Origin: Parabacteroides massiliensis
GTDB taxonomy: Bacteria > Bacteroidota > Bacteroidia > Bacteroidales > Tannerellaceae
Length of the DNA stretch: 64,000 nt
Direction: 5' to 3'
NCBI RefSeq assembly: GCF_900155425.1
Contig: NZ_LT700189.1
Coordinates: 1,295,787-1,359,786 of the forward strand
This document shows, piece by piece, positions 1-64,000 of the stretch; positions within the stretch are counted from its first letter, which is position 1; every line of letters starts with the position of its first letter. Under the pieces are notes generated by a model, which was not told where the DNA came from, did not search any database, and worked only from the letters and a program-made list of their open reading frames with translations. The position numbers and the translations under genes are program-made.

Positions 1-1
1 G

Positions 2-724
2 CAGGCTACCGCCTTGGGAATCGGGGAGGAGCGGATCTCCACATTCCTGCTCCCTGTCAAGGCCAGCAATCATCCCTTGTTCAATCCCGATCTGGACTAC
101 TCGGTTTACTTGAGCAACCCTTTCTTCTTCATCTTCTTTCAGGTCATTATCTTGCTGGCAACGGTCTATATCGTCGGCAGTGAGATCAAATTCGGGACGG
201 GGGCGGAGTGGCTCTTGTCGGCAGGCGGCAATATCGTGACGGCGGTAGCGGGAAAGCTGTTGCCCTACACTGTTATCTTCAGCCTGATGGGCATATTGGC
301 GAACTACGTCATGTTCGGTCTTATGAACATACCGTTTTCATGCGGTTTCTGGCCGCTCAATCTTACGGCGATCCTGTTTGTCGTTTCGACACAAGCGCTG
401 GCGGTCTTCATCTTCTCCGTCTTTCCTGCGCTCAGTCTCATTATCAGCATCGTGTCAATGGTCGGCTCGCTTGGCGCAACGCTGTCAGGTGTGACTTTTC
501 CTGTGCCTTCGATGTATGCACCGGTACATTATGCCTCCTACCTGTTCCCTGTCCGTCACTTCACCGAGATCTACCAGAACTTGCTTTATGGAGATTACGG
601 TTTTGCCTGGACCTGGGTTAACTATGCTGCGCTGCTCTGTTTTCTTATTCCTGCGCTGCTGATGTTGCCTCGTTTGAAGAAAGCAATTGTGAACGAAGAG
701 AAATGGAGGCATCTCGTCTCTTAA
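2..724 (+). CDS. ABC-2 type exporter permease, 3' part
   Basis: This is the C-terminal part of an integral membrane permease; the frame is open to the left edge, so the true start lies outside the window and the TTG at 14 is only the first possible start inside it. The visible part has five or six hydrophobic segments in the pattern of ABC-2 membrane domains (YhhJ/YbhR type), with a conserved loop near the end rich in Pro and Tyr before the last helix. The next gene is a second permease of the same family and starts 11 bp after this stop, so the two probably form the heterodimeric membrane part of a drug or lipid exporter, with ATPase and HlyD-type genes expected upstream. The substrate cannot be told from sequence. 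Confidence 0.8.
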   Translation, partial: QATALGIGEERISTFLLPVKASNHPLFNPDLDYSVYLSNPFFFIFFQVIILLATVYIVGSEIKFGTGAEWLLSAGGNIVTAVAGKLLPYTVIFSLMGILANYVMFGLMNIPFSCGFWPLNLTAILFVVSTQALAVFIFSVFPALSLIISIVSMVGSLGATLSGVTFPVPSMYAPVHYASYLFPVRHFTEIYQNLLYGDYGFAWTWVNYAALLCFLIPALLMLPRLKKAIVNEEKWRHLVS

Positions 725-735
725 AAAAAAGGAAA

Positions 736-1920
736 ATGAATATGAAAGTAATATCTGTTATACACAATGAGTTCAAGACGATTGCCGGCAGTTTTCCCAT
801 TCTGCTCGTGCTGATGGGCGGTATCTTTGTCTATGGCTTGCTGTACAATTATATGTATGCTCCCGACCTGGTCCGTAAAGTCCCGGTCGCTGTTGTCGAT
901 CATTCCCATAGTGAATTGAGCCGCCACTACGTCCGCCTGCTCGATGCCACCCCGCAAGTCGATGTCGTGACTACGGCTACCGGTTACCCTGAGGCTCAGG
1001 ATATGATGAAGTCAGGCCAGGTGGCCGGTATTCTCTATCTGCCGGACAACTTCGAGGACCGTGTTGCCCGTGGCGAAGAATCTGTCTTCATTATGTACGA
1101 GACGACGAGCGCTTTCCTCTACTACCTTGCTATGCAGGAAGCTTCGGCCGCCTCCATGTTGGCACTGAACGATGGCTACCGGTCGGAAATGCTGGTGTTC
1201 CTACCTCAGCAGGCCGCCCCGAAACTCGCCTCTGTCCAGGCTGTCGGGGTAGTCGGGACCGCCCTGTACAATCCGACTGAAGGGTATAGGACTTATCTGA
1301 TTCCTTCGGTTTTGGTTGTGATCATCTTCCAGACGTTGATGATGGTGATCGCCATGATTAGCGGTGATGAACGGCACAGTGGCTCGATTGTCCGTTTTGC
1401 CGGCAATCCCGTGAATCTCTCTTGGGGGCGGATGGCACAGGTGGTGATAGGCAAAACGTTTGTCTATGGCATGCTATACGCGGTTTTCGCTTTGTTTCTC
1501 TTGGGACTGATCCCCTTGATGTTCGGTCTGCCGGATATAGGCAACCCGCTTTATGTTATCATGCTGATGATTCCTTTCCTGTTGGCGACCAGCTTCTTCG
1601 GACTTACAGCATCCCTATTCTTTACGGATTCTGACGCGCCGCTTCTGATGATTGCTTTCTTCTCTGTCGGCCTCATTTTCCTCTCCGGTGTCTCGTATCC
1701 GATGGAATTGATGCCCTGGTACTGGAAACTGGCTCATTATCTCATTCCGGCGGCTCCGGCGACTATGGCTTATGTCAAGCTGAACTCGATGGGCGCTTCG
1801 ATGAGCGAGATACAACCTGAATATATTACTCTGTGGATACAGTGTGCGTTTTATTTCGTGACGGCATGTCTGGTTTATAGGTATAATATCCGGAAAGCGA
1901 TGTCAAAATCGCTTTCTTAA
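736..1920 (+). CDS. ABC-2 type exporter permease
   Basis: About 394 residues. One hydrophobic segment comes directly after the start, followed by a roughly 150-residue extracytoplasmic domain and then five or six membrane helices, the usual order of the ABC2_membrane_3 family. The frame opens at 703 inside the previous gene, but ATG 736 (or 742) follows a purine-rich AAAAAAGGAAA ribosome-binding stretch and gives the expected short cytoplasmic N-terminus, so 736 was chosen. It pairs with the upstream permease as the second half of an export channel. Substrate unknown. Confidence 0.85.
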   Translation: MNMKVISVIHNEFKTIAGSFPILLVLMGGIFVYGLLYNYMYAPDLVRKVPVAVVDHSHSELSRHYVRLLDATPQVDVVTTATGYPEAQDMMKSGQVAGILYLPDNFEDRVARGEESVFIMYETTSAFLYYLAMQEASAASMLALNDGYRSEMLVFLPQQAAPKLASVQAVGVVGTALYNPTEGYRTYLIPSVLVVIIFQTLMMVIAMISGDERHSGSIVRFAGNPVNLSWGRMAQVVIGKTFVYGMLYAVFALFLLGLIPLMFGLPDIGNPLYVIMLMIPFLLATSFFGLTASLFFTDSDAPLLMIAFFSVGLIFLSGVSYPMELMPWYWKLAHYLIPAAPATMAYVKLNSMGASMSEIQPEYITLWIQCAFYFVTACLVYRYNIRKAMSKSLS

Positions 1921-1952
1921 CACCATGATGCGTATATTCTAAGATAAATACT

Positions 1953-1960
1953 TACATTTG
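1953..1960 (+). promoter_or_regulatory. -7 promoter box TACATTTG
   Basis: Matches the Bacteroidota TAnnTTTG -7 consensus, 31 bp before the start at 1991. No clear TTTG -33 element is seen at the right distance, so this is moderate evidence that 1991-4162 is a separate transcription unit. Confidence 0.45.
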
Positions 1961-1990
1961 CGTCTGTATCTCTGATAACATGAAAAAGAA

Positions 1991-3718
1991 ATGAAACGAA
2001 TACTACATTTGATCTTGATCAGCTGCCTGTGCTTCTCGGCGGCAGCACAGAAAAACGCCCCTAAATGGATGGATAAAGCCAAGAGGGCGGTCTTTACAAT
2101 TACCACTTATGGAAAGGATGGAAATAAGCTCGCGACCAGTACGGGATTCTTTATCTCTGAAACAGGCGAGGCTGTCTCAGCATACGATATCTTTAAGGGA
2201 GCTGAGAAAGCAATGGTTACGGACTTCGAGGGAAAGACTTTTCCGGTTAAGAATATCCAAGGTGCGGACGAACTGTATGACGCCGTGAAGTTTCAGGTCG
2301 AAGTGCCGAAGAAGGCTGCTTTCCTGCCGATCGCCGCCGATCCGGTAGCAAACGGGACGAATGCCTATCTGCTGTTGTATTCTACCGGTAAGAACGTGGT
2401 CTTTAAATCTGGTGCTATTACCGAAGTAAGCAAACTGAAAGATCCGTATAAATATTATAAGATGGCAATCGCATTGGAGGAAAACGAACTCAATGCTCCA
2501 TTGCTGACTCCCGAAGGTGAAGTGTTCGGGCTCGCTCAGGCGGATGCCGGTGGAAAGAAAGATATTTGTTACGGTCTTTCCGCCGGATATGTAGGGAGTC
2601 TGGCAATAGGTTCTGCTGATTATCTGAACTCTGCATACCGCAATATCTATATGCCGAAAGGATGGCCGAAGGAATTGGATCAGGCAACCGTAGCTCTTTA
2701 TTTGATCAGTGGGACGCAGGATGCAAAGACACGCTTGGAAACGGTCAACGATTTTATCGCCACTTTTCCGAATGTCCCCGACGGTTACCTGAACCGTTCC
2801 GATCTTTATGCCTATAATCGTGCGGAATTGGCAAACTCTACGGCTGAACAGGCCGTTTACCTGCAAAAGGCATTGGACGACATAAAAACCGCTTCCAGAT
2901 ATAGCGACAAGAAAGGTGATTTCTGGTATAACCAGGCTAAGCTGATCTACGGTGTTGCTTCGGCCGACAGTACGCTGACCGATCCTGCCTGGACAATCGA
3001 AGCCGCCATGGAGGCGTTGGACAAGGCGATCGAAGAGAACAACTTGCCTGCCTACCACCAATTAAGGGCGGATATCCTGTTCAATAAAGGAGAATTCCAA
3101 CAGGCGTTTGATGAATACATGATCGTTAACAACAGCGATGTCGCCTCTGCTTCTTCCTATTATTGGGCGGCAAAGGCAAAGGAACGGGTTACCGGTTTTA
3201 ATATCGGTGACGTGATCGACCTACTCGACAAGGCGATCGAGAAATGCGGGACGAACATGAATGCCGAGGCGGCAGCTTATGTGTTGGAACGGATCGATTG
3301 GCGCTTGCGCCTTGCACAATACACGGAGGCTATCACCGATTATGATCTCTATTATACATTGGTCGGTGGCCAGGTGTTTCCAAACTTTTTCTTTCTGCGC
3401 GAACAGGCCAAGTTTCGCGCTGGTGATTTGGAGGGGGCTTTGAAGGATATCCAGACTGCTATACAGGGAAGTCCCGATACGCCCGACTACTATGCGGAAG
3501 AAGCCTCTATTTACGTTCGCCAGCAGAAGTATGAAGATGCACTGAAAAGCATAGAGAAGGCTATCGCGATTGCTCCTGATTTCGGAGCTTGCTACCGTTT
3601 AAGGGGCGTTTGTTACGTTCGTTTGGAGAAGAAAGCAGAAGCTTGCGAGGCATTTAACAAAGCGAAGGAATTGGGTGACCCGCTTGCCGAAAAACTGATA
3701 AAGGAACATTGTAAATAA
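1991..3718 (+). CDS. secreted TPR protein with degenerate trypsin-like domain
   Basis: 575 residues with a Sec signal peptide (cleavage near AAAQK, residue 20). Residues about 28-210 follow the layout of HtrA/trypsin-like proteases: a GFFISETGEAVSAYDIF segment where a TNNHV motif normally sits, an Asp-Ala pair in ELYDAVKF, and LLTPEGEVFGL where GNSGGPLLN-KGEVIGI is normal. The catalytic His and Ser positions look replaced (Tyr/Asp region; ENELNAPLL instead of GNSGG), so it is probably a pseudoprotease. The C-terminal half (about 260-575) is built of tetratricopeptide repeats, the last ones clearly recognisable as helix pairs with Y-A-EA patterns. A periplasmic scaffold or peptide-binding role is inferred. 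The following lipoprotein gene starts 3 bp after the stop. Confidence 0.8.
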   Translation: MKRILHLILISCLCFSAAAQKNAPKWMDKAKRAVFTITTYGKDGNKLATSTGFFISETGEAVSAYDIFKGAEKAMVTDFEGKTFPVKNIQGADELYDAVKFQVEVPKKAAFLPIAADPVANGTNAYLLLYSTGKNVVFKSGAITEVSKLKDPYKYYKMAIALEENELNAPLLTPEGEVFGLAQADAGGKKDICYGLSAGYVGSLAIGSADYLNSAYRNIYMPKGWPKELDQATVALYLISGTQDAKTRLETVNDFIATFPNVPDGYLNRSDLYAYNRAELANSTAEQAVYLQKALDDIKTASRYSDKKGDFWYNQAKLIYGVASADSTLTDPAWTIEAAMEALDKAIEENNLPAYHQLRADILFNKGEFQQAFDEYMIVNNSDVASASSYYWAAKAKERVTGFNIGDVIDLLDKAIEKCGTNMNAEAAAYVLERIDWRLRLAQYTEAITDYDLYYTLVGGQVFPNFFFLREQAKFRAGDLEGALKDIQTAIQGSPDTPDYYAEEASIYVRQQKYEDALKSIEKAIAIAPDFGACYRLRGVCYVRLEKKAEACEAFNKAKELGDPLAEKLIKEHCK

Positions 3719-3721
3719 GAG

Positions 3722-4162
3722 ATGAATATGAAGAAACTGATGAATGTATTGTCGTTGCTGTTTGTCGCTGTCCTGTTGTTTGGTACGGCTTGCCAGAACA
3801 ATAAGAAGAAGGAGGCGGAGAACGTGAATGTGACGTTGTTCGATAAGGAGCTGCCGGAGATCAAGACACTGGTCAACGGCGAGTGGGAGTTGGTGAGTGG
3901 CAAGAATGCCCGTGAGTTCTGCGAGTATGAGAATACATTCATCAAGTTTGCTGACGACCAGTATGTTTGGACGGAAGACGGCAAAGCCGAACCGGGTGCT
4001 TTGAACTGGCGCAAAGCGGATACGGGAGCCGGATATGAAGCTTATCTGATGGATGTCTTCTACGAGACCAACCCGGCCTATCCTGTCTCTATCAAAGGTG
4101 ATACTCTTATCCTGCAAGATTGCTCTAAAACAGGATATAAATATACATTGGTTAGAAAATAG
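3722..4162 (+). CDS. small lipoprotein, unknown function
   Basis: 146 residues with a lipoprotein signal peptide; the lipobox LFGTAC puts the lipidated Cys at residue 24. The mature part is hydrophilic and contains a GEWELVSGKN segment and alternating short strands ending in DTLILQDCSKTGYKYTLVRK, a pattern common in small lipocalin-like beta domains, though no family is recognised with confidence. It starts 3 bp after the TPR pseudoprotease gene, so the two are very likely co-transcribed and may act together at the periplasmic face of a membrane. Start could be ATG 3722 or 3728. Confidence 0.7.
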   Translation: MNMKKLMNVLSLLFVAVLLFGTACQNNKKKEAENVNVTLFDKELPEIKTLVNGEWELVSGKNAREFCEYENTFIKFADDQYVWTEDGKAEPGALNWRKADTGAGYEAYLMDVFYETNPAYPVSIKGDTLILQDCSKTGYKYTLVRK

Positions 4163-4185
4163 CTTGTATCACAGTCTGATATTTT

Positions 4186-4272
4186 GCCGGGGTTCATTCG
4201 ATAGGCGAACCGGATGACTGGTGGCGATTGTCCGAAACATCTGATGTCTCTTATCGAGTGAACCGGACCGGC
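4186..4272. repeat. imperfect inverted repeat after the lipoprotein gene
   Basis: The arms 4186-4203 (GCCGGGGTTCATTCGATA) and 4252-4272 are inverted repeats of each other with a few mismatches, around a 48-base interior that holds a second GCGAACCGG. It could be a transcription terminator without a U tract, a folded RNA, or a recombination scar at the edge of the integrase remnant. Confidence 0.5.
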
Positions 4273-4765
4273 TTATAAGAAAGAAGGGTTAGTGTTAGGG
4301 AAAAAGGGACTTTCAATGTTTGGTATGTGTACTAATCTGTTTTTAAGTCTTTTCAGTAAAAATGATTTGTCTTGGAATGACTCCTGGATAATTAGTTGAC
4401 GATTGCAGATGAACAGCGGTTGGCGCATGGATATATCTGTGTTTCGACTTACTTGCTTCTTGGAATATCTGATTCCTGTTATCATTGTTTTATTGAATGA
4501 ACTTTTATAATTGTGTTGTTTATAAAATAACAACTGACATTCATTTTTGTTTTGATTTGAGACCTATTTTTCTGATTATATTTTCATTTCATGCAATTAG
4601 CCGCTTTAGGAATGACGCAGTCCTTTATAATCCCGCAGGATGAGCGTGAAGTTTCGGATTATTACAAAACCGGGTTCCAACTGGAGAAATGATTTGTTCG
4701 TCATAATCCGAGAACAGCCCTCACCCTTCTATCCCTTGATTTTCTACATATAGAAAGACAGGGTG
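4273..4765. other. non-coding stretch between lipoprotein gene and recombinase remnant
   Basis: AT-rich; no ORF here looks like a protein. One small inverted repeat is seen: CTCACCCT at 4720-4727 and AGGGTGAG at 4760-4767, whose right arm coincides with the point where recombinase similarity is lost. Confidence 0.5.
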
Positions 4766-4821
4766 AGTAGCTTTAGAAACTCCGTTACCAATTAATTTTT
4801 CTTGTCCCTTATTATGTTCTG
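4766..4821 (-). pseudogene. tyrosine recombinase remnant, distal piece
   Basis: Read on the minus strand, this continues the reading frame of the recombinase fragment at 7304-7660 once the IS21 element and one target-repeat copy are removed: FTEH joins to NKGQEKLIGNGVSKAT, as expected in the core-binding region of Bacteroides phage-type integrases. After SKAT the frame changes character and stops at once, so the catalytic domain is lost. Confidence 0.7.
4814..4821. repeat. target site duplication, left copy (ATGTTCTG)
   Basis: The 8 bases ATGTTCTG here are repeated at 7304-7311, directly outside both ends of the IS21-family element. Confidence 0.8.
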
Positions 4822-4869
4822 TGCATATTTCGGTGATACCCACCCAGGCATTTCGGTCATATCCACCCA
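4822..4869 (-). repeat. IS21 terminal repeats, left end
   Basis: Two copies of the transposase-binding repeat, at 4822-4846 and 4850-4869, each reading TGGGTGG-N-AT-N-ACCGAAAT on the minus strand. They are inverted relative to the right-end copies. Confidence 0.75.
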
Positions 4870-4904
4870 GTTTGTTTCCTATAAAATGGCATTGGGTTAC
4901 AAAT

Positions 4905-5579
4905 TTATAATTTCTTTCTTAAACTCTCACCTTTTAAGTCAAAACGATGCGAAGAGTGTACAATTCTGTCCAGGATCGCATCAGCAATGACTTCATTTCC
5001 GATGACATCATACCACTTGCTGACGGGTAATTGACTGGCAATGATAGTGGCCTTTCTTCCATGCCTGTCCTCTATGATCTCCATGAAGTCATTCTGTTGC
5101 TGTCCCTACAGCGCCTTCGTGCCAAAATCATCGATGATAAGCAAGTCCACCTTGGATATTTTGGTAATCAGCTTGATAATGGTTCCATCCACCCGTGCCA
5201 ACCTGAGCTTGCCCAAAAGTTTCTGCATATTGAAATAGTTGACCTTGTATCCCTGATTACAGGCTTTGTTTCCCAACGCTGTAGCCAGATAGCTTTTGCC
5301 TACTCCTGCGGCACCGGTGATCAGGACGGATTCGCCTTTGTCCACATAGCTTCCCGTGCCTAACAGAGCCAGCATGTTAGGGTCTATTCCCCGATGGCTG
5401 CCGGCTTCGAGTTGTTCCAGAGTAGCACCGTAGCGGAAGTCCGCCTCTTTTATAAGGCGGGCGTTCCGATTGGTGGTACGGGTGTCTTTCTCCGCTTGTA
5501 AAAGCAACATTAATCCATCAACAAGCGTGAGTTTGTCCAGGCGTTTGGTTTCACCGAGTGAAGCCCATAAACGCGCCAT
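4905..5579 (-). pseudogene. istB: IS21 helper ATPase IstB, interrupted by a TAG codon
   Basis: AAA+ ATPase that assists the IS21 transposase in target capture. The Walker A motif GAAGVGKS and Walker B LLIIDDFG are intact. Directly after DDFGTKAL the frame meets TAG (5106-5108, minus strand) and then continues in the same frame with GQQQNDFMEIIEDRHGRK to a natural end SLRKKL at 4905. A single point mutation of a sense codon explains this. The ATG at 5579 leaves an N-terminus slightly shorter than usual; the frame is open upstream into the 3' end of istA, where a non-ATG start is possible. Confidence 0.85.
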
Positions 5580-5590
5580 TCCTGATAACT

Positions 5591-6976
5591 TCAGCGAGTT
5601 ATCCTTTGCAGGCGCAACAGGCCGTCACAGCGTTTATAAAAGAACTCCGGCGGCACGTTTTGTGAAGCGAACATCAACTCGAAGAACTCTTTCAGCACTG
5701 CGGACTTCTCACCCGCTTTTTGATTGTAGTATGCCATGGAACGCTTTGTGTATGCATTCGAGTGTGAAGCCAGGTGTTCCTCCTTCATGCTGTAGCCAAA
5801 ACTCTCTATACGCGGGTGGGTAGCTATGCGCTCGCCTTTAAGGTACACCTTGACCAACGTGCGGGTATAGATTACCTTTACCTTCTGCCCGATATGTTGA
5901 TAAGGGACAGAGTAGTAATGTTTGTCCCTGCCCAGGTAGATACAGCAGTTGGCACTGACAGTCAGTTCTGTGTCATACTGCACTTCGAAAGGGGTACCGG
6001 GTAAGGGTTTGAGCGTCTTCTTCTCATCACTGATGAAGTGTTCCTCCCGGCTGTATGGACGCTGCTGCATCCGTTTGCGGTTGTGTAGCCTGACTTGTTC
6101 CAGGACGGCCTTGTTCAGTTCCTCTAAAGAGAAGAAAACCCGCTTACGCAAAGGAACGTATACCCGTTGGTATATCAGCCTGACCTGATTCTCAACCAGG
6201 GATTTATCTTTTGGTTTGCCCGGCCTTGTCGGCAGGGTTACAAAACCGTAGTGATTGCCCAGGTGTTCCATCAAACGGTTTATTTCAGGCTCGTAGCGGT
6301 CGCTTTTAACTACGGCGGACTTCAGGTTATCCGGTACAACTATTTTGGTGACACCCTCGAAAAAAGCAAACATACGGGTGATGGCATAAATAAAGTCCTC
6401 GCTTTTCTGTGAAGGGACACAGATGGCAAACGCATAGTCCGTATAGGGAAGGCAGCCTACAAAGGTCTGTACCTTGATGACTTCTCCGGTATCCATATCA
6501 ACGTACTGCATCGTATCGCCGGCAAAATCGACATAGCACTTTTCACCGGCAACATAACTGTTCACTAACACCGTAGAAGGCTGTTGGGCGATTCTGTGTT
6601 GGTTCAGGTGGAAGCAAAACTGGGTGAAGCCATAGCCGGCAGGATATTCGGCAATATATTCTTCCCAAAGCTGCATCCGGGTCACATGTTTACGTCCAAG
6701 TTCCTTTTCCAGATAGGGTAAGCGCTTGGAAAAATCATCGAAGCGCTTGTCCGTATAGGCCGGGGCGCCACCGTTAAAGATTCGTTCCAATTCCGGTTCG
6801 TCTTTCTCCAATAGCTCTTTAACACCCACTGACAAGGTTTTAAATTGACGTATATACTTGTTGACCGTTTCTTTGTAGATTCCCAGTTGTGAAGCGATTG
6901 AACGGTTAGAAACTCCACTTTCATGTAATTGAAGAATTTGCTTAAGTTTACTCATTTCTGTTATTTTACCAGCCAT
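5591..6976 (-). CDS. istA: IS21 transposase IstA
   Basis: DDE-type transposase, about 461 residues from MAGKITEMSK. The frame opens 48 codons earlier (7120), but that extension runs through the terminal repeats; start 6976 is supported by a -7 box TACCTTTG at 7024-7017 just upstream and by the conserved N-terminus of this family. An N-terminal helix-turn-helix (SNRSIASQLGIYKETVNKYI) is followed by an rve integrase core with likely catalytic Asp in YVDFAGDT, Asp in VVPDNLKSAV and Glu in DKSLVENQVR. Ends LLRLQRITR, overlapping the probable start region of istB. Confidence 0.92.
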   Translation of the reverse strand: MAGKITEMSKLKQILQLHESGVSNRSIASQLGIYKETVNKYIRQFKTLSVGVKELLEKDEPELERIFNGGAPAYTDKRFDDFSKRLPYLEKELGRKHVTRMQLWEEYIAEYPAGYGFTQFCFHLNQHRIAQQPSTVLVNSYVAGEKCYVDFAGDTMQYVDMDTGEVIKVQTFVGCLPYTDYAFAICVPSQKSEDFIYAITRMFAFFEGVTKIVVPDNLKSAVVKSDRYEPEINRLMEHLGNHYGFVTLPTRPGKPKDKSLVENQVRLIYQRVYVPLRKRVFFSLEELNKAVLEQVRLHNRKRMQQRPYSREEHFISDEKKTLKPLPGTPFEVQYDTELTVSANCCIYLGRDKHYYSVPYQHIGQKVKVIYTRTLVKVYLKGERIATHPRIESFGYSMKEEHLASHSNAYTKRSMAYYNQKAGEKSAVLKEFFELMFASQNVPPEFFYKRCDGLLRLQRITR

Positions 6977-7016
6977 CGTTTTGTGCATTAATTTGTTACC
7001 TGTTAAATTTAGGGCA

Positions 7017-7024
7017 CAAAGGTA
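7017..7024 (-). promoter_or_regulatory. istA -7 box TACCTTTG
   Basis: TAnnTTTG match on the minus strand 41 bp upstream of the chosen istA start; it would place the transcript start downstream of ATG 7120 and so argues against that longer form. Confidence 0.5.
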
Positions 7025-7043
7025 TAGGGAAGTAGTGTTTGAC

Positions 7044-7298
7044 TGGGTGGCAATGCTCCGAAATGCAATCAGGGGTACCAGGTGGGTGGCAATGCTCCGA
7101 AATAGGGTCGAAACACTCATCCGGATGGGTGTATATGCTCCGAAATAACTGATTTTTGAAACTGTTTTCTTTCATTTTTACCCGAATTTACTCCTAAATT
7201 GGGTGAATATGGTGCAATTTGGCGATTTTGAATGCTATGAGTTACAATTCAAAAGATGCTAATTGAGGAGGAAACACTGGGTGGGGATGCTCCGAATT
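7044..7298 (+). repeat. IS21 terminal repeats, right end (four copies)
   Basis: Copies at 7044-7064, 7083-7103, 7126-7146 and 7278-7298 follow TGGGTGG-N-ATGCTCCGAA. The first two are identical. The outermost copy is separated from the others by about 130 bp of non-coding sequence. Confidence 0.8.
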
Positions 7299-7303
7299 AT
7301 GCA

Positions 7304-7311
7304 ATGTTCTG
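7304..7311. repeat. target site duplication, right copy (ATGTTCTG)
   Basis: Second copy of the 8-bp repeat found at 4814-4821. Confidence 0.8.
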
Positions 7312-7660
7312 TAAAGACCTCAAATAAACTTTTCTCTTTTAAAGATTCGATCTTTTCTTGAAACGCTTCACATAGAAGTTTGGCTGTAATGATAAAACCT
7401 CTATCCAACAATTCTGCTTCTTTCTGATACAGTTTGGCTTTTACGGCTTTCAGATAGTTGTTGAGGCTTTTGGCTTCCTCATCTTTACCTTTTATTTGTT
7501 GCTTGGTTTTGTCCCATTTATCAATATGAACCTGTTTCCCTGTAGAAAAGGAACATCTTTCACCATTGATAGTGATTATAACTTCAATAGGAGCATTCCC
7601 ATTTTTCCGAACTTTACTTTCTCTTATAAAGAAGAGAATAGAAAATGAACTTCTAACCAT
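7304..7660 (-). pseudogene. tyrosine recombinase remnant, N-terminal piece
   Basis: Starts MVRSSFSILFFIRESKVRKNG and carries the arm-type DNA-binding domain of Bacteroides phage/conjugative-element integrases (beta strands with INGERCSFSTGKQVHIDKWD), followed by the start of the SAM-like core-binding domain ending FEVFTEHC. The frame then enters the IS21 end and stops at 7259. Together with 4766-4821 it gives only about 135 residues of a usual 400, so the enzyme was broken twice: by the IS insertion and by a separate loss of its C-terminal half. Confidence 0.8.
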
Positions 7661-7738
7661 CTTGTTTAATCTTTAAAATTAGACATTTAGAAGTTCTTTT
7701 ATTTACGTATATTGCTGAGGATTAGATTGTTGTAATGA

Positions 7739-7795
7739 TTTTTTGTGACCGTTTTTATGAAAAAGCAAAAATGGTCACAAATTGGTCACAAAAAA
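7739..7795. repeat. GTGACC repeats upstream of the recombinase remnant
   Basis: TTTTTTGTGACC (7739-7750) is an exact inverted repeat of GGTCACAAAAAA (7784-7795); a further GGTCACAAA lies just before the right arm. The position upstream of the recombinase start suits arm-type integrase sites or an operator. The rest of 7661-7980 is AT-rich with nothing else recognised. Confidence 0.5.
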
Positions 7796-7980
7796 CTTTC
7801 AAACTAATCGTTTTTAGGTAGGAAATATCTTTTCCTGTTTTCTCTTAAAAATGAAAAATCATGAATGCTTTCTATGTTTCCTATATCCTAACCCCAATAC
7901 TTTACAAAGAATATTTGTTGTTTAAAGGAGCATCTGATTGGGCAAGAAAGAAGAAGTATGTAAGATATTCCTATAAACAA

Positions 7981-8013
7981 AAACTCCTGTAATCATAACG
8001 ATCACAGGAGTTT
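7981..8013 (-). terminator. terminator of the GGGtGRT operon
   Basis: Stem AAACTCCTGT (7981-7990) with ACAGGAGTTT (8004-8013), 20 bp past the stop of the minus-strand gene at 8033; a T-rich run follows on the minus strand. Confidence 0.75.
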
Positions 8014-8032
8014 ATATATGAGAATTGTTTGA

Positions 8033-9034
8033 TTACTTCTTCATGGCTTCTTCTATAGCAACTGCTACTGCAACCGTAGCACCAACCATCGGGTTGTTAC
8101 CCATACCCAAGAATCCCATCATTTCCACGTGAGCAGGAACAGATGAAGAACCCGCGAACTGAGCATCACCGTGCATACGGCCCATAGTGTCGGTCATACC
8201 ATAAGAAGCAGGACCTGCAGCCATGTTGTCCGGGTGCAGTGTACGACCAGTACCACCACCTGAAGCTACAGAGAAATACGGGTGGCCGTTTTCCATACAT
8301 TCTTTTTTGTAAGTACCTGCAACCGGGTGCTGGAAGCGAGTCGGGTTAGTTGAGTTACCTGTGATAGACACGTCAACGCCTTCTTTACGCATGATAGCAA
8401 CACCTTCGCGAACATCGTCAGCGCCGTAGCACTTAACTTTTGCACGCAGACCGTTTGAGTATGCTTTTTCTGCGATTACATTTACTTCACCGGTCATATA
8501 GTCGAACTGAGTCTGAACGTAAGTGAAGCCGTTGATACGGGAAATGATTTTAGCAGCGTCCTTACCCAGACCGTTCAGAATAACGCGCAACGGTTCTTTA
8601 CGAACTTTGTTTGCCATTTCGGCAATTTTGATAGCGCCTTCTGCAGCGGCGAAAGATTCGTGACCTGCCAAGAATGCGAAACATTTTGTTTCTTCACGAA
8701 GCAGACGGGCAGCCAAGTTACCGTGTCCGATACCTACCTTACGATCGTCAGCAACAGAACCGGCAATACAGAATGCTTGCAGACCGATACCGATAGCTTC
8801 AGCAGCTTCGGCTGCGTTTGTGCAGCCTTTCTTGATTGCAATCGCAGCACCTACAACGTAAGCCCAGCAAGCATTTTCGAAACAGATAGGTTGTGTTTCC
8901 TTACACATTGTATAAGGGTCGATACCTTTAGCGTCGCAGATAGCCTTTGCATCTTCGATGCCGTTGATACCATATTCTTTTAAAACCGCGTTGATATGAT
9001 CGATACGGCGGTCATAACTTTCAAATAAAGCCAT
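8033..9034 (-). CDS. GGGtGRT family protein
   Basis: 333 residues, soluble, no signal peptide. Carries the family signature SGGGTGRTLHPDN (near residue 257) and many Gly/Ala-rich segments, with Cys at several conserved-looking positions (PICFENACW, QAFCIAGS). The family is widespread in anaerobes but its biochemical role is not known to me. It is the last gene of a three-gene minus operon with a NifU-like iron-sulfur scaffold and a two-helix membrane protein, which suggests a link to Fe-S or metal chemistry (inference from context only). Confidence 0.88.
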   Translation of the reverse strand: MALFESYDRRIDHINAVLKEYGINGIEDAKAICDAKGIDPYTMCKETQPICFENACWAYVVGAAIAIKKGCTNAAEAAEAIGIGLQAFCIAGSVADDRKVGIGHGNLAARLLREETKCFAFLAGHESFAAAEGAIKIAEMANKVRKEPLRVILNGLGKDAAKIISRINGFTYVQTQFDYMTGEVNVIAEKAYSNGLRAKVKCYGADDVREGVAIMRKEGVDVSITGNSTNPTRFQHPVAGTYKKECMENGHPYFSVASGGGTGRTLHPDNMAAGPASYGMTDTMGRMHGDAQFAGSSSVPAHVEMMGFLGMGNNPMVGATVAVAVAIEEAMKK

Positions 9035-9043
9035 ATTATTTAT

Positions 9044-9235
9044 TTACTTTTTTAAATTCTTATTTACCAGAAATAAAGATATCAGAAAATTGAAAACAAG
9101 CACACCACCGCAGCAGGCCACATAAAAAGCCATCCAAGGACGGTCCGGCTTAATCAGGAAGTAAGCGATAACCGTTGCCACTATGGTGATGGCAATCAGC
9201 CCGGAGAGGACGCGTGTCAGTGTTTTCTTATTCAT
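9044..9235 (-). CDS. small two-helix membrane protein
   Basis: 63 residues: a basic N-terminus, two hydrophobic helices (about 10-28 and 34-56) separated by the short DRPW turn, and a Lys-rich C-terminus ending LVNKNLKK. Its ATG overlaps the last 8 bases of the NifU-like gene, and the GGGtGRT gene follows after 9 bp, so translation is probably coupled. No known family; a membrane anchor for its operon partners is a guess. Confidence 0.7.
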   Translation of the reverse strand: MNKKTLTRVLSGLIAITIVATVIAYFLIKPDRPWMAFYVACCGGVLVFNFLISLFLVNKNLKK

Positions 9236-9920
9236 TACGAGGATCGATATATTTTACAGCTTCTTTGAAACGACCGTAAGAGCCCTTAGCTTTTTCCAGT
9301 GCTTCGTTAGCATCCATACCCTTCTTTACCATATCCATGAATTTGCCCAGGTGAACAAATTCGTAACCGATTACTTCGTCGTCTGCATCGAGAGCCATAC
9401 GAGTACAGTAGCCTTCAGCCATTTCCAGATAACGAGTACCCTTAGCCAATGTTCCGTACATTGTACCAACCTGGCTGCGCAGACCTTTACCCAAGTCTTC
9501 CAGACCTGCACCGATAGGCAGACCGTCTTCAGAGAAAGCAGACTGTGTACGACCGTAAACGATCTGCAGGAACAATTCGCGCATTGCAGTGTTGATAGCG
9601 TCACAAACAAGGTCCGTGTTCAATGCTTCCAGCAGTGTTTTGCCCGGTAGAATTTCAGAAGCCATTGCAGCAGAGTGAGTCATACCTGAACAACCGATAG
9701 TTTCTACAAGTGCTTCTTGGATAATTCCTTCTTTAACGTTCAGTGTCAGCTTACATCCACCCTGTTTCGGTGCACACCAGCCGATACCGTGAGTCAAACC
9801 AGAAATGTCAGAAATCTGAGTCGCTCTAACCCACTTTCCTTCTTCAGGAATCGGAGCACACTGGTGGTTAGCTCCCTTCTTTACAACACACATGTGTTGA
9901 ACTTCTTGTGAATAAATCAT
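9228..9920 (-). CDS. iron-sulfur cluster assembly scaffold-like (NifU-like) protein
   Basis: 230 residues. The centre resembles the NifU/IscU N-terminal scaffold fold: GGCKLTLNVKEGIIQEALVETIGCSGMTHSAAMAS matches the usual G-x-L-x-V-x-x-G-x-I-x-D-x-x-F-x-G-C-x-x-x-x-A-S pattern. Cys residues occur at WCAPKQGGC, GCSGMTHS, LVCDA and EGYCTRM. It is longer than housekeeping IscU (about 130 residues), with an extra C-terminal helical region. First gene of the operon with the small membrane protein and the GGGtGRT protein. Cluster-binding is inferred from similarity. Confidence 0.8.
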   Translation of the reverse strand: MIYSQEVQHMCVVKKGANHQCAPIPEEGKWVRATQISDISGLTHGIGWCAPKQGGCKLTLNVKEGIIQEALVETIGCSGMTHSAAMASEILPGKTLLEALNTDLVCDAINTAMRELFLQIVYGRTQSAFSEDGLPIGAGLEDLGKGLRSQVGTMYGTLAKGTRYLEMAEGYCTRMALDADDEVIGYEFVHLGKFMDMVKKGMDANEALEKAKGSYGRFKEAVKYIDPRNE

Positions 9921-9999
9921 AATCGCTAATTTATTATATTAAAGTGATAATAAAACTTTATGCTAATTTTTATGTAAGATCGCTTTCTAAAAGACTGCA

Positions 10000-10030
10000 C
10001 AAAGATAAAATTTTAAATTCAGCCGTGCAA
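10000..10030 (-). promoter_or_regulatory. promoter of the NifU-like/GGGtGRT operon
   Basis: On the minus strand, TTG (10030-10028) and TATCTTTG (10007-10000) are separated by 20 bp, fitting the Bacteroidota -33/-7 arrangement. Predicted leader about 70 nt. Confidence 0.65.
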
Positions 10031-10039
10031 CAGGTCGGG

Positions 10040-11158
10040 TTATTTCAAAACTTCTTTAATTTTATCTTCCAGTTCTTGGCCGTGCAGGTTCTTGGCGATG
10101 ATCGTGCCATCTTTATCGACCAGAACGGTATGAGGAATGCTGTTGACGCCATAAAGGGCCGCACCGCCGTTCTGCCAGCCTTTCAAGTCGGACAACTGTG
10201 TCCAGGTGATGTTCAGGTCTTTTACACCTTTGGCCCATGCATCGGCTTTGCTGTCCAGTGAGATGCCGACGATATCGAATCCTTTTCCTTTATAATCTTT
10301 GTGTGCTTTGACCAGATTCGGCATTTCTGCGCGGCAGGGAGGACACCAGGAGGCCCAAAAATCAATCAGGACGACTTTGCCGTTACCGACGTATTCGGAG
10401 AGCTTGTGTATTTCGCCTTTGGCATCCGGCATTTCAAAATCCGTAAACTTCTGTCCTACGGCAACCTTTTTCAGCACATTCAGGTGATCGATCATGTAGC
10501 TGATTCCCGGAACGGATTTAAAAGATGAATCAGCTTTGGAGATGATTTCATTTTGCTGTTCTTCGTCGATGTTGTAACGAAAATCGTAGAGATTCTTGGC
10601 AGCAGACTGTTTGTCCGTATGAGTTAGGATGTAGTTGACAACGGCATCGGTAATCTTCCTGTCGATTTCATCATATTTGGCTTCCGCCTGTTTGATCAGG
10701 CTTTCATTGCCCGACTTCATATCAGCGATCAATTTATCTATGCCGGAACGTAAGTTTTTGATCTTGGCCTGTAGCTCGCTTTGGTCATCGTTTTCAGGAG
10801 TTCCGCTAACAGTGGAGGTCGAATCCAGTACTGCAGTCAATTTCCCGTTTTCAAGCACGAAAGTCGCCGTGAACGGAGCGTTCTCTCCGGGAGCGACACG
10901 TACAGGTTCAACCACTTCTTCCGAAAAGCGGAGGATACGTAGGACCGGAACATTCTGCGTGCCTTTTAAGGTGAAAATCCCGTTTTGAACTAAAGCACTG
11001 TCTTGTGGTACAGCTTCTTTTACCCCATATTCATAAAGGTATACATACTTACCGTTCAAATCACTGTTTGAAACGGTACCGGTGATTTCGTAACCCGGTT
11101 TTTCGCTACAGGCTGCAAGAAGCAGGATGGAAGCGGCGATAGGAAGATACTTTTTCAT
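10040..11158 (-). CDS. TlpA/ResA-like thiol-disulfide lipoprotein with DUF4369-type N-domain
   Basis: 372 residues from MKKYLPIAAS; lipobox LAAC with Cys17. Residues about 22-125 form a beta-rich DUF4369-like domain (YEITGTV, GKYVYLYEY, FTLKGT), then a helical linker, and from about 230 a thioredoxin fold with KVVLIDFWASWCPPC: the CPPC motif is the redox-active pair. The frame opens at 11236, but start 11158 gives a proper lipoprotein signal and a TACTTTTG box lies just upstream. Likely a periplasmic-facing disulfide reductase or oxidoreductase, for example for cytochrome c maturation; its exact partner is unknown. Confidence 0.88.
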   Translation of the reverse strand: MKKYLPIAASILLLAACSEKPGYEITGTVSNSDLNGKYVYLYEYGVKEAVPQDSALVQNGIFTLKGTQNVPVLRILRFSEEVVEPVRVAPGENAPFTATFVLENGKLTAVLDSTSTVSGTPENDDQSELQAKIKNLRSGIDKLIADMKSGNESLIKQAEAKYDEIDRKITDAVVNYILTHTDKQSAAKNLYDFRYNIDEEQQNEIISKADSSFKSVPGISYMIDHLNVLKKVAVGQKFTDFEMPDAKGEIHKLSEYVGNGKVVLIDFWASWCPPCRAEMPNLVKAHKDYKGKGFDIVGISLDSKADAWAKGVKDLNITWTQLSDLKGWQNGGAALYGVNSIPHTVLVDKDGTIIAKNLHGQELEDKIKEVLK

Positions 11159-11211
11159 ATACTTACGTTGTCTTAAAACGATTAATACTTTATAGTTACA
11201 GACGTTTGGTG

Positions 11212-11251
11212 CAAAAGTAAGAAAAAATTGACACATTATTTGCTATATTTG
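11212..11251. promoter_or_regulatory. divergent promoters of the TlpA-like gene and the HTCS gene
   Basis: Minus strand: TACTTTTG at 11219-11212, 53 bp before the TlpA-like start. Plus strand: TATATTTG at 11244-11251, 20 bp before the regulator start, with TTG at 11228. Both match TAnnTTTG. Confidence 0.6.
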
Positions 11252-11270
11252 CAGTCTAATAACCGTTATT

Positions 11271-14200
11271 ATGAATTTATTCTATATAGATACCAGATAT
11301 GCGGCGTTTTTCCGTTTAATTAGGTCTGTCATTGTCTGTTTGTACCTGTTTGCCAGTCCGGCATCGGCGGAGATTTCCTTGCATGTTGCGGATAACATCG
11401 ATTTGTCGAACAACGCCATACTTGATATGTACCAGGATGAGAACGGTTACATGTGGATCGGTACTTATGATGGCCTGAACCTGTACAATGGCAAAGACAC
11501 GCGTGTGTTTCGCTTTGAACCGGACAACAAAAATACTTTATGCAGCAATATCATTAATAAAATAATGTATGGCGGAGATGGCTATTTGTGGATATCGACT
11601 TCTATGGGTTTAAATAGGTTCTCGTTGATAGACAGGAAAGTAACAGAGTCTTATACGGAATATCCCGAATGTTTGAATGTTGTGGCTGATTCAGCCGGTA
11701 ATACGTTGCTTATAAAACAAAAGAATTTTATCTCCTGTTATTCTCCCCAAACCGGTTCTTTTTTGGATATACATGTTCAAGGAATGAGTGAAGATGCAGC
11801 CAAAGTCTTGTTTGTCGACGGAGAAAGAAAGTTTTTTATTCTTGACAGCGACGGCTATCTGTTAGAGATATCCCCCGACTTCAAATCCTTCCCTATTACA
11901 TTGGATATAAAGAGAACCCTGATCCATGAGAAGAAGATAGACTGCGCTTACTATCTCGATGGCAGTCTGTACTATGTGGATAAAGAAAAACGTATTTATT
12001 CTTACCGGATGAAAGAACGCAAGAAAGAGTTCCTGGCCGATCTTACCGGTTGGATGGATAAATATGGAAAACTTTCCCGCATCGTATTGTTTCATTCTGC
12101 TCCGTATCTGGTTTTCAGGAATGGGCTTTTACTAAACATCGATAATCCCGAAGAAGCCTTGGAGTTTGATGTCGGGTTGTTCTGTGTTTTGCCTGACAGG
12201 AAACAAGACATCCTTTGGGTCGGGACAGACGGGCAGGGTATCCAGATGTATTATGACAAGTATAACCTGTTTTCAGGAATTCTGCTTGAAGATTTGCCGA
12301 TTGTCATGCGAAATCCGGTCCGTTCGATCTATACTGAAGATGAAAAAGTGATCTGGTTCGGAACGAAAGGAAATGGTTTTGTACGTGTGGAAGATTATGA
12401 TTCTTACGAAAAGGGGAAAATACCGACAGAGAAGATCAAACATTTCACAACCTCGAACGGCTTGTCCAGTGACCGTGTCTATTGTTTCCGTAAAAGCGAT
12501 TATTATCCCTGGGTGTGGATTGGGACGGAAGGGCCGGGATTGTCCTATTATTCTTTGGTGGATAAGCAGGTTCATACGATGGCAAGCCTTGTTGATACAA
12601 AGATCAGGTATGTCCATGCCATCCGTGAAGTGAATGATTCGACATTATGGATGGCAACGACCGGAGATGGCTTGCTGGAAGTGGTCATTGGCAGAAAAGA
12701 AGGAATGCCTGTCATTAAGTATGTAAAGTCTTTTGTCCTTGAAAAGGATGGAAAAGTTTGTAATGAGTTCCATTCTATGAATTATGATGACGAGGCTTCT
12801 CTTCTTTATTTAGGGAGCCGTGGAGGATATGGGTTGGTTCGTTTTAATCTGCTGACTAAGGAATACGAATTTATTCCGATGAATAATGCCGGTAACCGGG
12901 CGGTAGGCGATGTGCTTTGCATGTGCTATAGCCGAGATTCAACTTTTTATCTGGGAGCCAGTTCAGGTATGACGCAGATGAAATTGCGTTTGGGAAACTC
13001 GGCGGAGGTACGCCAGTATGGCAGGGTCGATGGCATCAAGAATGATATGGTTCATGGTATTTTGGAAGATTCTGACGGATGCATTTGGATGAGCACGAAT
13101 AAAGGACTGACCAGATATAATCCTCACAATCGTTTTTTCCATAATTATGAAAGTCCCGATCTGAATGTGACGGAATTCTCGGATGATGCTTATTGGAAGT
13201 GTCCTTACACGGGAAAATTGTTCTTCGGTGGAATTAACGGGTTGATATGGGTAGATCCGCAAAACGACTGGCAGGAAAATTATAAGCCTGCCTTGCATTT
13301 TTTTGAATTGAAGATGGGGAATGAAACGCATAGTTTGTACGACTATACGGATCAGAAAACCGGATATGTGACTATTCCTCCAAACATATCCACATTTTCG
13401 ATTTCTTTTGTGGCGACCGACTATATACACGGGGAAAACTATGAGTATTCGTACCTATTGGTAAACTATAATACATCGTGGACTGAACTGCAAAAAGACA
13501 ACGAGGTCACTTTTACGAAGTTGCCCTATGGCAATTATGTTTTGAAAGTCCGTTACAAGAATGATGTGTTCGATTCGGATGGCCAAGAGTATTTTTTGCA
13601 TATACGAGTGTTGCCTCCTTGGTATCGCAGTTCGTGGGCTATGATTATTTATGGCCTGTTGTTGGCCGCCGCATGTTTGGGCATCGTGTATTGGTTGCGC
13701 CGCCGGATTGTGGAAAAGCAAGCCGAAGTCGCCCGGAAGATCAGCGAAGAACAAAAAGAAAAACTGTATGAAGCGAAACTGAATTTCTTTGCCAATATTA
13801 CGCATGAGCTTTGCACGCCTTTGACCTTAATTAATGGTGTGAACGATTATATCAAAGCTTCCGCCGGCCGGTTGACTGACGGAAAACTGGAGAAATATGC
13901 CCGTATCTTGGGCGAGAATGTCACAAACTTGAATGAATTGATCCAAGAAATTCTGGATGTCAGAAAGATTGAGGAAGTCGGGTTCAGCCGTATACATATC
14001 AAACGGGTGTCTATAAGCGGTTTGATCCGGAAACAATGCGAATCATTTATGCCTGTTGCCGAGCAGAACGGGATCAATTTTATTTTCGATGAGACCGGTG
14101 AACCTGTTTATTGGAATACGGATGTCCCCAGCCTGAAGAAGATTATACGAAATTTGGTGTCGAATGCATTCAAGTACACGGCTCAGAAAGGCACGATCGA

Positions 14201-15338
14201 GGTTTCTGTCCGGGTAGAAAATGATTCTTTAATAATAAAGGTATATAATACGGGTAAGGGAATTGCGGAAGCTGACTTGAAAACGATATTCGACCGTTTC
14301 CATATTTTAGGAGATTTGGATGGTAATAATTATACTCAGATGACATCCAGAAACGGGTTGGGGCTTTTTATCAGCCACAGCATGGTTCAACTGCTTCATG
14401 GAGAGATAAGGGTGGAAAGCCAGGAAGGCGAATATGCAGAGTTTATTGTTACACTGCCTCATTTGGAGGCAGAGGAGGCAGAATCGGAAGGGCAAGCCGA
14501 GGAGGATGTCCCGATTGTTAAACCGGTGGTTTCAGCAACCACATCCGAGGCTGAAGTGAATACCGATAATCCGGTTATATTGGTGGTCGATGACAACCGG
14601 GATATTGTTTGGTTGATCAAGGAAACGCTATCGTCCAAATATGTCGTCCGGGAAGCATTTAGTGCAGAAGAAGCTTTGACTTTGATGGAGCAGCAAACAC
14701 CGGATTTGATTATTACGGATATCATGATGCCGAGTATGGATGGTTTTGCATTGATCAGCCGTATCAAGTCCGACAAGTTTACCCGGCATATACCATTGAT
14801 TATTGTGTCTGCAAAAGTTTCGGAAAACGAGCAGGCAGAAGGTCTGGATCTGGGAGCAGATGTTTACCTGACCAAGCCGTTCTCGTCTGTAGTACTCCAT
14901 TCTGTCGTGAATCGTTTGATCTCGAATAAAAAAGAACTGAAAGACTATTATTATTCCCCGGAAAGTGCATACGAACAGTCCGGTGGGCAGTTGATCCATC
15001 AGGAAGATAAAGAGTTTATGGATTCCGTGACAGCCATAATCAAGGAAAATCTTGCACAGGATACGTTACGTCCTGAGTTTATAGCCGGTAAATTAGGCTT
15101 GAATACGCGTGCTTTGTATCGCCGTTTTAAAAAAATTTCACCGTTAACGCCGAGCGATTTCATCAAGGACTACCGTATGATGCATGCAGCCCGGCTTTTA
15201 GTCACGACAAATCTGAGCGTGCAGGAAATCATCTACCAGGTCGGAATCTCTAACAAATCCTATTTCTATCGTGAGTTTTCAGCCAAATACGGAATGACCC
15301 CCCGACAGTATAGAACCAGAGGAATAGAGGACCGCTGA
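11271..15338 (+). CDS. hybrid two-component system regulator (HTCS) of the mannan locus
   Basis: 1355 residues combining sensor kinase and response regulator in one chain. Order: signal/anchor segment (about 15-33), a periplasmic sensor of two-component propeller repeats (NGYMWIGTYDGLNLY, DGYLWISTSMGLNRF and others), a Y_Y_Y domain (about 690-775), a membrane helix (about 788-806), a HisKA domain with the phospho-acceptor His near 845 in NITHEL, an HATPase domain (NLVSNAFKYT; GLGLFISHSMV), a receiver domain with Asp near 1150 in IITDIMMPSMDG, and a C-terminal AraC-type helix-turn-helix (about 1255-1350). The residue after HEL is Cys where HTCS proteins usually have Arg (HELRTPL). It lies directly upstream of the susCD pairs and should activate them on sensing a periplasmic oligosaccharide. 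Confidence 0.95.
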   Translation: MNLFYIDTRYAAFFRLIRSVIVCLYLFASPASAEISLHVADNIDLSNNAILDMYQDENGYMWIGTYDGLNLYNGKDTRVFRFEPDNKNTLCSNIINKIMYGGDGYLWISTSMGLNRFSLIDRKVTESYTEYPECLNVVADSAGNTLLIKQKNFISCYSPQTGSFLDIHVQGMSEDAAKVLFVDGERKFFILDSDGYLLEISPDFKSFPITLDIKRTLIHEKKIDCAYYLDGSLYYVDKEKRIYSYRMKERKKEFLADLTGWMDKYGKLSRIVLFHSAPYLVFRNGLLLNIDNPEEALEFDVGLFCVLPDRKQDILWVGTDGQGIQMYYDKYNLFSGILLEDLPIVMRNPVRSIYTEDEKVIWFGTKGNGFVRVEDYDSYEKGKIPTEKIKHFTTSNGLSSDRVYCFRKSDYYPWVWIGTEGPGLSYYSLVDKQVHTMASLVDTKIRYVHAIREVNDSTLWMATTGDGLLEVVIGRKEGMPVIKYVKSFVLEKDGKVCNEFHSMNYDDEASLLYLGSRGGYGLVRFNLLTKEYEFIPMNNAGNRAVGDVLCMCYSRDSTFYLGASSGMTQMKLRLGNSAEVRQYGRVDGIKNDMVHGILEDSDGCIWMSTNKGLTRYNPHNRFFHNYESPDLNVTEFSDDAYWKCPYTGKLFFGGINGLIWVDPQNDWQENYKPALHFFELKMGNETHSLYDYTDQKTGYVTIPPNISTFSISFVATDYIHGENYEYSYLLVNYNTSWTELQKDNEVTFTKLPYGNYVLKVRYKNDVFDSDGQEYFLHIRVLPPWYRSSWAMIIYGLLLAAACLGIVYWLRRRIVEKQAEVARKISEEQKEKLYEAKLNFFANITHELCTPLTLINGVNDYIKASAGRLTDGKLEKYARILGENVTNLNELIQEILDVRKIEEVGFSRIHIKRVSISGLIRKQCESFMPVAEQNGINFIFDETGEPVYWNTDVPSLKKIIRNLVSNAFKYTAQKGTIEVSVRVENDSLIIKVYNTGKGIAEADLKTIFDRFHILGDLDGNNYTQMTSRNGLGLFISHSMVQLLHGEIRVESQEGEYAEFIVTLPHLEAEEAESEGQAEEDVPIVKPVVSATTSEAEVNTDNPVILVVDDNRDIVWLIKETLSSKYVVREAFSAEEALTLMEQQTPDLIITDIMMPSMDGFALISRIKSDKFTRHIPLIIVSAKVSENEQAEGLDLGADVYLTKPFSSVVLHSVVNRLISNKKELKDYYYSPESAYEQSGGQLIHQEDKEFMDSVTAIIKENLAQDTLRPEFIAGKLGLNTRALYRRFKKISPLTPSDFIKDYRMMHAARLLVTTNLSVQEIIYQVGISNKSYFYREFSAKYGMTPRQYRTRGIEDR

Positions 15339-15358
15339 TACATTATTTATTCATTTAA

Positions 15359-15416
15359 ATGTCTTAATTGAACAAAAGAGTGTCATGATTATCTACGGAT
15401 AAATATGGCACTCTTT
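15359..15416. promoter_or_regulatory. distal operator-like copy and/or terminator after the HTCS gene
   Basis: ATGTCTT (15359), GTGTCAT (15380) and TGGCACTCTTT (15406) repeat the spacing (21 and 26 bp) of the operator blocks found at the three promoters of this locus. At the same time AAAGAGTG-TCAT and ATGGCACTCTTT can pair as a hairpin followed by CTTTGTTTT, so the segment may act as the HTCS terminator. Both readings are possible. Confidence 0.5.
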
Positions 15417-15485
15417 CTTTGTTTTCTCATGTTGCTGTGATTATAAATGCTTATGATCCAGTGAAAATCCTATGAAATATAATAA

Positions 15486-15590
15486 GTGTCCCGGTTGTAT
15501 AAAAAGGTATTATAATTGACCATTTGTTAATTATGCTATTTTTTTGTGTCTTGAGGTTACTACCGGATTAGTTAAAACCATTTAATATTG
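15486..15590 (+). promoter_or_regulatory. susCD1 promoter with HTCS-type operator blocks
   Basis: Blocks: GTGTCCC (15486), GTATTAT (15507), TGCTATTTTTTTG (15534), GTTACT (15556) and -7 box TAATATTG (15583). Distances to the -7 box are 97, 76, 49 and 27 bp, almost the same as at the promoters at 20875 and 26030, although the block sequences here are the most diverged of the three. A leader of about 100 nt precedes susC1; the rest of the gap shows no gene. Confidence 0.65.
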
Positions 15591-15698
15591 TGCCGAATTG
15601 TAAAACAAATTAATGCCTATGAAGGAAACAACTTGAAAAGAATGTGTCAAACACGAAAGTATTTAAAATTATTAATTTAAACAATTGTTTCAAGAATC

Positions 15699-18692
15699 AT
15701 GAAAACTTCCAAACAGATGTCCTTGATGGGCATCGCAAAAGTTTCTACATTTTGTTTATTGGTTTCGGCTTTTTCCGCAAGTCCGCTGGACGTGAATGCG
15801 TCGGGTATGCCGGAGATAAACATTGTGCAGCAGAATAAGAAAGTGACAGGTACCGTGGTTGACAATTACGGCGATCCGGTTATTGGTGCTAATGTCGTTG
15901 TCAAAGGAACGACAATCGGTAATATTACCGATGTGAATGGTACATTTACAGTTGAAAATGTACCGGATAATGCAATATTGCAGATCTCTTATATCGGATT
16001 TAAGACTTTGGATGTTCCGGTAAAGGGACAGACTTCTTTAAATATCACATTGCAGGAGGATGCCGAAAACTTGCAAGAAGTGGTGGTTGTCGGTTACGGT
16101 TCTTCCGTGAAGAAGGACTTGACGACAGCCGTGACGAGTGTCAGTAGCAAAGATTTCTTGGCCGGTGCCGTGAACGACCCGATGCAGATGGTCGACGGTA
16201 AAGTGGCCGGTGTTGTCGTGAACAGTGTCGCTGCTGCCGACCCGAACACAAGCGGTAGCATCCAGGTACGTGGAGCTTCTTCTTTGAAAGCCGGCAACAG
16301 CCCGCTGATCGTGATTGACGGTATGCCGGGTGGCGACTTGCGTAACTTGGCGCAGTCCGATATCGAATCCATTACTGTATTGAAAGACGGTTCAGCCGCG
16401 GCTATCTACGGTTCTCGCGGTGCCAATGGCGTTATTTTGGTTACCACCAAGCAGGGTAAGTCGGGCAAGACAACCATTACATATGACGGATATGTCGAAC
16501 ATGACTTCGTGGCAAGCAAGCCCGATGTTTTGGATCCGGACACCTATTTGGAGAAGGTTACGGGAGCTGTTGATTACGGACATCGTACCAACTGGTATGA
16601 CGAGCTGATCAACAAGAACAATTTCGGTCATAACCACAATATTTCCTTGTCGGGCGGTAGCGAATCGACGATTTTCCGTCTGTCAACCAATTTCAAGGAC
16701 AAGGAAGGTTTGGATATCGCTTCCAAACGTAAGGAATATGGTTTGCGGAGTAATTTCAAGCATACGACATTGGAAGGCCTGTTGGAAGTGGGCGGTAATT
16801 TCTCTTATCGTGTGGCCGACGAAGATGATACGGACTACGGTTCGTTCAAACAGGCTGTCCAGTTGAACCCGACTTACAGCGTGGATGAAATGGATATATT
16901 CAAAGGTAATAGTTATTCATATAACCCGGTCAAAAACTTGACGGAACAGGAAAACGGCGCAAAACAGGAATATTCCACGGTTGACCTGAATGTGAAGTTG
17001 AACATCTTGAAAAACCTGAACACCGAGTTGAGGCTGGGGCGTCAGGGACACAACAAGAAACAATCCCAATACAAGTTCAAAACACACCGGGATTGTATCA
17101 ACGGAGGCTATAATGGTTATGCTTTCTTGAAACAAGAGGCTTGGACCGATTGGACGTTGGAATGGTTGGGCAACTACTCCTTCAAGATCAACGACGTGCA
17201 TGACTTCAAGATCATGGGCGGTTATTCTTTCCAGCAGTTCGATTACGAATGGTTCTCGGCTTCCAACCGCGATTTCCCATCAGACGCTTTCTTGTATAAC
17301 TATATCCAAGGTGGTGATTACGAAAAGGTAAGCGGCCGTTTGGGTATGGAATCTCATAAGGAAGAAGAAAAGACGATCGCATTCTTGGGGCGTGTCAATT
17401 ATAACTGGAATGACGTGATCTTGTTTACCGGATCTTTGCGCCATGAAGGAAACTCCAAGTTCGGAGCCGACCATAAGTGGGGGCTTTTCCCGGCAGCATC
17501 TGCCGCTTGGCGTGTATCCAAATTGCCGGTATTCGAAAACAGTTCGGTTGTTGACGATTTAAAGCTTCGTTTTTCTTACGGTGTGACCGGGCGTTCCGGA
17601 TTCAGCCGCTATACGGCACAGGCTATATATACCGGTTACGGTCAGTATTATAGCGACACGTATGGCCAGTTTATCATGGGATACGGACCGGGTAACAATC
17701 CTAACTATGATTTGTCTTGGGAAAAACAGATATCTTATAACTTGGGTATTGACTACACTTTGTTCAACTCTCGCCTGTCCGGTAGCTTCGATGCGTTCGT
17801 GCGTGAAGGACGTGACATTATCGGCGACTACAACGTTCCGCTTCCTCCGTATTTGCATTCGACGATTGTGGCAAACGTAGGTACGACTACGTCTAAAGGT
17901 TTTGAATTTCAGGTGAATTGGGATGCTGTACAGACGAAGGATTTCTCTTATTCGACAAACTTGAATTTTGCTTATACGAAATCCAAACTGAAATCATTCT
18001 CCAATGAAAAGTACCAGTTGGGATATATCGAAGGTGATGGTTTCCCGTCTCCGGGTAACCCCGGTTCTGCCCAGCGTTTGGAAGATGGTGTCGAGATTGG
18101 TTCTTTCTATGGATTCCGTTATGCGGGTGTAGACGATGCCGGCAACATTCTGATTTGGGAAAAAGGAGAAAAAGGCGGCACTACGAAGTTGGGTACCGAC
18201 GGTGACGAACATGACAAGGTGTATTTGGAAGGAACAGGTGTTCCCAAATGGGAATTGTCTTGGGGCAACACCTTCAGATACAAAGATTTCGATTTGTCGT
18301 TGTTCTTCCGTGGCCGTTTCCGTTACAAGGTTATGAACCAGTATGAAATGTATTATGGCTTGCAAGTGATAGCTTCTGATAACAAGTTGGCTTCCGCATA
18401 CGAAGAAAATGCTCATATCAAGGGACCGAAAGTGATTTGCGATTATTTCTTGCAGAATGGTAATTATTTGCGTTTGGACAACATCACGTTGGGATGGACT
18501 CCGAAATTGAATACGAAGTGGATTTCCAATTTACGTGTGTATGGTACATTGAAGAATGTATTTACATTGACAAAGTATTCGGGTGTGGATCCGACGACGG
18601 TGACGACAACTGGTTTGTGGCCGGGAATCGGTGGCATGGAAGTATATCCGACTGCCAGAAATCTGACGTTTGGCGTACAAATCACTTATTAA
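15699..18692 (+). CDS. SusC/RagA TonB-linked outer membrane transporter, copy 1
   Basis: 997 residues. Signal peptide to about 35, then a carboxypeptidase-D-like regulatory domain (KVTGTVVDNYGDPVIGANVVVKG...), the LQEVVVVGYGSSVKKDL segment that precedes the plug in SusC proteins, a plug domain (IQVRGASSLKAGNSPLIVIDG, GSAAAIYGSRGANGVILVTTK) and a 22-strand-type barrel ending in an aromatic residue (FGVQITY). It forms the outer membrane channel for oligosaccharides with the SusD lid encoded 19 bp downstream. Outside the signal peptide it is nearly identical to the copy at 21077, and the last third is almost unchanged at DNA level. Confidence 0.95.
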   Translation: MKTSKQMSLMGIAKVSTFCLLVSAFSASPLDVNASGMPEINIVQQNKKVTGTVVDNYGDPVIGANVVVKGTTIGNITDVNGTFTVENVPDNAILQISYIGFKTLDVPVKGQTSLNITLQEDAENLQEVVVVGYGSSVKKDLTTAVTSVSSKDFLAGAVNDPMQMVDGKVAGVVVNSVAAADPNTSGSIQVRGASSLKAGNSPLIVIDGMPGGDLRNLAQSDIESITVLKDGSAAAIYGSRGANGVILVTTKQGKSGKTTITYDGYVEHDFVASKPDVLDPDTYLEKVTGAVDYGHRTNWYDELINKNNFGHNHNISLSGGSESTIFRLSTNFKDKEGLDIASKRKEYGLRSNFKHTTLEGLLEVGGNFSYRVADEDDTDYGSFKQAVQLNPTYSVDEMDIFKGNSYSYNPVKNLTEQENGAKQEYSTVDLNVKLNILKNLNTELRLGRQGHNKKQSQYKFKTHRDCINGGYNGYAFLKQEAWTDWTLEWLGNYSFKINDVHDFKIMGGYSFQQFDYEWFSASNRDFPSDAFLYNYIQGGDYEKVSGRLGMESHKEEEKTIAFLGRVNYNWNDVILFTGSLRHEGNSKFGADHKWGLFPAASAAWRVSKLPVFENSSVVDDLKLRFSYGVTGRSGFSRYTAQAIYTGYGQYYSDTYGQFIMGYGPGNNPNYDLSWEKQISYNLGIDYTLFNSRLSGSFDAFVREGRDIIGDYNVPLPPYLHSTIVANVGTTTSKGFEFQVNWDAVQTKDFSYSTNLNFAYTKSKLKSFSNEKYQLGYIEGDGFPSPGNPGSAQRLEDGVEIGSFYGFRYAGVDDAGNILIWEKGEKGGTTKLGTDGDEHDKVYLEGTGVPKWELSWGNTFRYKDFDLSLFFRGRFRYKVMNQYEMYYGLQVIASDNKLASAYEENAHIKGPKVICDYFLQNGNYLRLDNITLGWTPKLNTKWISNLRVYGTLKNVFTLTKYSGVDPTTVTTTGLWPGIGGMEVYPTARNLTFGVQITY

Positions 18693-18711
18693 TCAAATTA
18701 GGAGACAGAAC

Positions 18712-20505
18712 ATGAAAAAGATAAAATTATTATGCGCTGCCGGTTTGTTGGGTGCTCTTGCCATGACATCTTGTACGGACCTGACAGAAAAAGTATATTC
18801 GGATTTGGTGAGAGACAATTACTATACCGATAAATTATCCGTAGAGGCTGCCGTAGTCCGTTGTTTCGAACATAGTGACAATGTTACGTGGCGTGGTGAT
18901 ATCTGGAAATTGCAGGAATTGACCGGCGACCATTTTGTTTGGACGCAGAAAGGGCGTCATGGATATGATGACGGTCAGTGGATTCGCCTGCACGAACACA
19001 AATGGAACTATATCCAAGGGCAGGTGAATGGTGCTTGGGTGGCTTCTTATCAGTGTATCAGCCAGGTAAACACCGTATTGCGTGACTTCAATACGGTTGA
19101 TTTCAGTGCAATTGGCGTTACGGAGGAGGAAAAGAGTGCTTATTACAGCGATTTGCGTGTGCTACGCGCTTGGTATTATATGTTCTTGTTGGACTTTTAC
19201 CGCCAAGTGCCTATTGCCACGGAAGAGCAGGCTGCCGATGAAATAGTTCCTCAAAGCACGGCTAAGGAAGTGTTTGATTTTATCGAGTCGGAGTTGAAAG
19301 AATGTATCCCGACATTACCGAAAGAAAAACGTCTTGGTCGTTGGACACAAGGACCGGCAGCGGGCCTGTTGGTTCGCCTCTACCTGAATGCAAATGTTTG
19401 GGTAAATGAAGACCATTATCAGGATTGCAAGCAGTGGGCAGAAGATATTATCGCCGGAAAGTATGGCACGTATAGCATCAACCAGCAAGACTATCGTGAT
19501 CCGTTCCGTTCCGGTATCAATAACTACCAGTCTCCCGAAAATATGTTTGAATTCTGGCATGAACGTGGCCGTTTGGAACAACAGACGATGTGGGGAGACG
19601 GCATGCACTATTCAGCAGCCCAGACAATCGGCAGTGACGGTGGCGGAAACAACGGTATCCATTTGCAGCCTTCACGCGACTTCCAGGGGAATGTCTACCA
19701 GTTTGCGAGCGGACTTGGAAATCCGTTTGAAAAGTATGCAAAATGCGATTACCGCGTGATTCCGTTCCATACCACGGATGCAAAGGGCGGTTATGAAGGT
19801 TTCTTCCTGCAAGGTGCGCAGATGAAATACGATGAAGCGAAACAGTTTGGTTTTACGGATGAAAATGTAAACGGGTCAGAGGAATGGACTGGTTTCCCAC
19901 TGGTATTTGTCGACCAGGTAGGACGTTTCTCCGAAGACAAGTCGTTGAATGCCGATAATAAACGCCAGGTATTGTTGGACGCTGCTGCCCGTGGCGGTTA
20001 TTTCATTTGTAATGATGCCGATGTGATATCCAAAGGGTCTCAGGTGACAACCGGTGAAGAGAATTCCGGTTTCCGTTTCAATAAATTCCCTTATTTGCCG
20101 GATCATGACGGTCTGTTCCGTTCTCAGTCCACTCCTGAAATGCGCTTGTCCGAGATGTATTACTCTTTGGCAGAATGCTATTACAGAGAAGGGAATAAGG
20201 CAAAGGCAGCAGAACTGCTGGATTATGTACGGGTAAGGAATTACCCTGCGGAGGAATGGCCGAAATATAGCTATGTGGCAAATCCGGATAAGTTGACAGA
20301 CGCCGAGTTTTTGGATGAATGGGGACGCGAGTTCATCGGTGAACGCCGCCGCCGTGTCGATCTGATCCGTTGGAACAAGTTCCATGAAGAATGGTGGAAT
20401 AAGGAGAAAGACGCTACGGACAAAGAGTATAGCTATTTCCCGATTCCTCAGAGACAGTTGAACGCAAGTCCGATCCTGAAGCAAACGACTCCGGGTTGGG
20501 AATAA
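18712..20505 (+). CDS. SusD/RagB glycan-binding lipoprotein, copy 1
   Basis: 597 residues from ATG 18712, preceded by AGGAGA at 18700. Lipoprotein signal with Cys21 in MTSC. The body has the SusD pattern: helical TPR-like N-terminal part (LRVLRAWYYMFLLDFYRQVPIATE), a RLYLNANVW helix, and a C-terminal EMRLSEMYYSLAECYYREGNKAKAAELLDYVRVRNY segment followed by EFIGERRRRVDLIRW. It should cap the SusC1 channel on the cell surface and bind the glycan. Near-duplicate of 24093-25886. Confidence 0.95.
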   Translation: MKKIKLLCAAGLLGALAMTSCTDLTEKVYSDLVRDNYYTDKLSVEAAVVRCFEHSDNVTWRGDIWKLQELTGDHFVWTQKGRHGYDDGQWIRLHEHKWNYIQGQVNGAWVASYQCISQVNTVLRDFNTVDFSAIGVTEEEKSAYYSDLRVLRAWYYMFLLDFYRQVPIATEEQAADEIVPQSTAKEVFDFIESELKECIPTLPKEKRLGRWTQGPAAGLLVRLYLNANVWVNEDHYQDCKQWAEDIIAGKYGTYSINQQDYRDPFRSGINNYQSPENMFEFWHERGRLEQQTMWGDGMHYSAAQTIGSDGGGNNGIHLQPSRDFQGNVYQFASGLGNPFEKYAKCDYRVIPFHTTDAKGGYEGFFLQGAQMKYDEAKQFGFTDENVNGSEEWTGFPLVFVDQVGRFSEDKSLNADNKRQVLLDAAARGGYFICNDADVISKGSQVTTGEENSGFRFNKFPYLPDHDGLFRSQSTPEMRLSEMYYSLAECYYREGNKAKAAELLDYVRVRNYPAEEWPKYSYVANPDKLTDAEFLDEWGREFIGERRRRVDLIRWNKFHEEWWNKEKDATDKEYSYFPIPQRQLNASPILKQTTPGWE

Positions 20506-20553
20506 TATGATGGTCAAACCTGAAGGAACAGCTGTTTTTTCAGAATAAATAGG

Positions 20554-20590
20554 AAAAGTCTGCCAAGAGCGTTATTCTTGGCAGACTTTT
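20554..20590 (+). terminator. terminator after susD1
   Basis: Perfect stem AAAAGTCTGCCAAG (20554-20567) with CTTGGCAGACTTTT (20577-20590) and following TT. Confidence 0.85.
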
Positions 20591-20874
20591 TTGTTGATAT
20601 ACCCTTGCTTCTTATTTGTAATCCTATCCCTTATTGTCAAATATTTTCATATTCTTAAAAAAAACGATTGGTTCAAATCGAAACTACTACTGCATCTAAT
20701 TCGGTTTTCTACCCTGTTTAATTCAATTTTCCCTATAGGGTAATATTTTTTAACAAACAAGGTTTTTTGTATAATGCTTAGATTAAGGATTTTATGATAT
20801 ATGGCTGTTTAAGGAGGGGGATATTGTCATTTTTTTGAACAGGGAGGGGATCGGTGGAGAATCCAGTAGCAAAG

Positions 20875-20979
20875 GTGTCATGGATGTTCAAAAATGTGTC
20901 ATAATCAACAGCTATGTAAAAATGGTACTCTTTTGGCGTTTTAGTGTTACTTCTTTCATGTTAAGATCTTCTAATATTG
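20875..20979 (+). promoter_or_regulatory. susCD2 promoter with HTCS-type operator blocks
   Basis: GTGTCAT (20875) and GTGTCAT (20896) as direct repeats 21 bp apart, TGGTACTCTTTTG (20923), AGTGTTACT (20943) and -7 box TAATATTG (20972). Distances to the -7 box: 97, 76, 49 and 26 bp (GTTACT at 20946). The preceding 20591-20874 is AT-rich with no gene seen. Confidence 0.75.
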
Positions 20980-21076
20980 CTGTCGAATTACAAAAATAGA
21001 AGAAAAGGCAGAATAGAGATTCCCCCTGTCTTTTATAATGTAACCATGTTATAGTGTTAAACTAAAAAGCAAAAAA

Positions 21077-24073
21077 ATGATGAAAGAATCTAAGCTATTA
21101 TCCCCAAAAGGGATGGTGAAGGCCTCAGTCTTGTGCTTGTTAATGTCTGCTTTTTCTGTTAGTACCGCATTTGCCATTCCGTTATCGGATAGTGATGTGA
21201 TGGTCATGCAGCAGGATAGGACTTTGACGGGTACTGTAGTCGATAACTTCGGCGATCCGATTATTGGAGCCAATGTTATCGTTAAAGGAACAACGATCGG
21301 TAATATTACCGATGTAAGCGGTACATTTACTGTCGAAAATGTACCGCTTAATGCTGTATTACAAATTTCTTATATTGGTTTTAAAACATTAGAAGTTCCG
21401 GTAAAAGGTCAGACTACCTTTCGGATCACTTTGCAGGAAGACCTTGAGCAATTGCAAGAAGTCGTGGTAGTCGGTTACGGTTCTTCCGTGAAGAAAGACT
21501 TGACAACAGCGGTTACGAGTGTCAGTAGCAAAGACTTCTTGGCCGGCGCAGTGAACGACCCGATGCAGATGGTCGATGGTAAAGTAGCCGGTGTTGTAGT
21601 TAACAGTGTTGCCGCAGCCGACCCGAACACAAGCGGTAGCATCCAGGTACGTGGAGCTTCTTCTTTGAAAGCCGGCAACAGCCCGCTGATCGTGATTGAC
21701 GGTATGCCGGGCGGAGATTTGCGTAATTTGGCGCAGTCGGATATCGAATCCATTACTGTATTGAAAGACGGTTCTGCCGCAGCTATCTACGGTTCTCGCG
21801 GTGCAAACGGTGTAATATTGGTAACGACCAAGCAAGGAAGAGCAGGAAAGACGACCATCACGTATGACGGATATGTCGAACATGACTTTGTCGCGAGTAA
21901 GCCGGATGTTTTGGGGGCGGATGCATATCTGGAAAAAGTTACAGGTGCTGTCGAGTATGGACATCGTACCAATTGGTATGACGAATTGATCAATAAAAAT
22001 AATTTCGGCCACAATCACAATATTTCCTTGTCCGGCGGTAGCGAATCGACGATTTTCCGTATGTCTGCGAATTTCAAGGGCAAGGAGGGTTTGGATATCG
22101 CTTCCAATCGTAAAGAGTATGGGCTGCGTGGAAACTTCAAACATACTACTCTGGAAGGCTTGGTTGAAGTCGGTGGAAATTTTTCTTACCGTGTCGCCGA
22201 CGAGGATTATACGGACTATGCTTCGTTCAAGCAAGCTGTCCAGTTAAACCCGACTTACAGCGTGGACGAAATGGATATATTCAAAGGTAACAGCTACTCT
22301 TTCAACCCGATCAAGAACTTGACGGAACAGGAAAATGGAGCAAGACAGGAATATTCCACGATCGACTTGAACTTAAAGCTGAACATTCTTAAAAATCTGA
22401 ACACCGAGTTGAAGCTTGGTCGTCAGGGGCACAACAAGAAACAGTCTCAGTATAAGTTTAAGACACATAAGGATTGTATCAATGGAAATTACAATGGTTA
22501 TGCGTTCTTGAAACAGGAAGCCTGGACAGACTGGACGTTGGAATGGTTGGGCAACTATTCGTTCAAGATCAATGACGAACATGATTTCAAAATCATGGGC
22601 GGTTATTCCTACCAGCAATTCGATTACGAATGGTTTTCGGCATCGAACCGTGATTTTCCTTCCGATGCTTTCTTATATAATTATATCCAAGGTGGCGAGT
22701 ACGAAAAGGTGAACGGCCGTTTGGGTATGGAATCTCATAAGGAAGAAGAAAAAACGATTGCATTTTTGGGACGTATCAACTATAATTGGAATGATGTATT
22801 CCTGTTTACCGGATCTCTGCGTCATGAAGGTAACTCCAAATTTGGTGAAGACCATAAGTGGGGGCTTTTCCCGGCGGCATCCGCTGCTTGGCGCGTGTCC
22901 AAATTGCCGGTGTTCGAAAACAGTTCTGCCGTTGACGATTTGAAACTTCGTGTTTCGTATGGTGTGACCGGACGTTCCGGATTCGACCGTTATACGGCAC
23001 AAGCTAAATATTCTGGATACGGGCAGTATTATAGTGATACCTACGGCAAGTTTATCATGGGATATGGACCGGGCAACAACCCGAACTATGACTTGGCTTG
23101 GGAAAAACAAATCTCTTACAATTTAGGTATCGATTATACCTTGTTCAACTCTCGTTTGTCCGGTAGCTTTGATGCATTCGTTCGTGAAGGTCGTGATGTA
23201 ATCGGTGAATATCCGGTTCCTTTACCTCCGTATCTGCATGATAAAATCTATGCCAATGTAGGTACGACGACCTCTAAAGGTTTTGAATTACAGGTGAATT
23301 GGGATGCTGTGCAGACGAAGGATTTCTCTTATTCGACAAACTTGAATTTGGCCTATACAAAATCCAAGTTGAAATCTTTCTCCAATGAAAAGTACCAGTT
23401 GGGTTATATCGAGGGCGACGGTTTCCCTTCTCCGGGTAATCCGGGTTCGGCCCAGCGTTTGGAAGACGGAATCGAGATCGGTTCTTTCTATGGGTTCCGT
23501 TATGCAGGCGTAGATGATGCCGGAAATATCATGATTTGGGAAAAAGGTGCAGAAGGTGGCACAACGAAGTTAGGGGCTGATGGCGACGAACAAGACAAAG
23601 TTTATCTGGAAGGAACAGGCGTTCCCAAATGGGAATTGTCTTGGGGCAACACGTTCAGATACAAAGATTTTGATTTGTCGTTGTTCTTCCGTGGCCGTTT
23701 CCGCTATCAGGTAATGAACCAATATGAAATGTATTATGGCTTGCAAGTGATAGCTTCTGATAACAAGTTGGCTTCCGCATACGAAGAAAATGCTCATATC
23801 AAGGGGCCGAAAGTGATTTGCGACTACTTCTTGCAGAATGGTAATTATTTGCGTTTGGATAATATCACGTTGGGATGGACTCCGAAATTGAAAACTAAGT
23901 GGGTTTCCAATTTACGTGTGTATAGTACGTTGAAGAATGTATTTACATTGACAAAGTATTCGGGTGTGGATCCGACGACGGTGACGACAACTGGTTTGTG
24001 GCCGGGAATCGGTGGCATGGAAGTATATCCGACCGCAAGAAATATGACGTTTGGTGTACAAATCACTTATTAA
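21077..24073 (+). CDS. SusC/RagA TonB-linked outer membrane transporter, copy 2
   Basis: 998 residues, same domain order as copy 1. The signal peptide and first mature residues differ clearly (KLLSPKGMVKASVLCLLMSA; SDSDVMVMQQDRT), while the plug and barrel differ only by scattered substitutions, such as EYPVPLPPYLHDKI for DYNVPLPPYLHSTI and GADGDEQD for GTDGDEHD. Start may be ATG 21077 or 21080. DNA identity is patchy: many silent changes in some blocks and none over long stretches toward the 3' end, a sign of gene conversion between the copies. Paired with susD2, 19 bp downstream. Confidence 0.95.
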   Translation: MMKESKLLSPKGMVKASVLCLLMSAFSVSTAFAIPLSDSDVMVMQQDRTLTGTVVDNFGDPIIGANVIVKGTTIGNITDVSGTFTVENVPLNAVLQISYIGFKTLEVPVKGQTTFRITLQEDLEQLQEVVVVGYGSSVKKDLTTAVTSVSSKDFLAGAVNDPMQMVDGKVAGVVVNSVAAADPNTSGSIQVRGASSLKAGNSPLIVIDGMPGGDLRNLAQSDIESITVLKDGSAAAIYGSRGANGVILVTTKQGRAGKTTITYDGYVEHDFVASKPDVLGADAYLEKVTGAVEYGHRTNWYDELINKNNFGHNHNISLSGGSESTIFRMSANFKGKEGLDIASNRKEYGLRGNFKHTTLEGLVEVGGNFSYRVADEDYTDYASFKQAVQLNPTYSVDEMDIFKGNSYSFNPIKNLTEQENGARQEYSTIDLNLKLNILKNLNTELKLGRQGHNKKQSQYKFKTHKDCINGNYNGYAFLKQEAWTDWTLEWLGNYSFKINDEHDFKIMGGYSYQQFDYEWFSASNRDFPSDAFLYNYIQGGEYEKVNGRLGMESHKEEEKTIAFLGRINYNWNDVFLFTGSLRHEGNSKFGEDHKWGLFPAASAAWRVSKLPVFENSSAVDDLKLRVSYGVTGRSGFDRYTAQAKYSGYGQYYSDTYGKFIMGYGPGNNPNYDLAWEKQISYNLGIDYTLFNSRLSGSFDAFVREGRDVIGEYPVPLPPYLHDKIYANVGTTTSKGFELQVNWDAVQTKDFSYSTNLNLAYTKSKLKSFSNEKYQLGYIEGDGFPSPGNPGSAQRLEDGIEIGSFYGFRYAGVDDAGNIMIWEKGAEGGTTKLGADGDEQDKVYLEGTGVPKWELSWGNTFRYKDFDLSLFFRGRFRYQVMNQYEMYYGLQVIASDNKLASAYEENAHIKGPKVICDYFLQNGNYLRLDNITLGWTPKLKTKWVSNLRVYSTLKNVFTLTKYSGVDPTTVTTTGLWPGIGGMEVYPTARNMTFGVQITY

Positions 24074-24092
24074 TCAAATTAGGAGACAGAAC

Positions 24093-25886
24093 ATGAAAAA
24101 GATAAAATTATTATGCGCTGCCGGTTTGTTGGGTGCTCTTGCCATGACATCTTGTACGGACCTGACAGAAAAAGTATATTCGGATTTGGTGAGAGACAAT
24201 TATTATACGGATAAATTGTCTGTTGAAGCAGCCGTAGTCCGTTGTTTCGAACATAGTGACAATGTTACGTGGCGTGGTGATATCTGGAAATTGCAGGAAT
24301 TGACCGGCGACCATTTTGTTTGGACGCAGAAAGGGCGTCATGGATATGATGACGGTCAGTGGATTCGCCTGCACGAACACAAATGGAACTATATCCAGGG
24401 GCAGATCAATGGTGCCTGGGTGAACTCTTATCAGTGCATCAGCCAGGTGAATACGGTTCTACGCGATTTCAATACAATTGATTTCGGGGCGATTGGTATT
24501 ACAGAAGAGGAAAAAAGCGCTTATTACAGTGATCTGCGTACATTGCGTGCCTGGTATTATATGTTTTTGCTGGACTTCTTCCGTCAGGTTCCGATTGCAA
24601 CTGAACAGCAAGCTACAGATGAGATCGTATCTCAAAGCACGACGAAAGAAGTGTTTGATTTTATTGAATCCGAATTAAAGGAAGTTATCCCGACATTACC
24701 GAAAGAAAAACGTCTTGGTCGTTGGACACAAGGACCGGCAGCGGGCCTGTTGGTTCGCCTCTACCTGAATGCAAATGTTTGGGTAAATGAAGACCATTAT
24801 CAGGATTGCAAGCAGTGGGCTGAAGATATTATCGCCGGGAAGTATGGCACGTATAGCATCAACCAGCAAGACTATCGTGATCCGTTCCGTTCCGGTATCA
24901 ATAACTACCAGTCTCCAGAAAACATGTTTGAATTCTGGCATGAACGTGGCCGTTTGGAACAACAGACGATGTGGGCAGATGGTATGCACTATTCGGCAGC
25001 CCAGACAATCGGTAGTGACGGTGGCGGAAACAACGGTATCCATTTGCAGCCTTCACGCGACTTCCAGGGGAATGTCTACCAGTTTGCGAGCGGACTTGGA
25101 AATCCGTTTGAAAAGTATGCAAAATGCGATTACCGCGTGATCCCGTTCCATACCACGGATGCAAAGGGAGGTTATGAAGGTTTCTTCCTGCAAGGTGCGC
25201 AGATGAAATACGATGAAGCGAAACAGTTTGGTTTTACGGATGAAAATGTAAACGGATCAGAGGAATGGACCGGTTTCCCGTTGATTTTTGTCGACCAGGT
25301 AGGACGTTTCTCCGAAGACAAATCCTTGAATAGTGAGAACAAGAAGCAGTATTTATTGGAGGTCGCTGCCCGTGGCGGTTATTTCATTTGTAATGATGCT
25401 GATGTGATATCCAAAGGGTCTCAGGTGACAACCGGTGAAGAGAACTCAGGTTTCCGTTTCAATAAATTCCCTTATTTGCCGGATCATGACGGTCTGTTCC
25501 GTTCTCAGTCCACTCCTGAAATGCGTTTGTCCGAGATGTATTACTCTTTGGCAGAATGCTATTACAGAGAAGGGAATAAGGCAAAGGCAGCAGAACTGCT
25601 GGATTATGTACGGGTAAGGAATTACCCTGCGGAGGAATGGCCGAAATATAGCTATGTGGCAAATCCGGATAAGTTGACAGACGCCGAGTTTTTGGATGAA
25701 TGGGGACGCGAGTTCATCGGTGAACGCCGCCGCCGTGTCGATCTGATCCGTTGGAACAAGTTCCATGAAGAATGGTGGAATAAGGAGAAAGACGCTACGG
25801 ACAAAGAGTATAGCTATTTCCCGATTCCTCAGAGACAGTTGAACGCAAGTCCGGTCCTGAAGCAAACGACTCCGGGTTGGGACTGA
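24093..25886 (+). CDS. SusD/RagB glycan-binding lipoprotein, copy 2
   Basis: 597 residues from ATG 24093 with the same AGGAGA ribosome-binding site as copy 1 and Cys21 lipidation site. Nearly the same protein as susD1; differences cluster at about residues 105-200 (QINGAWVNSYQC; GAIGITEEEKSA; RTLRAWYYMFLLDFFRQ) and near SLNSENKKQYLLEV. The 5' end is unchanged at DNA level from the end of susC into susD. Surface glycan binding with SusC2. Confidence 0.95.
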   Translation: MKKIKLLCAAGLLGALAMTSCTDLTEKVYSDLVRDNYYTDKLSVEAAVVRCFEHSDNVTWRGDIWKLQELTGDHFVWTQKGRHGYDDGQWIRLHEHKWNYIQGQINGAWVNSYQCISQVNTVLRDFNTIDFGAIGITEEEKSAYYSDLRTLRAWYYMFLLDFFRQVPIATEQQATDEIVSQSTTKEVFDFIESELKEVIPTLPKEKRLGRWTQGPAAGLLVRLYLNANVWVNEDHYQDCKQWAEDIIAGKYGTYSINQQDYRDPFRSGINNYQSPENMFEFWHERGRLEQQTMWADGMHYSAAQTIGSDGGGNNGIHLQPSRDFQGNVYQFASGLGNPFEKYAKCDYRVIPFHTTDAKGGYEGFFLQGAQMKYDEAKQFGFTDENVNGSEEWTGFPLIFVDQVGRFSEDKSLNSENKKQYLLEVAARGGYFICNDADVISKGSQVTTGEENSGFRFNKFPYLPDHDGLFRSQSTPEMRLSEMYYSLAECYYREGNKAKAAELLDYVRVRNYPAEEWPKYSYVANPDKLTDAEFLDEWGREFIGERRRRVDLIRWNKFHEEWWNKEKDATDKEYSYFPIPQRQLNASPVLKQTTPGWD

Positions 25887-25920
25887 AAATGCATGACCGA
25901 CCGAAAGAATAGCTGTTTTG

Positions 25921-25950
25921 AATATTAACGTAGCACTTAATTATAGATAT
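25921..25950 (+). repeat. intergenic motif AATATTAAC-GTA-GCACTTAATTATA, copy 1
   Basis: Almost the same sequence recurs at 32086-32115 with one extra base. Both lie shortly after a gene stop and a few tens of bases before a hairpin. Confidence 0.5.
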
Positions 25951-25975
25951 AGGCTATTTTGAGGGAATAATCAGA

Positions 25976-26006
25976 CAAGCCTGCTAAGTTTTTCTTGGCA
26001 GGCTTG
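25976..26006 (+). terminator. hairpin after susD2
   Basis: CAAGCCTGCTAAG (25976-25988) pairs with CTTGGCAGGCTTG (25994-26006). It resembles the susD1 terminator but has no following T run, so it may be weak. Confidence 0.55.
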
Positions 26007-26029
26007 TACGGCTTTACGAAAGATCAAGG

Positions 26030-26134
26030 GTGTCATAATTTTCCTGAATAGTGTCATGGATGACCAATGTTGATTGTGGTATTCTTTAGGTATTTGAGTG
26101 TTACTCTTGCATAAAAGAATATTTTTTAATATTG
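26030..26134 (+). promoter_or_regulatory. promoter of the peptidase/GH92 operon with HTCS-type operator blocks
   Basis: GTGTCAT (26030), GTGTCAT (26051), TGGTATTCTTTAG (26077), AGTGTTACT (26097) and -7 box TAATATTG (26127). Distances to the -7 box: 97, 76, 50 and 27 bp. The sequence between the blocks is unlike that at the susCD2 promoter, so the blocks appear to be kept by selection. Confidence 0.75.
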
Positions 26135-26214
26135 CCGTTGATTTGAGAAAGAGAAAAAAAGATTATAGCTGATGTGAAAAAATAATAAGGGAGTTTGTGT
26201 TTTTAGTTTTAATC

Positions 26215-26251
26215 TCCGCTGGAGATGATTTAGTATCTCCAGCGGACTCTT
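26215..26251 (+). terminator. terminator-like hairpin in the leader of the peptidase/GH92 operon
   Basis: Perfect 12-bp stem TCCGCTGGAGAT (26215-26226) / ATCTCCAGCGGA (26235-26246), 8-base loop, then CTCTTTTT. It lies between the predicted transcript start (about 26141) and the first gene (26297), so it would act on the operon's own leader as an attenuator, or end a short leader RNA. Confidence 0.65.
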
Positions 26252-26296
26252 TTTACTAATTGTCGGATAAAGGAAAAACTGAAATATTTGTGAAGT

Positions 26297-27403
26297 ATGA
26301 AGAGTTATGTGTTAATGTCGATAGGTTTATTATTATGTTCTTGTCAGGCAAAATTACCGGTGAATGTTCCAGAATTGTCAGATGGGAATCCGACAACTTG
26401 TTTTGTGGGAACGAAAGGGGTAAACAAAGTGATTTTTGATCAGCAATATACGGCTCCCTTCCAAAGTTATAAAATCTATTCATCCGGCGAGACGCCTGCA
26501 CATGATCCGTCTGCCTGGACATTGAAAGGGTCGTTCGACGGAAAGAACTGGGTGGTTGTGGATGAACGGAAAGATCAGACGTTCTGCTCTCGCTATCAGG
26601 AAATCCTTTGCCCGATAACCCAACCATCCAATTACAAACAATATATGCTGGAAGCCAGTACGGCTGCCGGTGACACGTTGGTGCTGGGCGATGTCCTGTT
26701 CTTCGATACCAATTTAGATGCCAATTGGGAAAATTTCAACTATCCTGATGTCGACTTTAAAGTGCTCGATCCGGAGACGAAGGGTGCTTCTGTTTATACC
26801 GGACTGGTACAGGATCCGGATGCCTACATCCGCTTTCATGCACGCAAAGTGGCGGAGATACTGTTCTATACGGATAAGGATACGATGAACGACGTACAGA
26901 AAATCGAATATACATTGAAAGATTATGACGGAGTGTCAGCCAAAGGTGGTACCCCGCCTGTCATCTCGATTGTCTACAGCACACAGCATATCGAGAAATC
27001 GGCAAACGAATCCCTTTATAAGCTCGATTTCGAAACACGTGGCGTTCTGTACCACGAATTGGTGCACGCCTATCAGTTCGAACCGAAAGGTATCGGTTCC
27101 TACTCGACCAACAAGACTTTCTGGGCTTGTATCGAAGGACTGGCGGATGCTGTCCGTGCCCAGGCCGGATATTTCGATATGAGTACCCGCAAACCGGGCG
27201 GCAACTGGATGGACGGTTATCGTACGACCGGCTTTTTTATCCAATGGCTGACAACCAAAGACTCGGATGCCATCCGCAAATTCCATGAGACGGTCCGCGA
27301 CCTCGACGAATGGAGTTTCGACAAAGCGATGAAGCGTATGTTTGGCGAAGATGCCAGCATTGAAGGGCTGTGGAATGAATATCAGGCTTTTTTATCAAAA
27401 TAA
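26297..27403 (+). CDS. basic-secretory-protein-type metallopeptidase-like lipoprotein
   Basis: 368 residues. Lipoprotein signal with lipobox Cys16 (LLCSC). Residues about 22-135 look like a discoidin/F5-8-type beta domain (DGNPTTCFVG, WTLKGSFDGKNWVVVDERKDQTF). The C-terminal part matches the basic secretory protein family (PF04450-like), with a zinc-site HELVH at 253-257 and downstream FWACIEGLADAVRAQAGY, whose Glu/Asp may complete the metal site. It is the first gene of the operon with GH92 enzymes, 15 bp upstream of the first, so it probably acts on the protein part of mannosylated glycoproteins (inference). Confidence 0.82.
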   Translation: MKSYVLMSIGLLLCSCQAKLPVNVPELSDGNPTTCFVGTKGVNKVIFDQQYTAPFQSYKIYSSGETPAHDPSAWTLKGSFDGKNWVVVDERKDQTFCSRYQEILCPITQPSNYKQYMLEASTAAGDTLVLGDVLFFDTNLDANWENFNYPDVDFKVLDPETKGASVYTGLVQDPDAYIRFHARKVAEILFYTDKDTMNDVQKIEYTLKDYDGVSAKGGTPPVISIVYSTQHIEKSANESLYKLDFETRGVLYHELVHAYQFEPKGIGSYSTNKTFWACIEGLADAVRAQAGYFDMSTRKPGGNWMDGYRTTGFFIQWLTTKDSDAIRKFHETVRDLDEWSFDKAMKRMFGEDASIEGLWNEYQAFLSK

Positions 27404-27418
27404 AATAGAAAAAGATCC

Positions 27419-29746
27419 ATGAAGAAGACAATTCTTTTATTTTCTGCATTGCTGACCCTTGGGAGCTTGTCCGCACAGGATAAGACCGCATGGGTAAACC
27501 CGATTATCGGGACGAACGGGATGGGACATACGTTTCCGGGGGCTTGCGTGCCTTTCGGACTGGTTCAGTTGAGCCCGGACACGGATACGATCCCTCATAA
27601 CGTGGATGGCAAGTACCAGCCGCGTGCTTATGAATATTGTGCCGGCTATCAACATAAGGACAGCAGTATCGTCGGGTTCAGCCATACGCATTTCAGCGGA
27701 ACCGGACATTCCGATCTTGGCGATATCCTGATTATGCCGGTCACCGGCGAATTGAAACTGAATCCCGGAACGGCAACCGATCCGGACGGTGGTTACCGTT
27801 CGCGTTTCTCACACGATACGGAAGTATCCCGTCCCGGCTACTATGAAGTGATGCTGGCCGACTACGGCGTGAAAGCACAGCTGACGGCAACCAAGCGGGT
27901 GGGCGTACATAAATATACGTTCCCGAAAGATGCCGGGAACCAGCGGATTATCTTGGATATGATCCACGGTATCTACAATTACGACGGGAAAGTCCTTTGG
28001 ACAAATATCCGGGTTGAAAACGATACGCTGGTCACGGGCTATCGTATCACGAACGGATGGGCTCGTACCAACTATACCTATTTCGCCATGTCTTTCTCCA
28101 AACCGGTCGTTCATTACGGGTGCGAAGAAAAGGCAAAGGTCAATTACCGGGGCGGATACGGTAAATTCAATATGAAAGAAAACTTTCCGGATATAGGCGG
28201 ACGCAAGATCGTTGCTTATTTTGATTTCGATCCAGCGGCTTCCGAAGGTTTGGAAGTGAAAGTCGCCCTTTCGGGTGTCAGTACCGACGGCGCTTTGAAA
28301 AATCTGCGGGCTGAAGCCTCCGGCTATAGTTTCGACCAATTGGCGGCTCGTGCCGGTGAAACCTGGAATAAGGAATTGTCCGTTCTCGAAGCTAACGGTA
28401 CGGACGATCAGTTGGCGATGTTGTACACTTCTTTGTATCACACCATGATCAATCCTTGCGTCTATACGGATGTGGACGGACAGTATCGCGGATTGGATCA
28501 TAATATTCATAAAGCGGACGATTTCACGAACTACACGGTTTTTTCCGTTTGGGACACCTATCGTGCCCTGCATCCGCTGTTCAACATCATCAATCGCCGG
28601 GTTAATACGGATATCGCCCGCTCCATGCTGAAACATTGCGAGCAGAGTGTACATAAGGCTTTGCCTATCTGGAGCCACATGGCAAATGAAAACTGGTGCA
28701 TGATCGGATATCATTCCGTTTCTGTTTTGGCCGATGCCGTAGCGAAAGGTCTTCCGTTGGACAAGGAAGAGGTTTTGAAAGCGATGGTGAGCAGTTCCAC
28801 GATTCCTTATCTGGACGGGACCGGCGAATATATGGAAAAAGGGTATGTCGCCCTCGACCATAACGGCAGCGCCGCTTCTCTGACGTTGGAGTATGCGTAT
28901 GACGACTGGACGATCTATCACACGGCTCTTTTGGCCGGCAATCGTTCTGTTGCGGATACGTATAAAAAACGGGCGGCCAATTATACGAATGTTTTCGATA
29001 CGAATATCGGGTATGCCCGTCCGCGTTATGCCGACGGACGCTGGAAAGAGAATTTCAATTTGCTGAGTACGCATGGTGAAGGTTTTATCGAAGGAAACGC
29101 ATTGAACTATTCTTTCTATGTGCCGCAGGATGTGAACAACATGATTCGCCTGATGGGAGGGGAGAAGTCCTTTGTCTCCAAGCTCGATTCTCTGTTTATG
29201 ATGCATCTGCCTGCCGAATTTTTCGCCCAGACCGAAGATGTGACGGAGGAGGGCTTGCTGGGTGGCTATGTGCATGGCAACGAACCGAGCCATCATATCC
29301 CGTTCCTGTATGCCTGGACCTCGCAACCCTGGAAAACGCAATATTGGCAGCGTGAAATAATGAATAAGATGTACCGCAATAATATTGACGGCTTGTGCGG
29401 CAACGATGACTGCGGGCAGATGTCCGCCTGGTATATACTGTCTTCGATGGGATTCTATCCGGTTTGTCCGGGAACGGACCAGTATGTGTTGGGGGCTCCT
29501 TACTTGCCTTATATAAAGGTAACGCTTGAAAACGGCAAGACATTTGAGGTAAAGGCCGACAAGGTAAGCGACAAAAAACGCTATGTCAAGTCGGTCAAGC
29601 TGAATGGCAAGCCCTATACGAAAGGGTTCATTACTCAGCAGGATATTATGGACGGCGGTACGCTGACATTCGAAATGACCTCTTCTCCCAATAAAAAACG
29701 TGTTTTTAACGGGACAGACAGACCCTATTCTTTGTCTTCAAATTAA
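27419..29746 (+). CDS. GH92 alpha-mannosidase 1
   Basis: 775 residues with a Sec signal (cleavage near LSAQ). Clear GH92 features: N-terminal beta-sandwich starting VNPIIGTNGMGHTFPGA, (alpha/alpha)6 domain with FSVWDTYRALHPL, HGNEPSHH near residue 620 and GNDDCGQMSAWY near 660. GH92 enzymes are calcium-dependent inverting exo-alpha-mannosidases; the acidic pair in GNDD belongs to the conserved active-site motif. It lacks the His-Glu pair seen in GH92 number 2, so the linkage preference may differ (inference). Operon with the upstream peptidase-like gene and the next GH92 (17 bp). Confidence 0.93.
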   Translation: MKKTILLFSALLTLGSLSAQDKTAWVNPIIGTNGMGHTFPGACVPFGLVQLSPDTDTIPHNVDGKYQPRAYEYCAGYQHKDSSIVGFSHTHFSGTGHSDLGDILIMPVTGELKLNPGTATDPDGGYRSRFSHDTEVSRPGYYEVMLADYGVKAQLTATKRVGVHKYTFPKDAGNQRIILDMIHGIYNYDGKVLWTNIRVENDTLVTGYRITNGWARTNYTYFAMSFSKPVVHYGCEEKAKVNYRGGYGKFNMKENFPDIGGRKIVAYFDFDPAASEGLEVKVALSGVSTDGALKNLRAEASGYSFDQLAARAGETWNKELSVLEANGTDDQLAMLYTSLYHTMINPCVYTDVDGQYRGLDHNIHKADDFTNYTVFSVWDTYRALHPLFNIINRRVNTDIARSMLKHCEQSVHKALPIWSHMANENWCMIGYHSVSVLADAVAKGLPLDKEEVLKAMVSSSTIPYLDGTGEYMEKGYVALDHNGSAASLTLEYAYDDWTIYHTALLAGNRSVADTYKKRAANYTNVFDTNIGYARPRYADGRWKENFNLLSTHGEGFIEGNALNYSFYVPQDVNNMIRLMGGEKSFVSKLDSLFMMHLPAEFFAQTEDVTEEGLLGGYVHGNEPSHHIPFLYAWTSQPWKTQYWQREIMNKMYRNNIDGLCGNDDCGQMSAWYILSSMGFYPVCPGTDQYVLGAPYLPYIKVTLENGKTFEVKADKVSDKKRYVKSVKLNGKPYTKGFITQQDIMDGGTLTFEMTSSPNKKRVFNGTDRPYSLSSN

Positions 29747-29763
29747 TTAAACATATTCTATCC

Positions 29764-32052
29764 ATGAAGAAATTATTTATTTTAGCGATTACGTTTTGCA
29801 GCAGCCTCTTTACGGTGGATGCGGCCGACAAAAAGGACCTGGTGGATTACGTGAATCCGCTGGTTGGAAGCCAGTCGAAGATTTCTCTCTCGACAGGTAA
29901 CACTTATCCGGCGATTGCCATGCCTTGGGGTATGAATTTCTGGATGCCACAGACCGGAAAGATGGGAGACGGCTGGGCGTACACATACGACGCGGACAAG
30001 ATCCGTGGTTTCAAGCAGACTCACCAGCCCAGTCCGTGGATCAACGATTACGGACAGTTCGTCATCATGCCGGTTACCGGAAAAGTGGTGTTTAACCAGG
30101 ATAAACGCGCCAGTTGGTTCTCCCATAAGGCAGAAGTGGCAAAGCCGAACTATTACCGGGTGTATCTGGCTGACCATGACGTTGTGACGGAAATCACGCC
30201 GACGGAACGTGCCGCCATGTTTCGCTTCACTTTCCCCGAATCGGACAACTCGTATGTGATTGTCGATGCTTTCGACCGTGGTTCTTATGTCAAGATCATA
30301 CCCGAAGAAAATAAGATCATCGGCTACACGACTCGCAACAGCGGTGGGGTTCCTCAGAATTTCCGCAACTACTTCGTTGTCGTGTTCGACAAACCGTTTA
30401 CCTATAAGGCGACTGTCGGTGACGATGAAATCCGCAAAGGTGAAACTGAAGCGAAAGAAAATCATACCGGTGCCATTATTGGTTTTTCAACCCGTAAAGG
30501 CGAGATTGTTCATGCTCGTGTAGCTTCTTCTTTTATCAGCCCTGAACAGGCGGAATTGAACCTGAAAGAATTGGGAGGCCGTTCGTTTGACGAAGTGGCC
30601 GAAGCCGGTCGTCAGGTATGGAATGAAACGTTGGGACGTATCGCCGTGGAAGACGATGATGTGGACAAACTGCGCACATTCTATTCATGCCTGTACCGCT
30701 CGCTGCTGTTCCCACGCAGTTTCTATGAATTGGATGCCAATGGCAAAGTGGTGCACTACAGCCCGTATAACGGAGAAGTGCTGCCGGGTTATATGTTCAC
30801 CGATACCGGTTTCTGGGATACGTTCCGTTGCTTGTTCCCGTTCCTGAACCTGATGTATCCGGATATGAATACGAAGATGCAGGAGGGTTTAGCCAATACA
30901 TATAAGGAAAGCGGTTTCCTGCCGGAATGGGCAAGTCCGGGACATCGTGGTTGCATGGTCGGCAATAACTCGGCTTCGGTTGTGGCGGATGCTTACCTGA
31001 AAGGACTTCGCGGATATGACATCGAGACGCTTTGGGAAGCTGTTGTACATGGAGCTAACAGCGTACATCCGAAGGTGAAATCGACCGGACGTCTGGGATA
31101 TGAATATTACAACGAATTGGGCTATGTGCCTTATGACGTGAAAATCAATGAAAGTGCCGCCCGTACGTTGGAATATGCTTATGATGACTGGGCCATTTAT
31201 AAATTAGGTAAGGCTTTAGGCAAACCGGAATCCGAAATTGCCGTTTTCGCCAAACATGCGATGAACTATAAGAACCTGTTCGATCCTGAAACCAAGTTGA
31301 TGCGTGGCCGTAACGAGGATGGCTCATTCCAGTCTCCGTTCAATCCGCTGAAATGGGGCGATGCTTTTACGGAAGGCAACAGCTGGCATTATACCTGGTC
31401 GGTTTTCCATGATCCGCAGGGGCTGATCGACCTGATGGGAGGAAAGGTCGGTTTCAACGCCATGATGGATTCCGTATTCAATGTCCCGCCTTTGTTCGAT
31501 GACAGCTATTACGGCGGCGTGATCCATGAAATCCGCGAAATGCAGATTATGAACATGGGAAACTACGCGCATGGCAACCAGCCGATCCAGCACATGATCT
31601 ACCTGTACAACTATTCCGGCGAACCCTGGAAAGCGCAGTATTGGGTGCGTGAAGTGATGGACAAGCTCTATTTCGCGACTCCTGACGGTTATTGCGGAGA
31701 TGAGGATAACGGGCAGACTTCGGCATGGTATGTATTCTCGGCTCTCGGCTTCTATCCGGTTTGTCCGGGTACGGACCAGTATATCTTGGGATCTCCGCTG
31801 TTCAAAAGTGTGACGCTGAATCTGGAAAACGGCAAGAAGGTTGTGATCAAGGCCAACAATAATGGCGAGGCGAACCGTTACATTTCGTCCATGAAAGTGA
31901 ATGGCAAGAACTATACGAAGAATTATCTGACACACGGCGACTTGATGCGTGGCATGAACATTCTTTATAATATGTCGGCTACACCTAACAAAAGCCGGGG
32001 TACGCAGGACAGTGACGCTCCTTACTCTTTCTCCAAAGAATTGGGGAAATAA
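29764..32052 (+). CDS. GH92 alpha-mannosidase 2
   Basis: 762 residues with a signal peptide to about 20. GH92 layout with VNPLVGSQSKISLSTGNTYPA at the N-terminus, FTDTGFWDTFRCLFP, AHGNQPIQH and GDEDNGQTSAWY in place of the GNEPSHH and GNDDCGQMSAW forms of its two neighbours. It has GGVIHEIREM: from memory, a His-Glu pair at this place contacts the +1 mannose in characterised alpha-1,2-mannosidases, so alpha-1,2 activity is likely. A different GH92 subgroup from the flanking genes. Confidence 0.93.
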   Translation: MKKLFILAITFCSSLFTVDAADKKDLVDYVNPLVGSQSKISLSTGNTYPAIAMPWGMNFWMPQTGKMGDGWAYTYDADKIRGFKQTHQPSPWINDYGQFVIMPVTGKVVFNQDKRASWFSHKAEVAKPNYYRVYLADHDVVTEITPTERAAMFRFTFPESDNSYVIVDAFDRGSYVKIIPEENKIIGYTTRNSGGVPQNFRNYFVVVFDKPFTYKATVGDDEIRKGETEAKENHTGAIIGFSTRKGEIVHARVASSFISPEQAELNLKELGGRSFDEVAEAGRQVWNETLGRIAVEDDDVDKLRTFYSCLYRSLLFPRSFYELDANGKVVHYSPYNGEVLPGYMFTDTGFWDTFRCLFPFLNLMYPDMNTKMQEGLANTYKESGFLPEWASPGHRGCMVGNNSASVVADAYLKGLRGYDIETLWEAVVHGANSVHPKVKSTGRLGYEYYNELGYVPYDVKINESAARTLEYAYDDWAIYKLGKALGKPESEIAVFAKHAMNYKNLFDPETKLMRGRNEDGSFQSPFNPLKWGDAFTEGNSWHYTWSVFHDPQGLIDLMGGKVGFNAMMDSVFNVPPLFDDSYYGGVIHEIREMQIMNMGNYAHGNQPIQHMIYLYNYSGEPWKAQYWVREVMDKLYFATPDGYCGDEDNGQTSAWYVFSALGFYPVCPGTDQYILGSPLFKSVTLNLENGKKVVIKANNNGEANRYISSMKVNGKNYTKNYLTHGDLMRGMNILYNMSATPNKSRGTQDSDAPYSFSKELGK

Positions 32053-32085
32053 ATAAGATTGCATATAGCGCAGGCTGGAAGCATT

Positions 32086-32115
32086 AATATTAACATAAGC
32101 ACTTAATTATAATAG
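32086..32115 (+). repeat. intergenic motif AATATTAAC-ATAA-GCACTTAATTATA, copy 2
   Basis: Second copy of the motif at 25921-25950. Confidence 0.5.
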
Positions 32116-32137
32116 AACTTTCAGCTTGACTATAATC

Positions 32138-32176
32138 AAAAGGACTGTTTGGATCTTGTTTCAGATAGTCCTTTTT
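32138..32176 (+). terminator. terminator between GH92 genes 2 and 3
   Basis: AAAAGGACT (32138-32146) pairs with AGTCCTTTTT (32167-32176). It may reduce readthrough into the third GH92 gene. Confidence 0.65.
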
Positions 32177-32200
32177 ATTTATACTAACAATAGTTTGAAT

Positions 32201-34513
32201 ATGAAATTACGAATTTGTACTTTGATCGCTGCATCGTGCGTCGCCTTATCCGGCACGGCACAGAATGAAAAGTTGACGGAATACGTCAATCCGATGGTCG
32301 GAACAGATGGTTACGGTAATGTGTATCCGGGGGCGCAGATCCCGTTCGGGGGAATTCAGATCAGTCCGGATACGGATGCCAAATACTATGACGCGGCTGC
32401 CGGCTATAAATATAACCACACTTCGATCTTAGGGTTCAGCCTGACGCATCTTAGCGGAACCGGTATTCCCGACCTGGGAGATTTCCTGTTTATTCCCGGA
32501 ACCGGAGATATGAAACTGGAACCCAGAAGCCGTGAAAATCCTGATGAGGGCTATCGTTCCCGATACACGCACGATGAGGAACAGGCCACTCCAAACTATT
32601 ATGCCGTCCACCTGCAGGACTACGGTGTGAAGGCGGAGATGACGGCAGGCCTGCGGAGCGGAATGTTTCGTTTCACTTATCCCGAATCGGAAAAGTCATT
32701 TATCATGATCGATATGAACCATACGCTTTGGCAGTCGTGTGAATGGGCCAATCTGCGCATGGAAAACGATTCGACCATCACGGGCTATAAGTTGGTGAAA
32801 GGGTGGGGACCCGAACGCCATGTCTATTTTACGGCTGTCTTTTCCCGGAAATTGACGGGGCTGCGCTTCATGCAGGATAAAAAGCCGGTGATTTATAATA
32901 CATCCCGGTTCAGGAGTGACCGTGAGGCCTGGGGGAAAAATCTGATGGCGTGTCTTTCTTTCGCAACCGAGGAAGGGGATGAGGTGATCGTGAAAACGGC
33001 TATCTCTTCCGTCAGTACCGCCGGAGCGAAAATGAACATGCGAGAACTGGACGGACTGACATTCGATGGACTAAAGGAAAAAGGGGTGGACCTATGGGAG
33101 AAAGAATTGCAAAAATACCGGATAACCGCCGATCGGAAGACAAAGGAAACGTTTTATACTTCTGCCTACCATGCCGCCCTTCATCCGTTTGTTTTCCAGG
33201 ATGCGGATGGCAGTTTCAGAGGTTTGGACAAGAATATCGAGCAGGCGAAAGGTTTTACCAACTATACGACTTTTTCCTTGTGGGACACCTACCGGGCTTT
33301 GCATCCTTGGTTCAACTTGGTGCATCAGGACATAAATGCTGACATCGCCAATTCAATGTTGGCCCACTTTGACAAAAGCGTGGAGAAGATGCTTCCTGTC
33401 TGGTCTTTTTACGGAAACGAGACGTGGTGCATGATTGGCTATCATGCGGTTTCCGTTCTGGCGGATATGATAGTCAAAGGTGTAAAAGGTTTTGATTACG
33501 AACGGGCGTATGAGGCGATGAAAACAACTGCCTTGAACGAACATTACGACTGTTTGCCCGACTATATGCGGAATGGCTACGTCCCGTTTGACAAGGAAGC
33601 TGAATCTGTTTCCAAAACATTGGAATATGCCTATGACGATTATTGTATCGCACAGGCTGCCAAAGCTTTGGGTAAGACGGACGATTATCGTTACTTCCTG
33701 AACCGTTCTCTTTCTTATCAGACCTTGATTGATCCGGAAACGAAGTATATGCGTGGCCGTGACAGTCAGGGTAATTGGCGTACTCCGTTTACTCCGATAG
33801 CTTATCAGGGGCCGGGCTCGGTGAACGGTTGGGGAGATATTACCGAAGGTTTTACGATGCAATATACATGGACAGTTCCGCATGATGTGCAGGGATACAT
33901 CAATCTGGCAGGGAAAAAATTGTTCGAGAAACGTTTGGATGAACTTTTTACCGTTGAGTTGCCGGATGATATACCGGGCGCTCACGATATCCAGGGGCGT
34001 ATCGGGGGCTATTGGCATGGCAACGAACCTTGTCATCATGTCGCTTATCTGTATAACTATCTGGGTAAACCGTGGAAGTGCCAGAAGTGGATACGTGAGA
34101 TAGTCGATCGTTTTTATGGTAACGAACCCGGTTCTTTGAGCGGTAATGACGATTGTGGGCAGATGTCGGCCTGGTATATGTTCAACTGCGCAGGTTTCTA
34201 TCCGGTTGCTCCGTCCAGTAATATATATAATGTAGGTTCACCTTGTGTCGAGGCGCTTTCCATCACCATGAGCAACGGGAAGGAGATCCGTATGACAACA
34301 GAAAACTGGTCGAAAGAGAATGTCTATGTAAAAGAATTGTATGTGAACGGAAAGAAATACGACAAGTCGTATCTGACTTACGAAGATGTGCAAGCCGGTA
34401 TCACGCTTCATTTCGTGATGAGCGACAGGCCGAACTACAAGCGTGCCGTTTCAGCGGACGCCCGTCCGGCTTCATTGTCTTTGCCGGGCAAAACGATGTT
34501 TTATCAGAAATAA
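32201..34513 (+). CDS. GH92 alpha-mannosidase 3
   Basis: About 770 residues from MKLRICTLIAASC; the longer frame from 32126 would start inside the terminator stem and spoil the signal peptide, so 32201 was chosen. GH92 motifs: VNPMVGTDGYGNVYPGAQIPFGG, FSLWDTYRALHPW, WHGNEPCHH, GNDDCGQMSAWY. Closer in motif form to GH92 number 1 than to number 2. It follows a terminator by 25 bp, so it may have its own promoter or receive only readthrough. Probable periplasmic or surface mannosidase that trims a mannan or high-mannose glycan. Confidence 0.92.
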   Translation: MKLRICTLIAASCVALSGTAQNEKLTEYVNPMVGTDGYGNVYPGAQIPFGGIQISPDTDAKYYDAAAGYKYNHTSILGFSLTHLSGTGIPDLGDFLFIPGTGDMKLEPRSRENPDEGYRSRYTHDEEQATPNYYAVHLQDYGVKAEMTAGLRSGMFRFTYPESEKSFIMIDMNHTLWQSCEWANLRMENDSTITGYKLVKGWGPERHVYFTAVFSRKLTGLRFMQDKKPVIYNTSRFRSDREAWGKNLMACLSFATEEGDEVIVKTAISSVSTAGAKMNMRELDGLTFDGLKEKGVDLWEKELQKYRITADRKTKETFYTSAYHAALHPFVFQDADGSFRGLDKNIEQAKGFTNYTTFSLWDTYRALHPWFNLVHQDINADIANSMLAHFDKSVEKMLPVWSFYGNETWCMIGYHAVSVLADMIVKGVKGFDYERAYEAMKTTALNEHYDCLPDYMRNGYVPFDKEAESVSKTLEYAYDDYCIAQAAKALGKTDDYRYFLNRSLSYQTLIDPETKYMRGRDSQGNWRTPFTPIAYQGPGSVNGWGDITEGFTMQYTWTVPHDVQGYINLAGKKLFEKRLDELFTVELPDDIPGAHDIQGRIGGYWHGNEPCHHVAYLYNYLGKPWKCQKWIREIVDRFYGNEPGSLSGNDDCGQMSAWYMFNCAGFYPVAPSSNIYNVGSPCVEALSITMSNGKEIRMTTENWSKENVYVKELYVNGKKYDKSYLTYEDVQAGITLHFVMSDRPNYKRAVSADARPASLSLPGKTMFYQK

Positions 34514-34517
34514 TTTT

Positions 34518-34525
34518 TATATTTG
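34518..34525 (+). promoter_or_regulatory. pfp -7 box TATATTTG
   Basis: TAnnTTTG match followed by C, 52 bp before the start at 34577. No good -33 element found. Confidence 0.55.
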
Positions 34526-34576
34526 CACCGCCTTTAATTAGGAATCAGATACTTTCTAAATAAATCAGATTAAGAA

Positions 34577-36223
34577 ATGACAAAGAGTGCATTACAAATT
34601 GCAAGAGCAGCTTACCAGCCAAAGGTTCCCGCTGCATTGAAAGGCGCTGTGAAAGCCGTAGATGGTGAGTATACACAATCAGTTGCCGATCAGGACGAAA
34701 TCAAGAAATTGTTCCCGAACACGTACGGAATGCCAGTCGTTACTTTCGAAAAGAGTAACGAGAAGAAAGAGCTGCCGGCAATGAACGTCGGTGTGATCCT
34801 TTCCGGAGGTCAGGCTCCTGGTGGCCATAACGTGATTGCAGGTCTGTTCGACGGTATCAAGGCTAATAACGCAGCTTCTCGTCTGTATGGCTTTATCCTG
34901 GGACCTGGCGGTCTGATCGATCATAAATATATGGAACTGACAGCTGACATTATCGACGAATACCGTAACACGGGTGGTTTCGATATGATCGGTTCTGGTC
35001 GTACCAAACTGGAAACAAAAGAACAGTTCGACAAAGGGTTGGAAATCCTGAAAGAGCTGAACATCAAAGCTCTGGTTATCATCGGTGGAGATGACTCCAA
35101 CACAAATGCCTGCGTATTGGCCGAATATTACAAGGCTACAGGTGCCGGCGTTCAGGTAATCGGCTGTCCGAAGACGATTGACGGTGACCTGAAGAACGAG
35201 CAGATCGAAACTTCTTTTGGTTTCGACACTGCTTGCAAGGTCTATTCCGAAGTTATCGGTAATATCCAGCGTGACTGTAACTCTGCACAGAAATACTGGC
35301 ACTTCATCAAATTGATGGGACGTTCCGCTTCCCATATCGCTTTGGAATGTGCTTTGCAGACTCAGCCGAACATCTGTATCATCTCCGAAGAAGTGGAAGA
35401 AAAGAACATGTCTTTGGACGATATCGTGACGTATATTGCCGGAATCGTTGCCAAACGTGCTGCCGAAGGACATAACTTCGGTACGGTGCTGATCCCCGAA
35501 GGTCTGATCGAATTCGTCCCGGCCATGAAACGCCTGATTGCCGAGCTGAATGACTTCCTGGCTAAACACGATGCAGAATTCAAGATGATCAAGAAGAGCG
35601 AACAGCGTGCTTACATCATCAGCAAGCTGACAAAAGAAAATTCCGACCTGTATGCTTCTCTGCCAGAAGGCGTGGCTCGTCAGTTGTCTTTGGATCGTGA
35701 CCCGCACGGAAACGTTCAGGTTTCTCTGATCGAAACAGAAAAGCTGCTGTCTGAAATGGTAGGCAAGAAGTTGGCTGAATGGAAAGCAGAAGGCAAATAT
35801 AACGGTAAGTTCGCTGCACAGCACCACTTCTTCGGATATGAAGGCCGTTGCGCAGCTCCGTCCAACTACGATGCAGACTATTGCTATTCTTTGGGCTACA
35901 CGGCTTCTTGCCTGATCGCTGCCGGCAAGACCGGTTATATGTCTTCCGTACGTAACACGACTGCTCCGGCTGACAAATGGATCGCTGGCGGTATCCCTGT
36001 AACCATGATGATGAACATGGAAAAACGTCACGGCGAAATGAAACCGGTTATCCAGAAAGCGCTGGTTAAGCTCGATGGTGCTCCTTTCAAGAAATTCGCA
36101 GCCAACCGCGACGAATGGGCTATGACGACAAGCTATGTTTATCCCGGTCCTATCCAGTACTTCGGTCCGACTGAAGTTTGCGACGAACCGACCAAGACAT
36201 TGCAGTTGGAACAGGCAAAATAA
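34577..36223 (+). CDS. pfp: diphosphate--fructose-6-phosphate 1-phosphotransferase
   Basis: 548 residues, the length of the long (plant beta-like) PPi-PFK group. It phosphorylates fructose-6-phosphate with pyrophosphate in glycolysis, reversibly. GGQAPGGHN near residue 78 is the phosphate-binding loop; GGDD at 170-173 has the second Asp that marks PPi rather than ATP use; PKTIDGDL holds the catalytic Asp; [14 protein letters not shown] is the substrate-binding segment. Cytosolic. Single-gene unit with its own promoter and terminator; not part of the mannan locus by function, though directly downstream. Confidence 0.95.
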
Positions 36224-36256
36224 TATATCCGACGATATATAATTATCAATAAATGA

Positions 36257-36293
36257 TAGAGGTAAGGCATTCCGCTTTACCTCTATTTTTTTT
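36257..36293 (+). terminator. pfp terminator
   Basis: TAGAGGTAAG (36257-36266) pairs with CTTTACCTCTA (36275-36285), followed by a run of eight T. Confidence 0.85.
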
Positions 36294-36359
36294 CATACTA
36301 TCTGCTTCCATATAATAATTAAGTATTATTTTAATATGTGGCAATATAAGGTTTTTCCG

Positions 36360-36367
36360 TATCTTTG
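36360..36367 (+). promoter_or_regulatory. ribE -7 box TATCTTTG
   Basis: 31 bp before the start at 36398; no FMN riboswitch sequence is seen upstream. Confidence 0.55.
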
Positions 36368-36397
36368 GACTTCGATAATCATTAAAACAACAATCTT

Positions 36398-37000
36398 ATG
36401 TTTTCAGGAATTGTAGAAGAAACAGCTCAGGTCGTGGCGATCGAGCATGATAAGGACAACATTCATATCACGATGAAATGCTCTTTTGTCGATGAATTGA
36501 AGATTGACCAGAGTGTGGCCCATAATGGGGTTTGCCTGACAGTGGTCCGCAAAGATGGTGATACATTCACTACCACAGCTATGCGCGAAACCCTGGAACG
36601 TTCCAACCTGGGGCTGCTAAAACCCGGTTCGCTCGTGAATCTGGAGCGCAGTATGATGATGAACGGACGCCTGGACGGACATATCGTACAGGGACATGTT
36701 GACCAGACCGCCGTTTGCACAAGCGTGGAAGATGCCAACGGAAGCTGGTATTATACCTTCGAATATCCGTTCGATAAGGAAATGGCACAGCAGGGATATA
36801 TCACTGTCGAGAAAGGTTCCGTCTGTGTCAACGGTGTCAGCCTGACCGTCTGCAATTCGAAACAGAACAGTTTTCAGGTGGCGATCATTCCGTATACGCA
36901 CGATAACACCAACTTCTGCCAGATCGAAAAAGGTACGGTCGTCAATCTTGAATTCGATATCGTAGGTAAGTATATCAGTAAAATGATGCAGTTCAAATGA
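36398..37000 (+). CDS. ribE: riboflavin synthase alpha subunit
   Basis: 200 residues, the normal length. It converts two 6,7-dimethyl-8-ribityllumazine molecules into riboflavin and a pyrimidine. Two tandem lumazine-binding barrels: MFSGIVEE...VAHNGVCLTVV in the first and GHVDQTA...GSVCVNGVSLTV in the second. The N-terminal MFSGIVEE is diagnostic. Its TGA overlaps the ATG of the nitroreductase gene, a flavoenzyme family, which fits a flavin-related operon. Confidence 0.96.
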   Translation: MFSGIVEETAQVVAIEHDKDNIHITMKCSFVDELKIDQSVAHNGVCLTVVRKDGDTFTTTAMRETLERSNLGLLKPGSLVNLERSMMMNGRLDGHIVQGHVDQTAVCTSVEDANGSWYYTFEYPFDKEMAQQGYITVEKGSVCVNGVSLTVCNSKQNSFQVAIIPYTHDNTNFCQIEKGTVVNLEFDIVGKYISKMMQFK

Positions 37001-37542
37001 AAGATTTCCTCTCTTTAGCAAGCCGGCGTCAAAGTGACCGGGCTTTTGATCCGCAGCGTCCGGTTGAGAAGGAGAAATTGCAACGTATTCTGGAGGCGGC
37101 GTGTCTCGCGCCGTCTGCCTGTAATTCGCAACCTTGGCATTTTATCGTGGTGGATGATCCCGAACTGAAGAACCGGGTGGCGGACGCAACTTCGAACCGT
37201 GTTCTGGGAATGAATCATTTCACCAAACAGGCGCCCGTACATATCTTGGTCGTGGAGGAGAAACCGAACCTGACGGCAGGTATAGGCTCGTGGATCAAGG
37301 ACAAGAATTTCTCCCATCTGGATATCGGCATAACGGCTGCCCATCTTGTGCTGGCTGCCGAAGACGAAGGGTTGGGAAGTTGCATAGTCGGTTGGTTCGA
37401 TGAAACGAAAGTCCGTAAACTATTGGATATCCCCTCCGGCAAACGCGTTCTGTTGGATATCGTCATCGGCTATTCCACCCAGCCGGACAGACCCAAGAAG
37501 CGCAAAGATCCGAAAGAGGTGATCAGCTATAATCGGTATTGA
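36997..37542 (+). CDS. nitroreductase family flavoprotein
   Basis: 181 residues. FMN-binding nitroreductase fold: ASRRQSDRAFDP at the start (Arg residues contacting FMN phosphate), APSACNSQPWHFIVV, and GLGSCIVGWF near the C-terminus. Translation is coupled to ribE by a 4-base overlap. Substrate unknown; family members reduce nitro compounds, quinones or enones with NAD(P)H. Confidence 0.92.
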   Translation: MKDFLSLASRRQSDRAFDPQRPVEKEKLQRILEAACLAPSACNSQPWHFIVVDDPELKNRVADATSNRVLGMNHFTKQAPVHILVVEEKPNLTAGIGSWIKDKNFSHLDIGITAAHLVLAAEDEGLGSCIVGWFDETKVRKLLDIPSGKRVLLDIVIGYSTQPDRPKKRKDPKEVISYNRY

Positions 37543-37553
37543 ATTCTACAGGT

Positions 37554-37588
37554 AAATAATGAAGGTGTCAAAACAGCCTTCATTATTT
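37554..37588. terminator. bidirectional terminator between nitroreductase and MATE genes
   Basis: AAATAATGAAGG (37554-37565) pairs with CCTTCATTATTT (37577-37588); convergent genes on both sides, with the stem touching the MATE stop codon. Confidence 0.75.
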
Positions 37589-38951
37589 ATTGTTTTGTCC
37601 CTTCCTTGATAATACATCTCCGTTTCCAGATCCCCGTCTTGTAATAAACGAAGGTCACGATCAACCCGATTGTGATGCTGAAACCGATCGCCCACCAGAT
37701 TCCGCTACGTCCCAACCACGAACTGAGATAATAGGCAAGAGGAATACGGATTAGCCAGAGGCAAACCAAGCTGGTTATCATTGGAAATAGAGTGTCTCCG
37801 GCTCCCCTGAGCGCCCCGTTATACACATTCAGCGCTCCGTGTATGATGAAGAAACCACCGATAATCAGCAGATATTCCTTTCCGATCGCCACGACATCCG
37901 CGTCTTTCGTGAAAACCTTCATCATCTCGTCGCCGAACAGATAAACGGCAGTAAAAGTCAATAGCCCCAAGACTACATTTGTGTACATAGTAAACCGTAC
38001 CCCTTTTTTCACCCGTTCCAGCTTCCCTGCTCCGATATTTTGTCCGCAAAAAGCGGCCAATGCTCCAGACAGGGTGAGGACGGCCTGTGTGATGATCGTA
38101 TCTATTTTCCCGGCGGCTCCGTAGGCTGTCAGCGTGTTGGTCCCGAAACTGTTCACAATCCCCAACAAGGCGATCAACCCGAGGGCGATCGCGCATTGCT
38201 GTACGCTTGTCGGTAGTCCGATTTTCAGACTCTCTTTGAATAGCTTCCAGTCGAACAGCATATCTTGCTTTTTGATGGACAACAAAGGGTGCGTGTTGTT
38301 TACATACGCCAAAGCGATACACATACCGATCCCCTGCGAAATGACCGTCGCCCGTGCCGCTCCCTCGATGCCCCATTCGAATACGAGTATGAAAAGCAGG
38401 TCGAACACAATGTTCAGGATTGTCGTGATCAGAATGAACAGCATGGGACGGACAGACTCGCCTACACCTCGCAAAATCGAAATGATGCTGTTGAAGGTCA
38501 CGAACAGAAATGTCCCTCCTATATAAATACGGAAATAAGCCACCGCTTGCGGAATGACCTCTTCCGGTGTATTGGTCAGGCGGAAAACCGGTTCGGCGAA
38601 AATAATCCCGGCAATGGACAATGTCACGCCCCCGACTAACATGAAGATGAAGAAGGACGAAAATGCAAGCTGCACCTTCTGGTACAGTTTAGCTCCGAAA
38701 AGTTGAGAAATGACTACCGTCGTTCCACTTCCGACACCGATCACGAATGAAATGATGAAGTAATAGATGAAGAAGGAAGCCGATACAGCCGCCAATGCCT
38801 CTTTCCCCAGAAACTGTCCGACAATAATGCTGTCTGTTATGTTATAGAACTGTTGCAGCAGATTCCCGATCAACAACGGTAATGCAAAGCGAACGATCAC
38901 TTTCCATACCTTCCCCTTCGTCAGATCCGTATTTCCTTTTTTTTTGTCCAT
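37587..38951 (-). CDS. MATE family efflux transporter
   Basis: 454 residues with twelve predicted membrane helices in two six-helix halves. Starts with a Lys-rich MDKKKGNTDLTKGKVWKVIVRFALPLLIGN, then NITDSIIVGQFLGKEALAAV, a typical MATE segment, and a second-half counterpart around GAAGKIDTIITQAV. Cation-driven export of drugs or metabolites across the inner membrane; substrate unknown. Minus strand, upstream of nothing it clearly cooperates with. Confidence 0.94.
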   Translation of the reverse strand: MDKKKGNTDLTKGKVWKVIVRFALPLLIGNLLQQFYNITDSIIVGQFLGKEALAAVSASFFIYYFIISFVIGVGSGTTVVISQLFGAKLYQKVQLAFSSFFIFMLVGGVTLSIAGIIFAEPVFRLTNTPEEVIPQAVAYFRIYIGGTFLFVTFNSIISILRGVGESVRPMLFILITTILNIVFDLLFILVFEWGIEGAARATVISQGIGMCIALAYVNNTHPLLSIKKQDMLFDWKLFKESLKIGLPTSVQQCAIALGLIALLGIVNSFGTNTLTAYGAAGKIDTIITQAVLTLSGALAAFCGQNIGAGKLERVKKGVRFTMYTNVVLGLLTFTAVYLFGDEMMKVFTKDADVVAIGKEYLLIIGGFFIIHGALNVYNGALRGAGDTLFPMITSLVCLWLIRIPLAYYLSSWLGRSGIWWAIGFSITIGLIVTFVYYKTGIWKRRCIIKEGTKQ

Positions 38952-38955
38952 CCCC

Positions 38956-38993
38956 TAATAATTGTCAATTGTCAATTTCCCGTTGTCAATTGT
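38956..38993. repeat. AATTGTCAATT-type short repeats
   Basis: Three overlapping TTGTCAATT units between the MATE and YihY genes. A related AATTGACAATTGGCAATTG run is at 40834-40860. Confidence 0.5.
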
Positions 38994-40352
38994 TCAAAGG
39001 TCTTTCAATAAAATGTTATCATTTGCCTTAATCATGTCTTCGCGGGTTTTCAGCAAGGCTTTCCATTCTTTGTTGAACAATTTGGATGTATCGATTTTGA
39101 AGTTCTCCGATCCGTATTCGTCCATGCGGGTCAACAGGTAGCTGACTGTGATCTTGTTTATGTCGATCGCCGGTTGATAGTGGACAACGCGTTCATCGTT
39201 CCCGTAATTGACTTCGATAATAATGTGCAATTCGACCAACTGATAGAGTAGCTGTGTCGTGATGCGGATCGGTATGCGGTAAGCGTCCGACAGTTCATCC
39301 GCCGTATAAGGTTTTTCTCCCTTTACGAATCGTTTTACGATCAGGGAAGCAATCAGCAACGTGAGGAAATCTTTATATCGTCGGCTGATGTTCTTGCTGT
39401 CCCGTTCGAAACTGAATTTTTTCACGTTCTGGGAAGCATACGAAATTTCCGCTCCGAACAGGCAGATCAGCCATGACAGTTGCAACCACAGCAACAACAG
39501 GGGCAAGGCGGCAAAACTACCGTAAATAGCGTTGTATTTACTCACCCAAATCTGTCCACTGATGTAGATAAACTGAAAGAACTGGAAAGCGATGCCAGAC
39601 AGGATTCCGGCAACCAGCCCGTTTACAAACCGAACCTTCGTATTGGGTAATGAAATATAAAGCCCCGTGAATGCAAGAATCGTAATGATATAAGGTGTTA
39701 TGTTCAGTATGAGCTCGACTAACGGCGTAAAAAAGAAATATTGGCTGATAAACGAGTTTTGCAAAGTTGACAGGAAAATGGACAAACCACTGGAGGCCGT
39801 CATCAACACCGGAAGGATCAGGAATAAGGCCAGATAGTCGGATATTTTCCGGTACCACGGGCGTGATTTTTGTATCTGCCAAATATCGTTGAATGTATCT
39901 TCTATCGAAGAAATCAGGTTGATAACCGTGTAAAACAACAGGATTAAACCGACCCCGATGATTACGCCTCCCTGTGCCTGCGCCAAGTAGCTTTCCACGA
40001 ACTCGAATGCTTTGCTCAGTTCGGCTTCATGTCCGGGAAAATAGTCGAACAGCTCCTGGCGTACTGTCCCTTGGAAACCAAACCCTTTGGCTATCCCTAA
40101 CAATACGGCCAATAGAGGGACGATGGATAGCAACGTGCAGTAGGTGAGGGCTGATGCTTTTGTCTGCAGGTTTTCGCTCTGGAATCCTCTGACAGCAAGA
40201 ATGATGGTCTTGATTATATTGATATAAAGTTCTTTCAGACCGCTTACTTCATTTTCGGTTATCCGCCAAATGTCGTAAGTGACGAAACGGATTGTTCTTG
40301 CCAATAAGGCGTTGATCCGTTCTCCAAGCGTCTTTTTATCGGTAGTCTTCAT
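38994..40352 (-). CDS. YihY/BrkB family membrane protein
   Basis: 452 residues from MKTTDKKTLGERIN (start 40352). The frame extends to 40445 but only through an inverted-repeat element. Six membrane helices typical of YihY/virulence factor BrkB proteins: ALTYCTLLSIVPLLAVLLGIAKGFG, IEDTFNDIWQI, YNAIYGSFAALPLLLLWLQLSWLICLFGAEI. The C-terminal 130 residues form a soluble winged-helix-like part (TADELSDAYRIPIRITTQLLYQLVE), commonly present in Bacteroidota versions. Sometimes annotated as ribonuclease BN, which is historical. Function unknown. Confidence 0.92.
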   Translation of the reverse strand: MKTTDKKTLGERINALLARTIRFVTYDIWRITENEVSGLKELYINIIKTIILAVRGFQSENLQTKASALTYCTLLSIVPLLAVLLGIAKGFGFQGTVRQELFDYFPGHEAELSKAFEFVESYLAQAQGGVIIGVGLILLFYTVINLISSIEDTFNDIWQIQKSRPWYRKISDYLALFLILPVLMTASSGLSIFLSTLQNSFISQYFFFTPLVELILNITPYIITILAFTGLYISLPNTKVRFVNGLVAGILSGIAFQFFQFIYISGQIWVSKYNAIYGSFAALPLLLLWLQLSWLICLFGAEISYASQNVKKFSFERDSKNISRRYKDFLTLLIASLIVKRFVKGEKPYTADELSDAYRIPIRITTQLLYQLVELHIIIEVNYGNDERVVHYQPAIDINKITVSYLLTRMDEYGSENFKIDTSKLFNKEWKALLKTREDMIKANDNILLKDL

Positions 40353-40378
40353 ATATATAATAATGTGCCAATAAATTG

Positions 40379-40446
40379 AATGTGCCAATATACCAATAGA
40401 AAAACCATTGAATTGGCATATTGTTGAATTGGTATATTGGCACATT
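40379..40446. repeat. 19-bp perfect inverted repeat downstream of rnpB
   Basis: AATGTGCCAATATACCAAT (40379-40397) and its exact complement at 40428-40446; the 30-base interior holds further ATTGGCATATTG. Lies between the RNase P RNA 3' end and the YihY start. Confidence 0.75.
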
Positions 40447-40454
40447 ATAAAAAA

Positions 40455-40810
40455 GCAGTCTGCCTATAAGCCGGGTTCTGTACTCCCGCTTGTGCGGGAG
40501 CGTCTGCCATTTATCTCGTCTTACTGTCACCAGTAAGCTTTAGCGGTCTACCCCCCGGCATCGGACGAGCAATCCTACATGCGCCGGTATACATGACCTT
40601 ACAACCCATAAGACGTACGGCATCCCATATTGCTATAGGACCCGGTGAGCTCTTGCCTCACCTTTTCACCCTTACCGGACGAATCCGGCGGTCGTTTTCT
40701 GTTACGTTACTCCACCCTCGCGGACAGCTTCCCGTTAAGAAGTATGGTGCTCTTTGTTGCCCGGACGTTCCTCCCACCTTGAAAGATGAGCGACAGACCG
40801 GCAGACTGCG
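40455..40810 (-). ncRNA. rnpB: RNase P RNA, bacterial type A
   Basis: The minus strand begins GCAGTCTGCCGGTCTGTCGC and soon carries the conserved GGGAGGAACGTCCGGGC; it ends with ACAGAACCCGGCTTATAGGC and GCAGACTGC, which pairs with the 5' end (helix P1). About 356 nt. It is the catalytic RNA that cuts tRNA 5' leaders. A TTTTTT tract follows the 3' end. The ORF on the other strand is an artefact. Confidence 0.95.
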
Positions 40811-40817
40811 ATGGGGG

Positions 40818-40825
40818 CAAAGGTA
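40818..40825 (-). promoter_or_regulatory. rnpB -7 box TACCTTTG
   Basis: TAnnTTTG on the minus strand 8 bases before the RNA 5' end. Confidence 0.65.
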
Positions 40826-40937
40826 ATTCTTTTAATTGACAATTGGCAATTGAAAATTGAAAATTAGGATAGCCACATCAAAATAGTTCGATATGGTTCT
40901 CTTTTCATTTTCTGCCAGTCTAATTTGTTTTTGATGA

Positions 40938-41010
40938 TGTCATGTATATGTTCGACGTTGTCATGTATATTTTCGGTATTGTCGTATATGTTTTCGACAT
41001 TGTCGAAAAT
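40938..41010. repeat. 21-bp tandem repeat
   Basis: Three full units (40938-40958, 40959-40979, 40980-41000) and a partial fourth beginning TGTC, with the pattern TGTCATGTATATGTTCGACGT. The units differ at several positions. The rest of 40830-41278 has no gene; it lies upstream of the DegQ-like gene. Confidence 0.7.
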
Positions 41011-41278
41011 AGATTACATAGGCATCTAATGGCAGATTCATAGGGAACATTCTGCCTTTCCTGCTGTTATAGTATTGAATATATGACCATTTGTCAGACG
41101 GTCGATTGTTAAAAAGGTACTTTGCATTACACAGTACTGTTAATCGCAGTTAAGCCCTCGCAGAGTGCCGTTAAAAGTGATAAAAAAACAGTCCCAAATG
41201 GAATAATCGCACGTTTTTTGAGCTTTCTTTGTCGAAAGAAAAGTGTTAAATTTAAATGTTTGATAAAATAGTAAGAGT

Positions 41279-42850
41279 ATGAAAAAGATGTGGAAAAATG
41301 TGCTTGGTGTAGTTCTCGTAGCTGCAATCAGCGCGGGTGCGGCAGTTGGGACAAGTGCTTACTTGATTAATAAGAATCAATCGGTATATGGTACTTCCGG
41401 CTCAACCAATACCTTCAATCAGCCGATCCGGTTAGCCGGTTATAATACGGTTGCTGCAGAGAATACGGATTTTACTACGGCTGCAGAAAGTACGGTTCAT
41501 GGCGTTGTGCATATTAAGGCCACGACTAATGCCAAACAATATGCCGACGGAGGGAATCAGCAGCAGTATGTCGATCCGTTTGAATACTTCTTCGGATTTG
41601 GAGGACGTGGAGGTTTTCAACGCCCGCAACCGCAACCAAAGGTAGGAGCTGGTTCAGGGGTGATCATTTCGACAGATGGATATATCATAACGAACAATCA
41701 TGTGATTGATGGAGCGGATGAATTGGAAGTGACATTGAATGATAACCGTAAGTTTGTTGCTAAATTGGTCGGAACCGACCCGACGACGGATATCGCTTTG
41801 CTTAAGATCGATGCGAAAGACCTTCCTACCATTCCGTTCGGTGATTCTGAAAAACTGAAAGTAGGAGAGTGGGTGTTGGCTGTAGGTAACCCGTTTAATC
41901 TTACTTCCACGGTTACAGCCGGTATTGTGAGTGCGAAAGGGCGTGGCATCTCGATGGGAGGTGGAGATAAGAGCAAGATCGAGTCGTTTATCCAGACTGA
42001 TGCTGCCGTGAACCCTGGTAACAGTGGTGGAGCGCTGGTGAATACGAAAGGTGAGTTGATAGGTATCAATACCGCTATTTATTCCGAAACAGGGAACTTT
42101 GCCGGTTACTCTTTTGCTGTACCTATCAGCATTGCGGGGAAAGTGGCAAACGACTTGAAACAGTATGGTACGGTACAGCGTGCAATCCTGGGCGTACAGA
42201 TTATGAGCGTGGGTGACATTGCCGACATGCTGGGTTATCCGAATCTGCCGGCTAAGCAGAAGGAAGAACTGAGCGCCTTGAAATCTAAAATAAAAGTTTC
42301 CGAAGGTGCGTGTGTGTCTGATTTCGCAGATCGCAGTACTGCTAAGGAAGCCGGAATTGAGAAGGGCGACGTGATTGTAGCCGTAAATGGTGCAAAAGTG
42401 AAATCTGCAAATGCTTTGCAGGAACAGATCAGTAAATATCGTCCGGGTGACAAAGTACAGGTAACGGTAGACCGTAATGGTAGCACCAAGACATTTAATG
42501 TAGAACTTCGTAATGCACAGGGAAGTACGGCCGTTGTAAAAAGTGCCGCCGACAGTGGCGAAGTTTTAGGAGCTGCTTTTAGTGCGTTGACAAACGAGCA
42601 AAAACGTGAATTGGGTGTAAGCTATGGTATTGAAGTGACCGGTTTGCTTAATGGTAAACTGAAAGATGCCGGAATCAAAAAAGGATTCATTATCATGGTT
42701 GTGAACGATCAGAAGATTTCGTCGCCCGAACAACTGGAGAAAATAGTTGACAAGGTTTTGAAAGGCAGTGAAAACGATCGTTACATCGTAGTGAAAGGTT
42801 TTTATCCGAATGGACGTACGAAAGTATATGCTATAGATCTGGCCGAATAA
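41279..42850 (+). CDS. Do/DegQ-type periplasmic serine protease
   Basis: 523 residues with an N-terminal signal/anchor helix (about 7-30). Trypsin-like domain with the full triad: His141 in TNNHVIDGA, Asp171 in TDIALLKI, Ser249 in NPGNSGGAL. A Gly/Gln-rich loop (FGGRGGFQRPQPQPK) precedes it. Two PDZ domains follow (about 300-400 and 430-515). Acts as protease and chaperone in envelope protein quality control. Monocistronic, followed by a terminator. Confidence 0.95.
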   Translation: MKKMWKNVLGVVLVAAISAGAAVGTSAYLINKNQSVYGTSGSTNTFNQPIRLAGYNTVAAENTDFTTAAESTVHGVVHIKATTNAKQYADGGNQQQYVDPFEYFFGFGGRGGFQRPQPQPKVGAGSGVIISTDGYIITNNHVIDGADELEVTLNDNRKFVAKLVGTDPTTDIALLKIDAKDLPTIPFGDSEKLKVGEWVLAVGNPFNLTSTVTAGIVSAKGRGISMGGGDKSKIESFIQTDAAVNPGNSGGALVNTKGELIGINTAIYSETGNFAGYSFAVPISIAGKVANDLKQYGTVQRAILGVQIMSVGDIADMLGYPNLPAKQKEELSALKSKIKVSEGACVSDFADRSTAKEAGIEKGDVIVAVNGAKVKSANALQEQISKYRPGDKVQVTVDRNGSTKTFNVELRNAQGSTAVVKSAADSGEVLGAAFSALTNEQKRELGVSYGIEVTGLLNGKLKDAGIKKGFIIMVVNDQKISSPEQLEKIVDKVLKGSENDRYIVVKGFYPNGRTKVYAIDLAE

Positions 42851-42902
42851 TAAAATAACGTTATATTCGTCTTATTTGGCGGGAAGATTGTTAAAGGTTT
42901 AT

Positions 42903-42935
42903 AATTGGCTGGGTGTAGGGTGCATCCAGCCAATT
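42903..42935 (+). terminator. terminator after the DegQ-like gene
   Basis: AATTGGCTGG (42903-42912) pairs with CCAGCCAATT (42926-42935). Confidence 0.7.
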
Positions 42936-42954
42936 CTGTCAATAAAAATAATAT

Positions 42955-42962
42955 TATCTTTG
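42955..42962 (+). promoter_or_regulatory. rpoD -7 box TATCTTTG
   Basis: TAnnTTTG match 32 bp before the sigma factor start. Confidence 0.6.
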
Positions 42963-42993
42963 CACCCTGATATTCTCAATATAAAAACATTGG

Positions 42994-43854
42994 ATGAGAC
43001 AGTTAAAGATCACAAAGTCCATTACCAATCGCGAAAGCGCTTCTCTTGACAAGTATCTTCAGGAAATAGGCCGTGAAGATCTGATCACAGTAGAAGAAGA
43101 AGTAGAATTGGCACAGGCTATCAAAAGAGGCGACCGGAGAGCATTGGAAAAATTAACCAGAGCGAATCTGCGTTTTGTTGTATCTGTAGCTAAACAATAT
43201 CAAAATCAGGGGTTAAGTTTACCGGATCTTATTAATGAAGGTAACCTGGGGTTGATTAAGGCAGCTGAAAAATTTGACGAGACCAGAGGCTTTAAGTTTA
43301 TTTCCTATGCTGTGTGGTGGATTCGTCAGTCTATTTTGCAGGCTTTGGCAGAACAGTCAAGAATCGTACGTCTTCCGTTGAATCAGGTGGGTTCGTTGAA
43401 TAAAATCAGCAAAGCCTTCTCTAAATTCGAACAAGAAAATGAACGAAGACCTTCTCCTGAAGAACTTGCAGACGAATTGGATATTCCGGTAGATAAGATT
43501 TCGGATACCTTAAAAGTATCGGGAAGGCATATCTCGGTGGATGCCCCGTTTGTGGAAGGCGAAGACAACAGCCTTTTGGATGTGCTTGTTAACGATGATG
43601 CTCCTATCGCTGACCGGTCGTTAATGAACGAGTCATTGGCAAAAGAAATTGATCGAGCCCTTGCTACATTAACCGAAAGAGAATGTGAGATAATCAAAAT
43701 GTTTTTCGGTATAGGCTGTCAGGAAATGACATTGGAAGAGATTGGCGACAAATTTGGCCTCACAAGAGAGCGCGTCCGCCAGATCAAGGAAAAAGCAATT
43801 AGAAGATTAAGGCAAGGAACACGTAGCAAGCTCCTCAAATCGTATTTAGGTTAA
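42994..43854 (+). CDS. rpoD: RNA polymerase primary sigma factor
   Basis: 286 residues. Bacteroidota primary sigma (sigma-ABfr type) lacking the acidic region 1.1. Region 1.2 ([20 protein letters not shown]), region 2 ([44 protein letters not shown], which melts the -7 element), region 3 ([13 protein letters not shown]), region 4 helix-turn-helix ([29 protein letters not shown], contacting the -33 element). It is the factor expected to read the TAnnTTTG promoters in this window. Confidence 0.97.
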
Positions 43855-43882
43855 TCTCCTTAGGAGAAAAACAAAAGGATTT

Positions 43883-43915
43883 AAAAGCCTCTTATCCGTC
43901 AGGGTAAGGGGCTTT
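43883..43915 (+). terminator. rpoD terminator
   Basis: AAAAGCCTCTTATCC (43883-43897) pairs, with two G-T pairs, to GGGTAAGGGGCTTT (43902-43915), followed by CTTATT. Confidence 0.75.
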
Positions 43916-44098
43916 CTTATTGGTATGACCTCGGTTCAGTCTTTCTTACGTACATTATTATACATATAAAAAGTCCGTTTGCATGAATTGAAAATAGCGG
44001 CCTGTATCATACAGAAAAAAGTTTGGGTTGTAACAGTCAGTGTTTCAGAAGTTATCGTAAAAACATCACAAGAGGGATAAAAAATAGTTGCAAAAATG

Positions 44099-44130
44099 TT
44101 TGGTGCGTATGTTGTAAAGCATTACTTTTG
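44099..44130 (+). promoter_or_regulatory. rRNA-type promoter P1
   Basis: TTTG (44099-44102), 20-bp spacer, TACTTTTG (44123-44130) followed by C: a full consensus Bacteroidota promoter in tandem with P2. Confidence 0.8.
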
Positions 44131-44203
44131 CATCCGCATTCGAGAGAGAACGCAGGTGTTTAAATGATGAAACAAAAAACTTTTGAAAAAAGTTCCGAAG
44201 AAA

Positions 44204-44236
44204 TTTGGAAGTTAAAAATAAAAGTTGTTATCTTTG
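44204..44236 (+). promoter_or_regulatory. rRNA-type promoter P2
   Basis: TTTG (44204-44207), 21-bp spacer, TATCTTTG (44229-44236) followed by CACCC, as in Bacteroides rRNA operons. Confidence 0.8.
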
Positions 44237-44242
44237 CACCCA

Positions 44243-44360
44243 CGTTCGTTAAATGAACGCACAAGTTCTTTGAAAGATTTACATATCAACAAGTAGTACA
44301 AGAGACGTATTAATAATACGAAACATACCGTCAAGGACTACAATAAAGAGACGAGATTCT
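44243..44360 (+). other. rRNA operon leader without a following 16S gene
   Basis: Contains a CGTTC-GTTAAAT-GAACG hairpin, then GTTCTTTGAAAG (boxA-like) and AACAAGTAGTACAAGAGACG, a sequence known from leaders upstream of Bacteroides 16S genes. The expected AGAGTTTGATC start of 16S does not appear; after about 44360 the sequence belongs to the Mu-like element. The exact junction cannot be fixed by eye. Confidence 0.8.
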
Positions 44361-44600
44361 GAGCGAAGGTATAAAAAACTCTTTTTCTATTGATTCAATC
44401 CTATATTTCAGAAACCCTTTGATGATATGCGGAGGATGGTGTATCGGGCAGAATTGCCCTATGTGAAGCCCCCAATACGGGACATAAGCATCTTTCCATA
44501 TTTCATTTTGAAATGGTCCGGCTTCCTCCACAAGACCACCTTCATTTACTTTGAGCCATAACAGGTCTTGACCTTTGTCCTCTAAAACTATCTTAACCAT
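44331..44600 (-). CDS. Mu-like element small protein, C-terminus altered at junction
   Basis: 89 residues, starting 3 bp after the MuB-like stop (ATGGCATAG GCG ATG), so coupled with it. The N-terminal part (MVKIVLEDKGQDLLWLKVNE) looks like a real conserved small protein. The last 15 or so residues are encoded by the rRNA leader on the opposite strand, so the natural C-terminus has been lost or replaced. Function unknown. Confidence 0.6.
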   Translation of the reverse strand: MVKIVLEDKGQDLLWLKVNEGGLVEEAGPFQNEIWKDAYVPYWGLHIGQFCPIHHPPHIIKGFLKYRIESIEKEFFIPSLRISSLYCSP

Positions 44601-44603
44601 CGC

Positions 44604-45476
44604 CTATGCCATTTTAAGTTTCTCTATCTCGGTATATACTCGCCTCAGACCTCCACGTGTCTTGCGTACAATCTGCGCTATATCCGCACCTGCCGGAGCA
44701 TTTACTTTAGCCACCGTCCGAGCTTGGGTATTCAAAAACGCCTCACGCTCCTTGCCGTCATCAGGTGTCACCTTGCTGTAACGGTCTCCATAACGGCTCA
44801 ACATCTCAGTATAGCCCACTTTCTTACATTCTATCGAACGATTGATTTTTTCTTTCAAACCATCCGCACCCATCATATACCAAGCACAACTGCGTTCGGT
44901 GGCATTCCACAAAGCCTTCAGCTCAAGGAACGCCTCATACTGCAAATCCCCGGCCTCGTCCAAAATAATAAGCGGATTCTCAATGGAACGGAGGTAATAA
45001 GTCAAATCCTCGTATACATCGCTATATTTACCTTTGGCATCCACTCCGAACTCCGCAGCTATCTTACGCACCAGCTTCAGCTTAGTCTTCACCTGCGAGC
45101 AGTCGATATACACGGCATTCTTGTGGTTCTGCACATAATACCTTGCAGTAAAAGTCTTTCCGATGTTTGGAATGTCGCATAGGATAGCCGACAGGCTCGA
45201 CTGCTGGGAGAACTCAAGCTGGGCGGTTATATACTCGAACGTGGCGGTCTTGGCAACCTTCCACTCCATATCGGCACGGAGGCCCACACCCAAACGACGG
45301 GCTATACTTATCCAGTTGGCATCACTAAGGGCTTTATCCGTCTGTCCGTTCTTAATGGCACTGTACACCGATGTGCTGATGCCAAGGGAGGCGGCATGTT
45401 TCGCGTCACTCGGATAGTTCGCACGGTTGGCAGCTATCGCTCCCAAAATCTTCTGTTTTTGCGCTTCTGTAATCAT
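44604..45476 (-). CDS. MuB-like transposition ATPase
   Basis: 290 residues. N-terminal helix-turn-helix (DAKHAASLGISTSVYSAIKNGQTDKAL, about 23-50) for DNA binding, then an AAA+ ATPase: Walker A DIPNIGKTFTA (the usual first Gly is replaced, GKT kept) and Walker B PLIILDEAGDL. MuB-type proteins bind target DNA and activate MuA. Lies downstream of the MuA-like gene on the same strand. Confidence 0.9.
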   Translation of the reverse strand: MITEAQKQKILGAIAANRANYPSDAKHAASLGISTSVYSAIKNGQTDKALSDANWISIARRLGVGLRADMEWKVAKTATFEYITAQLEFSQQSSLSAILCDIPNIGKTFTARYYVQNHKNAVYIDCSQVKTKLKLVRKIAAEFGVDAKGKYSDVYEDLTYYLRSIENPLIILDEAGDLQYEAFLELKALWNATERSCAWYMMGADGLKEKINRSIECKKVGYTEMLSRYGDRYSKVTPDDGKEREAFLNTQARTVAKVNAPAGADIAQIVRKTRGGLRRVYTEIEKLKMA

Positions 45477-45514
45477 AATTCAAACGCTGTTATAATGTTA
45501 TTCTAATCGTATTC

Positions 45515-47533
45515 TTACATATCTCCAATAGCCATTGCCGCCATATTGGTCGGCTGCCATTCGTAAGCTTCATCGAGTTCTTCAGGAACAGGTGCCGTAG
45601 ATAATACAAGGCTTTCCGTTTCCTCATCTTCTTCCTCACGTTGGACCGGTGCCACACCTACCTGACCGATAGCGTTATCACGTACCCATTTGTCAAAGTG
45701 ACTCATTATCTTTGCCTGTTCCGTATAAGCTGCCTTATCTTCTTCGGTCTGTTCCGCCATTACACGGCTATAAGTCACAACCGGGCGCACCTTGTCGATA
45801 TAGCGGTCATTCTGATACAGGAACACATCGGTCGGTTTGCCTTCCTCATCCGGCAAATAGAAAGCCGTCACCTTGCGGTTATTAGACTCCAACTTCTCAA
45901 GAACCTCCGGACCGCTCAGCCACCAGTCAGCGCATGCCACACGTACCGTACTATTCCGTCTTACGCTTGTTTCCACCCTCTCGCCAATATAACGGCTCAG
46001 GGTCAGTTTATCAAGCGGGCGCAGAGTCGGGTTGATTCTCGACACAAGCACATCCCAGCGGGTCATGCCCGGATATTTCTTCTGGTTGGGGTGCAGCGTG
46101 TTGTTCCATTCAGCACAATCCCTGCGGTCATCTGCCACAAGTTCCTCAAACGTATAATATTTCCTATCCTCGTAGGTATGGTTCCCACTGTCGCTGATTT
46201 TCTTCTGATCCACACGCCGTGCCCCTTTACCGTACCAACGACCCACTCCTTCATGGTTCTTATGGGCGATGGTAGTCTTGAACGCGCCGTTCAACGGTTC
46301 AGCATATTTGTCCTGAGAGTTCAACGGTGCACAAAAGTGCACAAACTTGAACACCTCACCGGCTTTCAGGAAGCCCTCCTTGTACTTGCTCATCAAATGC
46401 TGCTCCACCTCGATACCGGCAGGCATCCCCCACCCGTTACGCTCAATCAGGCGGAACATATCCCGGAAACAGGCAACCACAAGAGCTTCGTCTTTATCAC
46501 GGCCGTAAGCAAGCCCCACACGGCACTGGCTCACCACATCGTAGGCATAATAAGCATGTACGTATTCACCACCCTTCATGCGACGCGGAAGATCCACGTC
46601 ATCCATCGTAATCTGGGACAAGGAGAACTCTCCACTGTGGCGGTGCATGTGTGGCATTTGCTCGTGGTAGAATTCCGACCACCCACGACGCTTTTTCTCT
46701 ATGAGTACCTGGTTGGCCGGCTTGTTCAAGATGTTGCGAATGGTACTTTCGCTCAGTTCTTTCGGATCACCGTTCTTATCCGTAAAATCGTTATGGTTGA
46801 ATATTTCCCCGGTTTCCAAATCCCATACCTCCAACTCACCGCACACAAAGGAGATATACATCTCGTGTACGTCACTGCCATAAGGCTGGTTCGGCAGCAC
46901 CGTGATGCTCAGCACGAGACGCTCGGTCTTGTAATCCACTTTCCTCGCACACTGGTTACCGAACTTTCCACTGATAAGGCACTCATAACCGTACTGCTTG
47001 TACTCGTTCACCTTCTTTCGGAAACGCAAGGTACTCGCCGGCAAATCATGCCCGAACTCTTCGCGCAGCGTCTCAATGGTAGTAGCCATCATGCTCCAAT
47101 CATACTTCTCTCCCATTAACTTTCGATAATCACGACTACGATTGTACAACTTGATACAAGTATTCAGTACTGAAGCATTTATCGCATACTTTCTGGCAAG
47201 CTCGTCAGAAGCCTTATCGCTGGACTGCCGGGCAGCCCAATCCATAAAGAAAGCGACGGCAGCCTGATCAAGCTCGTAATTCGATATTATCCAGCCACGC
47301 AAAAGCACGGCATTGCCACCAGGATATTTCTCCTCGACTTTTTCTTTGTAAGAGGTAGGCAGACTATCAATAACAATCAAAGCTCCATTTCCTTTCGCTC
47401 CACCACCACGACGTGCTACCTTTATCCGGCCACTGGATGCCATATACTTGTAATTCGGAACAGTCATTATTCCGCCATCAACAAGTTCACGAAACGATAT
47501 GCAAAGTTTGTTATCGAAAAATTCCATACTCAC
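45515..47533 (-). CDS. MuA-like DDE transposase
   Basis: 672 residues. N-terminal winged-helix end-binding region (CISFRELVDGGIMTVPNYKYMASSG), helical linker domains, and a catalytic rve-type core: Asp in LSQITMDDVDLP (about residue 309) and Glu in DKYAEPLNGAFK (about 412) are good candidates for two of the DDE residues. A beta-barrel follows (ADWWLSGPEVLEKLESNNRKVTAFYLPDEEG). Length equals phage Mu transposase (663). Catalyses replicative transposition with MuB. Confidence 0.92.
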   Translation of the reverse strand: MSMEFFDNKLCISFRELVDGGIMTVPNYKYMASSGRIKVARRGGGAKGNGALIVIDSLPTSYKEKVEEKYPGGNAVLLRGWIISNYELDQAAVAFFMDWAARQSSDKASDELARKYAINASVLNTCIKLYNRSRDYRKLMGEKYDWSMMATTIETLREEFGHDLPASTLRFRKKVNEYKQYGYECLISGKFGNQCARKVDYKTERLVLSITVLPNQPYGSDVHEMYISFVCGELEVWDLETGEIFNHNDFTDKNGDPKELSESTIRNILNKPANQVLIEKKRRGWSEFYHEQMPHMHRHSGEFSLSQITMDDVDLPRRMKGGEYVHAYYAYDVVSQCRVGLAYGRDKDEALVVACFRDMFRLIERNGWGMPAGIEVEQHLMSKYKEGFLKAGEVFKFVHFCAPLNSQDKYAEPLNGAFKTTIAHKNHEGVGRWYGKGARRVDQKKISDSGNHTYEDRKYYTFEELVADDRRDCAEWNNTLHPNQKKYPGMTRWDVLVSRINPTLRPLDKLTLSRYIGERVETSVRRNSTVRVACADWWLSGPEVLEKLESNNRKVTAFYLPDEEGKPTDVFLYQNDRYIDKVRPVVTYSRVMAEQTEEDKAAYTEQAKIMSHFDKWVRDNAIGQVGVAPVQREEEDEETESLVLSTAPVPEELDEAYEWQPTNMAAMAIGDM

Positions 47534-47539
47534 ACCTCC

Positions 47540-47902
47540 TTATTTCAATGCGGCCGCAAAATTTTGGATGCTGTCTATATTGGAAAATGTCACATTATCA
47601 TAATGTCTCACCTCTTCCCCTTTATAAATCACCACACCCGTGCTGTCGTTTTTACTGATCTCTAACAATGCGCCGTTCGGAAAATATTGGCGTATCACGT
47701 TATCATGGTCGTGTAGTGTCTCCATAACCGGAGCAACCGCCATTAAAATACCACCACGCTCACGGGCGGTCTTCTGGATCCTACGGATGGTATCCGTATC
47801 CTGCTCAAAACGCAGGGCTTTCCAAACCGTCACGCTGCTTACTTTGAATTTCTTGGCCAAAAACTGACGATCCTCACTTGTTACATGAATATACTTCTTC
47901 AT
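47540..47902 (-). CDS. Mu-like element early protein with helix-turn-helix
   Basis: 120 residues, ending 6 bp before the transposase start. N-terminal segment (SEDRQFLAKKFKVSSVTVWKALRFEQ) reads as a helix-turn-helix; the rest is mixed and includes GVVIYKGEEVRHYDNV. Probably a regulatory or DNA-binding early protein. Not assigned to a family. Confidence 0.7.
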   Translation of the reverse strand: MKKYIHVTSEDRQFLAKKFKVSSVTVWKALRFEQDTDTIRRIQKTARERGGILMAVAPVMETLHDHDNVIRQYFPNGALLEISKNDSTGVVIYKGEEVRHYDNVTFSNIDSIQNFAAALK

Positions 47903-47909
47903 ATTCCAC

Positions 47910-48116
47910 TTATTTAAATTCGTTTATAATCGGTTTCAAACTCACGCCGTAGCAGCTCATCAAGCGCCGAATAAGATTCTTTACATAAAAATCAGGTGCG
48001 GAAAACACAATCCCGGTCTCTTCAGTGTATCTGAAACTGATACCGTCCATCATCAACACGTAAGCGACTTTGTGCTTCACGCTTTGTGTCTGCCATTCTT
48101 TGATTTCTTCGTTCAT
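47910..48116 (-). CDS. Mu-like element early small protein
   Basis: 68 residues, first gene of the early operon, 7 bp upstream of the helix-turn-helix gene. Charged, no membrane segment, with ISFRYTEETGIVFSAPDFYVKNLIRRL. No family recognised. Confidence 0.6.
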   Translation of the reverse strand: MNEEIKEWQTQSVKHKVAYVLMMDGISFRYTEETGIVFSAPDFYVKNLIRRLMSCYGVSLKPIINEFK

Positions 48117-48158
48117 TTTCTTTAAGTGCTAAAATTCGTTATTCTCGACCCTTTTCTG

Positions 48159-48248
48159 TATCTTTGGCCGCTCGTTAATTTATTAACTCGATGCAAATAT
48201 AGTGTGAGATTTTCATACTACAAAATATTTAAGTGTAATTTTTCATAC
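48159..48248. promoter_or_regulatory. repressor/early switch region of the Mu-like element
   Basis: Early promoter on the minus strand: TATATTTG at 48201-48194. Two similar sites, AGTGTGAGATTTTCATAC (48201-48218) and AGTGTAATTTTTCATAC (48232-48248), 31 bp apart (about three helical turns), directly upstream of it are likely repressor operators. A plus-strand TATCTTTG (48159-48166) could serve the repressor gene. Confidence 0.65.
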
Positions 48249-48260
48249 CAAACTCATTTT

Positions 48261-48656
48261 ATGGAGGAAAATATCAGATTCATTCAAATACTTGACGAGT
48301 TAAAAGCTCAAGGGCAAATAACCGATTATGTACAAGCAGCAAGCATACTTGGCACAAATAAAGCTGGCATAAGCGACATAAAAAGTGGTCGGAAGAAATT
48401 ATCAATAGAGCTACTCAGAAGTCTGAAATATTCATACCCTAATATTTCGATTGATTGGATCATCATGGGAACAGGGGATGCTTTCATAACAATGAAAGAG
48501 AAGCAGGAAACCACAGATGCACACTTATTCGTACAAACCATAACCCAACAAGCGGAAGAAATCGGCCGTCTCAAAGAACAAATTCGCCAAATGAATCTTG
48601 AAAAAGGGAAACCTGCATCGGATGCGTACACTTCTGGAGATGCAAATGTAGGGTAG
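48261..48656 (+). CDS. phage-type repressor, helix-turn-helix
   Basis: 131 residues from ATG 48261; the frame opens at 48126 but that stretch covers the operator region. N-terminal XRE-like helix-turn-helix: YVQAASILGTNKAGISDIKSGRKK, followed by LRSLKYSYPNISIDWIIMGTG, a pattern common in Bacteroidota phage and element repressors. The C-terminal tail (AEEIGRLKEQIRQMNLEKG) is a likely coiled coil for oligomerisation. Divergent from the early operon, so it should keep the transposase genes off. Confidence 0.85.
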   Translation: MEENIRFIQILDELKAQGQITDYVQAASILGTNKAGISDIKSGRKKLSIELLRSLKYSYPNISIDWIIMGTGDAFITMKEKQETTDAHLFVQTITQQAEEIGRLKEQIRQMNLEKGKPASDAYTSGDANVG

Positions 48657-49042
48657 AGCGCACTTTTACCATCCGGAGAACATGAAACGTTACCCTGAGG
48701 ATACCCCCGATTATACCTTCAGACTCCCCTCTCTCAGTATTCCCCCTCCATCCACCCCATATAATCGCCTGAAAAGGACTGATAATCCGTTATATAATAA
48801 TGTATGCTTTTTATAGGTGGTGGTTTTTAGGGTGGGTGTATCAAGGCATCTTTTACACCTATCATTCAAAAAACCATATTTTACCATACTTCCAACTACC
48901 CCCTCTCAAAACCGTGTTTACTAACCCCAGTTCTTATAAAAACTAACCCCACTTTCTAACCCCAATACTATCCCCACCTCCAAAATTGCCACTCCAAGTG
49001 TCACACCAAATGTAGAAATCGCCATCTGAGAGCACAAAAAAA
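48657..49042. other. non-coding stretch in the Mu-like element
   Basis: C/A-rich, without a convincing ORF or RNA. Confidence 0.4.
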
Positions 49043-49059
49043 GGAGACCATAAGTCTCC
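49043..49059 (-). terminator. terminator of the 49119-49352 gene
   Basis: On the minus strand GGAGAC-TTATG-GTCTCC followed by TTTTTTTG. Confidence 0.75.
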
Positions 49060-49118
49060 CCTACAAGAATAACTGCAGAATGGTGTTTTTCTTTCGTTCT
49101 AATGCCATTCTAATCTAT

Positions 49119-49352
49119 TCACCTATCTCCTCTCCTACTCCCTGAAATAAGCGTAGATTGCTTGATTATAGCCCTTTTAGTGCATACTGTTCCATTACCG
49201 GACAGACCGGCATGTAACAGATAATTCTTGGTCGCACCCACCTGTTCCGCCGTCAAAACCGTATAAACAGCCGAAATACTACTAAAATACCAATCTCTTC
49301 GCTTTGTTCCGTCTATTCCGTGCGTCAAATGCACATGTATAACCTTTGCCAT
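49119..49352 (-). CDS. small phage/element protein
   Basis: 77 residues, MAKVIHVHLTHGIDGTKRRDWYFSSISAVYTVLTAEQVGATKNYLLHAGLSGNG with Arg-rich end. The layout (short basic protein with WYFSSISAVY and TKNYLLHAGLSG) resembles a small conserved protein of Bacteroidota Mu-like elements, as far as I recall; function unknown. It has its own promoter and terminator, which supports it being real. Confidence 0.6.
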   Translation of the reverse strand: MAKVIHVHLTHGIDGTKRRDWYFSSISAVYTVLTAEQVGATKNYLLHAGLSGNGTVCTKRAIIKQSTLISGSRRGDR

Positions 49353-49354
49353 AT

Positions 49355-49379
49355 CACTATATTTTATAGTGCAAATATA
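49355..49379 (-). promoter_or_regulatory. promoter and palindrome before the 49352 gene
   Basis: -7 box TATATTTG at 49379-49372; right after it the palindrome CACTATAAAATATAGTG, touching the start codon. A likely operator. Confidence 0.6.
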
Positions 49380-49439
49380 CTAAATAATCATTATATGGAA
49401 TATTTTATAAACATATAATCCAAAAACAAGGCATAAAAA

Positions 49440-49640
49440 AAGCGGTCTACAACCGCTATCTTCCTCTCCTACTTACACACCATGTAAACTTCATGTAAGC
49501 CCATTTAAAGCAATCGCCAAACCGATGAAACCCAAACAGCCCCCCTCGTAAACAGAAATTAAACCTGCGTAAACGTTTCGTTTTGCGGGAGTTCCTTCTA
49601 TCCTTCCCCGTAACCTATTGTATTATAAAGCGATGTGTTG
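49440..49640. other. probable Mu-like left end region
   Basis: Begins with a minus-strand terminator (AGCGGT-TGTAG-ACCGCT, then TTTTTTT; 49457-49434), followed by several GTAAAC/GTAAG copies (CCATGTAAAC, CATGTAAGCC, CTCGTAAACAG, GCGTAAACG) that could be transposase end-binding sites. The end itself is not defined. Confidence 0.4.
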
Positions 49641-49646
49641 TTTTAT

Positions 49647-49928
49647 TCAATATATCGTTTTATACGCTTCGTTCTGTGCCCCGTATATAGCATCCATAAC
49701 AGAACGAGCAAGATAATTTTCCAGCCATTGCCCTTTACCATCATTATGGTTGACCTGCCATACTTTGTTTACGAAAAGTTCACGTGGCCGGCTTCTCACC
49801 ATGGATCCTGCCAATTCCAAATTTGAATAGACCGATTCGGGCACTTCATCCCAAACAATACCGCTTTGGCAGCCGGAAAGGACAGTTATACCCAAAACGA
49901 ACGTAAATATTAAATTCTTTATTTTCAT
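49647..49928 (-). CDS. lipoprotein of a susCD operon, probably truncated
   Basis: 93 residues; lipobox LSGC with Cys20. Mature part GIVWDEVPESVYSNLELAGS...FVNKVWQVNHNDGKGQWLENYLARSVMDAIYGA resembles the start of longer surface lipoproteins that follow susD in some Bacteroidales loci (from memory). The end AYKTIY stops right at the edge of the Mu-like element, so the protein has probably lost its C-terminal part. Third gene of the minus-strand operon, 17 bp after susD. Confidence 0.6.
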   Translation of the reverse strand: MKIKNLIFTFVLGITVLSGCQSGIVWDEVPESVYSNLELAGSMVRSRPRELFVNKVWQVNHNDGKGQWLENYLARSVMDAIYGAQNEAYKTIY

Positions 49929-49945
49929 GATTTTCTTGTTTTACA

Positions 49946-51940
49946 TTATTGATAACTTCTGTTTTCCCACCCTGGGTTTTGAACAAAATTGCCATTTACA
50001 TCCAATGTTGTGCGAGCAAAAGGTAATTTATAGTATACGGCATCATTAAATTTACGTTCATAGTAAACCACATTTCCACTCAGAGATGTAATTTGGCGGA
50101 TATCAAAATGAGGCGTGAAATATTGGGGGTCATCTTTAGAGGCCAAATATCCGTTTTCTTCTACTTCTGAACTTTCAATTCCTTTACGAAAAATGAACAT
50201 GCCCTTAGACGATTGGTTTAACTCTTCAATGGTTGTTTTACCTTCCGATTCGCCCCATCTCAGCAAGTCGAAATAACGGAATCCAGGAATTTCGAATGCA
50301 AATTCGATACGACGTTGTAATTTGTATTCTTCCCACAGATTGTGACCAACCACCGATTCGTCAAAACTATCCAAGCCTGCGCGATTACGAATTTGGTCAA
50401 CAGCATCACGTACTTCGTTTTCTCTTCCACCCAACTTATAGGCTGCTTCTGCATAGTTTAACAATGCTTCAGCATAACGGACTTGAAAATAAGAAAGCGC
50501 AGATTGAGTGTAATTAACCGTTCCGTCTTCATTAAAACGCCCTACCGTATATTTCGTCGGATAATAGCTTGTTACAGTCGATTGTGCACGTCCTGTAATC
50601 GCTAACTTTTCAGAATTCCTGAATTCTGTATGAAGCGCACTATATCTTTCCGAACGGGTCGGTACCGATAAGTCGATCCATGTACGAACCAAATACCGAT
50701 GTTCATTTCTATTAGCGAAATAACTACTGTCATAAATGATCGTGGCATAGAAACGTTTATCACGGTCAGTATACATTTGTAGGTAATTTTCGCTTTCAGC
50801 GGCCAATTCTCCATTTTCATTTAGAGTTACACCCATTTCTTTTGCTTGAGTTGTTTTCCACCATTGCATCCATTTACCTGTAGCTTTATCTCTCTGATAG
50901 TAACAATCAACCAATTCCTGCGTAGGGTATGAACCGCCACGATCCCCTCCCCAATCAGGAGAGAAATTAGTAGTCGCACCATACATACGTCCTTCCGGAT
51001 GTGAATACTTCATCGGACTGAACCCAGATCTATTTGCTTCGTTAAACATGACCGGCCAAATGGCTTCTACCGATTGATGTCCGGTAGAAGTATTGAACAG
51101 ATTACTATAATCCGGATCCAGTTGATATTTGCCAATCACTGATTTTGCAGCGTCATAAGCCAGTTGATAATAATGGTCCGCATTTTTTGAGAATCTATAA
51201 AGAGCCTTACTTTCCGTTGATCCCGATAGCCTATCGTAAAGGCCTTTTACTGACGCTTCGGCAGCACAAGCAGCAGCTAATGCAGAACGCGATTTTAACA
51301 CTTGTACAGCCTGCTCGTTTATCAATCCCAAAGTAGGCGTAACGGTTGTCTGCTTAAAATATTCCAATGCTTTGTCATAATCAGACAAAATTTGATCAAA
51401 GACCTCTTCGCGACTGTTTTGTGGCAGCATGGTCTCATCGAAAATAGTCATTGTTCTTGTTATGATCGGCATGACCCCCCAGAATCTTTCCATGTCGGCA
51501 TAGAATAATCCACGGAAAGCATAGCTTTCCGCCAACAGTTGAGCGCGTTCCGAATCGGTCATATTGGGAACTTCCGGTATACGTTCGATAGCCAAGTTCG
51601 CCTGACGGATTTTTTTATAACCGGCATCCCATGGGGCTCCGATTAGACCGGTGACGCTGTTGAGTTCATCATATTCCCTATAATTGAAGCTATACTGGCG
51701 AAACGTATTCTGGTCGCGGTCAATATTACCGCAAGCATTGTCGGACCATTGTTCCGATTGAAATGCAATATTTGCACCTGCCGGACTCCACAAATAAAAC
51801 TGATTGACCAATGTGCGCGTCAATTGAGCATTTGACCAAAATTGTTCTTCGCCAATTTTGTTAGTCGGTTCTATTCCTAACGGATCACAACCAGAAAGAC
51901 TAACCGCAGCGCATAAGGCTAATATATTTAATTTCTTCAT
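49946..51940 (-). CDS. SusD/RagB lipoprotein, locus 3
   Basis: 664 residues. Lipoprotein signal with Cys18 in LSGC. SusD features: QLTRTLVNQFYLWSPAGAN, RAQLLAESYAFRGLFYADMERFWGVMPIITR, ALSYFQVRYAEALLNYAEAAYKLGG, and RRIEFAFEIPGFRYFDLLRWGE. Binds a glycan on the cell surface as partner of the SusC encoded 19 bp upstream. No sequence closeness to the two mannan-locus SusD proteins beyond the family, and no glycosidase gene is nearby, so the substrate is unknown. Confidence 0.94.
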   Translation of the reverse strand: MKKLNILALCAAVSLSGCDPLGIEPTNKIGEEQFWSNAQLTRTLVNQFYLWSPAGANIAFQSEQWSDNACGNIDRDQNTFRQYSFNYREYDELNSVTGLIGAPWDAGYKKIRQANLAIERIPEVPNMTDSERAQLLAESYAFRGLFYADMERFWGVMPIITRTMTIFDETMLPQNSREEVFDQILSDYDKALEYFKQTTVTPTLGLINEQAVQVLKSRSALAAACAAEASVKGLYDRLSGSTESKALYRFSKNADHYYQLAYDAAKSVIGKYQLDPDYSNLFNTSTGHQSVEAIWPVMFNEANRSGFSPMKYSHPEGRMYGATTNFSPDWGGDRGGSYPTQELVDCYYQRDKATGKWMQWWKTTQAKEMGVTLNENGELAAESENYLQMYTDRDKRFYATIIYDSSYFANRNEHRYLVRTWIDLSVPTRSERYSALHTEFRNSEKLAITGRAQSTVTSYYPTKYTVGRFNEDGTVNYTQSALSYFQVRYAEALLNYAEAAYKLGGRENEVRDAVDQIRNRAGLDSFDESVVGHNLWEEYKLQRRIEFAFEIPGFRYFDLLRWGESEGKTTIEELNQSSKGMFIFRKGIESSEVEENGYLASKDDPQYFTPHFDIRQITSLSGNVVYYERKFNDAVYYKLPFARTTLDVNGNFVQNPGWENRSYQ

Positions 51941-51959
51941 CTTATTCTTTTCTAATGTA

Positions 51960-54900
51960 TTACAATGTTAATGTTGCACTCAATGTGAATGAACGTTGAG
52001 TCGGATAGCTTCCCAATTTGTTACCTCCCCAAATAGAGTTAGCGGGCAAATATTCAGGATCTGTCATGTTATGGAACGGGTTGCTTTTCTTCACCCATGT
52101 ACAAACATTGTTGGCAATGAAGTTTACGCTTAACCCTTTGATGTAATCTACTTTTTTAAGAACCCGACGTTTCAAATCATAGCTGACACTGATGTTCTTC
52201 AATTTCAGATATGAAGCATCGTATGCCCATACATCGACATAATTATACCCCCATCCGTAGCTGGAATTTGTCGGCAATGGAAGTTTATTGGCAATAGGAT
52301 TGCTTGGCGTATAAGATTCTTGGAATAAATATTTACCATATTTCCAGTAATAATCCTGTTGCGAACGAGCCGGAGATGTCACATCACCGGAGACACTGGT
52401 CGCTCCTTGGAAAAAGACTTCAAAACTAAAATCTTTCCATCCCATACCCAATGTGACACCATACAATGTTTGGGGCGTCGTACCTCCACCTTCATTATAT
52501 GCATAGTCGGCAATACCTAACACACCATCGCCGTTACGGTCATCCATACGGAACGTACCGATCGTGTGGTTGCGTTTAAAATGCAAATAGGAGTTATACA
52601 TATCATCGTAAGAAGTGAAAATACCATTTGTCTGCCATGAAGTTCTATAGGTTTCCGCATGAGCATTTACCCCCAAATCATTCAGGTTGGCATAGTAATA
52701 ATCGGTACTTTTATCAGCATGTCTTACTGTTACTTCTTCCCAATGCGTATAGTTTGCACCAAGCCTATAAGTGAAGTCGCCGATACGGTCGTTCCAATTT
52801 AAAGAAAATTCCACACCGCCTTTATGAGTTGTCACGTATGGAGCATTCATTTTCGGCGTATTAGGCAAACCTAAGATCGGGGTATAAGTCAGCTCCGGAT
52901 TCATATCTATTTCATCACCCTTATCCAAGTACAGGTAGGTATCGAATGATCCGGACAAACGGTCTTTCAAAAAACTGAAATCAACACCTCCACTAATTTG
53001 CTGTGACTCGCCCCATGTCAGATTGCTGGATACATTGGTTTCTGTCCAAGCTGAATTTGCCCCCATGTTTTCTCCTAACAGAATCGTATTAGTCAGGCCA
53101 TATTGGTTCATATAGCTGAATGGTTGGGACAATTCGTTACCCACAATACCATAGCCGACACGTATCTTGAATGAGTTGATCAAATCAGTGTTCAGAATGT
53201 CTTTGATGAATGTTTCCTCCGTAAGCATCCACCCTGCTGATGCAGCGTAGAAGAATCCCCAACGTTTATCCGGGTGGTAGCACAACGATCCGTTATAGTT
53301 GGCACTCAATTGTAACATATATTTGCTGTCGTAATCATAAGTGAGACGACCAACCAAAGAAGCTGACCCCCATAGCCCTTCGTCCCCGCTCATTGAGTCC
53401 ATGGTCGATCCTCCGTTTATCTGCGTATTATAAATAGCCGGATAACCATATTTTTTAGCCATTGTCGAATTAGTCCTTCTCTTTTGACTGGTATAGTTGA
53501 GCATCGCACTCAAGTTGTGTTTGCCAAACGAACGGACATAGTCGGCTTGGACAATACCGGTTGTCAACGAATAATTATTCCAAGTCTGAGACAATTTGGC
53601 ATTATTGGGGTTATAGCTGTTTTCCTGAGTTGAATACGGAGCACTGTATACGCCTATTTGCGGATATTCGAATGTCTTATTCATGGAATTGCTGTAGTTG
53701 AAGTTGACACTTGTACTAACAGATAATCCTTCTACCCACGGTAAACTCCATTTTAAACCGATGTTACTTTGCAAACGATAGTCATCTGTATTATTGAAAC
53801 CTGTTCGTAAGCGGGCATCCAAGCTATTGGATCTTTCCAATCCTGTTGTCCAGTTTCGAGGAATATTGTTCGCTTCATTGTCTTCAATCAAGATGTTATT
53901 AAAAATATTATCACCGCCATACGGTTTTTTATTTTTAGCCATCACTCCATTCAAATTCAATGTAAATCTTAAACTTTTATCCTTCAAAAGATAAGCATCC
54001 GTATTGACAATGGCGTTATACTGTTCATAGTTGTAAGAATCACTGATACCAGATTGGTTCATATATCCCAAACTCGAATAATATCTAACTCTTTCGCTAC
54101 CGCCTCTTACGCTCAAGTTTGTTTGTGACATGGGTTGAACATGGTCGAACCAATCCCATGGGTCATAGTCGCCATAATAGTTTTCAATGTCCCCACCTTG
54201 TGTTTTAAATGGATTGAAATAGTCGGCGATTTCATTCTGTGTAAACCCTAAACCGTATTTTTGGTTAACCATGTCGGTGATTTCCTGACGGCCATATCCT
54301 TGAGAAGAGAGGTGAGCCATGTAGTATTTGGACATTTCCGTTGCGTTGTATGCCGGGCTTTCAGCCATGCTTGCTGCATACAATTCGTTCTTTTTATTCA
54401 CGTAGTCCCAAGTACTCATAGGCTTGAACTTATAAGACGGCGTCATTATGGTCATTTTTTGGCTTACCGATATTTCCAGCATGCCATCTTGTCCTTTTTT
54501 GGTAGTCACCACCACAACACCGTCTTTTGCACGCGGACCGTATACAGCTGTAGCTGACGCATCCTTCAGAATACTCATAGAAGCAATGTCATCCGGACGT
54601 AAACGGTTGAAGAAGACTTCACCTTGGCTGGTTTCCATTACCACATCGTCAATTACATACAGTATTTGGCTACCACCACGAATCCAAATTTTGGATGTTT
54701 CACCTGGGGCTCCCGACCGTGCTTGTGAGATAATACCTGATACACGACCACCTAATCCGTCACTGGGAGAAGTTACCGGTAATTTGGCTATTGATTCGAT
54801 TTTGACGTTTACGGCTGCCGCAGTCAGTGTTTTGGTTTTCTGAACGCCACTAAAACCAGTCACCACAACTTCGTCTAAGGCCTGTGAATCTTCCTGAAGT

Positions 54901-55229
54901 TTGACGTTCAAGTTAGAAGTTCCTGTGTACTTGACCTCTTGAGTTGTGTAACCGACAAAAGAAATTTGAATCGTAGCTCCATTCTTGACATCTTCTAATA
55001 CAACTCTACCGTCTAAGTCGGTGATATTACCATTAGTTGTACCTTTTACAACTACAGATGCTCCGGTTACAGGACCGAAATCATCCACAACAAAAACCGT
55101 CACCTTCCCATTTTGCTGGGAAATGTTTACGTTTGGTTTAATGGGAACTATGTCTGCCATTATGTTCTCTGACGAACAAAATGCACCGGCAAGTAGCATT
55201 AAACCAATTGGATTGAAGTTTTTCAACAT
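51960..55229 (-). CDS. SusC/RagA TonB-linked outer membrane transporter, locus 3
   Basis: 1089 residues. Signal peptide to about 25, carboxypeptidase-D-like domain (KVTVFVVDDFGPVTGASVVVKG), then LDEVVVTGFSGVQ, a plug (IWIRGGSQILYVIDD, DASATAVYGPRAKDGVVVVTTKKG) and the beta-barrel to the C-terminus (FTLSATLTL). No regulator gene is adjacent. Upstream is an invertible-looking promoter segment (55516-55690), so expression may be phase variable. Confidence 0.95.
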   Translation of the reverse strand: MLKNFNPIGLMLLAGAFCSSENIMADIVPIKPNVNISQQNGKVTVFVVDDFGPVTGASVVVKGTTNGNITDLDGRVVLEDVKNGATIQISFVGYTTQEVKYTGTSNLNVKLQEDSQALDEVVVTGFSGVQKTKTLTAAAVNVKIESIAKLPVTSPSDGLGGRVSGIISQARSGAPGETSKIWIRGGSQILYVIDDVVMETSQGEVFFNRLRPDDIASMSILKDASATAVYGPRAKDGVVVVTTKKGQDGMLEISVSQKMTIMTPSYKFKPMSTWDYVNKKNELYAASMAESPAYNATEMSKYYMAHLSSQGYGRQEITDMVNQKYGLGFTQNEIADYFNPFKTQGGDIENYYGDYDPWDWFDHVQPMSQTNLSVRGGSERVRYYSSLGYMNQSGISDSYNYEQYNAIVNTDAYLLKDKSLRFTLNLNGVMAKNKKPYGGDNIFNNILIEDNEANNIPRNWTTGLERSNSLDARLRTGFNNTDDYRLQSNIGLKWSLPWVEGLSVSTSVNFNYSNSMNKTFEYPQIGVYSAPYSTQENSYNPNNAKLSQTWNNYSLTTGIVQADYVRSFGKHNLSAMLNYTSQKRRTNSTMAKKYGYPAIYNTQINGGSTMDSMSGDEGLWGSASLVGRLTYDYDSKYMLQLSANYNGSLCYHPDKRWGFFYAASAGWMLTEETFIKDILNTDLINSFKIRVGYGIVGNELSQPFSYMNQYGLTNTILLGENMGANSAWTETNVSSNLTWGESQQISGGVDFSFLKDRLSGSFDTYLYLDKGDEIDMNPELTYTPILGLPNTPKMNAPYVTTHKGGVEFSLNWNDRIGDFTYRLGANYTHWEEVTVRHADKSTDYYYANLNDLGVNAHAETYRTSWQTNGIFTSYDDMYNSYLHFKRNHTIGTFRMDDRNGDGVLGIADYAYNEGGGTTPQTLYGVTLGMGWKDFSFEVFFQGATSVSGDVTSPARSQQDYYWKYGKYLFQESYTPSNPIANKLPLPTNSSYGWGYNYVDVWAYDASYLKLKNISVSYDLKRRVLKKVDYIKGLSVNFIANNVCTWVKKSNPFHNMTDPEYLPANSIWGGNKLGSYPTQRSFTLSATLTL

Positions 55230-55515
55230 AATTAATTTAGTTTGATATTAATTAGAAATAGGTATAAATTGTGTTTTTTCATAATAAACAAAACTGATTA
55301 TATATCACAAACTACGCAGTTCATGCATCATAAGCAATGTTATTCATGTCTTCCAAAACATTTTATTTTCTTTTCACCCGTATCATTAATTTATTATATT
55401 TCGGGATATTACGTTGCAACCGTAAATACATTCACATTCACATATCCTCATAAAAAGTTAAATTTCCTATATTGCCATGAATTTTTATTTTTTCCGTTGT
55501 CATATCAATATTTGT

Positions 55516-55690
55516 TTAATTAGTTCCATAAGAACTGTGGTTTTTTATTCACACCAATTAACTAAATCAGCGTATTTTCAAGAGTAGATTTGTTAATTTA
55601 TAAAAAACAGAATGTTTTTTCGCTTTTTATCAAAGCGTTATTGTATATTTGTCACAAATTTTATATCGTAGTTCTTATGGAACTAATTAA
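55516..55690. promoter_or_regulatory. candidate invertible promoter of susC locus 3 (drawn in OFF state)
   Basis: Perfect 21-bp inverted repeats at 55516-55536 and 55670-55690, each with the palindromic core AGTTC-TTATG-GAACT, enclose 133 bp. Inside is TATATTTG (55644-55651), a consensus -7 box on the plus strand, pointing away from the minus-strand susC. No TAnnTTTG box for the minus strand was found between the segment and susC. Inversion would aim the promoter at susC with a leader of about 300 nt. Confidence 0.75.
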
Positions 55691-55865
55691 ACGCAAGTTT
55701 ATTTTAACATTTACAAGTAAAGAATAAACAAATATCAACAAATCAACACCAACAATTGGCCTCTTAGCCCCTAAACAATCCGAGCATAGATATATCACCC
55801 TGCATTTTTCCGGTATGCTTCTCGATCATAATCCTATTAGATAGCAATAGGAATTTAACTAAAAG

Positions 55866-55905
55866 AAAAACGGGATAAAAGTATTTTTACTTTTATCCCG
55901 TTTTT
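55866..55905. terminator. serS terminator, bidirectional
   Basis: Long stem AAAAACGGGATAAAAGTA (55866-55883) with its exact complement at 55888-55905, T runs on both strands. Confidence 0.9.
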
Positions 55906-55945
55906 CTTCAGAGCAAATGAATTGCTCTTGATTATAATATCTTAT

Positions 55946-57220
55946 TTACTTAATCATATCAAATCCCGTATACGGAACCAACGCTTTGGGGATGCGGATA
56001 CCTTCGGGGGTTTGGTTGTTTTCGAGCAAGGCGGCTACGATACGCGGCAAAGCCAATGCGCTTCCATTCAGCGTGTGGCAGAGCTGTGTCTTTTTGTTTT
56101 CGTCACGGTAACGGCATTTCAGACGGTTTGCCTGGTAATTGTCGAAGTTTGAAACCGAACTTACTTCCAACCAACGTTTCTGGGCTTCCGAATAAACTTC
56201 GAAGTCGAAGCAGATAGCTGCCGTGAAACTCATATCACCACCACAAAGGCGCAAGATACGATAAGGAAGTTCCAGTTTCTGGAGCAACCCTTCGACATGG
56301 TCCAGCATTTCCTGATGAGACTGTTTGGAATGTTCCGGTTTGTCGATACGAACCAATTCCACTTTGGAGAATTCATGCAGGCGGTTCAGTCCGCGTACAT
56401 CTTTTCCATAAGAGCCGGCTTCGCGACGGAAACACTGCGTATAGGCACAATTCTTGATCGGCAACTGCTTTTCATCGAGGATAACATCACGATAGATATT
56501 GGTGACCGGAACTTCGGCTGTCGGGATCAGATAAAGGTCATCCACTTCGCAATGATACATCTGTCCTTCTTTATCGGGCAACTGGCCTGTACCATAACCG
56601 GAAGCTGCATTCACGACTGTCGGCGGCATGACTTCCGTATAACCGGATTTGCGGGCTTCATCCAGGAAGAAGTTTATCAGCGCACGCTGCAACTGCGCAC
56701 CCTGTCCTTTGTAAACCGGGAAACCGGCACCTGTGATCTTCACGCCCAGGTCGAAATCGATCAGGTCATATTTCTTTGCCAACTCCCAATGAGGCAGTGC
56801 GTCTTTCGGCAGTTCCGTCTCCATACCGCCCATCTTTTCAACCTTATTATCGTCAGCACCCACACCTTCGGGCACTTCTTCGTAAGGGACGTTCGGGATT
56901 GTATAGAGCAGGTTCTGCATATCTTCGGCTGCCTGATCCATTTCTGCCTGGAGAGTCTTGTTGGCTTCCTTGATCTCGGCAACACGTTGCTTAGCGATCT
57001 CGGCTTCTTCTTTTTTACCTTCTTTCATCAGCATGCCGATGGCCTTCGAAGCCTGGTTCACCTCTGCCAGGTTTTTATCTAATTGATTTTGCGCACCACG
57101 TCTTTTATCGTTCAGTTCGATCACTTTTGCTATGCTTTCCCGTGCACCTTTAAAGTGTTTCTTTTCCAGACCACGGATCACCCGGTCTGTTTCTTCCGTA
57201 ATTACTTTAAGTGTCAACAT
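55946..57220 (-). CDS. serS: seryl-tRNA synthetase
   Basis: 424 residues, standard length. Charges tRNA-Ser with serine. The N-terminal antiparallel coiled coil (about 30-105) binds the tRNA long arm; the class II core has motif 2 (CFRREAGSYGKDVRGLNRLHEF) and motif 3 (NGSALALPRIVAALLENNQ). Cytosolic. A -7 box lies 30 bp upstream and a strong terminator follows. Confidence 0.97.
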   Translation of the reverse strand: MLTLKVITEETDRVIRGLEKKHFKGARESIAKVIELNDKRRGAQNQLDKNLAEVNQASKAIGMLMKEGKKEEAEIAKQRVAEIKEANKTLQAEMDQAAEDMQNLLYTIPNVPYEEVPEGVGADDNKVEKMGGMETELPKDALPHWELAKKYDLIDFDLGVKITGAGFPVYKGQGAQLQRALINFFLDEARKSGYTEVMPPTVVNAASGYGTGQLPDKEGQMYHCEVDDLYLIPTAEVPVTNIYRDVILDEKQLPIKNCAYTQCFRREAGSYGKDVRGLNRLHEFSKVELVRIDKPEHSKQSHQEMLDHVEGLLQKLELPYRILRLCGGDMSFTAAICFDFEVYSEAQKRWLEVSSVSNFDNYQANRLKCRYRDENKKTQLCHTLNGSALALPRIVAALLENNQTPEGIRIPKALVPYTGFDMIK

Positions 57221-57249
57221 ACTTCAATGATGTTTTTTTATTTGAGTTG

Positions 57250-57257
57250 CAAAGATA
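57250..57257 (-). promoter_or_regulatory. serS -7 box TATCTTTG
   Basis: TAnnTTTG on the minus strand; its -33 region falls inside the 7-bp tandem repeat at 57264-57291. Confidence 0.6.
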
Positions 57258-57263
57258 ATCAAG

Positions 57264-57326
57264 ATTTATGATTTATGATTTATGATTTATGATTTATCAT
57301 CGACGCATAAATCATAAATCATAAAT
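57264..57326. repeat. ATTTATG tandem repeat with inverted copy
   Basis: Four units of ATTTATG (57264-57291) plus a variant ATTTATC, then three inverted units CATAAAT (57306-57326) reaching the stop codon of the NlpC/P60 gene. Can fold as a long hairpin. Confidence 0.8.
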
Positions 57327-57867
57327 TCCTCACCCGTCCGCCTGCAAGCCACGACCGGACATAATAAGGTTCGCTTAGGCTGCTGACGATCACGCCGTTC
57401 GAAGTGCTGGTATGGATGAACTTTCCGTTTTTCAGATAGATACCGACATGATTGGGCACATTCTTCTTTCCCCTGCCCGTCCGGAAAAACACAAGGTCGC
57501 CTTCTCTCAAATCGGCACGACTGATTTTCTTGCAATTATGTTTCAGCATATCGGCCGACGAACGAGCCAATTGTTTTCCATATACTTCACGGAATACGAT
57601 CGCCACAAAACCGGAGCAGTCCACTCCTTTTTTTGTTAATCCTCCCAGCCGGTGAGGGACACCAAGCCATCTGGCCCCTTCATTATACAGATATATATTA
57701 TCGTCCGAAGTCAGACGGACACCGTAGAGCCGGGAGAGTTCCTTCGGCCCTTTGAAATCTGCCGGCAAGGCAACCTGCTGCTTCTTGCTGCCGCAAGACG
57801 TAAGCGTCAGGATCAAAAGCAACAGGATTCCGATATAATAAGATGTGATAAAATTTCTACGCGTCAT
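57319..57867 (-). CDS. NlpC/P60 family lipoprotein peptidase
   Basis: 182 residues; lipoprotein signal with Cys25 in LTSC. NlpC/P60 cysteine peptidase domain from about 60 to the end: catalytic Cys near 84 in KGVDCSGFV, His near 139 in VPNHVGIYL, and a polar third residue likely in FIHTSTSNGV. The family cleaves peptides in peptidoglycan (Spr/MepS-type DL-endopeptidases). Cell-envelope role in wall growth or recycling inferred. Confidence 0.93.
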   Translation of the reverse strand: MTRRNFITSYYIGILLLLILTLTSCGSKKQQVALPADFKGPKELSRLYGVRLTSDDNIYLYNEGARWLGVPHRLGGLTKKGVDCSGFVAIVFREVYGKQLARSSADMLKHNCKKISRADLREGDLVFFRTGRGKKNVPNHVGIYLKNGKFIHTSTSNGVIVSSLSEPYYVRSWLAGGRVRNL

Positions 57868-57918
57868 GATGGCAAAGATAACAAAAAATCATTCCCCGAT
57901 AATCGCCATCTCTCTTTT

Positions 57919-58854
57919 TTAAGGTAAGCGCCAGACTGCCGAAATATTACGAATCGAGCCTTTGTCGTCAAGTTGCCAAACGATCCGGTTGTTGCGATCT
58001 ATTTCCACAAGTTTCGGCTGGGATTTATCCTTGCTATGCCCGTTCCAGTTACAGAGCAGCGTCGTCCCGTCGCCATAACGGGATAACTCGGCGACAAACA
58101 GAAGAGACAGGCCTTCCAAATCGTCAGACGTAACCGAACGTTCGATTTTCCATGTTTTGGTATCTATTTCAACCCAACGATGCCCATCGCCACATCCGAC
58201 CAACAAACGCTTGCCTCTTTTCAATTGCTTGACAGAAAAAGGAGCACCACCCACCTCCACTCGGTTTATAATCTGCCCGGAGACGTTCATCTCAATCAAT
58301 TCACCGGAACCGAAAAGAGGGATCAGATACGTGTTTCGCTTCGTTTTCTCAATCTGGCGAAACTGGTCATGTACAGTTTTAATACCCGTTTCAAAACGAA
58401 TCTCCTTGACAGGATATCCTTCTTTGTCCAACTCGACTATCCTTGCCGGATGCCCGCAAATAGCAAGCAGGTAACCTCCGTCAGACAGCTGTGTAGCCGT
58501 AAAAAGTTCTTCGTTCCGGTCGACCTTATAGTCCCAGATAACGCGTTGTTCCGGTGTGATAAGCCGTGCACCGGCGGTATAGGCGTAAAGGATATTCCGT
58601 TCACGAGTGACTTCCACGTCGTTACAGTCTTCCCCTTTGCCAATCGTATGCACCCATTCGAAACGGCAAGTCCGCCTATCGACAACAGCCACCTTATCCC
58701 AGCCGCAGCCGGCAAGCAAAAACTTTTCACCTTTATATTTTTTCCGGAAAGAAAAAGAAGAATCCTCCGGTTTTCCTGCCTGTACCGTACAGGTAATCAG
58801 GCAGGAAAGAAGGACAGACATGAGTATTTGGTTTGAAAATCGTATCATATTCAT
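57919..58854 (-). CDS. secreted beta-propeller-like protein
   Basis: 311 residues with a signal peptide to about 26. Repeated blades of the type KFLLAGCGWDKVAVVDRRTCRFEWVH, GGYLLAICGHPARIVELDKEG, KRLLVGCGDGHRWVEIDTKTWKIE, TTLLCNWNGHS, ending with RIVWQLDDKG: a PQQ/WD40-like propeller. The ATG overlaps the last 4 bases of the upstream di-heme/SUMF1-like gene, so the two are translated together and probably work together outside the inner membrane. Function unknown. Confidence 0.8.
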   Translation of the reverse strand: MNMIRFSNQILMSVLLSCLITCTVQAGKPEDSSFSFRKKYKGEKFLLAGCGWDKVAVVDRRTCRFEWVHTIGKGEDCNDVEVTRERNILYAYTAGARLITPEQRVIWDYKVDRNEELFTATQLSDGGYLLAICGHPARIVELDKEGYPVKEIRFETGIKTVHDQFRQIEKTKRNTYLIPLFGSGELIEMNVSGQIINRVEVGGAPFSVKQLKRGKRLLVGCGDGHRWVEIDTKTWKIERSVTSDDLEGLSLLFVAELSRYGDGTTLLCNWNGHSKDKSQPKLVEIDRNNRIVWQLDDKGSIRNISAVWRLP

Positions 58855-61800
58855 TCATTTTCCATCATCACAACGCGGAATCCCACATTATATACTTTCT
58901 GATAATCCCGATAAGGCAGACGGAAAGAGGAGGTATTGCGGAAAGGACGGTCATACCAGGAACCACCGCGAACGACCCGTTTCACACCCGGAACCGTCGC
59001 CGGGTCATTCCGCCCGTCATCCGCCCGGTAAGGATAAGGTTTATAAGCAGAACGTGTCCACTCCCATACGTTTCCGTGCATATCGAACAACTCCCAAGGA
59101 TTACGGATGTAACGCCCGACCGGTTCGGAAACAAACCCTCCGTCATTGTAAGTCGTATCGCGCGGAATCCAATCGTCATACTTATTGGGATTTTCTATAA
59201 TCCGGGCACTTTCATAGAACTTATAAGCCGTACAAGCGGCAAATTCTTTCAACTTGATATCCCCCATATTGGCATAAGGAGAAAAGTCTGCGTCCTGTCC
59301 GCCAAACCAAAAAGGCGTGCTGCTGCCTGCACGGCATGCCCATTCCCACTGTGCTTCGTCAGGGAGGGTGAATTGAAGTCCGGTCTTTCCTGAAAGCCAG
59401 TGACAAAAATCCATCGCCTGTTGCCAGGAAAGGCGTACGGCTGGTTGATTATCGTCGTTCAACGAATAGCCTCGGCGTCCGAACTGGTAACCGTGGCGAT
59501 GTTCGTCGCGGCTGTCATGTGCCGGATCGAAAACACGGAATTGCCGGTTTGTGATTTCGAACTGCCCGATCCAGAAAGGTTTGTCGATGGTAACGGCTGT
59601 TTGCGGCATTTCGTCCGGCTGACGCGTACTTCCCATAATAAAGCTACCAGCCGGCACTTTGATCATCCGAAGTTCCACGCCATCGGCTATTTCGATCGTC
59701 ATCTGAAAATTGCCAAGTGCGATCTGGCGATTTTGCGATTCTTCCCAAGCGACATATGGTTTAGTCTCCGGATCATAAAGCGGCCAGCCTTTGAGAACCG
59801 TATCGCCGACATTTACCATCGGGCGGTCAGGCTTTTCGTAGGCTATCCCGGTCGGCAATTCGGGCAGCCACTCCATGTCGTGTGCCGGCGCACCGAACAT
59901 CTCACGATAGAGTTCGCGAAGCCGGCGGCTGTTTTCCGTCCTGTCGTAAGTCGAGATATCCTTCCGGCGTCCATGGAAAGGAGCGTTGAAATCGATCCAG
60001 CAAGCAAGACGGAGCATAGAAGCCGAGTCGAGCTTCACATTATAATGTCCTTTAGCAAGGAGCTGCATCAGTTCGGTCTGGTCGGCATGTACATCCATCG
60101 GAGTAAGCATATGCATATCGCTCTCGATTCCCGGACGGCGCACATAGCGGTGCAGATCGGCATACGAACGGGTGAAATGCCCTCCGTACTCAGTGGAAGC
60201 ACGGCCCGATATCTGAGATGTCCAGTCGGTGATCCATTTATCCCCTTTCAGATAAGGACGGCTATTGTCTTCACGGCTATGGCAACCCACACAATAACGA
60301 TCAAGTACCGGTTGGACTTCATGGCGATAACTGAAACCGCGCTCTTTGCCTTGCCACTCCTGTATCTTTTGCGGCACTTTCCCGAACGCTTTCACTTTGC
60401 GGGGAATGGCAACCATGCTCCGGTCTTCGTGACAACCGATACAAGAAAGGACCTCGCCCGGCATGGCCGTAAACCAACTCCGCATGATCTGCAATGCTTT
60501 ACCTTCGGCATCAAGCGGCTGGATAAAGACCGGCGTATTGGCAGGAACCTGGAAGATGGCAGAACCATCATCTTCGACATCCACTTCGCCGATAATCCGT
60601 TTTATATCCCAAGGTCCATCCATGCCGATCGTTCCTAAAAGGCCACCTTGACGCCAAGGGCTGAAATCGTATGTGCCGACGCGCAACTTCTTTACCGTGC
60701 CCCGGGGAATTCCTTTCAACCCGTCACCAGCATATACATCTTGCAGGAAAACCGTCCCGGTCGTAAGTTCGGGTTTCACCTGATTGGGGATTACAGGCGG
60801 CGTAGCCCGCTTCTCCACCAAAACCGGTTCCAGATAGGCCACTCCCTCATCTTCGCGGATCAAGGTCATATTATCGAAACTATCCACCAGATAAAGCCCC
60901 CAAAGCGATTTGGGAGACGCTTTCATGGCAACAAGAAAATAGGTATCGCTCAACGGCCAGGGCTGCAGGAAACGAGGCCAACATCCATCAGCCTGACGAT
61001 CCCGGACTTCGGGCAGCACTTTACGTCCGGAATAAGGGATTTCGGCCACTACCCCCTCGGCTTCACGGCGTCCCTTATTGACATCTATAATCACGAGGCG
61101 ACCGCTGCGAGGCGTGCTGTGATGCCCGGTCACAATCCCGACCATTGCCGAAGGCCGTCCCGGAATAGGACGTGCATCGAAATAAGAAGTAGGGAAATAG
61201 GAGTTGGAACCGTAATAAGCACGCTGGTTCGTACCGTCCGGATTCATCGTGAAAGTAATACGCGAATTGGCATGTGGCAGATCGGCATATTCCCAGCGTT
61301 GATACAGGATCATGCCGTTTTCCATCACCACAGGTCCCCAATTGCTATCTTGATCGTATGTCAACTGCCGGGTTTTGCCGGTCGAAGGATCATAACGGAA
61401 CAGTCCGCTCATGTTGCTGCCTCCATCGGTGCAAGGCAGACCGAGGAATGTCCCGGTCGAACAGAATATGTAGCTGCCGTCAGGCGCATAACATCCTTCG
61501 AAAGAATCAAAATCACGATATGCTTCCGGTGTCAACTGGCGTGACGTACCGTCTTTCAGGTTAAGTTCGAAAAGATGCCAACGATTATTCGTGCCAATCG
61601 ACGAATACATCATGCGATCACCATCGAAATGAGGTTCCGGATCGGCAATAATCGTGCCTTTCTGAGGTTTGTATATCGTTTTCTGTTCGATATGCCCCGG
61701 CTTAATCCGGAAAGAGACAAATTCATTATTCCAACCCTCCGCCGGATGAGGAATGGCAAAGTTGTTATGGAAATTATCAGGAGCAACGCCAAGCGCTCCT

Positions 61801-62174
61801 CCTATGGCAGTCCGAGCCTTGTCACCCAATGTCCGACGGACGGCAACCACTTGTTTGTCGCGGATCAACGGATTGGCAAGCAAAGTGGCATCCAGTTCGC
61901 GCAAGATGTCTTCAGCCTGCCGTATCGCTTTCTTATCGCCTTTACGAATTCCTTCAATCAGCCGGGAACGGTTTTCTTCAAGTTCTTGTAACGCTTTCTC
62001 CCAGTCGGTTCCGGGTTGAAAATCCGCTTTATACCGGGTTTGCAGAGAACGGACGGCCGCCTGGAATTTCTTCGCCTGATAATGTTGCAGGCGCATATCC
62101 AGCCCTTGTGCTGCGGCAAAGGAGGTCATTATTCCTGTCGCCAGTAAACAAACGATCAGATTAATACGTTTCAT
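58851..62174 (-). CDS. secreted multidomain protein: TolB-like propeller, two heme c motifs, SUMF1-like domain
   Basis: 1107 residues with a signal peptide (cut near FAAAQ). A helical region (about 25-110) precedes PD40/TolB-like repeats (HFDGDRMMYSSIGTNNRWHLFEL, GCYAPDGSYIFCSTGTF) of the hydrazine-synthase-alpha-like type. Two CxxCH heme-attachment motifs, CIGCH near 578 and CVGCH near 628, suggest a di-heme cytochrome part. The C-terminal 250 residues are a formylglycine-generating-enzyme-type (SUMF1) domain (VPAGSFIMGST, LPDEAQWEWACRAG, GNVWEWT, RVVRGGSWYDRPFRNTSSFR) but without the two active-site Cys of true FGE. Operon with the propeller protein; function unknown. Confidence 0.85.
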   Translation of the reverse strand: MKRINLIVCLLATGIMTSFAAAQGLDMRLQHYQAKKFQAAVRSLQTRYKADFQPGTDWEKALQELEENRSRLIEGIRKGDKKAIRQAEDILRELDATLLANPLIRDKQVVAVRRTLGDKARTAIGGALGVAPDNFHNNFAIPHPAEGWNNEFVSFRIKPGHIEQKTIYKPQKGTIIADPEPHFDGDRMMYSSIGTNNRWHLFELNLKDGTSRQLTPEAYRDFDSFEGCYAPDGSYIFCSTGTFLGLPCTDGGSNMSGLFRYDPSTGKTRQLTYDQDSNWGPVVMENGMILYQRWEYADLPHANSRITFTMNPDGTNQRAYYGSNSYFPTSYFDARPIPGRPSAMVGIVTGHHSTPRSGRLVIIDVNKGRREAEGVVAEIPYSGRKVLPEVRDRQADGCWPRFLQPWPLSDTYFLVAMKASPKSLWGLYLVDSFDNMTLIREDEGVAYLEPVLVEKRATPPVIPNQVKPELTTGTVFLQDVYAGDGLKGIPRGTVKKLRVGTYDFSPWRQGGLLGTIGMDGPWDIKRIIGEVDVEDDGSAIFQVPANTPVFIQPLDAEGKALQIMRSWFTAMPGEVLSCIGCHEDRSMVAIPRKVKAFGKVPQKIQEWQGKERGFSYRHEVQPVLDRYCVGCHSREDNSRPYLKGDKWITDWTSQISGRASTEYGGHFTRSYADLHRYVRRPGIESDMHMLTPMDVHADQTELMQLLAKGHYNVKLDSASMLRLACWIDFNAPFHGRRKDISTYDRTENSRRLRELYREMFGAPAHDMEWLPELPTGIAYEKPDRPMVNVGDTVLKGWPLYDPETKPYVAWEESQNRQIALGNFQMTIEIADGVELRMIKVPAGSFIMGSTRQPDEMPQTAVTIDKPFWIGQFEITNRQFRVFDPAHDSRDEHRHGYQFGRRGYSLNDDNQPAVRLSWQQAMDFCHWLSGKTGLQFTLPDEAQWEWACRAGSSTPFWFGGQDADFSPYANMGDIKLKEFAACTAYKFYESARIIENPNKYDDWIPRDTTYNDGGFVSEPVGRYIRNPWELFDMHGNVWEWTRSAYKPYPYRADDGRNDPATVPGVKRVVRGGSWYDRPFRNTSSFRLPYRDYQKVYNVGFRVVMMENE

Positions 62175-62211
62175 GGTTTTAAATTTTCAGATGATTAGCT
62201 GCAAAGATAAA

Positions 62212-62294
62212 GGTTTCACTTCCCCTAAAGTTAACAATATATGTACAATACTTTGCAAAATCCGATATATTCTCCTGGAAACCTTTTATCTTTG
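62212..62294. promoter_or_regulatory. divergent -7 boxes between the di-heme/SUMF1 gene and the AraC-type gene
   Basis: Minus strand TATCTTTG at 62219-62212; plus strand TATCTTTG at 62287-62294. Both fit TAnnTTTG; the 67-bp space between may hold the regulator's sites. Confidence 0.6.
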
Positions 62295-62323
62295 CCTCAT
62301 ATATTATCTATTAGTCTGCTAAT

Positions 62324-63193
62324 ATGAAGATACTTAATAACCGAAATACGCTATCGCTCCAAATGATATATGCCGGTTACCATCGTGCCGGAAAGGAATG
62401 GTGTTATGAAAACATCATCAGCCCTTTCTCTCGCCTGTATTTAATAAACGAAGGAAAAGCGGCTGTTTACATGAACAAGAAAAAGTATGAATTATCAGCC
62501 GGCGAATTGTTCATTATCCCAAAGTTCACGTTCCACACATACGAATGCGACAACTTTATGAATCATTATTACATCTGCTTTTTCGACCAACTGATCGGAG
62601 GTAGAAGCCTGTTTGAAAACACGACTATCCGCTATCAGCTTCCGGCCAAGGAGATAGACCGGATGCTTATGTTGCGTTTTCTCGAACTGAACCCCGACTG
62701 CGCCATCCGCAATCCGAACCCCAAAACATACGACAACAAGGACAACCTTTACACTGTCAACCAAAGCCGCTCCAACTATGACCTCGCTACCGAGATCGAG
62801 AGCAACGGTATCCTTTTGCAGCTCTTCTCACGTTTCTTGGGGGAAACGAAGTTTCTGGAGCCGGAATCCCGCAATCAGTATGAACGGCTCAATCTCGCCC
62901 TCAATTATATCGACAATCATCTGCAACAAAGCATCCTCGTGAGCGACCTGGCTGAATTGATGTGCATCAGCGCTGACCATTTTTCGCGCATTTTCCGGCG
63001 GGTTATAGGCATGGGGCCCTGCCAATACATCCAGGCCAAACGGATCGAACGCGCCCAGACTCTGCTTTTGACTTCCCGCCTCAGCATCAAGGAGATTGCA
63101 GAGACAGTCGGCATTTCCAACCTTTCCCAATTCTCCAAACTGTTTTCCAAACAGACCAATCATTCCCCACGTGAATATCGGGATACGATTTAA
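62324..63193 (+). CDS. AraC family transcriptional regulator
   Basis: 289 residues. N-terminal cupin sensor (about 10-110: SRLYLINEGKAAVYMNKKKYELSAGELFIIPKFTFHTYEC) and a C-terminal AraC double helix-turn-helix (ILVSDLAELMCISADHFSRIFRRVIGMGPCQYIQAKRIERAQTLL; IKEIAETVGISNLSQFSKLFSKQTNHSPREYR). Divergent from the di-heme/SUMF1-like operon with back-to-back promoters, so that operon is the likely target. Ligand probably a small sugar-like molecule (inference). Confidence 0.93.
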   Translation: MKILNNRNTLSLQMIYAGYHRAGKEWCYENIISPFSRLYLINEGKAAVYMNKKKYELSAGELFIIPKFTFHTYECDNFMNHYYICFFDQLIGGRSLFENTTIRYQLPAKEIDRMLMLRFLELNPDCAIRNPNPKTYDNKDNLYTVNQSRSNYDLATEIESNGILLQLFSRFLGETKFLEPESRNQYERLNLALNYIDNHLQQSILVSDLAELMCISADHFSRIFRRVIGMGPCQYIQAKRIERAQTLLLTSRLSIKEIAETVGISNLSQFSKLFSKQTNHSPREYRDTI

Positions 63194-63217
63194 AAGAAAC
63201 ACGCTCTGCTATCAACC

Positions 63218-63253
63218 AAAAAAGCGGTATACCCTTTCGGATATACCGCTTTT
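63218..63253. terminator. bidirectional terminator between AraC-type gene and rpmA
   Basis: AAAAAAGCGGTATA (63218-63231) pairs with TATACCGCTTTT (63242-63253); convergent genes. Confidence 0.85.
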
Positions 63254-63273
63254 GTTATCTTAGAAACTCTTTC

Positions 63274-63540
63274 TTATGCTTCTGCTACAACTTTTTTTAC
63301 AGAAACGAAAGAACGGTTTTCTTTGCCTCTACGGAAAGTTACTACGCCATCAACCAAAGCATACAACGTATGGTCTTTACCGATACCTACGTTTTCACCC
63401 GGATGATGAACTGTTCCTCTCTGGCGAACGATGATGTTGCCTGCTTTAGCAACTTCGCCACCGAAAAGCTTAACACCTAATCTCTTACTTTGTGATTCAC
63501 GGCCGTTCTTAGAACTACCCACACCTTTCTTATGTGCCAT
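63274..63540 (-). CDS. rpmA: 50S ribosomal protein L27
   Basis: 88 residues: [24 protein letters not shown] is the standard L27 N-terminal tail that reaches the peptidyl transferase centre, followed by [33 protein letters not shown]. The Firmicutes-type cleaved extension is absent. Second gene of the rplU-rpmA operon, 22 bp after rplU. Confidence 0.97.
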
Positions 63541-63562
63541 TTCTTCTTTTCTCCTTTAAACG

Positions 63563-63880
63563 TTAAGCAACAATTTCTTTTACACTCACTTCAGTGAACT
63601 GCTGACGGTGACCGTTCAGTTTACGATAACCTTTTCTTCTCTTCTTGTGGAAGATCAGCACTTTTTCACCTTTTACCAGCGGAGACAGTACTTCGCATAC
63701 TACCTTTGCGCCTTCTACGGTAGGAACGCCTACTTTAACTTCGCCATTGTTGTCAACCAACAATACTTTTTCAAATTCCACAACAGCACCGCTTTCTGCG
63801 TTCTGAATGTGATGAACGAACAACTTCTTTCCTTCTTCAGCCTTGAACTGCTGTCCGTTAATTTCTACGATTACGTACAT
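63563..63880 (-). CDS. rplU: 50S ribosomal protein L21
   Basis: 105 residues, full length: [25 protein letters not shown], with the conserved end [24 protein letters not shown]. Binds 23S rRNA together with L20. First gene of the operon with rpmA; a strong promoter and a structured leader lie upstream. Confidence 0.97.
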
Positions 63881-63912
63881 CTGTCTTTTTATATTTAAAC
63901 AGGTTATGTCCC

Positions 63913-63951
63913 GGAGGTGGATACACTTCTAAGCATCACTTGTTTACCTCC
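63913..63951 (-). promoter_or_regulatory. structured leader of rplU-rpmA, candidate autoregulatory element
   Basis: On the minus strand GGAGGT (63951-63946) can pair with ACCTCC (63918-63913), with AACA/TGTA next to it, closing a 39-nt stem-loop in the 5' UTR. Position before L21 suggests a ribosomal-protein leader; not matched to a named family. Confidence 0.5.
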
Positions 63952-63967
63952 TGCAGAATTCAGAGCG

Positions 63968-63999
63968 CAAAATTACGGTTTCTTGACGTATCATCCAAA
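63968..63999 (-). promoter_or_regulatory. rplU-rpmA promoter
   Basis: Minus strand TTTG (63999-63996), 20-bp spacer, TAATTTTG (63975-63968): full consensus. Confidence 0.8.
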
Positions 64000-64000
64000 T

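Follow-up and report, generated by a model that had tools for sequence, protein, structure and literature searches.

Invertible regions at susCD and other surface loci

The closest described system is that of Bacteroides fragilis, whose invertase Tsr0667 controls susCD shufflons and nine other invertible regions (Nakayama-Imaohji 2009, as cited in the parts of PMC4747536 and PMC11852207 that were available). Single invertible promoters are also established in the genus, as for the B. fragilis capsule promoters, worked by the serine recombinase Mpi, and the S-layer promoter of B. thetaiotaomicron BT1927 (PMC4747536, PMC12632263, PMC12548429, in excerpt). Among the invertons of the hCom2 community, group 131, located at TonB/SusD genes, is the largest Bacteroidota group, and the sections of the source consulted report no significantly linked invertase for it (PMC11892184). 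Regarding their relevance to the host, susC/susD-proximal regions and capsule promoters are, according to the consulted parts of PMC10939037, the most prevalent regions whose orientation differs between inflammation and health in inflammatory bowel disease.

The locus described here lies upstream of a susCD operon of Parabacteroides massiliensis, and it was analysed within a stretch of 64,000 nucleotides, referred to as the window. Its layout resembles that of the Mpi capsule and BT1927 promoters, for a promoter between inverted repeats would switch a surface-molecule operon; the likeness concerns the layout and not the repeat sequence, and Mpi belongs to a different recombinase class from the tyrosine recombinase candidate proposed below. 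Like the Tsr0667 system, this one would combine a single candidate recombinase (L039), encoded beside susC genes whose layout resembles a shufflon, with roughly a dozen site pairs far from it, mostly at susC operons; it is found in another genus, and at the window locus there is one on/off pair and no shufflon. On this comparison, made with the available parts of the literature, L039 may plausibly be a relative or a functional counterpart of Tsr0667. As for inverton group 131 (PMC11892184), the difference is that an invertase candidate is named here, the two groups being likened by gene context, as far as the consulted text gives it, and not by repeat motif. The limited literature text examined did not contain AGTTC-N5-GAACT as a stated repeat consensus. 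The motif is presumably a published repeat class of B. fragilis.

The region from 55514 to 55692 is very probably a phase-variation switch that holds susCD in the OFF state, one among at least 12 site pairs of this genome for which L039 would most likely be the common recombinase. Inversion of the window segment itself, its transcription and the enzyme acting on it are what we infer from the comparisons reported in the following sections.

The probable switch upstream of susC

The features of the locus are collected in Table 1. The first-pass annotation had proposed a phase-variable promoter between perfect inverted repeats of 21 bp; the repeats are indeed perfect, their length is 23 bp, and the left arm reads GTTTAATTAGTTCCATAAGAACT. 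The palindromic core is as described there (AGTTC-CATAA-GAACT on one side, AGTTC-TTATG-GAACT on the other), and so is the distance of 133 nt between the arms. By a rough estimate, uncorrected for A+T content, the chance of meeting a perfect inverted repeat of 23 bp within 1 kb in 64 kb of random DNA is about 1e-6. Inverted 15-mers within 1 kb occur at four other places in the window: at 20554, near 40379, at the hairpin at 55863 and in a short tandem repeat at 57263.

Table 1. Features of the putative susCD switch and of its surroundings, in window positions
Feature	Position	Strand	Remarks
susD/ragB family lipoprotein	49946..51940	-	664 aa; PF07980, PF14322
susC/ragA TonB-dependent outer membrane protein	51960..55229	-	1089 aa; TIGR04056
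Leader, segment to susC start	55230..55513	-	No TAnnTTTG box on the susC strand
Whole switch	55514..55692		179 bp; genome position C1:1351300-1351478
Left arm (susC side)	55514..55536	+	GTTTAATT + AGTTC-CATAA-GAACT
Inner invertible segment (putative)	55537..55669	none	133 bp
Second TAnnTTTG box, TAGATTTG	55585..55592	+	Same direction as TATATTTG
-7 box, TATATTTG	55644..55651	+	33 bp from right end of site pair; away from susC (OFF)
Right arm	55670..55692	-	Exact reverse complement of left arm
Perfect hairpin	55863..55908		21-bp arms, 4-nt loop, T runs; -29.1 kcal/mol, z -9.5
serS	55946..57220	-	Other-side neighbour; 3' end toward segment

The single -7 box that had been reported to face away from susC has the direction claimed, and a second TAnnTTTG box accompanies it. 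The absence of a consensus box toward susC was likewise borne out, since no TAnnTTTG box occurs on the minus strand from 55200 to 55945; with relaxed patterns, the stretch separating the segment from susC yields a single poor candidate on the susC strand, CAGTTTTG at 55296. The locus is called OFF because both -7 boxes face away from susC and none faces it. When the segment is flipped in silico, both boxes turn to susC, and TATATTTG then begins at 55562 on the minus strand; no clear TTTG element at -33 was seen upstream of TATATTTG. The hairpin between the segment and the 3' end of serS is a probable bidirectional terminator, so that the promoter of the OFF state would fire into it and its transcript would stop before running antisense into serS.

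The locus has three features of Bacteroidales invertible promoters: near-perfect intergenic inverted repeats, internal promoter boxes that all point one way, and a surface-molecule gene that is downstream in one orientation. Three or more sites exchanging coding segments, the hallmark of a SusCD shufflon, were not found at the locus, which consists of one intergenic pair, the next exact site on the contig being no nearer than ~119 kb. On the far side of susD, between 44604 and 47902, there are Mu-like transposition genes, encoding a transposase (phrog_310, 672 aa), an AAA-domain DNA transposition protein (phrog_296) and a small phage protein, and a Mu-like prophage, or what is left of one, may adjoin the operon on its 3' side.

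The proposed mechanism is as follows. A tyrosine recombinase, acting in trans, would bind the AGTTC/GAACT half-sites of both arms, and strand exchange within the matching 5-bp centre would turn the segment round, outward-facing promoter included. As assembled, the promoter would point to the terminator on the serS side, leaving susCD silent; in the other orientation (ON), TATATTTG would point to susC, and transcription would begin some 0.3 kb ahead of the start codon. One recombinase, L039, would most likely serve the whole set of site pairs.

A family of paired sites across the genome

The genome of the window (5.0 Mb in 23 contigs) contains 25 exact AGTTCN5GAACT sites, against 7 for the reversed control. 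With one mismatch allowed, the genome-wide counts are 214 and 203, and the signal is drowned; it thus sits in the exact sites and in the matched pairs. At least 12 pairs, counting that of the window, were recognised by the reverse complementarity of their two N5, which was the criterion for pairing. Both sites are exact in five of these 12 pairs, and in the other seven one arm has a single mismatch. Of the 25 exact sites, seven lack a matched partner, and one repeats the L023 site at the start of a contig. The spacing varies from 148 to 1399, and N5 differs between most pairs while the core is common to all.

All 12 pairs adjoin a SusC/RagA, ECF-sigma or FecR gene according to family searches, so many distant segments with one common site motif lie near susCD genes. 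The neighbour is a SusC/RagA or TonB receptor for the window pair, L016, L018, L019, L020, L021, L025 (on both sides), L027 and L029; it is an ECF sigma factor with FecR for L017 and L024; L023 adjoins FecR, and past its right arm there is susC at the start of contig C2. The right neighbour of L018 is a tricorn-like protease. By the direction of the boxes, seven pairs are OFF (window, L016, L018, L019, L020, L024, L029) and two are ON (L017 and L027, the latter having its only box 150 bp from the end); two have genes on both sides (L023, L025), and one, L021, is disrupted by a DDE transposase gene. In the latter (L021:6726-8139, or C1:1470725-1472138), located upstream of susC, the 300-aa transposase gene (PF01609), presumably IS982-like, lies inside the segment and stretches the spacing to 1399; this insertion may cripple the switch. 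The pairs at L025:4747-5219 and L164:13446-14011 are placed between two divergent susC genes, hence inversion would swap which operon is on and not switch one on and off.

Promoter placement was examined for 47 pairs from this and related genomes, orthologues included, which are thus not independent. Of the 47 pairs, 31 have a TAnnTTTG box 15-45 bp inside one end only and none has it inside both, with 2.6 expected from shuffled interiors; the 16 pairs without such a box include all six that lie near L039. The distances from box to end are 21-23, 30-36 and 43 bp, clusters about one helical turn apart, with counts inflated by orthologues. The left arms of the 47 pairs have 26 different N5. Half-site mismatches (n = 23) concern the outer half-site in 20 cases and the inner one in 3, and most of them read AGTCC; the inner half-sites, carried along with the segment, stay more intact than the outer ones.

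Inversion between related genomes

The 47 loci were compared with each other, and in 28 comparisons the alignments of the segment and of one flank or both exceeded fixed scores. Of these, L186/L189 involves a single genome and was set aside. Both flanks agree in 14 comparisons, seven with the segment inverted (L018/L195, with 54 nt of segment aligned, L025/L184, L163/L165, L164/L167, L181/L198, L189/L198 and L193/L197) and seven with the same orientation (L017/L178, L020/L201, L029/L183, L166/L177, L181/L189, L182/L191 and L209/L210). Six more have one usable flank, three being inverted (L016/L186, L023/L192, L024/L185) and three in the same orientation (L016/L179, L029/L196, L183/L196). In seven, divergent susC paralogues blur the identity of the flanks and leave the orientation ambiguous, and L025/L184 and L193/L197 carry some of this risk too. 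The cleanest flip is between L164 of genome G016 and L167 of G017, with flanks 99.7% and 98.9% identical and a 536-nt segment 100% identical on the opposite strand. The genome of the window takes part in a flip at L023, compared with L192 of G013, with 99.4% identity over 154 nt of segment and 99.1% over 108 nt of the right flank, the only flank used.

Contig ends provide a further kind of evidence. In G041, contig C104 ends 3 bp inside a site and C143 begins 3 bp inside its complement, the two ends being reverse complements, presumably of one locus. In the genome of the window, C2 starts exactly where the two orientations of the L023 pair would diverge, and its first 127 bases are identical to those of C4 starting at 378441; C4 then enters transposase-like sequence, making an assembly tangle a possible alternative there. 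These ends at the predicted divergence bases agree with inversion. Judged from the alignments between genomes, inversion is real for the AGTTC-N5-GAACT site family, and with the contig ends and the strongly non-random placement of the boxes it supports the phase-variable promoter that had been proposed for the window; the OFF call derives from the box directions given above.

As for the window segment, no flipped copy occurs in 41 genomes: a 1-kb query matches the segment beyond the bare site only in its own genome, in one orientation. Within that genome, the query matches its own locus, the arms, the hairpin and a further two stretches aligning to the susC start; in the relatives, the matches fall in serS or in the susC start, and G019 has the bare site once more, at a different SusC-like gene. 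A contig scan for the window SusC gave one close relative, from P. faecis (77% identical), and three distant ones. The 5' neighbourhood of the P. faecis susC differs from that of the window, and the gene is still downstream of a matched pair (L079, 4821/5020) with both arms AGTCC-TTGGA-GAACT, a spacing of 199, and a TAnnTTTG box 32 bp inside one end and directed away from susC. The presence of two different switches of the same kind ahead of orthologous susC genes would favour a selected function.

Candidate recombinases

The expectation that the recombinase is encoded elsewhere fits the genome, with 26 PF00589 matches spread over it and none within 100 kb of the segment on its contig. Ten of the 26 were scanned against NCBIfam, none scoring above the cut-off of an invertase model, and three (L042, L056 and L039) were searched for in 38 genomes of the genus. 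L056 was set aside, as the presence of its homologues (59% identity or more) is not associated with site enrichment (p = 0.79 for the ratio, 0.086 for raw counts).

L039 (C3:342118-343287) is a protein of 390 aa with arm-binding, SAM-like and catalytic integrase domains, and it contains TGLR, HMARH, LLGH and TEIY, which we take to be its catalytic motifs. A homologue with at least 65% identity exists in 19 of the 38 genomes, that of G005 being partial, and six further genomes have a weaker one that is also partial; 24 of these 25 genomes have a single match at E <= 1e-60. At least 10 sites are present in 13 of the 19 genomes with L039 (>=65%) versus 2 of the other 19. The corresponding Mann-Whitney test gives p = 8e-5 for raw counts and 0.011 for the ratio to the control, or 0.056 and 0.086, respectively, when the six weaker homologues are counted as present, and the association is confounded by descent and genome size. 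When enriched genomes are defined by at least 10 sites and at least twice the control, L039 is present in 9 of the 11 in the genus.

A susC homologue is near L039 in all 16 regions read, susD being judged by size and place only. A perfect site pair lies 4.5-5.5 kb from L039 in six of the 16; in the other ten, the genome of the window included, no pair within one mismatch per site was found near it. Two comparisons of such pairs are flips, namely G012/G042 and G016/G017. In G022 and G047, both arms of the pair are in frame in two oppositely oriented susC genes, encoding Ser-Ser-Ala-Arg-Thr; these in-frame sites, AGTTCTGCNAGAACT, are perfect in both genomes, and the second susC is without the usual N-terminal start, a shufflon-like layout. 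The sites are at L166:4565 and 5172 and at L177:3541 and 4226, and elsewhere SSAKT appears as a degenerate version. A coding-site search in the genome of the window gave the counterpart AGTTCTGCAAAGACT, which has two mismatches and occurs in three copies, one inverted; this form is also that of most other L039 regions where such a site was found. An inverted-repeat search around L039 in five regions returned mainly long susC homologies. In Bacteroides stercorirosoris, a relative 54% identical to L039 is located near a susC without the usual start.

Outside the genus, a relative of L039 (E <= 1e-60) occurs in 3 of 147 genomes of the order; site enrichment occurs in two, G155 (12 v 1) and G174 (10 v 2), neither of which is among those three, and another recombinase with the same site is possibly at work there.

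Among 99 recombinase loci with flanks of ~1.2-1.5 kb, three have a site pair, and they represent two genes (L042, which is the same as L089, and L098), neither of the L039 family. L042 (C1:205624-206850) has 409 aa and lies 443 bp from the L016 pair. Both -7 boxes of that segment (L016:7622-9666) point to the adjoining L042, and the switch might thus control a recombinase.

Alternative explanations

That the promoter is inverted by another tyrosine recombinase, L042 or a further one of the genome, is unlikely but deserves to be weighed. L042 adjoins a pair whose promoter points at it, its relative L098 in G023 also adjoins a pair, and L039 was not found in two site-rich genomes, G004 (490 contigs, 95% complete) and G044 (80% complete); moreover, the comparison across the genus covers only three of the 26 recombinases. 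However, L042 was rejected as the master recombinase, since a homologue with at least 65% identity exists in only 3 of the 38 genomes; none exists at this level in the most site-rich ones (G019, G021 and G023), and G013 and G014 have pairs homologous to the L016 pair without L042. It is improbable that the window holds a fossil, a switch that formerly recombined and is now fixed in the OFF orientation, with susCD silent or expressed from an unrecognised promoter. The single assembled orientation and the lack of a flipped copy among the 41 genomes would suit it, but susC and susD both have long, open frames, and the arms are perfect over 23 bp when 7 of the 12 pairs of the genome have an arm mismatch, hence there is no sign of decay.

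The two readings that dispense with recombination at these sites as a switch are both very improbable. A short segment with perfect terminal repeats could be a small, non-autonomous, MITE-like transposable element, but the 1-kb query found no second copy of the inner segment in the genome, and the pairs differ in length and in N5, yet share the core. Similarly, each arm is itself a short palindrome, as would befit the binding site of an ordinary regulator or a hairpin that does not recombine; against this, sister segments are found inverted, and an N5 that is reverse-complementary within the 12 pairs (the property by which they were paired) and different between most of them fits a crossover region, not a regulator site.

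Implications for SusCD switching

Returning to the preferred reading, an invertible promoter served by L039, there is about an even chance that L039 and its orthologues act as a genus-wide master switch of SusCD-type nutrient uptake, which would reshuffle the adjoining susC genes through the Ser-Ser-Ala-Arg/Lys-Thr coding site and, by an identical site logic, invert roughly a dozen susCD and ECF-sigma promoters at a distance. Through its 5-bp centre, each pair would stay private, so that the switches would vary independently.

In conclusion, the window locus is an ordinary, well-formed case of a switch type that is already known; the assignment of a master invertase to L039 is more interesting than the window switch, but unproven. 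If L039 is the enzyme, deletion of one gene would fix an entire group of nutrient receptors of a gut commensal in their current states, and the cost and benefit of SusCD switching would become directly testable.
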